From Bacillus sp. (in: firmicutes) (GTDB lineage Bacteria; Bacillota; Bacilli; Bacillales; Salisediminibacteriaceae), in NCBI GenBank assembly GCA_021208645.1, contig JAJOJL010000100.1, forward strand, positions 1 through 37,599: a stretch of 37,599 bases of DNA, in the 5' to 3' direction. The notes under the pieces were generated by a model. It was not told the origin of the DNA. It saw nothing but the letters and a program-made list of their open reading frames with translations, and ran no database searches. Made by a program: the position numbers and the translations under genes. Positions 1 to 37,599 of the stretch are shown one piece after another; the first letter of the stretch is position 1; each line of letters begins with the position of its first letter.

Positions 1-37
1 ATAAAAAACCCACCTTCATACGAATGAAGATGGGGTT
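1..37 (-). terminator. Intrinsic terminator of the left M-box leader
   Basis: Read on the minus strand, this is a 13-bp stem with one bulge and a TCGT loop, followed by a T-run that reaches the window edge. It is the expression platform of the M-box at 106-262, so the controlled gene lies beyond position 1. Confidence 0.85.
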
Positions 38-105
38 ACCCATACAAATTTTTTCATTGTACCACAAATACACAAAAAAGGCATAAAGGTACAATTTAAC
101 TTGAT

Positions 106-262
106 CCTCCATTCGTAGAGCTTTAGCACTGTGCGGCATAGGATAAAATCCAGCTACGTTAAAAACCACCTTATGTCGATGGTTTCTGTTGACCCATTGG
201 CGTCTTTGGACATTTTTGGGCAGCAGCATATCTCCAGCACAGGAGCCTCACCTAACGAGGTA
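106..262 (-). promoter_or_regulatory. M-box (ykoK-type) Mg2+ riboswitch, left copy
   Basis: The minus strand carries the conserved M-box blocks: CGTTAGGTGAGGCTCCT near 258, then GCTGCTGCCCAAAAATGTCC, GCCAATGGGTCAACAG and finally AGTGCTAAAGCTCTACGA. It matches the right copy at 1621-1780, with compensatory changes in helices (CTGTGC/GCACAG here, CTGTAT/ATACAG there), which supports a functional RNA. M-boxes sense Mg2+ and cause premature termination when it is abundant. The target gene, probably another Mg2+ importer, is off the left edge. Confidence 0.93.
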
Positions 263-287
263 CTATTTAATTTATTTCACAATGCAT

Positions 288-317
288 ACTTTATCATCAA
301 TAAAAATTATCTGTCAA
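288..317 (-). promoter_or_regulatory. SigA-type promoter of the left M-box
   Basis: A perfect TTGACA (-35, 317-312) and a TAAAGT (-10, 293-288) are separated by 18 bp on the minus strand, about 25 bases before the riboswitch core. Confidence 0.65.
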
Positions 318-420
318 CTACTTTTTCACATAAAAAATAATATTTTCGGAAAAAACATCAATCCTTCTATCTCTAAAACATTTCTTTAAAAGGTAAACCT
401 AGTAAATTAATAACGTTTAA

Positions 421-1335
421 TCAGTGGCATTGTTTGATATCTTCTTCTATACGATACGGGTTAATATGGACAAACACACGTTTAATATCTGAATGATTTG
501 TAAGTAATGACCTTTTTACTTTTTTTGCAATGAGATGACCTTCCTCCACAGTAATATCAGGGTCAACACTCACTTTAATATCAACGACAATATAATGACC
601 ATGTGTGCGAGCTAACAGTTCATCAACTCGTTTCACTGAATCAATCGTTGTAACCGTCCTAATAAATGGTTTTGTCTTTTCATCCTCTAGAACTTGTTCC
701 AACATGATGAGGCTTGCTTCCTTACCAAGGGAAAAGCCAATTTTAATAACAACTAACGAAACTACCACCCCTGCCAACGGATCGAAATAAAGTAATATGG
801 GATAATTTAGGTGCTGTCCAACCATGGCACCAAGGACACCAATCAAAGCGGCGATAGATGACAACGCATCGGAACGATGATGCCATGCCTCCGCTTGTAA
901 AGCGGAACTATTGATTTTCTTCGCAAGTCTACTTTTATATTGAAATAACAGTTCTTTTACTAGGATGGAGATGACTATAGCCACTAAAGCTATCCCTTTG
1001 GGAGCCATTGTGACTTCGCCAAAGAGTATCTTCACAGACGAAAGTGCGATTTCTACACCTACTACTATGAGCAATATAGCTACAACGATCGTTGCAATAT
1101 TTTCTGCTTTCCCGTGACCGTAGGGATGTTCTTTATCTGGAGGCTTTTGTGCTGTTCGTATTCCTGCTAATACAGCAATGGATCCTGCCACATCAGATGC
1201 GGAATGGGCTGCATCTGCGATCAACGCTCTACTTCCAGCTATCCATCCAACTATTCCTTTCATTATTGCTAAAACTCCGTTAACGATGATACCAACCCAT
1301 GTTGCAAATTCTGCTTGCCGATAACGATTTGCCAT
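421..1335 (-). CDS. Cation diffusion facilitator (CDF) metal exporter
   Basis: A 304-residue CDF-family protein, resembling Bacillus MneP/MneS-type transporters. These are proton-coupled exporters of divalent metals from the cytoplasm. An N-terminal membrane domain of about six helices contains HxxxD sites: HSASD at residues 44-48, and the second in the HHRSDALSS segment near residue 150. A cytoplasmic C-terminal domain (DELLARTHGHYIVVDIKV and onward) follows, as is usual. The ATG has GGAGGT eight bases upstream. HxxxD pairs are common in Zn-transporting members, but the metal cannot be assigned from sequence. It sits alone between two outward-facing Mg2+ riboswitches, so it is near Mg2+ uptake genes without being controlled by their leaders. 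Confidence 0.9.
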   Translation of the reverse strand: MANRYRQAEFATWVGIIVNGVLAIMKGIVGWIAGSRALIADAAHSASDVAGSIAVLAGIRTAQKPPDKEHPYGHGKAENIATIVVAILLIVVGVEIALSSVKILFGEVTMAPKGIALVAIVISILVKELLFQYKSRLAKKINSSALQAEAWHHRSDALSSIAALIGVLGAMVGQHLNYPILLYFDPLAGVVVSLVVIKIGFSLGKEASLIMLEQVLEDEKTKPFIRTVTTIDSVKRVDELLARTHGHYIVVDIKVSVDPDITVEEGHLIAKKVKRSLLTNHSDIKRVFVHINPYRIEEDIKQCH

Positions 1336-1571
1336 CTATCATTACCTCCACATCCCATGCATTAAATAATTTCTGCTCTCTTATCCTAGCAAGCAAATAT
1401 GGAGTGGGTCTACAGCAACGTTTTGGCGGAATAACAATTTCTATAACACTAGTAAACTATGTTTGTTGACCTTAAAAATGTTGCCCCAAGCAAAAAATAA
1501 TCTTTCTTTCACTGGTCATGAATGGAAGGGTTTTCATAAAAAAAACGTCAATGAAATTTAAAAATTAGGTG

Positions 1572-1600
1572 TTGACATATCTTTTTCTTTGCTTTAGTAT
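1572..1600 (+). promoter_or_regulatory. SigA-type promoter of the right M-box and mgtE-like gene
   Basis: TTGACA (1572-1577), a 17-bp spacer and TAGTAT (1595-1600). The predicted start near 1607 places the M-box at the very 5' end of the transcript. Confidence 0.8.
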
Positions 1601-1620
1601 CGAACTTGTGAAAAAAATTA

Positions 1621-1780
1621 AATACCTCGTTAGGTGAGGCTCCTGTATGGAGATATGCTGCTGCCCAAAAATGTCCAAAGACGCCAATGGGTCAACAGGA
1701 ATCATCGAATTAAGGTGATTCTTAACGTAGCTGGACAAATGTCCTATGCCATACAGTGCTAAAGCTCTACGAATGGAGGG
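1621..1780 (+). promoter_or_regulatory. M-box (ykoK-type) Mg2+ riboswitch, right copy
   Basis: All conserved M-box segments are present in order, from CCTCGTTAGGTGAGGCTCCT to GTGCTAAAGCTCTACGAATG. The 3' strand of P1 (CGAATGGAGG, about 1770-1779) is complementary, with one G-U pair, to the 5' arm of the terminator at 1838-1847. Closing P1 with Mg2+ would therefore release the terminator, while low Mg2+ allows antitermination. The downstream gene is an MgtE-type transporter, a usual M-box target. Confidence 0.95.
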
Positions 1781-1833
1781 AAAACTATGTTTTGTACCAT
1801 TGTGTACATACATACTTTGTTTTGCTGTGCACA

Positions 1834-1863
1834 AACACCTTCATTCGTGAAGGTGTTTTTTTT
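1834..1863 (+). terminator. Riboswitch-controlled intrinsic terminator
   Basis: A 10-bp perfect stem (1834-1843 with 1848-1857) with a TTCG loop and eight T's. It lies about 175 bases before the mgtE-like start codon and works with the M-box. Confidence 0.93.
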
Positions 1864-2036
1864 CATCTAGCTTCAAGGGCTTTGTGCTATTGAAGATAGC
1901 AAACTGATATCTAGGGGGTGGTATGACTTGGATAGTAGTCCTGAACCGGAATCATTCGTAGAAGTTATTATTTATAAACAAATCAAAAACAACAGTGACA
2001 TAACTACCAGTTCATGTCACAGAGGAGGATATCATC

Positions 2037-2657
2037 ATGGCAAGATTAGAAAAAGATTTAAACGTTAAAGAATTAGAAGGTTATCAAGCCAAGGAAGCAT
2101 TAAAAAGCGATGTATTAGTGAACGGGTCCGTTCTTCAAATTTGGAAAGTCCGCTTACCGTTCTTAATTATTACCCTTATCGGTGGTATGCTTGCAGGTGC
2201 TGTAGTAGGAGCTTTCGAGGAAGCATTAGAAGCAATCGTTATTTTAGCTATTTTTATTCCAGTTATTATGGACATGGGTGGTAACGCAGGAACGCAATCT
2301 TCCTCCATCTTCACAAGAGCATACGTATTAGGGCAAATCACGTTTGATAAATGGAAAAAGCATTTAGGTAAAGAAGTATTAGTAGGAGCCACAATGGGAG
2401 CAGCACTAGGAGTTGCAGCGTGTATTATTGCATACCTATGGCAAGGTATCTTTGCATTAGGATTAGTCGTTGGTATTTCTTTATTCTTTACGGTAACGAT
2501 CGCAACAACTTTAGGATTCTTAATTCCTTACATCCTTGTAAAACTAGGCTTTGACCAAGCAGCTGGATCTGACCCATTCATTACTACGATCAAAGACGTT
2601 ACTGGTCTATTAATCTATTTTGGCTTAGCATCTGTTTTATTAGCACACATGATGTAA
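2037..2657 (+). CDS. MgtE-like Mg2+ transporter, membrane domain only
   Basis: A 206-residue protein that matches only the transmembrane domain of MgtE Mg2+ channels (full length about 450 residues). It has an amphipathic N-terminus, then about five helices. These include the MDMGGNAGTQ segment (about residues 79-88) and GSDPFITTIKDVTG near the C-terminus, which carries the conserved Asp region of the pore. The N domain and CBS pair, which act as the cytosolic Mg2+ sensor in MgtE, are absent. The ATG is preceded by AGGAGG at 2023-2028, and the upstream sequence is riboswitch leader, so the short form is not a frameshift remnant. It is inferred to import Mg2+ (or a related cation) under M-box control. 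Confidence 0.88.
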   Translation: MARLEKDLNVKELEGYQAKEALKSDVLVNGSVLQIWKVRLPFLIITLIGGMLAGAVVGAFEEALEAIVILAIFIPVIMDMGGNAGTQSSSIFTRAYVLGQITFDKWKKHLGKEVLVGATMGAALGVAACIIAYLWQGIFALGLVVGISLFFTVTIATTLGFLIPYILVKLGFDQAAGSDPFITTIKDVTGLLIYFGLASVLLAHMM

Positions 2658-2704
2658 TCAGAAATCATAAAGCTTAATAATCTACTATAATAGACACAAA
2701 AATG

Positions 2705-2753
2705 AAAGAAGTAGAGTTGGGTAACAGATCATCCCCTTCTCTACTTCTTTTGA
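2705..2753 (+). terminator. Terminator after the mgtE-like gene
   Basis: A 12-bp stem (2705-2716 with 2739-2750) followed by T's. The A-rich 5' arm could also stop minus-strand transcripts from the phosphatase gene. Confidence 0.8.
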
Positions 2754-2787
2754 TATGTCAGTAAACCTTTTATATCATTCAGTAATT

Positions 2788-3219
2788 TTATTTAGATTTA
2801 GGAAACACTCTCATTAGTGCTTCTTTCATCTCTGGCTTAACATTAATCTTTGGACGAGCAGCCTTAGCCATTTCTTCCCCTTCCTCGATGGACTTAGCTT
2901 TTCCTAACGATAAAAGGGTTCCAACAGCAACTGTGCCAGTACGATTACTTCCTCCTTGGCAGTGAAAGTAGATGTTTTTCCCTTCGTTATATGCCTTTAC
3001 AACATGATTAATGGATTTCGTTATGGATTCATCTTGGTCTGGCGCATCATCCACAATAGGAGAATGGAATCGATTATAGTGATAAAAATCTTCCGGAGCT
3101 TCTGCTCTCAAATCATACACCACGTCCACTTTTTCATTCTCTAACACTTCCTTCACATCAGCTGCTCCACCGATATAAATACGACCCTTCAAAAGCTCAT
3201 GATAATTCTTTGCTGTCAT
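2788..3219 (-). CDS. Dual-specificity/tyrosine protein phosphatase family
   Basis: A 143-residue cysteine phosphatase of the DSP/PTP superfamily. The active-site loop is HCQGGSNRT, with nucleophile Cys87 and phosphate-binding Arg93 (the CX5R signature). A plausible general-acid region is VDDAPD at residues 56-61. The size fits a single catalytic domain with no membrane segment. It lies 72 bases downstream of arsA on the same strand and may be read with arsDA, but it is not the low-molecular-weight PTP fold of ArsC arsenate reductases. Its substrate is unknown; family members can act on phosphoproteins, nucleotides or RNA ends. Confidence 0.8.
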   Translation of the reverse strand: MTAKNYHELLKGRIYIGGAADVKEVLENEKVDVVYDLRAEAPEDFYHYNRFHSPIVDDAPDQDESITKSINHVVKAYNEGKNIYFHCQGGSNRTGTVAVGTLLSLGKAKSIEEGEEMAKAARPKINVKPEMKEALMRVFPKSK

Positions 3220-3291
3220 TTTATATTGCTCCTTATACTAGTCTAATTTAATGCTAACATCACTGAATATATTCCTTTATTTTGTTGTATC

Positions 3292-5028
3292 CTACTTTTC
3301 TTCATGAAGCCACGGGATCAAGGCTGTCTTTTCAGCTAGTTCTGTCTTCACCTTTTTAATCCATTCCTGCTCTGCTATTGCCTTTCCTTTCAGAACCGGG
3401 GCTTTTGTACCTGTTGCGTATAAGCTTTGGTTAATCACCCACCAGCTTGGCGTGATTGCTGCACGCTTTAAATCCTCTTGTAATCTGGCCGCCTCTAATA
3501 CAGGCGTTGCTTCTGCAAGAGTGACGATCAGTACAGCCGTTTCCTGTGGGTTTCGAATCATGGGCAATAGATTTTTCGCACTTTCAGGAACAACACCTGT
3601 GGACCGTTCTATTTCTTTACTATAAGACTGAGAGGCATCTAGTAATAATAACGTGTGTCCTGTTGGTGCCGTATCAATGACAACCACTTCTTCCTCCGTT
3701 TTTGCCACCACTTCTGCAAATGCCTGGAAGACAGCAATCTCTTCGGTACATGGAGATTCTAAATCCTCTTTTAAGTAAGCAAGTCCTTCTTCATCGAGAT
3801 CCTTCTCGGACTCTGCCAGTACCTTTCCTTTGTACTTCTCTACTTCTACCTTCGGATCAATCCTACTAATCGTTAAATTCTCATTTTCTATGGATTGTTG
3901 GAATTGATACTCTAAATGGGCAGCAGGGTCTGTTGTCGTTAAATGAACGGGATGCCCTTTTTCAACAAGCCCTACAGCAACAGTAGAAGCCACCGTAGTT
4001 TTTCCAACCCCACCTTTCCCCATTGTAAAAATAAGTTTCTTCTGACTAACAGAGAGATCATTTATCACATCAGTTAACTGTGGAAGCCTCATCGGTTCCT
4101 GTTCACCACTAAACTCCATTACGTCCCCTTCTTGATAGTCTTTAAATAGATGGCGTAAATTATTTACACCAGTTAACGAAAAGGGAACGTACGGCAGAGA
4201 AAAAGTGGTAACCTCCATTAAGTGAGTAGGTAACTCCTTTAACGCTAGCTGTTGCCTTTCATAAAAGGCCGTTGCCACTTCGTCGTCCTCCTGCTGGCTT
4301 TGAAGGAGACCGTTAATAATGAGCATTTGCTGACTTATGCCCATTTCCTTTAATTCCAACGAAGCACGCTCCGCCTCCTTTAAGGAAGAACCATCAGGCC
4401 TTGCCACAAGAATTAAGGTAGTTTTCCTTTCATCGGAAAGGACAGCAACGGCATTTTCATACAAATCCTTCTTTTCCCCTAACCCAGATAAAGGTCCTAA
4501 GCAAGAAGCCCCGTGGGTACTTTCTTCCAAAAACCCGCTCCACGCTGTGGGAAGTTGCAGAAGGCGCAATGTGTGTCCTGTAGGAGCTGTATCAAAGATG
4601 ATGTAATCATACTCCTGAACGATCTCATGATCAGTTATAAACCCTGTGAATTCATCAAAAGCAGCGATCTCTACCGTACAAGCACCGGATAATTGTTCTT
4701 CCATCGAAGCAATGACTGCTTCTGGAAGCTTATTGCGGTACGGACCTATTACTTTTTCCCGATAGGTCTTTGCTGCGTTTTCTGGGTCAATATTACTGAC
4801 ATATAAGTTGGCCACTGTTGGAATTGCCTTCGGTGTACTCGTTAATTCCATTGCAAAAACATCTTGTAAATTAGAGGCAGGATCTGTGCTAATCAACAAA
4901 ACTTTTTTTCCTCTGTCAGCTAAAGCGACCGCTGCTGCACAGGCCGTCGATGTTTTTCCTACCCCGCCTTTTCCCGTCAAAAAAACAAATTGTGTCTTCA
5001 ACTCATTAGGATTAAAAATTGGATACAT
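3292..5028 (-). CDS. arsA: ArsA, arsenical pump-driving ATPase
   Basis: A 578-residue tandem ATPase. Each half has a deviant P-loop GKGGVGKT (residues 19-26 and 337-344) and a DTAPTGHT signal-transduction motif (from residues 146 and about 450). Cys117, Cys176 and Cys427 correspond to the three cysteines that bind As(III)/Sb(III) in ArsA of plasmid R773, so allosteric metalloid activation should be intact. ArsA normally powers the ArsB permease at the membrane and receives metalloid from ArsD. The start ATG has only a weak AAAGGAAAG about 13 bases upstream, and the gene follows arsD by 22 bases, so translational coupling is likely. No arsB or acr3 is in the window. Confidence 0.95.
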   Translation of the reverse strand: MYPIFNPNELKTQFVFLTGKGGVGKTSTACAAAVALADRGKKVLLISTDPASNLQDVFAMELTSTPKAIPTVANLYVSNIDPENAAKTYREKVIGPYRNKLPEAVIASMEEQLSGACTVEIAAFDEFTGFITDHEIVQEYDYIIFDTAPTGHTLRLLQLPTAWSGFLEESTHGASCLGPLSGLGEKKDLYENAVAVLSDERKTTLILVARPDGSSLKEAERASLELKEMGISQQMLIINGLLQSQQEDDEVATAFYERQQLALKELPTHLMEVTTFSLPYVPFSLTGVNNLRHLFKDYQEGDVMEFSGEQEPMRLPQLTDVINDLSVSQKKLIFTMGKGGVGKTTVASTVAVGLVEKGHPVHLTTTDPAAHLEYQFQQSIENENLTISRIDPKVEVEKYKGKVLAESEKDLDEEGLAYLKEDLESPCTEEIAVFQAFAEVVAKTEEEVVVIDTAPTGHTLLLLDASQSYSKEIERSTGVVPESAKNLLPMIRNPQETAVLIVTLAEATPVLEAARLQEDLKRAAITPSWWVINQSLYATGTKAPVLKGKAIAEQEWIKKVKTELAEKTALIPWLHEEK

Positions 5029-5050
5029 GGGAACACCATCTTTCCTTTTT

Positions 5051-5413
5051 TTACGATTGTTTTACATTAATGGATAATTTCGCTTTTGGCTTCTTCGATA
5101 ATTCTTCCAACTTTACTTCAAACCATGCTGCAAATTCTTCATTGGTCGGATAGGCCCCTACTTTTTCCACTTTACCATCCACCATTACCACCGGTAGAGC
5201 ATCAGGGCCCTTTTCCGTTAATAGCCGTTGAATCTCCTGATTATCTGCAAATCTATCTGGATCATTTGTTAGTTGATAGCGAGTAATGGGAAATCCTTTT
5301 TTCTCTAAAACAAAAATAGCAGCTGCCACTCTTGTTAATTCAGGATCCACACTTGGACCACACACACCTGTAGAACAACACATTGCTGGGTCAAAAATTT
5401 CTACCTTTTTCAT
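5051..5413 (-). CDS. arsD: ArsD, arsenic metallochaperone
   Basis: A 120-residue ArsD, the same length as the R773 protein. It has a thioredoxin-like fold and the metalloid site CCSTGVC (Cys12, Cys13 and Cys18). ArsD hands As(III)/Sb(III) to ArsA and can act as a weak repressor. I chose the ATG at 5413, which begins MKKVEIF, because GGAGGT lies seven bases upstream; a longer frame from a TTG at 5428 would contain that ribosome site. A dispersed repeat ends only about 29 bases upstream of the start, so the transcript probably runs through it or starts in it. No arsR is visible next to it. Confidence 0.95.
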   Translation of the reverse strand: MKKVEIFDPAMCCSTGVCGPSVDPELTRVAAAIFVLEKKGFPITRYQLTNDPDRFADNQEIQRLLTEKGPDALPVVMVDGKVEKVGAYPTNEEFAAWFEVKLEELSKKPKAKLSINVKQS

Positions 5414-5441
5414 GTAGATAACCTCCAATATTTTATTAAAT

Positions 5442-5614
5442 GGCTCTGTTAGTGGGTAATGTTGATTTTTAAACTAGTTGATTTTCGCGTAAGATACGAG
5501 ACTCCTACGGGAAAAGCAACAGCTGAAGACCCCGCAGGAACGAGGAGGCTGAAGCGTTGCCCGTGGAAAGCGAGTATCTGAAGCGAAAAATCAACATTCA
5601 GTACTAAAAGAGCT
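5442..5614 (+). repeat. Dispersed structured repeat, copy 1
   Basis: A GC-richer element of about 173 bp with imperfect terminal inverted repeats (GGCTCTGTTAGT left, ACTAAAAGAGCT right) and inner TTGATTTT/AAAATCAA arms. The core contains GACTCCTacGGG, GCTGAAGACCCCGCAGG, GAGGAGGCTGAAGCGTTGCCCG and GGAAAGCGAG. It is the most diverged of three copies in the window (others at 7133-7365 and 17774-17946). It is non-coding and MITE-like, and lies immediately upstream of arsD. Confidence 0.88.
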
Positions 5615-5669
5615 TTTTTAATTAACTTGTTCCACCCTACCCCATAACCATTTACAAAATTCCGTCAAT

Positions 5670-5683
5670 TGCAAGCGCTACCA
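5670..5683 (+). promoter_or_regulatory. Possible cre (CcpA) site upstream of the OFA transporter
   Basis: TGCAAGCGCTACCA matches 13 of 14 positions of the Bacillus cre consensus TGWAARCGYTWNCW. It lies about 120 bases upstream of the transporter start and before a candidate TACAAT -10 at 5741. This is suggestive only; the arsD side is separated from it by the repeat. Confidence 0.4.
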
Positions 5684-5805
5684 GAAATTTTGTTCAATAA
5701 ATCTTCGTTTTTCTATCCTTTTTCTGCTTGTGAAATCATGTACAATACAAGTGAGGACTTAACATCATCTAAACATTAGAAAGTATAAGAAAAGGAGAAT
5801 ACAAC

Positions 5806-7066
5806 ATGAAAACAAAAAAACCGCTGGTTAATTGCCCTCTCCGCTGTTGGGATCCACATATCTATCGGGTCTGTTTATGCCTGGAGTGTTTATACAAAAC
5901 CTATTACTGATCAATTCGGTTGGAGCTTAACAGATGTTCAGCTGACATTTAGTATTGCCATTTTATTTTTAGGATTAGCTGCTGCATTTTTAGGCCATTT
6001 TGTAGAAAAATACGGACCGAGAAAAGCTGGTATTCTTTCTGCTACTTTCTTCGGAATTGGTATTTTCGGTTCAGGATTTGCTATTTATTTTGAAAACATT
6101 TACATGCTTTACCTCTTTTATGGAGTATTCGGGGGAATTGGTTTAGGGGTTGGTTATATTACACCTGTTTCCACCCTAGTAAAGTGGTTCCCAGATAGAA
6201 GAGGCCTTGCAACAGGTCTTGCTATTATGGGGTTTGGATTTGCTTCCATGATCTCCAGCCCAATTATTAACGCCTTAATTAACTCCGTAGGTTTGATGAC
6301 GACGTTTTATATTTTAGGGGCTTCTTATTTTATTATCATTATTAGCTCCGCACAATACTTGGCACCACCTCCGAAAGACTGGGTTCCGAAAGGATTTCAA
6401 CAAACAGCCAATGGCGGACCTAAAATCAAGAAAGACCTTGCTCAGTTAACGGCTAATGAAGCTGTAAAAACAAAGCGTTTCTGGTATTTATGGGTTATGT
6501 TATTCATTAATATTACTTGTGGAATAGCTATCATTTCCGTTGCTTCTCCATTAGCACAAGAGACAGTTGGCTTAAGCGCCGTTGCTGCAGCTACGATGGT
6601 TGGACTTATTGGTGTATTTAATGGCGTGGGACGTATTGCTTGGGCTTCATTTTCTGATTACATTGGTCGAACCAATACGTATATGGCGTTTTTCATCATT
6701 CAAATCATTGCATATTTCAGTTTACCAAGTATCTCTCACGTTCTTTTCTTCCAAATCGTCTTATTCGCTGTAATGACTTGTTATGGAGGAGGATTTGCTT
6801 CCATACCAGCTTACATCGGAGATTTATTTGGTACGAAACAGTTAAGCGCTATTCATGGTTATATGTTAACGGCTTGGGCAGCAGCAGGTCTTGTAGGACC
6901 AATCTTGACTGCTTGGGTAAGGGAAACAACTGGAAGCTATCAAAGCATGCTTTATGTATTTGGAGGGCTATTCATGGTTGCATTATTAGTAACCATGCTT
7001 GTTCGATTAGATATTAAAAAGATCGAAAAAGAACAACAACAGGCCGTTAATAAAATGGCTAGTTAA
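5806..7066 (+). pseudogene. OFA-family MFS transporter, frameshifted at codons 3-5
   Basis: An MFS transporter of about 419 residues in the oxalate/formate antiporter (OFA) group, a family that includes oxalate, formate and lactate carriers of the inner membrane. The ATG at 5806 has AAGGAG eight bases upstream, but its frame leaves the gene at an A7 run (5814-5820). With six A's the frame reads MKTKNRWLIALSAVG and continues through the OFA hallmark GSVYAWSVYTKPI and about twelve helices to 7066. Without the correction the first in-frame ATG is at 6104 and about 100 residues (three helices) are lost. The change is an added A, a sequencing error, or a slippery run. Substrate unknown. Confidence 0.85.
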
Positions 7067-7070
7067 TACC

Positions 7071-7120
7071 AAAACAGCTTCGTCCCATTCTCCCATTGGA
7101 GTTGGTCACGAAGCTGTTTT
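7071..7120 (+). terminator. Terminator after the OFA transporter
   Basis: AAAACAGCTTCGT (7071-7083) pairs with ACGAAGCTGTTTT (7108-7120), and T-rich sequence follows. Confidence 0.85.
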
Positions 7121-7132
7121 TCTTATTTTTTT

Positions 7133-7365
7133 GGCTCTGTTAGTGGATAATGTTGATTTTGGATATACGTTGATTTTGCGAAAGGAGCGAGACTCCTCGA
7201 AAATGCTTACACATTTTCTTCGTGCGTGGGCCATTTCGAGGAAGCATCTCAAAGTCCTGCGGGAAAAGCAACGGCTGAAGACCCCGCAGGGACGAGGAGG
7301 CTGAAGCGTTGCCCGCGGAAAGCGAGCTCCTGTAGCAAAAATCAACAACAAAGACTAACAGAGCT
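7133..7365 (+). repeat. Dispersed structured repeat, copy 2, with a nested insertion
   Basis: Same element as copies 1 and 3, with the best-preserved ends: GGCTCTGTTAGT (7133-7144) against ACTAACAGAGCT (7354-7365), 11 of 12 bases complementary. It is longer (233 bp) because about 61 bp (7198-7258) interrupt the sequence that reads GACTCCTGCGGG in copy 3. The insert has its own hairpin (CCTCGAAAATG with CATTTCGAGG) and ends in TCCT, repeating the bases at the insertion point. Confidence 0.9.
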
Positions 7366-7498
7366 ATTTTTTTAAAGCTTCATTATATAGGACTGTCCAT
7401 ATCAAGGATAGTTATATACTTTACAAGGACGATATCGTTGTCTGGAAGTCGAGACTTTGGTATGCTGGCTTCTTTACTCGCTTTTTCGATTTTATCTG

Positions 7499-7584
7499 CT
7501 AGCCTGGATTATGAACGCCTTCATAACTACCGCTTTCTCAAAATAACACACTAGCCTGGTTTATGGACGCCTTCATAACTACCA
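7499..7584 (+). repeat. Two direct 34-bp repeats with internal hairpins
   Basis: Two copies (7499-7532 and 7551-7584, period 52) of a 34-bp unit with three differences in total. Each contains a 7-bp hairpin with a CGCC loop (TTATGAA/TTCATAA; in the second copy TTATGGA, so one pair becomes G-U). The second copy ends three bases before the cysteine desulfurase stop codon, so the units form the 3' flank of that minus-strand gene. Function unknown; the T-run of a terminator is missing. Confidence 0.75.
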
Positions 7585-7586
7585 GT

Positions 7587-8729
7587 TTACATAATAACAT
7601 TACCGTCAACTATCGGTACCCTGGTTTTTAAAAGAGCTAACGTGTCGTCAATTTCATCCTTTGTTGTATACCTGCCTAAACTAAAACGAATCGTGCCCTT
7701 ACCAATCTCCTCTGAAACTCCCATTCCTTTTAAGACCTCTGAGAGCTTTATTTGCCCTGAATGACAAGCAGAGCCAGTTGAAGCTGCAATTTCCGGAAGC
7801 TTATCTAAAATATCCTGACCGATCATCCCTTTAAAGCTCACGTTAAGGGTATTAGGAAGAATGGATTCAATTTCTCCATTAAGGACAATGTTTGACCCGT
7901 AAAAAGCCTTCAGTTCCTTCCAAAAGTAATTTCTTAGCCCGTCCATATGACCATTTACTAGCTCTTTGCTAGCAAGTTCACAGGCTTTTCCTAACCCTGC
8001 AGCTAAGAAAATGCTTTCCGTTCCTGCCCGCTTCCCTCCTTCGTGAGAGGCACCATGAATCAATGATTCCATTGGGGTGTTTTGTCTTATATATAACGCA
8101 CCAATCCCTTTCGGTGCATAGAGCTTATGACCGGCAATTGTCAGCAAATCCACACCAAGTTCCTCTACAGACACGGGAACTTTCCCTAACGATTGGGACG
8201 CATCCGTATGCATGATTATGTCGTTTTCCCTTGCAATGGCTGCGATCTCTTTAATAGGCTGTAACGATCCTACTTCATTATTTGAATGCATTACGGAAAT
8301 TAAAATCGTTTCCTTCGTAACGGCCTCTTGCACCGCCTTTGGGTCAACCTGCCCATCCTTATCCACCGGTAAATAGGTTACCTTAGCCCCTTCCCTTTCG
8401 AGGAATTGGAGAGGTTGAATAATAGCAGGATGTTCAATACATGTCGTAATGATATGGTTACCTCTTTGTTTTCTTCCATAAAAAATGCCCTTTAATGCAT
8501 GATTATTAGATTCGCTACCGCCACTTGTAAACACGATCTCCTCTGGTTTTGCGGAAATGAGGGTAGCTATATTTTCCCTTGCCTCCTGCAAAATTCCCTT
8601 TGCACCCTTAGAAGCCCAGTGGGTACTAGAAGGGTTACCATATTCCCTTCCAAGTAAAGAAGTCATGACCTCTATTACTTCAGGATCCACTGGCGTACTA
8701 GCGTTATAGTCAAGATAGATTTCCTTCAT
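7587..8729 (-). CDS. Cysteine desulfurase (NifS/IscS family)
   Basis: A PLP enzyme of about 380 residues that removes sulfur from L-cysteine to give alanine and a protein persulfide for Fe-S cluster or thiocofactor assembly. The PLP lysine is in AGHKLYAPKG (residue 202 from this start), PLP-contacting residues in HTDASQS, and the catalytic Cys322 in GSACHSGQ. I prefer the ATG at 8729 (MKEIYLDYN), nine bases after AGGGG; an in-frame ATG at 8738 directly abuts that ribosome site. No iscU, thiI or nadB neighbour is present, so its acceptor is unknown. It lies back to back with an MFS exporter gene. Confidence 0.92.
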   Translation of the reverse strand: MKEIYLDYNASTPVDPEVIEVMTSLLGREYGNPSSTHWASKGAKGILQEARENIATLISAKPEEIVFTSGGSESNNHALKGIFYGRKQRGNHIITTCIEHPAIIQPLQFLEREGAKVTYLPVDKDGQVDPKAVQEAVTKETILISVMHSNNEVGSLQPIKEIAAIARENDIIMHTDASQSLGKVPVSVEELGVDLLTIAGHKLYAPKGIGALYIRQNTPMESLIHGASHEGGKRAGTESIFLAAGLGKACELASKELVNGHMDGLRNYFWKELKAFYGSNIVLNGEIESILPNTLNVSFKGMIGQDILDKLPEIAASTGSACHSGQIKLSEVLKGMGVSEEIGKGTIRFSLGRYTTKDEIDDTLALLKTRVPIVDGNVIM

Positions 8730-8876
8730 TACATTCATCCCCTAGAGAAAAGTCTCAATCAATTCGTTATTCGTTCATTATTTTAACATATTGAACTCAT
8801 TTTCCCTATTGGAAAGGGAGTTTCACTTCATGTATAGTAATAGAAAGGAATCTATTGGAAACAGGGGACAAATTAA

Positions 8877-10031
8877 ATGATGCTCATTTTCTTATACTCT
8901 ATTATAATCATTGTATTTCTCGATACTTTTATCCAGTTACCTATCATATCACCATATGCACAGCATCTTGGTGCGTCTGCCTTTTTAACTGGGTCCATCA
9001 TTGCCATTTATTCTTTAACGAATATGGTTGGTAATGCATTTTGCGGACACTTAATTGATCGTTATGGAAGGAAGAAGCTTCTCCTCATTGGAATGGGGTT
9101 AGTTACGTTTATTTTACTTTTATATCCGATGGCTTCTAGCGGTTGGGAATTATTTATTATCCGATTTATACATGGATTGGCTGGCGGGGCATTAATCCCT
9201 GCAGTCTTTGCCTACTTAGGTGATTTAGCACCCAAAAAAGGGCGAGGGAAAACGATGGCATTTTCTGGGGCATGCATCGGAACAGCGGCAATCATTGGTC
9301 CTGCATTAGGAGGAATTCTGTCATCCAAACTAACAGTCCATAGTGTTTTTTATTTTGTGGCTTTTCTCTTTTTAGCTGGGTTCATTGCCGTCTTGTTTTG
9401 GCTAAAAGAAACCATGCCCAAACGAACACAACAGGAAAAAGTAAATATACGCCATATGCTTCCATTACTAAAAAATCCATTTATGTTTCAAGCCATTAAT
9501 GGTGCTTTTGCTTTAATGTTCAGCATGGGAATATTGGCTTATGCATTACCATTAAAGGTGGCAAGCATCAATTTGAACTCTGCCACCACAGGACTACTTT
9601 TGAGTATCTTTGGGATAGTGGCGTTAGTCATCTTCTTAACACCAATCAATCAAATTTTTGATAAGTATCCACCACAGACGTTTATTCTCACGGGGCTTCT
9701 ATTAATCGGTGTGGCACTGTTTAGTCTCGTATTTACAGAAGCAGTACCCATCATGGTGATGATCATGTTCTTATACGGAGTCGGCTTCTCCTTTGTATTT
9801 CCGTCCATGAACCGAATTGTTGTGGAAATTTCGTCCCAGACCGATCGGGGAAAAGCCTTTGGTATTTTTTATGCCTCCTTTTCTTTAGGCGTTGTTTTTG
9901 GTTCTGTTTTATCAGGTGTCTTTGCAACAACGGTGAACACGCCTTTCATAGTAGGTGGAATGGCCATGTTACTTTTTTCTGTTACCTTTTGGGGTCTTTT
10001 GCAGCGAACAAATCATGTAAGAATGACTTGA
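8877..10031 (+). CDS. MFS transporter (drug:H+ antiporter-like)
   Basis: A 384-residue, 12-helix MFS protein. The signature loop between helices 2 and 3 reads GHLIDRYGRKKLL, and helix 5 has the antiporter-type GPALGG motif, as in Bacillus DHA1 multidrug exporters. The ATG follows AGGGGACA by about eight bases. The substrate cannot be predicted. The 3' end overlaps the end of the converging hydrolase gene if that gene's frameshifts are corrected (stop at 9982). Confidence 0.85.
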   Translation: MMLIFLYSIIIIVFLDTFIQLPIISPYAQHLGASAFLTGSIIAIYSLTNMVGNAFCGHLIDRYGRKKLLLIGMGLVTFILLLYPMASSGWELFIIRFIHGLAGGALIPAVFAYLGDLAPKKGRGKTMAFSGACIGTAAIIGPALGGILSSKLTVHSVFYFVAFLFLAGFIAVLFWLKETMPKRTQQEKVNIRHMLPLLKNPFMFQAINGAFALMFSMGILAYALPLKVASINLNSATTGLLLSIFGIVALVIFLTPINQIFDKYPPQTFILTGLLLIGVALFSLVFTEAVPIMVMIMFLYGVGFSFVFPSMNRIVVEISSQTDRGKAFGIFYASFSLGVVFGSVLSGVFATTVNTPFIVGGMAMLLFSVTFWGLLQRTNHVRMT

Positions 10032-10947
10032 CACGCCCATGCACCAGTTCACGAATTTCAACCCCTTCGTTTAATACTGGTGCCTTGCCCCTTGAAATAA
10101 GGCTACTTGAAAATTTTCACATTTTGTCTCGTAAAAATTTATATTTTTTTTCCATTCAACCGTTGTATCCTTCATCCCCTGTAGCACATATACAGGGATG
10201 GGCATTTTGGGACAATCTATAAATTCACTTTGCCAATGCTCTAAAGCACGAATCCATTTCGCTTTTAACACCTTTACTTGCAAGGGATCTTGTTTAACAA
10301 AGTGACGATACATATAGTCGTTGGAATTTCGTTTAAATGCCCGTTGTTTTTTGCGGAAAAACTTCCCAGAAACGAGCAAGAAAAGTACGAAAAAGTGTCC
10401 ACTTAAAGGGGTGATAAAGGGGAGCAACGAGGAGCAGTCCCTTCAGCTGAATTTTCTTTTCGGAACAGGCATGAAATAATAACGCCGCTCCTGTACTGTG
10501 TCCAAGCCCTACTACATCCCCTTCCCCCATTACCTTTTTAACGGACTCAAACCCATTGATAATAGCGTCAAGGTAATCATCAAAACTGGAGATCATCCCC
10601 TTTTCCCCTTCTGAAAATCCATGACCTGGTAAATCAATTACGGCTACTTGAAAGTTTTCTTGAAGGAGCAAATTGATCGTTCTGTTTAAGCCAGTACTAT
10701 GGTCTAAATAGCCATGGATTAAATAAACGGTACCTTTTGACTTTTCTTTTAGAAAAAATTGTTGAAATTGTTTCTTCCCTTTTACCGTTACAAAACCACA
10801 GCGGTATTCATCCATTTGATCGCAATCAATGCCATAATAAGATAAATAATTTTGCAGCCCTTCATGTCTATAATGGGGATTTGACTCATCTATTGTTAAA
10901 TTTGCTGTTTTAATTTGAGATACCCATTCTATTTGTCCTGGATTCAT
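9982..10947 (-). pseudogene. Alpha/beta hydrolase (monoacylglycerol lipase-like), two frameshifts
   Basis: Joined from three frames this is a serine hydrolase of about 320 residues. The first part has the oxyanion-hole region LIHGYLDHS and the nucleophile elbow GHSTG. The frame shifts at a six-base run (10347-10352; one base too many), after which KKQRAFKRNS onward carries the acid residue in GMKDTTV and the catalytic His in GARH. A second shift near 10076 (one base missing) restores VLNEGVEIRELVHGR to a stop at 9982, inside the 3' end of the convergent MFS gene. Family members cleave lysophospholipids or monoacylglycerols. Either decayed or an assembly problem; as read, the His-proximal C-terminus is lost. 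Confidence 0.8.
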
Positions 10948-10982
10948 TTTCTGTCCTTTTCCCCCTCACTCTCTAAGCTGAA

Positions 10983-11023
10983 AAAGGTGGCTTAAAAGCA
11001 ATGAATTTACTCATAAGCCACCT
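10983..11023 (-). terminator. Terminator of the PfpI-family gene
   Basis: TAAGCCACCT (11014-11023) pairs with AGGTGGCTTA (10985-10994). On the minus strand the stem is followed by TTTTTC. Confidence 0.85.
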
Positions 11024-11043
11024 ACAAGTTTTGTTTCTTCCTA

Positions 11044-11574
11044 TTATTTTCGCAAATGAACGAGCTTCTCTGCAAGAGTTTTTCCATATGCAGGTAAATC
11101 TGGTGGCCGTCTGCTGGAAACAAGATTACCATCTACGATTACTTCTTCATTATGCCAAATCGCTCCAGCATTTTCCATATCATCCTTAATTCCAGGAGTA
11201 CTTGTTACCTTTCTCCCTTCTACTATTTTGGCTGAAATCAATACCCAACCTGCATGACAGATTTGACCGATTAGCCTATTCTGATCGTTCATAAACGTAA
11301 CCATCTCAAGAACTTCATCGTATCGTCTTAATTTATCAGGTGCCCAACCACCTGGAATTAAGAGTCCATCGTACTCTTCTATATTAATTTGCGAAAAACA
11401 GTAGTCTGGTTTCACAGGAACACCGTATTTACCTACGTATGTTTTATCCGGGTCCTTTCCCGCTATATGGCAAATGACTCCCGCTTCCTGTAAGCGGTAA
11501 TGGGGATACCATAACTCTAAATCTTCAAATTCATCGTCAACTACTGTTAAGACGGTTGGTTCTGTTACGGACAT
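11044..11574 (-). CDS. DJ-1/PfpI-family protein (class I glutamine amidotransferase-like)
   Basis: A 176-residue single-domain protein. The nucleophile elbow is GQICHAGW with Cys106-His107, and GGWAPDKLRRY lies where PfpI proteins have their conserved segment. Relatives include Bacillus YfkM and E. coli YhbO, reported as stress-protective deglycases or proteases; the exact activity is debated. The ATG follows GAGAGGAAT at good distance. It is a monocistronic gene with its own terminator. Confidence 0.88.
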   Translation of the reverse strand: MSVTEPTVLTVVDDEFEDLELWYPHYRLQEAGVICHIAGKDPDKTYVGKYGVPVKPDYCFSQINIEEYDGLLIPGGWAPDKLRRYDEVLEMVTFMNDQNRLIGQICHAGWVLISAKIVEGRKVTSTPGIKDDMENAGAIWHNEEVIVDGNLVSSRRPPDLPAYGKTLAEKLVHLRK

Positions 11575-11857
11575 GATCTCATTCCTCTCTAGTAAAGATT
11601 AATAGTAGAGACTATTCAAAAAATCAGTAAGGGGCTTTTGATTAGCCTCGAAGCAATGAGCGTAGCCGTCACAACAGCGGTGTGCGTAATCATTTCCAAG
11701 ATGCCTAATCTTTACGCTCTATAAGCATTGTACCCTTTTTTCTATTTAATCAATCGTGAACGCTTGTTGTTCTAAATGTTTTTTTAGTACATAAAATAGA
11801 TTCATAAAGCATAAGTAAATAGGGACAGTATGACAAGAACGGGAGGTTTAACACTGC

Positions 11858-13287
11858 ATGTCTAAGATCAACTTGAAAGACCATAAGGGTACCGTTGTCG
11901 TTACATCCGTTATTGCAGGAGCAGCCCTTGCTCCAATTCTTACTGGTCAACTGCACCATGAAGGACAAAAGGAATATATTTCTGTACAGCAGCCTCTCAC
12001 GTCTTTTGCTCCAGTAGATTCGACAAACCAAATACTTGAGTTTCCAGATGTCTCCCCTCTATACGATGGAAACACTCTTAGCACAATCAAGAACGAGCAT
12101 TCTTTAATAGCTTATGCCTTACCTGAAAGGCAACCAAACAATCAATCCCGTCTTCGTTCTGCCAAGGAAGGGCCTCCATTACAACTAATCACCTTGGATC
12201 GCTTTGAGGAGGATAGTGCACCAATTACTTCCGCATCCTACAATATAGAAATGAATAGCGCTTGGCCAGAGGATACATTATTAACCCTTGGTGACGAAGG
12301 ACCAAAGGTTAAAACCATTCAGCAATTATTAAAAGATATTGGTTATTATATTCATAGTGTTGATGGCGTTTATAATGAAAAAACAAGAAATGCCATAAAA
12401 CTATATCAAAAGGACCACGGCCTAATGATTGACGGCATTGTTGGACTGGAAACAGTAACCCATTTAGTAGGTACAAAAACAGTCGTTACAGATGTTTCCA
12501 TTCCTGTTGATGATGGTGGAACAAATGTTTATACACCTCCCAATGTAGAAGGAACAGTTTATATTAATACATCTATTAGGGGAGCATCTCAACCAAAAGA
12601 TGACATTGGAGACAGATCCTACTTTAAATTTGGAGATGTTCACGAGGAGATTATAGAACTACAGGAGTTGTTAAGTGAAGCTGGCTACTATAGTGGTGTT
12701 TATGATGGCATTTACGGAAGTACGACCCAACAGGCTGTAAGACTGCTCCAGAGGGAACAAGGTCTTATGGTTGACGGTCTTGCAGGTAATCAAGTGTTTA
12801 CATTTTTACGTAACAATGATCTAAAAAAGATAGCTGAAAACCGACAACGAACAGGACAGCAAACAACTGTAAGCGCCACATCAACGGTAACAACCTCATC
12901 ATCCAGTCAAGAACAAAGAACTACAACTGCTTCTAGTTCAATGGAAAGTATTATTGCACGGGCACACGAGCTCCTTGGCACACCGTATGCTTGGGGAGGA
13001 ACTACCCCAGCGGGATTTGATTGCAGTGGGTTTCTCGTTTATGTTTATCAGCATGTAGGTAAAGACCTACCGAGAACCGTAAGTGATATTTGGGGAGTAT
13101 CTAGTTCTGTTTCAGCTCCTCAGCGAGGCGATTTTGTCTTTTTTGAAACATATAAACCAGGACTTCTCACGCAGGTATTTACTTAGGAGAAGGGAACTTT
13201 ATCCATACTGGCTCATCAGGCACAACCATTTCTAATCTAAGTGAATCTTATTGGGCAAATCGCTACCTAGGGGCAAAACGATACTAA
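11858..13287 (+). pseudogene. Secreted NlpC/P60 peptidoglycan hydrolase with two PG-binding domains, frameshifted near the end
   Basis: A cell-wall endopeptidase of about 476 residues when joined. The N-terminus has a hydrophobic export segment (GTVVVTSVIAGAALAPILTG, residues about 11-30). Two PG_binding_1 repeats follow: LLTLGDEGPKVKTIQQLL near residue 145 and KFGDVHEEIIELQELL near 255, each ending in MIDGIVG or MVDGLAG. A Ser/Thr-rich linker leads to NlpC/P60, with catalytic Cys in GFDCSGF. The frame breaks near 13163 (one base missing). The next frame supplies the catalytic His in [10 protein letters not shown] and FIHTGSSG, ending at 13287. As read, the protein would lose its catalytic histidine. 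GGGAGG is 11 bases before the ATG. Confidence 0.88.
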
Positions 13288-13347
13288 GCTTCTTCATTTT
13301 TTGGTAAAAAATAAGTACAGCTGACTACATTCCATTTAATCATGTAG

Positions 13348-13385
13348 AAACTCCCCCTTTAGTATTACAGCTAAAGGGGGAGTTT
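13348..13385. terminator. Bidirectional terminator
   Basis: A 15-bp perfect stem (AAACTCCCCCTTTAG with CTAAAGGGGGAGTTT) with T's or A's on both sides, between the convergent NlpC/P60 and HD-hydrolase genes. Confidence 0.92.
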
Positions 13386-13387
13386 TT

Positions 13388-14035
13388 CTAGTATTTATTT
13401 TCACTGTTCCATTCCTTTAAAAATTGTTGTACAAAACTTTCCATAAACTCGTGTCTTTCCTTTGCCATTTGTCTTCCCGTATCGGTTTTCATTAAAGTTT
13501 GCAGTTTAAACAATTTCTCGTAAAAATGATTAATGGCCGACCCCTTTTCCCGATACTGTTCTTTCGTCATGTTCTCACGGGGGGCCGTATCTGGCATATA
13601 CATGGGATCTCCCTTTGCTCCTGCGTACATAAAGCACCTAGCCACACCAATAGCACCGATGGCATCTAACCGATCGGCATCTTGAACAATTCTTCCGTTG
13701 ATGGAAACAGGATCTTCGTTATTACCTCCCTTAAAGGATACGGTCTCAATACAGGTGATAATTTCTTCCCTCGTTTCCTCAGCTACCCCTTCCCCATCTA
13801 ACCATGTTTTTAAGTCTTCCATTGCTTTATCCTCACTAACATTAAACTTCTCATCAACCACATCATGCAAGAGGGCAGCAAGTTCACAGATAAATGGATT
13901 GCCCCCTTCTTTTTCACATATATACAAAGCATTCTTTCTTACCCTATCTGTATGGTACCAGTCGTGCCCAGTAGCATCACCTGAAAAGACTTGTTTTACT
14001 AGTTTTTCTGCATTTTCTATGACCATATTATCCAA
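13388..14035 (-). CDS. HD-domain phosphohydrolase (YpgQ/YedJ-like)
   Basis: A 215-residue HD-superfamily metal-dependent hydrolase. The metal motif is assembled from GHDWYHTDRV, LLHDVVDEK (the HD pair) and the later Asp in VQDADRLDAIGA. The best-known relative, Bacillus YpgQ, is a dNTP pyrophosphohydrolase; that activity is possible but unproven here. The start is likely the TTG at 14035, because AAAGGGGA lies about ten bases upstream. The in-frame ATG at 14026 would be 19 bases from it. It diverges from the oxidoreductase operon. Confidence 0.82.
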   Translation of the reverse strand: MDNMVIENAEKLVKQVFSGDATGHDWYHTDRVRKNALYICEKEGGNPFICELAALLHDVVDEKFNVSEDKAMEDLKTWLDGEGVAEETREEIITCIETVSFKGGNNEDPVSINGRIVQDADRLDAIGAIGVARCFMYAGAKGDPMYMPDTAPRENMTKEQYREKGSAINHFYEKLFKLQTLMKTDTGRQMAKERHEFMESFVQQFLKEWNSENKY

Positions 14036-14233
14036 TTTTCAACATCCCCTTTTTGTGCTTTTATACAATATTATCATTAATTTATTGTGGAAGAAATTCC
14101 TTGAATCAAACTGTGTTATATAATAACAAATTCTGTACTACAGTAACCACATTGTGAAAACCTATACTAATCAAGGGATTTTTATCATCCAAAAAATGTG
14201 TATTAATCTTAAAATGTTAACATTTTGTGAAAG

Positions 14234-14276
14234 TGTGAGAAAAGTCACGACAAAATTGGTTGTTTTTTCTTATAAT
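14234..14276 (+). promoter_or_regulatory. Fnr-type box and -10 of the 2-oxoacid:ferredoxin oxidoreductase operon
   Basis: TGTGA-N6-TCAC (14234-14248) matches the Bacillus Fnr core, and a perfect TATAAT lies at 14271-14276. If transcription starts near 14283, the box is centred at -41.5, the classic class II activator position. No good -35 hexamer is present, as expected for an activator-dependent promoter. This predicts anaerobic induction. Confidence 0.7.
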
Positions 14277-14320
14277 GCTTATAGGGAGTTATGTCATTTC
14301 TTTGAGGGGAGATTTTTAAT

Positions 14321-15334
14321 ATGTCAATTTTACCAAAAAAGAACGAATTAGGGTTCTTTGAAATTCGCCTTGAATCTATCGGCGGACTAGGAGCTAACCT
14401 TGCGGGGAAAATGTTAGCAGAAGCAGGGGTGCTTGGTTTAGGACTAAACGGATCCAATTTCTCATCTTACGGGTCGGAGAAAAAAGGGTCACCTGTAAAA
14501 TCCTTTGTTCGTTTCTGTGATGCAGAAACTGAAATCCGTGACCATTCACCAATTGAACAACCACATGTAATTGGCGTTTTTCATGAAGCATTGTACAAAA
14601 TGATTGATGTTGTTAGTGGTTTAAACGCTGACGGTATCGTACTCGTTAACACAAAACGAGAATTTGATGCTGTAAAAGAAGATTTAAAGCTAGAATACGG
14701 AAAGTTAGCTACTGTAGATGCATTGAAAATTGCTAACGATGAAAAAACAAAAGTGAACACAGCTATGCTAGGAGCACTTTATCGTATCCTCGACTTTTTA
14801 GATCCAGAGGAAATGAAAGCTGTTATCCGCCGTACATTTGAAAAAAAATATCCTCACCTTGTTGAGCCTAATATTCGTACATTTGAGCGTGGGTACAATG
14901 AAGTAACGTTTAAAACGTACGAAGTGCCTGAAGGGGCAAAAAGTAAAGAGTTTACTAGAATTCAGCCAAGATTAGGTTATGAAACACAAGTAATGGGTGG
15001 AATTATTACTGCTCAAGCAAACAGCATTCAAAAGGACTTAAGTGGATCCCGTCAAGGTTTCCTACCATCCTACACTGCTGATGACTGTATTCATTGTGCT
15101 GCCTGTGACACGGTTTGCCCTGACTACTGTTTTGTCTGGGAAGAAGGCGAAGACAAACGAGGTCGCAAGCAAATGTTCCTTAGGGGAATTGACTACCAAT
15201 ATTGTAAGGGCTGTCTAAAATGTGTAGACGCCTGTCCGACAGAGGCACTTCAAGATATGGAAGAAATGCTTGGCTACGCTGATGAGCATCAAGTAAAACA
15301 CAACTTTCCACTTGTAACAGGAGGGGTTCGCTAA
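14321..15334 (+). CDS. 2-oxoacid:ferredoxin oxidoreductase, fused gamma-delta subunit
   Basis: A 337-residue subunit. Residues about 10-190 form the gamma domain (RLESIGGLGANLAGKMLAEA start), which helps bind CoA and the acyl intermediate. The C-terminus is a delta-type ferredoxin domain with two [4Fe-4S] motifs: CIHCAACDTVCP and, after a 30-residue spacer, CKGCLKCVDACP. It partners with the next gene for CoA- and ferredoxin-dependent oxidative decarboxylation of pyruvate or another 2-oxoacid. A GAGGGGA ribosome site precedes the ATG. The stop overlaps the next start (TAATG), so the two are translationally coupled. Confidence 0.92.
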   Translation: MSILPKKNELGFFEIRLESIGGLGANLAGKMLAEAGVLGLGLNGSNFSSYGSEKKGSPVKSFVRFCDAETEIRDHSPIEQPHVIGVFHEALYKMIDVVSGLNADGIVLVNTKREFDAVKEDLKLEYGKLATVDALKIANDEKTKVNTAMLGALYRILDFLDPEEMKAVIRRTFEKKYPHLVEPNIRTFERGYNEVTFKTYEVPEGAKSKEFTRIQPRLGYETQVMGGIITAQANSIQKDLSGSRQGFLPSYTADDCIHCAACDTVCPDYCFVWEEGEDKRGRKQMFLRGIDYQYCKGCLKCVDACPTEALQDMEEMLGYADEHQVKHNFPLVTGGVR

Positions 15335-17634
15335 TGGCTACGTTAGAAGATAAATTAAACGAAAAGAAAACAGGAGCAGCAGAACAGCTTACTACCTTTG
15401 AATCTGGTAATGAGATGGCTGCCACAGCTGCCGCACAAATAAACTATCATTTAATGGGATACTTCCCAATTACACCTTCAACAGAGGTTGCACAATATTT
15501 AGATTTAATGAAATCCAAAGGGCTACACGACATTGAACTAGTTGCTGCTGACGGTGAGCACGGCTCTGCTGGAATTTGTTTCGGTGCCGCTACGACTGGT
15601 GCCCGTGTATTTAACGCAACAAGTGCCAACGGATTTTTATATATGATCGAACAATTGCCAGTACAATCTGGGCTTCGTTTCCCTATGGTTATGAACCTAG
15701 TAACACGTGCTGTCAGTGGTCCATTAGATATTCGTGGCGATCACTCTGACTTATACTATGGATTAAATACTGGTTGGGTTATTCTAACTGCCCGCACACC
15801 ACAAGCAGTCTATGATATGAACATTATGGCTCTTAAACTGTCTGAGCATGAAGATGTTCGTTTACCAGTTATCGTTGCTTATGATGGTTTTTACACGTCT
15901 CACCAAAAGCGTAAAGTAAGCTACTTTAAAGAGCGCAAAGACGTTCAAGGCTTTGTGGGAGAAGCACCGAAAGGCTATCCAGTTGCGACAGACAAGAACA
16001 ACCCTGTAACGATCGGTGCCCACATGAACGGTGATGATTTATTAAATAACAGTTTCCAACAATCAGAAGCTCTTTACCGCGCTTACGATGTATATAAGGA
16101 AATTAGTGCAGAATACGAAGAATTATCTGGTCGTAACTACGACATTTTAGATATGTACGGTATGGAAGATGCTGACGTTGCTTTGTTCCTATTAAACTCT
16201 GCTGCTGAATCTTCAAAAGACGTAGTTGACCGTCTTCGTGCAAAAGGGATTAAAGCAGGAGTAATTAGCCCGAACATTATTCGTCCGTTCCCTGCTGAAG
16301 ATATTCGTAAGGCATTAAAGAATGTAAAAGCAGTGCTTGTTGGTGAGCGTGCCGATTCTTATGGCGGAAACGGCGCTAACTTAACGCACGAATTGAAATC
16401 TGCCCTACAAGAAGACAAAGAAAACCAAACAATCGTATTAAGCCGCGTATTTGGTTTAGGTGGAAAAGATTATTATGCAGACGATGCAGAAAACTTCTTC
16501 CAAATGGCAATGGAAGCAGCAGAACTTGGCTATGCTCCTAAGCCATTCGACTATTACGGGCAAACGCCTGGTGATCCAGAAAAGCGTTTAGAGCAAGTTA
16601 TTACACCAAGCACTGGTGATACGTATAAAACTGGATTAATTAAAGTTACAGAAGACGAGGAATCAGGAAAACTGAAAGTACGTATCCCGCCACTTCGTCA
16701 ATTAACAACGAAGCCGAAGCGATTTGCTTCTGGTCACGGTGCCTGTCCTGGCTGTGGTATCTTCCCAGGATTAGAACTGTTCTTTAAAGGAATTGAAGGC
16801 GATTGCGTAATTCTTTTCCAAACGGGTTGCGGATACGTAGTAACGAGCGCATACCCATATAGCTCTCATAAGCAATCGTTCATTCACAACTTATTCCAAA
16901 ATGGTGCTGCTACCCTTTCTGGTGCTGTGGAAGCATTCATGGAAATGAAACGTCGTGGTGAAGTGGAAATTGATGATGACTTTACGTTTGTGATGGTAAC
17001 TGGTGACGGTGGTATGGATATTGGGATGGGATCCGCCATTGGTACGGCGTTACGTAACCATAAAATGATTATTCTTGAGTACGATAACGAAGGCTACATG
17101 AACACTGGCTCACAAATGTCCTACTCTACACCGATCGGTCACATGACAAGTACAACGACAGTAGGTAAAAATAAGCCAGGTAAAGCGTTCCACCATAAGG
17201 ACACAGCGCAAATTATGGCGGCAACAAACATTCCTTATGTATTTACTGGAACAGAAGCTTTCCCACAAGATTTAATTAAGAAAGCAGCGAAAGCACAGTG
17301 GTACGCGCAAAACGTTGGATTGGTTTATGGTAAGATCTTAATTACTTGTCCATTAAACTGGAAGTCCAATGATCGTGATGGGGAAAAAATCATGAAGGCT
17401 GCCGTTGATTCTTGCTTCTTCCCTCTTTATGAAATTGAGCAAGGGGAAACTGCTATTACGTATAACCCAGAAACAAAGAACAACCGCATTGAGCTTTCTG
17501 AGTGGTTAAAGTATATGGGTAAAACAAAGCATATGCTAAAAGAAGAAAACAAGCACGTTTTAGAAGACTTCGAAAACGAAGTAGAAAAGCGTTGGAACCG
17601 ACTGAAAGTGAAGCACGATACACCGTTTATTTAA
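15334..17634 (+). CDS. 2-oxoacid:ferredoxin oxidoreductase, fused alpha-beta subunit
   Basis: A 766-residue protein. The alpha part (about 20-400) begins with GNEMAATAAAQINYHLMGYF and contains the YFPITPSTEVA motif of pyruvate oxidoreductases. The beta part starts near 460 with GHGACPGCGIFPG and has the thiamine-pyrophosphate motif VTGDGGMDIGMGSA followed by YDNEGYMNTG. With the gamma-delta protein it forms a two-gene PFOR-type enzyme. The fusion order differs from the KorAB (2-oxoglutarate) enzymes common in aerobic Bacillus. Substrate preference cannot be read from motifs; pyruvate is most likely. The gene is intact over 2.3 kb, unlike many neighbours. Confidence 0.92.
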   Translation: MATLEDKLNEKKTGAAEQLTTFESGNEMAATAAAQINYHLMGYFPITPSTEVAQYLDLMKSKGLHDIELVAADGEHGSAGICFGAATTGARVFNATSANGFLYMIEQLPVQSGLRFPMVMNLVTRAVSGPLDIRGDHSDLYYGLNTGWVILTARTPQAVYDMNIMALKLSEHEDVRLPVIVAYDGFYTSHQKRKVSYFKERKDVQGFVGEAPKGYPVATDKNNPVTIGAHMNGDDLLNNSFQQSEALYRAYDVYKEISAEYEELSGRNYDILDMYGMEDADVALFLLNSAAESSKDVVDRLRAKGIKAGVISPNIIRPFPAEDIRKALKNVKAVLVGERADSYGGNGANLTHELKSALQEDKENQTIVLSRVFGLGGKDYYADDAENFFQMAMEAAELGYAPKPFDYYGQTPGDPEKRLEQVITPSTGDTYKTGLIKVTEDEESGKLKVRIPPLRQLTTKPKRFASGHGACPGCGIFPGLELFFKGIEGDCVILFQTGCGYVVTSAYPYSSHKQSFIHNLFQNGAATLSGAVEAFMEMKRRGEVEIDDDFTFVMVTGDGGMDIGMGSAIGTALRNHKMIILEYDNEGYMNTGSQMSYSTPIGHMTSTTTVGKNKPGKAFHHKDTAQIMAATNIPYVFTGTEAFPQDLIKKAAKAQWYAQNVGLVYGKILITCPLNWKSNDRDGEKIMKAAVDSCFFPLYEIEQGETAITYNPETKNNRIELSEWLKYMGKTKHMLKEENKHVLEDFENEVEKRWNRLKVKHDTPFI

Positions 17635-17644
17635 TGAATCTGAC

Positions 17645-17740
17645 TCAAAAGGGGGTTTTCCCCTTTTGAATCTACAATGAGCGAAGCCATTGGCATTCTT
17701 AAATTAAAATTTTTAGGCGTGGAGAATTACTCCACGCCTT
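17645..17740 (+). terminator. Two successive hairpins after the oxidoreductase operon
   Basis: A first palindrome (TCAAAAGGGG with CCCCTTTTGA, 17645-17669) has no T-run. A second, AGGCGTGGAG with CTCCACGCCT (17715-17739), is followed by pyrimidine-rich TCTCTATTATT and is the better terminator. Confidence 0.7.
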
Positions 17741-17773
17741 CTCTATTATTCTCTAGTTACTCTTTTTCAAAAG

Positions 17774-17946
17774 GGCTTTGTTAAAGGCTGGTGTTGATTT
17801 TTTTATAAACGCTGATTCGAGCGAAAGGAGCGAGACTCCTGCGGGAAAAGCAACGGCTGAAGACCCCGCAGGGACGAGGAGGCTGAAGCGTTGCCCGCGG
17901 AAAGCGAGCTCCTGTAGCGAAAATCAACATTAAGCGCTAACAGCGC
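17774..17946 (+). repeat. Dispersed structured repeat, copy 3
   Basis: A 173-bp copy nearly identical in its core to copy 2 without the nested insert. Its ends (GGCTTTGTTA and CTAACAGCGC) match the terminal repeats less well. The core has self-complementary blocks (CTGCGGG/CCCGCAG, GCAACG/CGTTGC, AGGAGC/GCTCCT) that allow alternative folds. It lies between the oxidoreductase operon and the DUF3891 gene and is non-coding. Confidence 0.9.
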
Positions 17947-17998
17947 ATTTTAGAAAGTGTTACAAACGACACTGGATGATAGTCAACATTCGTTTTTT

Positions 17999-18721
17999 TT
18001 ATAAAGATCGGCAAAATTTTCTTTTATGATTATCAATTTCTACTTTACGTATATGTTTATTCGGAATCGTTACCTTCACACTATCCTCTTTAAAAGGATA
18101 GGGATCCAAAGCCACTTCATTTTCATTAATCCATTTCGTATAAAACTTAGCATCCACCGTTGCCAATTTTTGTGGAAATCCTTCCCTAAACCACGGATAC
18201 TCCTCTTCTTTCGAACTTCCCCACTCATTCATACATAAGTACAAAGATAAATTATCGCACAGTTGAAGTAAATCAAAATGGAACTGTACGTCTTCCCCAT
18301 TAACATCCAACTTTTGTCTTAACTGTTTTTGACGAGTCTGTTCCTGATCCTTAAACCTTTGTCCGTTCTCATCATCTAACTTGCCTCGGAAAAAGCTTGT
18401 GTAATGAAGGCTTATTAAGAAAGCTGCGTAATCGTTTTGTTCCAACATTTCATCCACACCACTACGATACGCATCAATCTTCTCCTCTAATGGAAAATCA
18501 ATAAAGGATACTGGCCTTCCCTTTTTAGCATTTAGAATTGGGTTTTTGTCTAAGCGTTGCCAGCATGCATCGTGATTTTTGATTGCCAATTCTACTTCAT
18601 GCCTTCGGTTTTTGCCAATAAACAAATCATCTCGCCATGCTTCTGCGAGAAACCCGGATATAATTGCATGTTCATGTTGCTCGATTAGTCTAAATCCCCC
18701 ACTACTTTCAATTACAATCAC
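17999..18721 (-). CDS. DUF3891-family protein
   Basis: A 240-residue soluble protein of a family without known function. It carries conserved-looking acidic and histidine segments: EQHEHAIISG (residues 14-23), NHDACWQRLDKNP and, mid-protein, SLHYTSFF, a layout reminiscent of metal-binding helical proteins. No membrane segment or signal. The start is GTG at 18721, after GGGGAGAGGG about five bases upstream. It diverges from hcp; the shared 265-base interval holds the Fnr-like box, so the same site might also influence this gene. Confidence 0.75.
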   Translation of the reverse strand: MIVIESSGGFRLIEQHEHAIISGFLAEAWRDDLFIGKNRRHEVELAIKNHDACWQRLDKNPILNAKKGRPVSFIDFPLEEKIDAYRSGVDEMLEQNDYAAFLISLHYTSFFRGKLDDENGQRFKDQEQTRQKQLRQKLDVNGEDVQFHFDLLQLCDNLSLYLCMNEWGSSKEEEYPWFREGFPQKLATVDAKFYTKWINENEVALDPYPFKEDSVKVTIPNKHIRKVEIDNHKRKFCRSL

Positions 18722-18872
18722 GTTTCCCTCTCCCCAAATCCGTCATATACTTGATTATTATTATAACTCAGAAACATTAGCATCGTTTGAAATTTCAGGA
18801 ATTTTTTATAGCTATGCAATTCATTTCTAGTATAAAACCTTTCTTTTTGACGAATTTGTGAAGCATTGAATT

Positions 18873-18916
18873 TGTGATGTCTGTCACCGATTATGACCTG
18901 AAGCTACCTGTAGTAT
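18873..18916 (+). promoter_or_regulatory. Fnr-type box and -10 of hcp
   Basis: TGTGA-N6-TCAC (18873-18887) and a TAGTAT -10 (18911-18916). The implied start at 18922-18923 centres the box at about -41.5 to -42.5, the same geometry as in front of the oxidoreductase operon. Confidence 0.7.
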
Positions 18917-18985
18917 AGGGGTATACCAACCAAGTTCAATAATGAACAAAATAATATATTAAGAAAATGAAATGAGGTATGATGC

Positions 18986-20290
18986 ATGAATATGTTTTGT
19001 TATCAATGTGAACAAACACCAACAGGTGGCTGTACAATTATGGGGGTATGCGGAAAAGATCCGAATATTGCAAGCCTTCAAGACACGATTATTTTTGGTT
19101 TAAAGGGTGTTGCCGCTTATGCTACCCACGCACGTCAACTAGGTTACACAGATCCTGAAGTGGAGCGAATCACTCAAGAGGCCCTTTATATGACGTTAAC
19201 AAATTCTAACTTTAATATGCAAGAGCACGTGGACATGGCGTTGAAAGTTGGAGAAGCGACACTTAGGGTGATGGATTTATTAGATCGGGCCCACCTCGAT
19301 CGCTTAGGTGTACCTCAACCAATCGAAATAAGCCAAAATAAAGTAGAAGGAAAAGCGATTGTCGTTACTGGGCACAATCTTTTTGCCTTAGAAAAACTAT
19401 TACAGCAAACAGAAGGAAAAGGAATTAACGTATACACTCACTCGGAGATGCTACCAGCACACGGTTACCCACACCTAAAGAAATACGAGCATCTAAAAGG
19501 AAATATTGGAAAGGCTTGGTTCGATCAACGTAGGCTGTTCGAGAAGTTCCCAGGTGCAATCCTAGCTACAACCAACTGTGTCATGCCAATAAAAGGATCG
19601 TATGCAGACCGTTTCTTCTCTTATCAAGTTGCAGGTTTAGAAGGTGTTGCAAAAATCGTAAATGATGATTTCACACCACTTATAGAGCGTGCATTAGAAC
19701 TTCCTGAAGCCAATATGGAATCGGATGAAAAGTTAACAACTGGATTCCACCATGAAACAGTGTTAGGTTTGGCACCGGAAATTATTGATGCAGTAAAATC
19801 TGGAAAGATTAAACACTTCTTCGTTATTGCAGGATGTGATGCACCTGGGAAAGGTGGCGAATACTACCGTGAACTAGCTACTTCCCTTCCGTCTGATACG
19901 GTTATTTTAACAACATCTTGTGGTAAGTTCCGTTTTAACGACGTAGACTATGGAACAGTACCTGGAACCGATATTCCTAGATACATCGATCTTGGCCAAT
20001 GTAATAACTCTGGATCTACTGTAAAAATTGCCGTTGCCCTTGCAGAAGCATTTGGATGTGAAGTAAACGAACTTCCTGTAAGCATCGTATTATCCTGGTT
20101 TGAGCAAAAAGCTGTTGCCATATTATTAGGTCTGTTCAGCTTAGGAATTAAAGACGTTCGTATTGGACCAAAGCCACCAGAATTTATCTCTGAAGGGGTA
20201 CTCCATCACCTACAGGAAACATTTAACCTACAGTTAATTGGCAATGTGGAAGAAGATATGGACGCTATGCTCGGATTAGTTAAGGCTTAA
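18986..20290 (+). CDS. hcp: Hybrid-cluster protein (hydroxylamine reductase / NO detoxification), short class
   Basis: A 434-residue Hcp. The N-terminal cluster motif is C5-x2-C8-x7-C16-x5-C22, the [4Fe-4S] type of anaerobes rather than the enterobacterial [2Fe-2S] motif. Hybrid-cluster ligands appear in VTGHNLFALEKL, TNCVMP, VIAGCDAPG, TTSCGKFRFN and LGQCNNSG. The length is well below the about 550 residues of class I/II proteins, which fits class III, lacking one helical bundle. Hcp reduces hydroxylamine in vitro and is linked to NO detoxification in vivo. No hcr reductase follows. GAGGT lies seven bases before the ATG. The Fnr-like box predicts anaerobic expression. Confidence 0.95.
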   Translation: MNMFCYQCEQTPTGGCTIMGVCGKDPNIASLQDTIIFGLKGVAAYATHARQLGYTDPEVERITQEALYMTLTNSNFNMQEHVDMALKVGEATLRVMDLLDRAHLDRLGVPQPIEISQNKVEGKAIVVTGHNLFALEKLLQQTEGKGINVYTHSEMLPAHGYPHLKKYEHLKGNIGKAWFDQRRLFEKFPGAILATTNCVMPIKGSYADRFFSYQVAGLEGVAKIVNDDFTPLIERALELPEANMESDEKLTTGFHHETVLGLAPEIIDAVKSGKIKHFFVIAGCDAPGKGGEYYRELATSLPSDTVILTTSCGKFRFNDVDYGTVPGTDIPRYIDLGQCNNSGSTVKIAVALAEAFGCEVNELPVSIVLSWFEQKAVAILLGLFSLGIKDVRIGPKPPEFISEGVLHHLQETFNLQLIGNVEEDMDAMLGLVKA

Positions 20291-20302
20291 AGGGAAACGA
20301 AA

Positions 20303-20335
20303 AAAGAAGATGGCCATTGGCCATCTTCTTTTTCT
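20303..20335 (+). terminator. Terminator of hcp
   Basis: A 13-bp stem (AAAGAAGATGGCC with GGCCATCTTCTTT), a 3-base loop, then T-rich sequence. Confidence 0.92.
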
Positions 20336-20349
20336 TCTTATAAACATAA

Positions 20350-20381
20350 AATATCCGCCTTCCATGCATAGGAAAGCGGAT
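20350..20381 (-). terminator. Terminator of the yhfH-like gene
   Basis: TATCCGC..TTCC pairs with GGAA.GCGGATA around a 7-base loop. On the minus strand ATTTTAT follows. It lies ten bases past the stop codon. Confidence 0.7.
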
Positions 20382-20390
20382 ACATTTCCT

Positions 20391-20522
20391 TTAGTGAATT
20401 TCCCCTTCACAATCTTCGCATTGATGAGAGTAGCAATCAGCCATTTCTTCGATATGCTCTCCGCATTTTGCACATTCTTTCGGCGGTAAATTTTTAAAGA
20501 ACTCAGTGCTTGACATGATCAT
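20391..20522 (-). CDS. yhfH: YhfH-family small zinc-ribbon-like protein
   Basis: A 43-residue protein. It has an N-terminal FFKNLPPKE segment and two cysteine pairs, CAKC (17-20) and CEDC (35-38), plus Cys30, typical of the small YhfH proteins of Bacillaceae, whose role is unknown. It probably binds Zn2+. Of three nearby in-frame ATGs, 20522 is best: GGAGGT lies seven bases upstream, and the ATG at 20528 abuts it. A SigA promoter is seen at 20556-20584 and a terminator just after the stop. It converges on hcp. Confidence 0.85.
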   Translation of the reverse strand: MIMSSTEFFKNLPPKECAKCGEHIEEMADCYSHQCEDCEGEIH

Positions 20523-20555
20523 CTTCATTACCTCCATCCCTCAAAGTACACTTTT

Positions 20556-20584
20556 ATTGTAATATAACAACTCCAATAAAACAA
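20556..20584 (-). promoter_or_regulatory. SigA-type promoter of yhfH
   Basis: TTGTTT, 17 bp, TACAAT on the minus strand, about 34 bases before the start codon. Confidence 0.65.
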
Positions 20585-20922
20585 TAAGCTATCGTAGGAC
20601 AAAATGAACATTATGTGAATGTTAATTTAAAAACATTACTACATTTTCTACCGTTAATATCATATTTACGTTATTAACTCCGTTTCTGTGATAAACAGGA
20701 TAAAAAACGATTTTGTTTATTATATAACAGATTATGCATTTTGTCGTCAAAAAATTCGTAGATTTTTTGTTGCAAGTTAAGTTTTTCAATTGTTTTCACC
20801 TGTTAGTTTGTTCACAAAGCACCGTTTCTATGATCAACTATTCAACCCAAATATTGGATAAATAAAAATGCTTTGCCATTATGAGAATAACCTAGGGACA
20901 GATGCCAATTTTCTCTGAATTG
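20585..20922. other. AT-rich intergenic stretch without a recognised gene
   Basis: No ORF with a ribosome site was found on either strand. The only structure noted is an 8-bp palindrome, CAAAAAAT with ATTTTTTG, around 20749-20770, too AT-rich to interpret. Confidence 0.5.
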
Positions 20923-20951
20923 TTGCTTGTTTTTAAAAAGCCATCTATAAT
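20923..20951 (+). promoter_or_regulatory. SigA-type promoter of the small membrane protein gene
   Basis: TTGCTT (20923-20928), a 17-bp spacer and a perfect TATAAT (20946-20951), 41 bases before the start codon. Confidence 0.7.
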
Positions 20952-20992
20952 AATAATGTATGACTGATAGTTGATAGGGGGATTTCATAAAT

Positions 20993-21169
20993 ATGCTTAA
21001 ACGATTATTTGCTACATCACTATTCGCAGTATTACTCCTCATTACTCCGTTAACAACCGCATTGGCCGGTAGCGAAGAAAATGGCGGGGGAACATTGATG
21101 GAAGGGCCTTTCATCATTTTAGCATTTGCAACATTGATCATAATGGCCTATTATTGCTTCCGTGACTAA
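20993..21169 (+). CDS. Small membrane protein (58 residues), unknown function
   Basis: Not recognised as a family. It starts MLKRLFATSLF and has a signal-like segment ending LTTALAGSEE (likely cleavage or loop near residue 25). A Gly-rich linker follows, then a second hydrophobic segment (PFIILAFATLIIMAYYCF) ending in Arg-Asp. It has GGGGGA ten bases upstream of the ATG, a good promoter at 20923-20951 and a terminator right after, so it is very probably a real, independently transcribed gene. Confidence 0.75.
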   Translation: MLKRLFATSLFAVLLLITPLTTALAGSEENGGGTLMEGPFIILAFATLIIMAYYCFRD

Positions 21170-21183
21170 ATAAGTACATAAAG

Positions 21184-21213
21184 AAACAGAGACTTGGGGG
21201 TCTCTGTTTTTTT
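21184..21213 (+). terminator. Terminator of the small membrane protein gene
   Basis: AAACAGAGAC pairs with GTCTCTGTTT, followed by a T-run. Confidence 0.92.
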
Positions 21214-21256
21214 CATGGTCTTTTACTTAATTAAAGTTGTTTTAAATGATATTCGA

Positions 21257-21742
21257 CTACTCTAATAAATACGTTCCCGTTTTTCGATCATAAAGGGGGC
21301 GTTTAGCCTTACCAATTACTACCATGATTAAAGTTGGGAAAAGAATTAGCTTATACAATTCTCTTTTCAGATATTGTGTCCTTGTAATTTGTTCTGCATT
21401 TTCATCCAGTAAATATAAGCCCATCATTTCATACCAACAGTCTGCCTGTTCATGGTTGGTAGCACAAAATGGAAGATAATCGCAACGATCGTTAAGAAAA
21501 TCGAATTATAAACGATTAAATGATACTCATAAGTATAAATATAATCCATTAACTCCGGTAAACCAGCAGTGGCTGGTGCGTTACTACTGGAAACAACCAC
21601 CCAGGTGGAAACGGCACCAATAATACTAATGACAATCAATAAAGAAAACATATCGTAGAAAAAACGCTGCCACCCTTTGAAATCCATTGGCATAATATTT
21701 TTCATCAAGCATTTTATTAACCCACTTATCTTCTGCAGCCAT
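21257..21742 (-). pseudogene. RDD-family membrane protein, two frameshifts
   Basis: Rebuilt as about 161 residues: MAAEDKWVNKMLDEKYYANG, then GFQRVAAFFYDMFSLLIVI (first helix, with the R and D of an RDD domain), a second helix, NRQTVGMKMMGLYLLDEN, and a C-terminal helix ending KRPLYDRKTGTYLLE. The true start is the ATG at 21742, five bases after AAGGGGAG. The frame is broken at a six-base run (21659-21664, one base extra) and near 21427 (one base missing). RDD proteins are integral membrane proteins, some implicated in ion exchange; the role here is unknown. It follows the first anti-sigma gene by 80 bases and may belong to that operon. Confidence 0.8.
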
Positions 21743-21821
21743 CTAATCTCCCCTTCCAATAAAGTTGTCCATACTTGTTTTTACGATTAAGAAACAAAAA
21801 AGTTTCAATAGTTTTAAAAAA

Positions 21822-22616
21822 TTATTGCCTGGCATTTACTTGTTGTAGGAAGGTGTGTATAAAAGTAAAGGCTTCATTTTCTTCCATACCTTCTGTGATA
21901 CGGTAATCAATCGAATATACTACGCCATCCATTTCAACATAAAAGATATGGAGATCCACATGGTCCCTTTCTAGTAAGATATATTCGACGGAATGACCTT
22001 CTATTTCCATGAGCTCTGAATCATCCATAATTGTTAAACTCATGGTATGAATACTTATTTCAAAGGCCGTTTCTGCCATGTAGTATCGTTGATAAATCCA
22101 TTCTTCCAATTCACTTCCCCGTTGCTTCATGAGTTCTATCATTTCTTCGTCCATCAGTTCTGTTGGTTCCTTCGCATAATATATTTGTGCCCTGACTGGA
22201 TTGCCCCGCTTCATTTCCCTGTTCTCATCAAAGGCTGGACCATAATAGATGCCTACGGCGTCAATTGAGTATTTCTCATGTTCTGGCAAATAGATTTGCA
22301 CACCTAACTTATCAGAAATTATCTCTTCTAAATCCTTATACAACTCCCTTGGTTCCGCTGGCCTGTTATCAACTAAGAAATTGGTAAAAATAAGATAACC
22401 GCCCACAAACAGGAACAAAGCCATTATTGCCACATTCAGTACCGGAACTAGAACTGTTTTAAATTGTTCCGGTTTTCTTCCAGTTGTCATACTGGTCGAG
22501 AGTTTATTGTAAACATCCTCTTTTTCATCCTGATCAAGCTTAATTTTTTCAAAACGCTCAAGGGTGGTGTCAAAGGGAAAAGATTCTTCCAAATCCTTAT
22601 CCTCAAATTGTTTCAT
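21822..22616 (-). CDS. Membrane-anchored anti-sigma factor for the first ECF sigma (inferred)
   Basis: 264 residues. A cytoplasmic N-terminus of about 60 residues is followed by one transmembrane helix (VLNVAIMALFLFVGGYLIF) and an extracytoplasmic domain of about 170 residues ending in a DUF4367-like stretch (VEYILLERDHVDLHIFYVEM). The topology and the overlap with an ECF sigma gene identify it as a probable anti-sigma; no zinc (ZAS) motif is visible. The start is the ATG at 22616, seven bases after GGAGGGG; a TTG two codons earlier sits inside the spacer. It overlaps the sigma gene by 14 bases, which implies coupled translation and a balanced ratio. Confidence 0.78.
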   Translation of the reverse strand: MKQFEDKDLEESFPFDTTLERFEKIKLDQDEKEDVYNKLSTSMTTGRKPEQFKTVLVPVLNVAIMALFLFVGGYLIFTNFLVDNRPAEPRELYKDLEEIISDKLGVQIYLPEHEKYSIDAVGIYYGPAFDENREMKRGNPVRAQIYYAKEPTELMDEEMIELMKQRGSELEEWIYQRYYMAETAFEISIHTMSLTIMDDSELMEIEGHSVEYILLERDHVDLHIFYVEMDGVVYSIDYRITEGMEENEAFTFIHTFLQQVNARQ

Positions 22617-23130
22617 GTTCAAACCCCTCCTTTTCCAGTTGCTTTTTCAAGGCTGCCAGTCCATGAAACAGTGTATTTTTCACCTTAGCTTCTTTCCAAT
22701 TTAAAATCTCTCCCGTTTCTTTAATGGAAAAACCTTTAATTTTACGAAGAAAGATAACTTCCTGATAAGGCCGCTTTAATTTCTTTAAAGATCGGTATAG
22801 GAGTTCCTCCGCTTCACCAAGCTCCACTACTTTTTGAGGACAAGGAGCATTCGATGCAAGGCTAGAATAGGATTTCACTAGATATTGAAGGGGTTTTCGT
22901 TTCCTTAGATAATCTATTGTCAGATTTCGAGCAATCTGATAGAGCCAATTCTTCTCACTCGCAAGACCCTGAAAGTCATTAAAGTAATGGTAAGCCTTTA
23001 GAAAAGTGTCGTGAAGTAAATCCTTCGCTTGCTCATGATCATTTGTCATTATCAATATATACCGGTAAATCTCATCATTGTACTGCTGATACCACTCTTG
23101 AATTTTTAACTTCGCGTAATCCTCACCCAA
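22603..23130 (-). CDS. ECF RNA polymerase sigma factor, first copy
   Basis: 175 residues with region 2 (EIYRYILIMTNDHEQAKDLL, then DTFLKAYHYF and WLYQIARNLTIDYLRKRK) and region 4 (LKKLKRPYQEVIFLRKIKG, FSIKETGEILNWKEAKVKNT). It is a group 4 sigma of the SigM/SigV/SigW kind. The TTG at 23130 is the likeliest start, since GAGGTG lies about six bases before it; a GTG at 23139 lies inside that site. An ECF promoter upstream suggests autoregulation. The next gene is its probable anti-sigma. Confidence 0.9.
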   Translation of the reverse strand: MGEDYAKLKIQEWYQQYNDEIYRYILIMTNDHEQAKDLLHDTFLKAYHYFNDFQGLASEKNWLYQIARNLTIDYLRKRKPLQYLVKSYSSLASNAPCPQKVVELGEAEELLYRSLKKLKRPYQEVIFLRKIKGFSIKETGEILNWKEAKVKNTLFHGLAALKKQLEKEGFEHETI

Positions 23131-23193
23131 ATGAACCACCTCTCCTTCGGTAAAACTATTTGTTTAGGAAAAATATAAAAATGTCCCTATAAA

Positions 23194-23220
23194 GACGGAT
23201 AAACAGAAAAAAAGTTTTAC
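23194..23220 (-). promoter_or_regulatory. ECF-type promoter of the first sigma operon
   Basis: GTAAAAC (23220-23214), a 16-base spacer and CGTC (23197-23194), about 60 bases before the gene. This has the AAC-N16-CGTC form of Bacillus SigM/SigV-type promoters, consistent with autoregulation. Confidence 0.68.
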
Positions 23221-23336
23221 TTTTTTTGAACATTTTTTAGTTTATTTGTAAAGACAAACTGGTTTTATCCAAGCCTTTTTATTAGCTATGCTAAATTTTA
23301 TCATAAAACGTTGGTCCACACGGAAAAAAATACCAA

Positions 23337-23367
23337 ATAAAAAACGGTAATACTAAAAAGCATTACC
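23337..23367 (-). terminator. Terminator after the DUF3221-like lipoprotein gene
   Basis: GGTAATG pairs with TATTACC around a short loop. On the minus strand GTTTTTTATT follows. Confidence 0.7.
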
Positions 23368-23401
23368 ATTAATAATTTAATTTTTTTCACTATTTATTTG
23401 T

Positions 23402-23764
23402 CTATTTTACTTTAATTTTTCCCGCATAGGCTTGTGGAGGATAACTTTCCATAATATCTGGCTTTTCTTCATTTAACCAAATCTCTACTTCTACTCCGAG
23501 TCTTATATCCTCTAATGTTAACTTCTCTCCACTTGCATCAACAATCTGCGTGTCCTCTTCAATACGGAAATAGAATTGCTCTGAATCATAAGTCTCTGAT
23601 GTGCCTTCCACTAAAAGGCTCCTACCGTCAATGCCCACAATCTCTCCCACATAGAATGGAGCCGGTTCCTGCACTTGATCTCCTCCACCTACACTATTTC
23701 CTTGCCCACAGCCAACTAAAACAATAAAGAATAGGAAAAATAAAAAGGAAAACACATATTTCAT
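23402..23764 (-). CDS. Lipoprotein with DUF3221-like domain
   Basis: 120 residues. The signal peptide ends in the lipobox LVGC (Cys at about 19), followed by a Gly/Ser linker and a small beta-rich domain (FYVGEIVGIDGRSLLVEG through VEIWLNEEKP). This pattern resembles the OB-like YobA/DUF3221 lipoproteins of Bacillus. The protein should sit on the outer face of the membrane. The ATG follows GGGGG by about nine bases. Immediately upstream is a TGTAAC-N16-CGAC element, so it is a predicted member of an ECF sigma regulon. Confidence 0.8.
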   Translation of the reverse strand: MKYVFSFLFFLFFIVLVGCGQGNSVGGGDQVQEPAPFYVGEIVGIDGRSLLVEGTSETYDSEQFYFRIEEDTQIVDASGEKLTLEDIRLGVEVEIWLNEEKPDIMESYPPQAYAGKIKVK

Positions 23765-23788
23765 CTTGTTAACCCCCTTTACCTGTTG

Positions 23789-23814
23789 GTCGATGGGAAT
23801 AAAAGAAAGTTACA
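23789..23814 (-). promoter_or_regulatory. ECF-type promoter (CGAC class) of the lipoprotein gene
   Basis: TGTAAC (23814-23809), a 16-base spacer and CGAC (23792-23789), 25 bases before the start codon. The -10 matches that of the second sigma operon (31603-31606), so the second sigma is the likelier activator. Confidence 0.65.
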
Positions 23815-23885
23815 CAGCCAAACAAAATAGACTCCCAATCATAGTGGAGTCTATGCATACCTATATTTTTAATTTAAAGGAATGG

Positions 23886-24654
23886 TCAGGATGTTCGTAA
23901 AATTAAATTAAAGTTTTTGTCCTTCTTTAACTGGCTGTCTAATTGATAAGGGGATAACCATAAGCCTTCATGACTGAATTTATAATTGGCCCCATGGTAA
24001 TAACAAAGCCAAACGAGTTTTGTACAATAAATAGTGGTCCACAAGTCCGTTAACTTCGAAGGAAGAAAGGAAAAGACTGGTTTATGGACACCTTTCTTCA
24101 CTTTGGCCTGGTACTGTTCATGATAGGACAACCCCCACTGAACGGCGAGCCTCCCCATTTCCTCATTAACTGGTCGGTATAAAGCATACCATTCATGATC
24201 CTTCCAAAACTTAGATATGGGATTAATGGCGATACTATCCTCTTGATAGTCCGATTCTAAAACTCTTTCATTATCAACCATAATGGCTGCATGCCCCATA
24301 TAACCATCTGGTATTCCCTTTTTATTATCACTGGCAACTAAAATATCACCAGTCTTAAAGGTTTGATATCGAAGGTTGGTGGATGAAGGTCTCTTTTCAA
24401 TATCAATAGGATAAGTCGCTTCCGAGCTGTATGTCCCCCCCATAATTACTGAACTCACCAACCAAATGGAATAAATGAGTCCCAGATGGCAACTTGGCAG
24501 TACTTATATAAATGTCCTGATTCGCATCAAAGACCTTTAGTTTGATGTCATTTATATACACATGTATTTTTGTCATTTCCAACGAATTAGAGCGAATGAT
24601 AATATAATTTCTACTCCGAAATACAGCAGATAACGGATGATGTAAAAAATGCAC
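23886..24654 (-). pseudogene. Papain-like (YiiX/NlpC-type) cysteine peptidase-like protein, frameshifted in a G7 run
   Basis: About 255 residues when joined. It starts at GTG 24654, six bases after GGGGAGG. The N-terminal about 75 residues (MHFLHHPLSAVFRSR onward) form a small beta-rich unit. The frame then slips at a 7-base run (C7 on the plus strand, 24435-24441); with six bases it continues YGGTYSSEATYPIDIEK. The rest contains the pattern of YiiX/permuted NlpC-like hydrolases: GDILVASDN, a candidate His in GYMGHAAIMVDN, and IYCTKLVWLCYY with a candidate Cys. No signal peptide is clear. The catalytic assignment is an inference from motif order only. Confidence 0.7.
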
Positions 24655-24822
24655 GACAATCCCTCCCCTACCTTCAAGGTATGCACCGAGTGGGCAGAGG
24701 TTCGTGTTAGGAGATATATCCTTGACTCAATGATTTAATTACTTTCATCTAAAACCTAGTTACTATAAAATATAAATAAGAATAATGCATATTGCAAAAA
24801 AGACTAGGAACTGAGCAATAGA

Positions 24823-26098
24823 ATGGGGATAAACATGTTTGCACAACTATTTTTACAAATTACATTTATTGTCCTGCCCATATTAATCTACTATTCTTTG
24901 TTAAGAAATAACGCTGCCCTAAAGAAATATAAAATGGTGTTAACTGGATTGCTGTGTGGCCTCTCCATCTTATTATGTATGTCTTTTCCCATTTCATTCA
25001 CAACTGGTAATATGATGGATTTAAGAAGTATCCCTTGGGTGATTGCTTTTTTGTACGGTAGTTTTCCCCTTGGAATTTTATTAACTATTTTCATGTTTGT
25101 TTACCGGTTTTTTATTGGTGGCATGGGAATGTATTGTTGTGTTTATCGCCTATTCAATCTCCACCATTGGGTTATACTTGTTCTTTCATAACTATTTACA
25201 TTTCTCTTTAACAAAAAAAATGAAGGCAAGTCTTATCTTTGTTTTCTTTAATGCCGTCCTTATTGTAGTTTGCATACAAACTATTTTCCGTTTTTCTTTT
25301 CCAGATGTTGGTTTCTTTTATGCTTTTTTCATCCTAATGCATTTAGTAATGGCTTGGATTGCTATTTATTTAATAGAGACCTTTCGAGAAAATGAAAGAC
25401 TACAACTAGAAGTTCAAAAAGCCGAGAAGTTACATGTTGTGGGACAAATGGCCGCCAGCGTCGCCCATGAAATTAGAAACCCCATGACCGTTGTACTTGG
25501 ATTTATTCAACTACTTCATAAGGACCCTGACACTACAGAAAAACATAAGAAACACTTTAAAATTATGGAGATAGAAATGGAACGCGCTGAGTCCATTATT
25601 AAAGACTATCTTTCCTTAGCAAAGCCACAATCGGAAACCCTGGAAAAAATAGATGTGGCAGAGCAGTTGGATACTATTAAGCAAACCCTTTCTCATTATT
25701 CCGCCTTAAATGGAGTGACGATGAAATATGAGACACATCTAAATGAGGACTTTCACGTATACGGATCCAAGGAAAAGCTTCAACAAGTATTAGTGAACAT
25801 CATTAAGAATGCCATTGAAGTTTCCCACAAAGGAGACTCTGTTTACGTAAAATTATTAAAAGAAAATGGAATGATTACCATCTCCATTAAGGATAATGGT
25901 CCAGGAATGACATCTGAGCAACTAGCAAAACTAGGAACCCCTTTTTATTCTACAAAGGATAAAGGAACTGGATTAGGGTTATCGGTCTGTTACAGTATTA
26001 TTTATAGTATGAATGGTACGATCGATGTTCAAAGTCATGTTAACAAAGGCTCCACCTTCAAAATAAGACTACCTATTATAAATGAAAAGGTTATCTAG
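24823..26098 (+). pseudogene. Sensor histidine kinase with LytS-like 5TM domain, frameshifted
   Basis: About 425 residues when joined. The N-terminus is a multi-helix 5TMR_LYT-type sensor (RSIPWVIAFLYGSFPLGILL, then YRFFIGGMGMY). One extra base near 25134 breaks the frame; restoring it gives GGMGMYVVFIAYSIST. A HisKA domain follows with the H-box VAHEIRNPMTVV, then N-box NIIKNAIEVS, G1 DNGPGM and G2 GTGLGLS. This resembles sporulation-type kinases that feed a phosphorelay, and no response regulator is adjacent. The start could be ATG 24823 or 24835. As read, the kinase part alone could start at 25097 and keep several helices. Confidence 0.83.
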
Positions 26099-26127
26099 AA
26101 GACTTCAGACTAGATAACCTCTTTTTT
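26087..26127. terminator. Bidirectional terminator overlapping the kinase stop codon
   Basis: AGGTTATCTAG (containing the TAG stop) pairs with CTAGATAACCT, followed by TTTTTT. On the minus strand TTTTC follows, so it may also end the PstS-like transcript. Confidence 0.88.
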
Positions 26128-26151
26128 GATGTTTTTTTCCTTATCGAAAGT

Positions 26152-27324
26152 TTAGTGGAGAGGAACATACCCCGTTTTTTCAATAATGTATTGACCTTGT
26201 TCAGATAATATCCAATCAATTAAGGCTTCCACATGGGGATTTTCCGTTCCTGCAGTTATGGCGTAAAATTCCGCAGCGATGGGATACTGACCATTGCGGA
26301 TCGTTTCTTTATCTGGAAAAACACCTTCCACTTTTAAATGACGTATCTCCCCATCCTCCACCATTTCCGTTGAAAAATAACGGAACGAATAGCCGATAGC
26401 GTTCCGGTGATTCCGGTAGTTGGCCGTTTGATTGATGATTCCACCCATCCCTCCAACTACGTCCTCTGAAGGAGCTTCCATTAACGGAATGTCTCCCATT
26501 AAGTTTTCTAGGGCCGTTTGGCTGCCACTGTCATCTGGACGCTGGAAAGCACGTATAGTCTCATTGTTGCCGCCAACCTCACTCCAGTTTGTAATTTCAC
26601 CAGAGTAAATACCTTGTATCTGTTCAATGGTCAAGCTTTCCACCGGATTTCTTGCATTAACAAAAAACACGAAGGCTTCACGGCCAATGGGCGTTAAGTC
26701 TAACTCTACACCGCGATTTTCTGCTTGAATTAACTGACGTTGCGATGGCCCAGCTGTAAAAATAATATCCACCTTGCCATTCAATAAGTTGTCATAGGCA
26801 TAATTGGTTTTCGACGCTAACACTTCGCTTCTGCCTTCCCAATACGGGTCATAGTCCTTTTCTGGATATACGGCACGGGCAAAGGCAGCATACACAGGAT
26901 ACAAGGCTGTGGCACCGTCTAAAACGGGAAGGTTATCCTCTAGCTTTAATGTAGCTTCTGCTTCTAAAGAAACTGCCTTCGTATCTTCACGAAAAGGTTG
27001 ATAGGAATATAAATTTACCTCGTGCTCCTCCACCATAACTAAATTTGCCTGATAGGATTCATATATCCAAACACTGAGAAACCCTAGAATACAAAGGGAA
27101 AAAAAGCTAATGGCAGAGATGCGGAGTGGCTTCTTTGGCGCCAACTTAAAAACAGCTACGATAAAAAATAAGATACATCCTACTGCCGTAATCAAAATCA
27201 GTGGAATTAAAAAAGAATTTGCAATGGAAAAAGAAGTTATTATGATCGTTATAAAAGCACCAAATGCAATAAGAGGTACAAAGACAAACGTATACAGTAG
27301 TTTAATTCCTAATGAGTCATTCAT
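26152..27324 (-). CDS. Membrane-anchored PstS-like substrate-binding protein
   Basis: 390 residues. Three predicted transmembrane helices occupy residues about 8-95, instead of the usual cleavable lipoprotein signal. They are followed by a type II periplasmic-binding domain of the PstS phosphate-binding family: LDGATALYPVYAAFARAVY near residue 135, then GKVDIIFTAGPS, GREAFVFFVNARNPV, IQGIYSGEITNWSEVGG and FQRPDDSGSQTAL. No pstCAB or phoU gene accompanies it. It may scavenge or sense phosphate or another oxyanion at the membrane, but ligand residues cannot be confirmed by eye. Intact, 1.17 kb. Confidence 0.82.
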   Translation of the reverse strand: MNDSLGIKLLYTFVFVPLIAFGAFITIIITSFSIANSFLIPLILITAVGCILFFIVAVFKLAPKKPLRISAISFFSLCILGFLSVWIYESYQANLVMVEEHEVNLYSYQPFREDTKAVSLEAEATLKLEDNLPVLDGATALYPVYAAFARAVYPEKDYDPYWEGRSEVLASKTNYAYDNLLNGKVDIIFTAGPSQRQLIQAENRGVELDLTPIGREAFVFFVNARNPVESLTIEQIQGIYSGEITNWSEVGGNNETIRAFQRPDDSGSQTALENLMGDIPLMEAPSEDVVGGMGGIINQTANYRNHRNAIGYSFRYFSTEMVEDGEIRHLKVEGVFPDKETIRNGQYPIAAEFYAITAGTENPHVEALIDWILSEQGQYIIEKTGYVPLH

Positions 27325-27355
27325 GCTTGGGTCTCCTAACTAATATTTTCTATTT

Positions 27356-27411
27356 ACTAGTCCTAAAGCTTTTAGGACTAGTTGCTTAAAATATTCGCTA
27401 GTATTTGTCAA
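27356..27411 (-). promoter_or_regulatory. Promoter with a 12-bp palindrome at the PstS-like gene
   Basis: TTGACA (27411-27406), a 17-bp spacer and TAAGCA (27388-27383). Immediately downstream is a perfect 12-bp inverted repeat, ACTAGTCCTAAA with TTTAGGACTAGT (27356-27382, 3-base loop), which would overlap the start of transcription. It lacks a T-run and could be an operator or a 5' mRNA hairpin. Confidence 0.5.
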
Positions 27412-27447
27412 AATTCCTTCTTCCAAGAAGAAAGGGATGAACAAGAG

Positions 27448-28162
27448 TTACTGCCTCTGTTTCATCCCTTTAATAATGAGAAAATGTGGATTTTTCATTA
27501 ATTTTTCATAAGCCTTTTTATCCTTAGACTCTAACTCTTTTACAGGCTGTGGTTCGATTATTTTTTCAAGGGAAAAATGCTTTAACACCTCTTGGCAAAT
27601 AGCTTGTAGGGATCGACGGTAAAAGGGAACTTCAATGGATTTTCCTTCCCGCTTCCAAATATCAATAATCAGTTCCTTAGAGAAATAATCCCCTTTCTCT
27701 GACATTTGAACGTCCATGAAAGGATGATGGACAGAAAAGAGGAATGCACCACCTGGTTTTAACAGGCGATGAAACTCCTGAAAAGTGATGGACCAATCCT
27801 CTATGTAATGAAGAGCTAGAGAGCTAACTACGAAATCAAAGGATTTATCTTGAAAAGGAAGCTTTTGTTCTAAATCAAGACACCTTACATCAGCCTCGTT
27901 TTTTACTCTTTTTTTTCGCTGCTTCTACCATTTCAGGACTTAAATCTGTAGCGGTAACTGTGGCACCTCTCTGAATGAATTGCTCCGTATACCAACCGGC
28001 AGCACAGCCCGCATCCAAAACATGGTAACCATTGAGAGAAGCAGGGATTTCCTTTAGCATTGCGGGCCTTTCATAATCAGTATTATAATAACTTCTCACA
28101 TCAACTCGATTGGCGTAATCATTTGCTAACTGGTTATAACTATCTTTAATTTTATCTTTCAT
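27448..28162 (-). pseudogene. SAM-dependent methyltransferase, frameshifted in an A8 run
   Basis: A class I methyltransferase of about 237 residues when joined. SAM motif I is VLDAGCAAGWYTE near residue 47, motif II TATDLSPEMVEAA. The frame breaks at eight A's (T8 at 27909-27916); with seven it reads AAKKRVKNEADVRCLDLEQ, then FDFVVSSLALHYIEDW (motif IV region), LLKPGGAFLFSVHHP and on to 27448. Substrate unknown. The 3' codons form one arm of a hairpin (27431-27474) that probably acts as terminator. Confidence 0.85.
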
Positions 28163-28253
28163 AAGCTAGTCCCTTTCACAATGGAGTAATTAACTACATC
28201 TTAGCATACCTTAGGGTAGTCGTTGCATCTTAGTATGAAAAATTTCCCATAAG

Positions 28254-28296
28254 AAAACAGACCCCGTTTTGTTATAAAACAAAACTCAGGTCTGTT
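28254..28296 (-). terminator. Terminator of the cold-shock gene
   Basis: AACAGACC pairs with GGTCTGTT, with an inner GTTTTG/CAAAAC stem. TTTTCTTA follows on the minus strand. Confidence 0.88.
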
Positions 28297-28311
28297 AGTG
28301 ACTATTATGGA

Positions 28312-28512
28312 TTAAGCTTTACGGACGTTAGCTGCTTGAGGTCCTCTTTGACCTTCTTCGATATCGAAGGTTACTTCTTGGCCTTCATCTAGAGATTTGT
28401 AGCCTTCACCTTCAATTGCTGAGAAATGAACGAACACATCTTCTCCGCCTTCACGCTCAATAAATCCAAAGCCTTTTTCACTGTTAAACCATTTTACTTT
28501 ACCTTGTTCCAC
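28312..28512 (-). CDS. Cold-shock protein (CspB family)
   Basis: A 66-residue single CSD domain with RNP1 KGFGFIE (13-20 region) and RNP2 VFVHFSAI, an RNA chaperone that melts mRNA structure. It uses a GTG start ten bases after AAGGAGG, and has a long AT-rich leader as is usual for csp genes. Full family length and intact. Confidence 0.95.
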
Positions 28513-28779
28513 TTTTGTTCCTCCTTGAATTGTTGCAAAGATTGCAAATTAAGCTTGCATATATATGTTACCCTACAAATTTTTTTTTTTAAACATGTAC
28601 TAACTTAACAAATTATTCTTTTTTTAGGAAAAACAACTTCACAATACCATTGAAATACTGGAAATCATGGTAAAATGGGGACAAAGTAATAGTTAAATTT
28701 TATATAAAATAATTAAGAGTTCGACGTTGGTATTTCAGCGTCCATTGGTTGAATTGCGAAAAGAGAGGAGATAAGAAAT

Positions 28780-29178
28780 ATGGATTATATTTATACCCCA
28801 AAAGAAATTACTCCATCGATGCTACATGGATTTTTTGTTGGGTGGCCCAATCCCCCATCACCGGAAAAGCATTTAGTGCTTTTAATTAACAGCCATAAAG
28901 TTGTTTTAGCCATTGATGAAAATAAAGTAGTGGGATTTATTACTGCCATTAGTGATGGGGTGCTAGCCGCATACATCCCTTTCCTTGAAGTCTTGCCTGA
29001 ATATCAAAATCAAGGAATCGGCAAGGAACTTGTTAAGCGAATGATAACGGAACTTAATGGGATCTATATGATTGATCTTCTTTGTGACAAAGAACTTCAA
29101 CCGTATTATGAAAAAGTGGGATTACATAAAGCAACGGGCATGTTGTTAAGAAATTATCAGTCGCAAGGAGGCTTATAG
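28780..29178 (+). CDS. GNAT-family N-acetyltransferase
   Basis: 132 residues with the acetyl-CoA binding motif A in VLPEYQNQGIGKELVKRM (Q/R-x-x-G-x-G/A) and motif B around PYYEKVGLHKATGM. The substrate (small amine or protein N-terminus) is unknown. GAGAGGAG lies at good spacing before the ATG. Confidence 0.88.
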   Translation: MDYIYTPKEITPSMLHGFFVGWPNPPSPEKHLVLLINSHKVVLAIDENKVVGFITAISDGVLAAYIPFLEVLPEYQNQGIGKELVKRMITELNGIYMIDLLCDKELQPYYEKVGLHKATGMLLRNYQSQGGL

Positions 29179-29215
29179 AGACCATTTACTTTTCCCATTG
29201 AATGGCCTCTTTCGT
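29175..29215 (+). terminator. Probable terminator after the GNAT gene
   Basis: AGAGACCATT pairs with AATGGCCTCT (one mismatch), followed by TTCGTTT. Confidence 0.6.
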
Positions 29216-29292
29216 TTAATCTGTTTAATTGAGTAAATAGTTATGCTACAATAGTACATGTTATTCATCAAAGTATTGGAGTGTTGGAAAAA

Positions 29293-29836
29293 ATGAAAAA
29301 ATTTGCTTTAATAATTGTTATTATGTTCTTGAGTATCGCATTCATTGCCTGTAACGACGAGGGAACAACGGAACCGGAAGTGGATCAAGGTGATGTATTA
29401 ATTACCTTTCAAGATATGACCATTACAACGTTAGATGCAGAGAACGCTATGCTAACACCAGACCAGGATATGTACGATGCGGCGAAAAATCTACTCTTCC
29501 ATGAAATTGTTTTAGTTGAAGCTGATATGGCTGGTACAGATTATGACCCGTATGATGTGGAAGTACTAGTAAACCAAACAATGCAGATGTACGAATTTGA
29601 TGAGGAAGCCATCACATTTATTGATGAAAAAAGTGCATTAAACAACCTAGAGCCAATCGATTTTATTGATACAGTTTGGAGAGATTTTTTTACGTAAACG
29701 TGTGATTGTTAATAATCACTTGAATAAGGAAATCGTTTTTTCAGGAAAATCTGATGAAGAAATAGCAATAGAAGTGGAGAACTATGAAACGGAAATGCTA
29801 TTGAAATATGAAGGAGATATTGAGTATCACTTTTAA
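29293..29836 (+). pseudogene. Lipoprotein with SurA/PrsA N-terminal-like helical domain, frameshifted in a T7 run
   Basis: About 180 residues when joined. The signal peptide MKKFALIIVIMFLSIAFIAC ends in a lipobox. An acidic linker follows, then a mostly helical domain (YDAAKNLLFHEIVLVEADMA onward) like the N-terminal part of SurA/PrsA chaperones, without a PPIase domain. The frame stops at 29697 just after a T7 run (29685-29691); with six T's it reads RDFLRKRVIVNNHLNKEIVF and ends at 29836. The start is ATG 29293; the longer GTG at 29281 overlaps the GGAG ribosome site. Confidence 0.68.
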
Positions 29837-29863
29837 TTAGCTCAAACAATTACGGTTTATGAA

Positions 29864-29896
29864 AAAACTGCTGAAGCGTGAAACTTCAGCAGTTTT
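29864..29896. terminator. Bidirectional terminator
   Basis: AAAACTGCTGAAG pairs with CTTCAGCAGTTTT around a 7-base loop, between convergent genes. Confidence 0.92.
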
Positions 29897-29897
29897 A

Positions 29898-31023
29898 TTA
29901 TTGCGTCGGAAGCCAATGGGATTTCCATACCCCTTCCTCAAAGGTTAATCGAAAAATTCCTGGAAAATCAAGATTATCTTTCATGACAAGTCTAACAAAA
30001 CCATCATCCGTCTCTTCATCGAAATAAACTTGATACATGGCAAGGACTTCATTTTCCATTGTATCTGCAAAAGTCTTTGAACTACTTTCCTTCATTTCCT
30101 GCAGATACTGCTCCTTATCTAGGAAGGTGTATTTCTCTTCGTCCAAGATGTGTAACTCATATAAGGTTTCATAATCCTCTAATTGACTCGTATAGGCGTA
30201 TAACATGACAAACTCCTCTGCTGTTAAACCGATTAAGGCATCGTCAGAGTAGTTCTCGGCAAACCGTTCATAAACCTCCATGATTTTTTCCGTTACTTGG
30301 AAAACTGGTTCGTCATGCTGTGCTTGAATGGTATCATAAATTTCAAAATGCTCCATTTGGTTACTAATGACATACCAACCTGCTTTTTCTTCTCCGTCCA
30401 AATCTTTATAGAAAAGTAACACGGAAACTTCCGGTTCTCCTCGGCTAAATTGTACATCCACTACCTTTAAGGATTCCTTCATGATATTTTTTTTCATAAA
30501 ACAGGACAAGTTCGTTTATCTGTTCTTCACCCTTAAAGTCAGTGAAGCTAAGAACGTCAATAGCTTGTTGATCATTAGCGAAAACAGCTTGGAGATAGTC
30601 AACAAAAGTTTGGGCCGCTTCATCCCACACATCCTTATCAAGTAGATCCTGATACATCTCTTCTAAAACCAGCATCTTATTTTCAATTGGTTCTTCCTCA
30701 CCAGGAGGAACTACCGTCTCATCAGTAACCTCGTCTGATATATCTACAATCGGTGTTTCACTTCCTCCTCCAGATCCTAAGAACTGATTCATGGAATTTT
30801 TCAAAGGCTCCAATCCAGAAGAGACTAATAAAATGATGATGAACACAGAAGCTAATGATACTCCGGCAATTTTCAGGACGGGATAAAAGGATTGTTTTCT
30901 ATCCATGATTTGCGCCTTCTCTCTCAGATTAGTTTTCAAGCGGTTTTTAATCTCCGCACGAGGTTCCCGTTCAGGATGCTGCCGCAACTGGTTCAGCAAG
31001 CGATCATTGTGATTTTCTATCAT
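29898..31023 (-). pseudogene. Anti-sigma factor-like membrane protein for the second ECF sigma, frameshifted in an A8 run
   Basis: About 374 residues when joined. The cytoplasmic N-terminus is MIENHNDRLLNQLRQHPERE. One transmembrane helix (IAGVSLASVFIIILLVSSGL) leads to a Gly/acidic linker and a large extracytoplasmic part. At eight A's (T8 at 30487-30494) the frame breaks; with seven it reads FYEKNIMKESLKVVDVQF and continues to 29898 with a second globular segment. The start is ATG 31023, six bases after GGAGGGG; it overlaps the sigma gene by 20 bases. Anti-sigma function is inferred from position and topology. As read, the membrane and cytoplasmic parts would still be made without the distal domain. 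Confidence 0.75.
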
Positions 31024-31555
31024 ATAAAACCCCTCCTTTTTCATCTGGAGTTAACGCGTCATGGAGTTCTTTTATAGCTCGATGATAGTCCACACGAACC
31101 TTTGATTCCTTACAGTTCAAGATTTCAGCCGTTTCCTTTATGCTGAGCTCTTTAATTCCCTTTAAAATAATCACATTTCGATAGGCCGGTCTTAGTGATG
31201 TCAGGGCTTCTGTCACTTCCCGCCACTCGTCCTTTATTTGAAATGCCTTCTCCGGGAGACCATCCTTAGCAATCTCTTTTGATAAAAACACGTCCGGAAT
31301 AAATTGAACGATTTTTTTCCTCCGATAATGGTCAATGGCTGTATTCTTGGCAATGGAAAGAATCCATGTTTTCACCTTTGATTGCCTGTTAAAACTAGGT
31401 AATGCCTTAAGAACTTTCATGAACACTTCCTGCGTAAGGTCCTCCGCATCACTTCGGTTATTCGTAAAATAAAGACAAAATTGATAGACGTCCCCATAAT
31501 ACGTTTCACACAGGGAATCTATTTCATCCACTAAATTCCAGTCATCCTCTGCCAC
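31004..31555 (-). CDS. ECF RNA polymerase sigma factor, second copy
   Basis: 183 residues. Region 2 runs from DVYQFCLYFTNNRSDAEDLT through QEVFMKVLKAL and KTWILSIAKNTAIDHYRRKK. Region 4 runs from LTSLRPAYRNVIILKGIKE through LSIKETAEILNCKESKVRVD. The start is GTG at 31555, five bases after GAGGAGGGG. A TGAAAC-N16-CGAC promoter upstream suggests autoregulation. The two sigmas in this window are only distantly similar to each other and have different predicted -10 elements. Confidence 0.92.
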   Translation of the reverse strand: MAEDDWNLVDEIDSLCETYYGDVYQFCLYFTNNRSDAEDLTQEVFMKVLKALPSFNRQSKVKTWILSIAKNTAIDHYRRKKIVQFIPDVFLSKEIAKDGLPEKAFQIKDEWREVTEALTSLRPAYRNVIILKGIKELSIKETAEILNCKESKVRVDYHRAIKELHDALTPDEKGGVLYDRKSQ

Positions 31556-31602
31556 CTCAACCCCTCCTCTTCCCCACTAACTTCTGTTCCTCTATTTAAT
31601 CT

Positions 31603-31628
31603 GTCGAATGAAACTTCTATTTGTTTCA
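31603..31628 (-). promoter_or_regulatory. ECF-type promoter of the second sigma operon
   Basis: A consensus TGAAAC (31628-31623), a 16-base spacer and CGAC (31606-31603), about 45 bases before the start codon. CGAC -10 elements are typical of SigX-type promoters in Bacillus. Confidence 0.72.
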
Positions 31629-31741
31629 ACATTATGTAATATTTTTTTCAGATAAAAAATCCATAACTGTTTTGTAAGGTAGCTATGGATTGGTATTAAT
31701 ATTCAATTGAAATTTCTCTAGATGCTTTATCGTTCTAAGCC

Positions 31742-32296
31742 TCAAAGATCCAGGTCATCGATTACATTTCCTTCTTCATCAAAAAATGTATAATCAAATC
31801 GCATATAGTTTGCTTCTACTTCACCGAGGTCAAACCAGTTTACAGACGCTTCGTTTACAGCTAATTCTTGTTCCAATTTATGTCTATTTACTTTCACTTC
31901 CACTTTCGCAACAGGATTGTGGTGATTCGAAATCAGGAGTAATATAGGACCACCATCATCACCTTTTAAAGTGACCACAAAAGTTGAAAGAGCTTGATCC
32001 ATTGTAGCAGAAGAATTCCATAAATAATCTCCATATGTGTTTTTGTAAAATCGGATGTAGGCAGGATTACCATCTGATAAAAAAGCTGCTATCCGCACAT
32101 CACCAATGTCAATGATCTCCAATAATTCGATAGACTGGTGCTGGTGAGTATCAATGGAATGAATGACTTGTCGGATCGAATCTTCGTCATTTCCATAAGG
32201 TCCTCCAAAATCTTCTGCACTAGAAAAATAAGTCATATAAATCACAAGTAGGAATATTGTCGAAGCGGCAATCAGTATTGCTTTTTTCTGAGACAT
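31742..32296 (-). CDS. Membrane-anchored extracytoplasmic protein, unknown function
   Basis: 184 residues, not recognised as a family. An N-terminal helix (ILIAASTIFLLVIYMTYF) acts as signal or anchor. The rest is a hydrophilic mixed alpha/beta domain with many acidic residues (DDGGPILLLISNHHNPVAKV region). No cysteine or catalytic motif is obvious. It sits between exoA and the second sigma operon on the same strand and might be part of the stress locus, although no ECF-type promoter was found before it. Confidence 0.65.
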   Translation of the reverse strand: MSQKKAILIAASTIFLLVIYMTYFSSAEDFGGPYGNDEDSIRQVIHSIDTHQHQSIELLEIIDIGDVRIAAFLSDGNPAYIRFYKNTYGDYLWNSSATMDQALSTFVVTLKGDDGGPILLLISNHHNPVAKVEVKVNRHKLEQELAVNEASVNWFDLGEVEANYMRFDYTFFDEEGNVIDDLDL

Positions 32297-32422
32297 AACT
32301 ATCGAAACCCCACCCTTCCCATTGAACTACCTTCATTTTAACATCATTTTCCAAACAACAGACATCTTTATAGAATTTTTCATGGGAAAAGAAATCGGTT
32401 TACTTATCCAAGGTGAATATTG

Positions 32423-33178
32423 CTATAGTCCAATCTTTAATGCCACAGGACAATGGTCACTTCCTAATATATCGCAATGTATTTCCGCTTCTTGAATGGC
32501 AGTTTTCAACTTATCTGAAACTAAGAAGTAATCGATTCTCCAACCAATATTCCGCTCCCGAACCTTCGCCATGTACGACCACCATGAATACACATCGTCT
32601 TTTTCTGGATAAAGGTAACGAAAAGAGTCAACAAATCCTGAGTCTAGTAAACTAGTCATTTTTTCTCGCTCTTCATCTGTAAAACCGGAGTTACCAACGT
32701 TAGATTTATGATTCTTTAAATCAATCTCTTGGTGAGCCACATTAAGATCTCCACAAAGGATAACAGGCTTTCGCTCTTCTAGCTGGTGAATAAATGCTTT
32801 AAAATCATCCTCCCACTTCAAGCGGTAATCAAGACGGGTAAGGTCTCTTTTGGCGTTAGGAGTGTATACATTGATGAGATAGTAGGCTGGAAATTCCAAC
32901 GTGATGACCCGACCTTCTTGGTCATGTTCTTCCATTCCTATACCATACTGTACCGATATTGGTTCCTCTTTGCTAAATACAGCCGTACCAGAATACCCCT
33001 TCCGCTCAGCGTAATTCCAATATTGATAATAGCCATTTATGTCTAAGTCTATTTGACCTTCCTGCAGCTTCGTTTCCTGGATGGAAAAAATATCTGCATC
33101 CATTTCGTTAAAATAATCTAAAAATCCTTTTTTTACACAGGCACGTATGCCATTTACATTCCAAGAAATAAGCTTCAT
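32423..33178 (-). CDS. exoA: Exodeoxyribonuclease III / AP endonuclease
   Basis: A 251-residue ExoIII-family base-excision repair enzyme that cuts at abasic sites. Conserved segments are all present: SWNVNGIRA, FSIQETKLQ (metal Glu), LINVYTPNA, CGDLNVAHQEIDL (catalytic Asp/Asn), WRIDYFLVS and GSDHCPV (catalytic Asp-His). The ATG follows AAGGGG. Full length and intact. Confidence 0.96.
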   Translation of the reverse strand: MKLISWNVNGIRACVKKGFLDYFNEMDADIFSIQETKLQEGQIDLDINGYYQYWNYAERKGYSGTAVFSKEEPISVQYGIGMEEHDQEGRVITLEFPAYYLINVYTPNAKRDLTRLDYRLKWEDDFKAFIHQLEERKPVILCGDLNVAHQEIDLKNHKSNVGNSGFTDEEREKMTSLLDSGFVDSFRYLYPEKDDVYSWWSYMAKVRERNIGWRIDYFLVSDKLKTAIQEAEIHCDILGSDHCPVALKIGL

Positions 33179-33290
33179 TGTTTTTTCCCCTTAACTTCTA
33201 AGTGTTGTTTATTTGTTGTAGCTGTTTTACGCATAATTGGTTTTCATATATATTGAGACTAACTAATTATATCATTTTTATTTACTAGCG

Positions 33291-34244
33291 TTAGGAATCA
33301 AACATGGGTAAATAGTACCCGTACCCATTCTCCATAAGCTCCCTTGCAGGAATAAACCGTAATGCTGCAGAATTAATACAATACCTCAACCCACCAACTT
33401 CACGAGGACCATCAGGAAACACATGCCCTAAATGGGAATCTGCTAGCTGGCTCCTCACCTCAGTCCTAACACTATCATGAGAGACGTCCATCTTTTCCTT
33501 TACAAAGTTTTTATCTATTGGCTTCGTAAAACTTGGCCACCCGCAGCCAGCATCATATTTGTCCCGAGAACTAAACAAAGGCTCACCAGAGACAACATCG
33601 ACATAAATCCCTTCCTCCTCATGATCCCATAATTCATTTTTATAAGGTGGTTCCGTCCCACCTAATTGCGTTACATTCAATGCCATTGGTTCTAGCTGCT
33701 TTTTCAATTCCTCTTCCACCCAAACATTCCGTAAAATTTCATCTTTTCCTGACTTCCAACGCTGCAGTTTATATCTAAACTCATATTCTTTATGAAAGCG
33801 TTGATGAAATTGTTTTGCAGGGAAAAAGACTTTAAAGGGAAGTATCTCCGTGACGATGGGGGTAGAAAAACGCCCACTATTACCCAAAGCTTGTTTCGAC
33901 TGCTCTGCTTGTCTTTTCTGGGAAGAGTCATGAAAAAAGATGGCTGTCTTAAAACATGGCCCACTGTCGTTGAATTGTCCCTCATTATCAGTTGGGTCAA
34001 TTTGTCGCCAATAGATATTTAGGAGGTCATCGTAGGAAATCAGCGCCGGTCGATAACTAACCTGGACTGCCATGACACAATTGGCCACTCCAGACAGAAC
34101 CTCTGTATGGGTAGGAGGTTCATCCAATTCTCCTGTGTAACCTGAAACAATATCCACTACGCCAGGTTTTTCAAAGGGCTGGACGAGATGCCAGAAATGT
34201 CCTCCAGCAAAGGTTGCTGTTTGCAGTTCTATACGCTTGTCCAT
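33291..34244 (-). CDS. msrB: MsrA-MsrB fusion with a degenerate MsrA domain
   Basis: 317 residues. The MsrB half (about 165-317) is canonical: [26 protein letters not shown] and the catalytic Cys in [12 protein letters not shown]. It reduces methionine-R-sulfoxide. The MsrA half keeps the fold signature ([35 protein letters not shown]) but its active site reads AGGHFWH where active enzymes have GGCFW: the nucleophilic Cys is a CAT-coded His, two base changes away from a Cys codon. The usual GHAEAVQV is NCVMAVQV, so the catalytic Glu is also lost. The MsrA half is probably inactive. It starts 18 bases after the upstream msrA, with GGAGGGGGG seven bases before the ATG. Confidence 0.9.
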
Positions 34245-34262
34245 TGGTGAGCCCCCCTCCTG

Positions 34263-34922
34263 TTACCAGCGAATTTTATCGATGGTTGTTATCAATCGAT
34301 TTTTCCCCTCCTCATCCATTTCCCATTGCTGAATTTCTTCTTTGATCGTAGATAAGGAACCATAACCTTTCACAAACCCGTTTAACCGTGCGGCTAATGT
34401 AGAGTTAACAAAAGAGTCCTCATCCCCATAAAGCTCCATGAGATTTGCTACTGCATCAGGATACCGCTTCAAATAGTATTTTTGATGATAATCCTCTGCC
34501 CTGTAAAACTCTTTATAAGGAGCTATTTCCGTACCGAACGCTTCGCCCCACTCCTCTTCTAGCTTATCCTTCACCTCATAGATCACCTGCTTCTGTTCGT
34601 CGCTATGGTATAGCAACAAGGAGATATATTGTCTCCCTTTATAGGCCCCTCGATTGGAGTTATGATTTCTCCAGAATAATTCCAGGAGTTCCTCTAAAGA
34701 AATTATGTTTTGTAAAAAATCGATTTGAAGGGTCTCTGTATGGTCGCCCATCTGCCGGTAAGTAGGCTTGTTTGTTGTTCCCCCTCCATAACCAACACGG
34801 GTTCGAACGAGGCCACGTAAATGCCCAAACTGAGCATCTGGTCCCCAAAATCAGCCCATGCCGAACGTGATAGTCTCGTACGTCTCAAAGTACGGTTCTA
34901 GGATTTGCTTCTGTCCTTTCAT
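34263..34922 (-). CDS. msrA: Peptide-methionine (S)-S-oxide reductase MsrA, predicted selenoprotein (TGA at active site)
   Basis: 219 residues when the in-frame TGA at 34853-34851 is read as selenocysteine (residue 24). It starts at ATG 34922 with AGGAAAGG upstream. The frame then runs without any other stop through MKGQKQILEPYF, GMG-[TGA]-FWGPDAQFG, VRTRVGYGGGTTNKPTYRQM and GDHTETLQIDF to FWRNHNSNRGAYKGRQYISL and EFYRAEDYHQKYYLKRYP. TGA replaces exactly the nucleophilic Cys of the GMGCFWGP motif. No Cys is present elsewhere, so there is no resolving cysteine. A SECIS-like hairpin follows the TGA. Automatic calling would start at 34751 and lose the active site. The alternatives are a nonsense mutation or a base error. 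Confidence 0.8.
34819..34853 (-). promoter_or_regulatory. Candidate bacterial SECIS element with its UGA codon
   Basis: After the TGA (34853-34851) come 11 bases, then AGAUGCUC and GGGCAUUU (34839-34819), forming an 8-bp stem with two G-U pairs around an AGUUU loop. The 11-base spacing equals that between UGA and the upper stem in E. coli fdhF, and a G lies in the first two loop positions, as SelB requires. Identified by eye; folding energy not computed. Confidence 0.68.
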
Positions 34923-34973
34923 ATAATCAACCTTTCCTCTAAGTCTGTTTTATGCTTCAATAGCTGTAAAGTT

Positions 34974-34999
34974 TGTAACTCCCCTCACAATTAATCGTC
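34974..34999 (+). promoter_or_regulatory. ECF-type promoter (CGTC class) of the BsuPI-like lipoprotein gene
   Basis: TGTAAC (34974-34979), a 16-base spacer and CGTCTA (from 34996), 40 bases before the start codon. The -10 matches that of the first sigma operon. It lies in the divergent interval shared with msrA. Confidence 0.68.
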
Positions 35000-35038
35000 T
35001 AATTTATTGAAGAAAAATATGGAAAGAAGGTAGCTCCA

Positions 35039-35470
35039 ATGAAAAAATCACTGTTTGTTCTCATTTGCTTTGGTTTATTCATTATATCAGGTTGCTCAAC
35101 TATAGACGAAACGAATGCACAGGCGGAAGAATTACTACCAACTTTAGTGGAAAAAGAAGCATTAAAACAAGGGGAATACCGTTTTGGATACATTCTCCAT
35201 AACCCGAACGAAGAGTCAGTAACCTTGTTTTTTCAAGACAGTATGACCGTTGATCATTTATTAGTAAGTGAAGACGGTGAAATTCTTGGTCAAGGGGAAC
35301 CAGATAACCCCCAAAAACCAGCAGAGGTTGAGTTAAACCCTGGTGAGAATTTATCTCATGATTTTGTTTTTCTAGGGCTAGAAAAAGGGAGCTATACCTT
35401 ATCAGCGTGGCTCGTAGCCACCAATCTAGAAGAAGAGTACAAACTAGAAATTGAGTTTGAAGTGGACTAA
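35039..35470 (+). CDS. Lipoprotein with BsuPI-like domain
   Basis: 143 residues. The signal peptide ends in the lipobox ISGC (Cys19). The mature part is a beta-sandwich with the BsuPI (intracellular proteinase inhibitor) pattern: RFGYILHNPNEESVTLFF, a central LLVSEDGEILGQG, then VELNPGENLSHDF and SYTLSAWLVA. Such domains often occur on secreted proteins; inhibition of proteases is not assured. An ECF-type promoter lies immediately upstream, so envelope-stress induction is predicted. Confidence 0.85.
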   Translation: MKKSLFVLICFGLFIISGCSTIDETNAQAEELLPTLVEKEALKQGEYRFGYILHNPNEESVTLFFQDSMTVDHLLVSEDGEILGQGEPDNPQKPAEVELNPGENLSHDFVFLGLEKGSYTLSAWLVATNLEEEYKLEIEFEVD

Positions 35471-35507
35471 ATTATCAGTGGTCGTGCACCATTTGAAAAC
35501 CAAATGA

Positions 35508-35533
35508 AAAGGCATGGGAAGCCCATGCCTTTA
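35508..35533. terminator. Bidirectional terminator
   Basis: AAAGGCATGGG pairs with CCCATGCCTTT around a short loop between two convergent lipoprotein genes; the right arm touches the stop codon of the second. Confidence 0.9.
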
Positions 35534-36514
35534 TTCCATTTCTATCAATTCATTCGATACATCATCATAGTGGTAAACAGTTGTGACTTCATCGGGACGC
35601 CAATCAATAAGGTACAATGTGTCATTAATGACGTTTACCCAACTCCATCGTTCGTCCCCCGCGTATAAAACCCTTTGCGCGCTTCCGTCGCCTTCCACTT
35701 TCACTATCTCCCCAGTCTCTTCCGATGTTAAAATTAGTTTCCCGTCTTCAGGCAAATAGTTATGTATCCTCCCTTTCCCTAATGCTTGTACATTGGTCCC
35801 ATTCAACTTCATTCGGTATATATTATCATCTTGATTGTCCATATCATGAAGAGGCTAAAATTCTCATCACGATTTTCGAAATAAATCCATTCACCCTCCA
35901 CAATGAAACTAGTTGTTGAGATGTTTATATCTTTGTCCGTCATTATCTGTGTTTTTTCTTTTCCTGCCGAATTCATTCTGAACACTGCACCATCTGCAGG
36001 AATGGCATAATAAATCCAGCCATCTGCCCATTGCATGTGGTTAATCATTCCTTCCACCAGCTGAACTTTCCCTTCCCCATCTAAACTTGCTCGAAAAATC
36101 CCGCTGTCCTTCTCATTATTGGAAGAATAAAAGATGGAATCATTCACAATCATATAGTCGGAAATATAAGTATCTATGATTTGTTCCCGAACCCCGTCAT
36201 CTTCTTTAAGAAACCGAAACAAACCGGTCTCTTCACCGAAGGCCGCAAAATATAAATAATCCCCATGGGACTGAATGCCACGACCGTAGGTGTTTTCATA
36301 TGTTTTTTTTTGTCACACCGTCGGTACGTGAAATATTACCGTTTTCCGTCCCATCATGGTAGTAGAACCAGCCTTCTTCCTCTAGAACAAAACCAAACTG
36401 TGCAGCGTTTAGTGGATTGCTTCCTAATTTATAAGGTGGCTCAATTTTTTCTAAACTTCCACAAGCGCTAAGGGCAAACCAAAATGAAAAGAAAGCCAAC
36501 ATTTTTTTCCCCAT
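35531..36514 (-). pseudogene. Beta-propeller-like (DUF5050-type) lipoprotein, two frameshifts
   Basis: About 327 residues when joined. The signal peptide MGKKMLAFFSFWFALSAC ends in a lipobox. The mature part is a series of repeats with the pattern WFYYHDGTENGNISRTD, YLYFAAFGEETGLFRF, SIFYSSNNEKDSGIFR, WIYYAIPADGAVFRM, WIYFENRDEN and DNIYRMKLNG, typical of DUF5050/TolB-like propellers. The frame breaks at a nine-base run (36303-36311; eight would keep it open, reading TKKTYENTYGRG) and near 35850 (one base missing). Probably a surface-exposed binding or scaffold protein; ligand unknown. Confidence 0.78.
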
Positions 36515-36567
36515 CTTCTGTCACTTCCTGTCAAAAAAAGTTTCTAGTAAAAGTGTAATCGAGGAAA

Positions 36568-36596
36568 TTGGAAAAATCTACATTAATTTTTATGCT
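36568..36596 (+). promoter_or_regulatory. SigA-type promoter
   Basis: TTGGAA, a 17-bp spacer and TATGCT, 28 bases before the TTG start of the next gene. Confidence 0.5.
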
Positions 36597-36624
36597 ATGA
36601 TGAGAATATGGGGAGGAATGAACT

Positions 36625-37297
36625 TTGACAAAAAAAAATTGCAATTTCTGTATTAGCAATTATTATGGTTATATATGGCTATAACTTCTATAGCGAGAGA
36701 CAAAAACAAAAAGAAATCTTTCATGAATTGATGGATAGCATCGAAGATACGTTTGTTCCCTTTGTAGAATCTGTCTCTTTTACAGTGAATGACATGGGAA
36801 CCTATGTGTTGGCCTTGAATTCCATGGACTTTACTGGGGATTACGCCTCCACATCTGGCGTCATTGTCATGGAATTGGATGTTTATGAGGAAAAGGTAGA
36901 GGAAAGATATAAACTGGATTACTACCCTACTCCGAAATTGTTTATTGATGTGGCTAGGATGGATACAAATAGTGAATATGAGTTAAGCCCTACCCATATC
37001 AGCCAGCTCTCAAAGTTAATGGACGCCTTTACTGTCTTTTTATATGACTATCACTTTGAGAAAAACAACGTGCACTACTGGGAGGAACAAAGCAGTACGA
37101 GTACGATTAACGAAGACGACGTGGAGTTGAATACATACGGAATGGTTGTTAACGAGGGAATGGTGAAATACATGAAATCAATCACTGCCGTTAACCAAAG
37201 AATGGCTATTGACACTCAATTCATGGCGAAACTGCCTGGAGAAAAAATGATCATCCCCCTCACCATCGATTTTCCTGAAGAATGGAAAAAGAATTAG
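36625..37297 (+). pseudogene. Membrane-anchored protein of unknown function, frameshifted in an A9 run
   Basis: About 223 residues when joined. GGGGAGG (36610-36616) lies eight bases before a TTG at 36625. Its frame leaves the gene at nine A's (36630-36638); with eight it reads MTKKIAISVLAIIMVIYGY and continues to 37297. One N-terminal helix anchors an acidic extracytoplasmic domain (HELMDSIEDTFVPFVESVSF onward), which is not recognised. As read, the first in-frame ATG is 36665 and most of the helix is lost. It is divergent from the propeller lipoprotein. Confidence 0.65.
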
Positions 37298-37353
37298 TCA
37301 GAAGCGCCTCGGGCCTTCGCACATTCACTTAGTAAGCACCTGAAAACCACATG

Positions 37354-37403
37354 AAAAAAGGGGCCTTAAAGGATTGTAAGTATCCTTCAGGCCCCTCTTT
37401 TTT
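37354..37403. terminator. Bidirectional terminator
   Basis: AAAGGGGCCT and AAGGAT pair with ATCCTT and AGGCCCCT, followed by TTTTTT, between convergent genes. Confidence 0.9.
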
Positions 37404-37413
37404 GTCTCATGTT

Positions 37414-37599
37414 TTAAAGTTCTATTTTTTCAATTACTCTCTTCGCCTTTTCTAAGTCCTTACTTTTTACCTTAACAGACATTAACGGCGTTTTTAAATC
37501 TGTCGCCGCTTTTTCCACGTCCTTAAAATAAGAAATTCCCTCTTCTGACAATTTCTCTATTACGATGGCAATTTCACTTGCATTACTGCTAGTAAAAAC
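37414..37599 (-). CDS. DUF2007-like protein, C-terminal part (runs off the right edge)
   Basis: At least 61 residues, open to the window edge; the stop is TAA at 37416-37414. The visible part reads VFTSSNASEIAIVIEKLSEE, then GISYFKDVEKAATDLKTPLM and SVKVKSKDLEKAKRVIEKIEL. It is a small alpha/beta ferredoxin-like fold resembling DUF2007 (putative signal transducing) proteins. The start is outside the window. Confidence 0.6.
   Translation of the reverse strand, partial: VFTSSNASEIAIVIEKLSEEGISYFKDVEKAATDLKTPLMSVKVKSKDLEKAKRVIEKIEL

Follow-up and report, generated by a model that had tools for sequence, protein, structure and literature searches.

The msrA gene of the window (the whole 37,599-nucleotide stretch of Bacillus sp. 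draft-genome DNA analysed here) very probably encodes a selenoprotein, with selenocysteine (Sec) inserted at an in-frame UGA, codon 24, as judged from its sequence and that of its relatives. It is followed by an msrAB fusion in which the catalytic cysteine of the MsrA half is missing (Table 1). The sequence-only reading had already proposed the use of Sec, and the proposal is supported by the alternation of TGA with cysteine codons among relatives, Sec machinery in 15 of 15 TGA genomes, a SECIS-like hairpin, and three TGA-interrupted formate dehydrogenase genes in the same genome.

Table 1. Features of the msrA–msrAB region (window coordinates).
Feature	Coordinates	Strand	Basis or detail
msrA, 1-Cys selenoprotein type; catalytic and C-terminal helical domains	34263..34922	minus	219 codons plus stop
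In-frame TGA, codon 24; predicted to be read as selenocysteine, the catalytic nucleophile	34851..34853	minus	codon alignment with relatives
Probable ribosome-binding site AGGAAAGG, 8 nt 5′ of the ATG at 34922	34931..34938	minus	read from sequence
SECIS-like hairpin, from 12 nt past the TGA, GUU in loop	34820..34838	minus	6/6 core pairs (G-U allowed)
msrAB fusion, next gene; MsrA half without catalytic Cys, MsrB half keeps Cys 234 and 289	33291..34244	minus	ORF, profile matches, alignment
msrAB codons 16–19: His-Phe-Trp-His (Cys-Phe-Trp-Cys in most intact relatives)	34188..34199	minus	alignment

The msrA frame is interrupted only once, by the TGA within GMG-TGA-FWGP, and its coordinates and the position of the TGA are as first described from the sequence, with a probable ribosome-binding site ahead of the ATG. 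The predicted truncation by standard annotation is also seen, with the table-11 ORF listing beginning at 34751 and giving 162 amino acids that lack the active site. The 219-amino-acid read-through protein matches Pfam PMSR (2.4e-40, residues 17–153) and contains the MsrA catalytic domain with its G-[CU]-F-W-G motif; the match to MsrA_helical (PF20939) falls exactly at the gathering cut-off of 23.7 bits. As had been claimed, it has no other cysteine, and the resolving cysteine is absent from the read-through translation. The closest solved structures are chains of CoMsrA, the MsrA of Clostridium (Alkaliphilus) oremlandii (4lwj, 4u66 and others; E 3e-55), which match across both domains, the alignment to 4lwj reaching residue 218.

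Alignment of homologues, advised in the sequence-only reading, reveals alternation at position 24: among 79 distinct loci found in genome_contigs with the window MsrA (from the best 80 of 411), the codon is TGA in 15 and a cysteine codon in 64 (TGC 36, TGT 28). Carriers of TGA include Evansella vedderi and E. clarkii, Litchfieldia, Sediminibacillus (two copies), Halalkalibacter, Salipaludibacillus, Aquibacillus, Salirhabdus, Texcoconibacillus, Alkalihalobacillus deserti and Ammoniphilus; the two TGA copies of Sediminibacillus massiliensis are in tandem (L015, 4001–4612 and 5295–5906) and are equally similar. Among 40 GTDB relatives, a set partly overlapping the first (E. vedderi and E. clarkii, with a third genome, seem common to both), TGA occupies codon 24 in 20 of the 39 genomes other than the window's own. 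When that genome is counted, 21 have a TGA msrA of the CoMsrA type, one has a Cys form (G071), one has a decayed gene with both TGA and TAA (G067) and 17 have only other MsrAs. The two stops of G067 point to possible decay, and a second in-frame TGA in the msrA of G051 could reflect either decay or a second Sec. An order-wide sample of 397 genomes contains 68 with an MsrA match at E <= 1e-28; a TGA is present in 49 of these, counted by matched frame rather than by TGA position and including three with more than one stop, and the other 19 have no stop, some of them probably being ordinary MsrAs. The same TGA codon is present in many relatives and is therefore more than chance or base error. The earlier statement that selenoproteins are rarely described in this group fits a limited literature search, although the TGA gene itself turns up repeatedly across the order. 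A quick MsrA tree (98 rows; 33 Sec, 65 Cys), which gives no direction of Sec/Cys change, needs two changes of the Sec/Cys label; one of these is Alkalibacterium (Cys), placed among Sec rows with weak support, and the starred branches force only one.

The hairpin that follows the TGA has a loop and spacing that we take to suit a bacterial SECIS element, and was compared in 34 different Sec sequences (among them those of the decayed G067 and of G051, which has two TGAs) and in 65 Cys sequences. Its stem spans +15 to +33, counted from the T of the TGA, and is nearly fully paired in the Sec genes. With G-U pairs included, the six-pair core has 6 pairs in 21/34 Sec genes, 5 in 12/34 and 4 in 1/34, whereas 60/65 Cys genes have three or fewer and 5/65 have 4 or 5; with Watson-Crick pairs alone, 30/34 Sec genes have 5. 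The weakest core pair, 19–29, is present in 23/34 Sec genes. Mean pairing in the Sec set is 5.59 versus 3.72 under random synonymous recoding (0/2000 draws as high), and the hairpin is therefore maintained beyond protein constraint. Neither the Cys set as a whole (1.97 versus 2.17) nor the 19 Cys genes that share the DAR/DAQ peptide (2.37 versus 2.15; 303/2000 as high) shows an excess. For the window gene, 97/5000 synonymous draws match its 6/6 pairs. Over a 42-base stretch the folding energies of Sec and Cys genes are not different (p 0.19), while those of shorter stretches are, and only some of the Sec genes show the hairpin in single-sequence minimum-energy folds of 57 bases. The conserved pairing directly 3′ of the UGA is what would be expected of a SECIS-type hairpin.

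Searches for the Sec machinery covered 35 of the 79 genomes (all 15 with TGA and 20 of the 64 with Cys). selA is above the cut-off in 15/15 TGA genomes and in 5/20 of the Cys genomes tested (Fisher p 5e-6, relatedness ignored), and tRNA-Sec is above the cut-off in 20/35, the identical genomes to those with selA. The five Cys-MsrA genomes with both selA and tRNA-Sec (G016, G017, G022, G024 and G025) are Planomicrobium/Planococcus and Indiicoccus, and presumably use Sec in other proteins. selB is above the cut-off in 30/40 GTDB relatives: it is present in 20/20 TGA-bearing genomes other than the window's, in the decayed G067, and in 9/18 without a TGA gene of the CoMsrA type. It is above the cut-off in 8/8 same-genus genomes. 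In E. vedderi, the genes lie on a single contig in the order tRNA-Sec, selB, selD, selA, acnA; several of 20 selA stretches fetched have these same neighbours and several do not. The selD genes of E. vedderi and E. clarkii (L110, L111) have an in-frame TGA near the start, upstream of the selD ORF, in the context AG-TGA-GCKIG, and their products are likely selenoproteins too.

The sequence-only reading had named absence of selA, selB, selC and selD from the genome as a refuting outcome and, taken literally, that is what this incomplete draft shows. In the assembly (3.95 Mb, 167 contigs, 76.6% complete), selA is not found at E <= 0.001, and selB, selD and tRNA-Sec do not reach the cut-off. Two sub-threshold Rfam matches to tRNA-Sec were rejected, both being called tRNA-Gly by ARAGORN. 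Of the sub-threshold matches to selB (n=4) and selD (n=4), the one of each inspected (L003, L007) reads by eye as infB and thiL, respectively. The apparent infB (contig C113, 673–2870, minus strand) is an essential gene but is broken into two ORFs that overlap, as indel errors of the draft would produce. The acnA gene, which follows selA in relatives, is located on contig C29 (1836–4547) and is 93% identical to that of E. vedderi. DNA similarity between C29 and E. vedderi extends to base 210, corresponding to 100 bases past the selA stop; full collinearity of C29 with E. vedderi would place the final few dozen selA codons within bases 1–110, and tblastn finds no selA end in these 110 bases. 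The start of C29 carries an 18-base repeat, with copies at 32 and 84, that TRF does not list and that is absent from the window. The assembly breaks within about 100 bases of the predicted selA end, at the edge of the expected sel cluster, which would then lie beyond the end of C29.

Three formate dehydrogenase alpha genes in the draft (on C27, C166 and C11) have matched frames broken only by a TGA, within R[T/I]-[TGA]-H-[A/S]. With the TGA translated as Sec they score 815, 1236 and 1220 bits, respectively, above the cut-off, and the R[T/I]-[TGA]-H position is presumably the Sec site of formate dehydrogenases. The genome also contains separate msrA and msrB genes on C32.

Elsewhere in the window there are four overlapping same-strand ORF pairs (10071–10947, 29898–31044 and 35531–36222, minus strand; 24823–26098, plus strand), each perhaps a single gene split by frameshifts arising from indel errors of the draft. 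An ArsA arsenical pump ATPase gene is located at 3292–5428 on the minus strand (TIGR04291, 849.6 bits), and the adjoining ORF looks ArsD-like.

The interrupted msrA could be a pseudogene or a product of sequencing error, with a Cys codon mutated or misread as TGA, and the broken frames of the draft (e.g. infB) and its missing Sec machinery are compatible with this. It is nonetheless highly improbable, given that TGA stands at the identical codon in both partly overlapping sets of genomes (15/79 and 20/39), that the hairpin is kept beyond what the protein demands, and that three formate dehydrogenase genes of the same genome have TGA at the Sec site; conservation of the TGA across genomes was the ground on which a chance frame, like sequencing error and a pseudogene, was rejected. 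Decoding of the TGA as Cys or Trp, through a suppressor tRNA or an altered code, would leave the frames open as well, but is scarcely credible when every TGA genome among the 35 tested has both selA and tRNA-Sec and when a hairpin mostly missing from Cys genes lies 3′ of the TGA.

The gene might also be a relic, functional in relatives but decaying in an organism that recently lost its Sec machinery. Decay does occur, as the TGA and TAA of G067 indicate, the draft is without sel genes, and the first 110 bases of C29 contain no selA end. Set against this, the window hairpin retains a degree of pairing that few synonymous draws reach, the formate dehydrogenase genes are open except for their TGAs, the contig ends near the expected selA, and selB is above the cut-off in all eight same-genus genomes, so that a relic is very unlikely. 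Insertion of Sec at codon 24 remains the preferred reading.

In the downstream msrAB, on which the sequence-only reading is silent, the MsrA half reads GG-H-FW-H, with His16 at the position of the catalytic Cys; the MsrB half retains its two cysteines, Cys234 and Cys289. The following gene was inspected at 102 MsrA loci (at least three genomes are seen twice and some loci are cut by a contig end). MsrAB lies directly after a CoMsrA-type msrA in eight distinct genomes (the L025 copy is cut by the contig end), and the catalytic Cys is absent from 8/8 of these MsrABs, being replaced by His in six, Arg in one and Pro in one. In Tetzosporium (L072), MsrAB is instead upstream of MsrA and its Cys is intact. 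Of the 29 distinct MsrABs in a wider comparison, which left out MsrAB-like frames of about 380–405 codons, 23 came from searching the 40 relatives and six from beside MsrA loci. The MsrA-half Cys is lost in 10 (six H, three R, one P) and kept in 19. All 10 Cys-lacking genomes have a CoMsrA-type MsrA, nine with TGA and one with Cys (a Domibacillus MAG, L063), although G038 and G039 have it at a distance from the MsrAB. Since seven of the 19 genomes with intact MsrAB carry a CoMsrA-type gene as well, the association runs in one direction only. Five of the ten Cys-less MsrABs were found through MsrA; among the 23 MsrABs not found in that way, a CoMsrA-type gene accompanies 5/5 Cys-less and 6/18 intact proteins (Fisher p 0.014), these five Cys-less proteins all being from the window's genus and a single clade.

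A careful MsrAB tree places the ten Cys-less proteins in two separate clades; its starred branches force two changes, and 0% of 200 bootstrap trees need only one. At 42 MsrA-half positions that are invariant in the 19 intact MsrABs, 28 are kept in at least 9/10 of the Cys-less proteins, so the MsrA half is maintained, but the usual Cys chemistry is impossible. Position 58, which we take to be the catalytic Glu, is also altered in seven of the ten. This change, and the occurrence of H, R or P in one of the two clades, disfavour the idea that His has become a conserved catalytic residue in its own right, although it may have done so in the all-His clade. Scanning for promoters and terminators around the genes gave numbers at about the shuffled level (8 versus 5.1, sd 2.4; 2 versus 2.2), so it is gene spacing that points to a putative operon.

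As proposed for the window organism, a SelA/SelB/SelC/SelD system would insert Sec at UGA 24, guided by the short hairpin (SECIS) just 3′ of it, to give a methionine-S-sulfoxide reductase with selenocysteine as its only redox residue. The Sec would attack the sulfoxide and become a selenenic acid. Because the window protein has no resolving cysteine, an external thiol would be needed to reduce the selenenic acid, probably one that is glutaredoxin- or bacilliredoxin-like. The C-terminal helical domain may keep the active site assembled, a role reported for its C. oremlandii counterpart. Since the adjacent MsrAB has lost its MsrA nucleophile but kept its MsrB cysteines, the gene pair would cover both epimers, with S reduced by the selenoprotein and R by MsrB in a putative division of labour.

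The window protein shares with CoMsrA a GUFWG-type active site, the lack of any Cys, the helical domain and a length of about 210–220 residues. It differs in that its host is Bacillaceae-type rather than an anaerobic clostridium, and in having as downstream neighbour an MsrAB whose MsrA half lacks its nucleophile. The C. oremlandii study reports one Sec and no Cys, a 20-fold advantage in activity over the Cys form, a helical domain that is essential, and glutaredoxin rather than thioredoxin as reductant (PMC4333827). The Cys MsrAs of Planococcus, Sporosarcina, Domibacillus, Paenibacillus and others are 48–57% identical over their length to the window MsrA but have TGC or TGT at codon 24, mostly without the hairpin (60/65), and 15/20 of their tested genomes lack selA and tRNA-Sec above the cut-off. 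The window msrAB has the MsrA-MsrB order and MsrB cysteines of bifunctional MsrAB (PDB 3e0m and relatives) and departs from it at the catalytic Cys, which is His here and His, Arg or Pro in relatives.

A 2006 tabulation gives three selenoprotein families for Firmicutes/Bacillales and names MsrA once (PMC1794560), and MsrA is listed among bacterial selenoproteins (PMC9312934). The terms 'MsrA' and 'methionine sulfoxide' are absent from the main text of a survey of more than 5200 organisms (PMC5029168). Open-licence PMC literature yielded nothing that joins selenocysteine with Bacillaceae or Evansella and nothing on MsrAB with an inactive MsrA domain; an Aneurinibacillus paper there names selenocysteine and Bacillales. 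The kind of enzyme is thus already known, and this member, its host range and its Cys-less MsrAB partner were not found described in that literature.

These results indicate that Sec use, and Sec-MsrA especially, recurs in a group in which simple ORF prediction truncates the gene and drops its active site. The existence of close relatives that use either Sec, with the hairpin, or Cys, mostly lacking it, provides a natural comparison for the retention of selenium in one enzyme. We suggest tentatively, and at a little short of an even chance, that in alkaliphilic and halophilic Bacillaceae the Sec-MsrA let the MsrA half of MsrAB become a kept pseudoenzyme, at least twice independently, with the dead half serving for scaffolding, substrate binding or docking and the two genes together forming a split S/R sulfoxide reductase whose S half depends on selenium. 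That MsrAB has lost its MsrA nucleophile in parallel offers a case in which a shift of labour from a Cys enzyme to a Sec enzyme can be tested.
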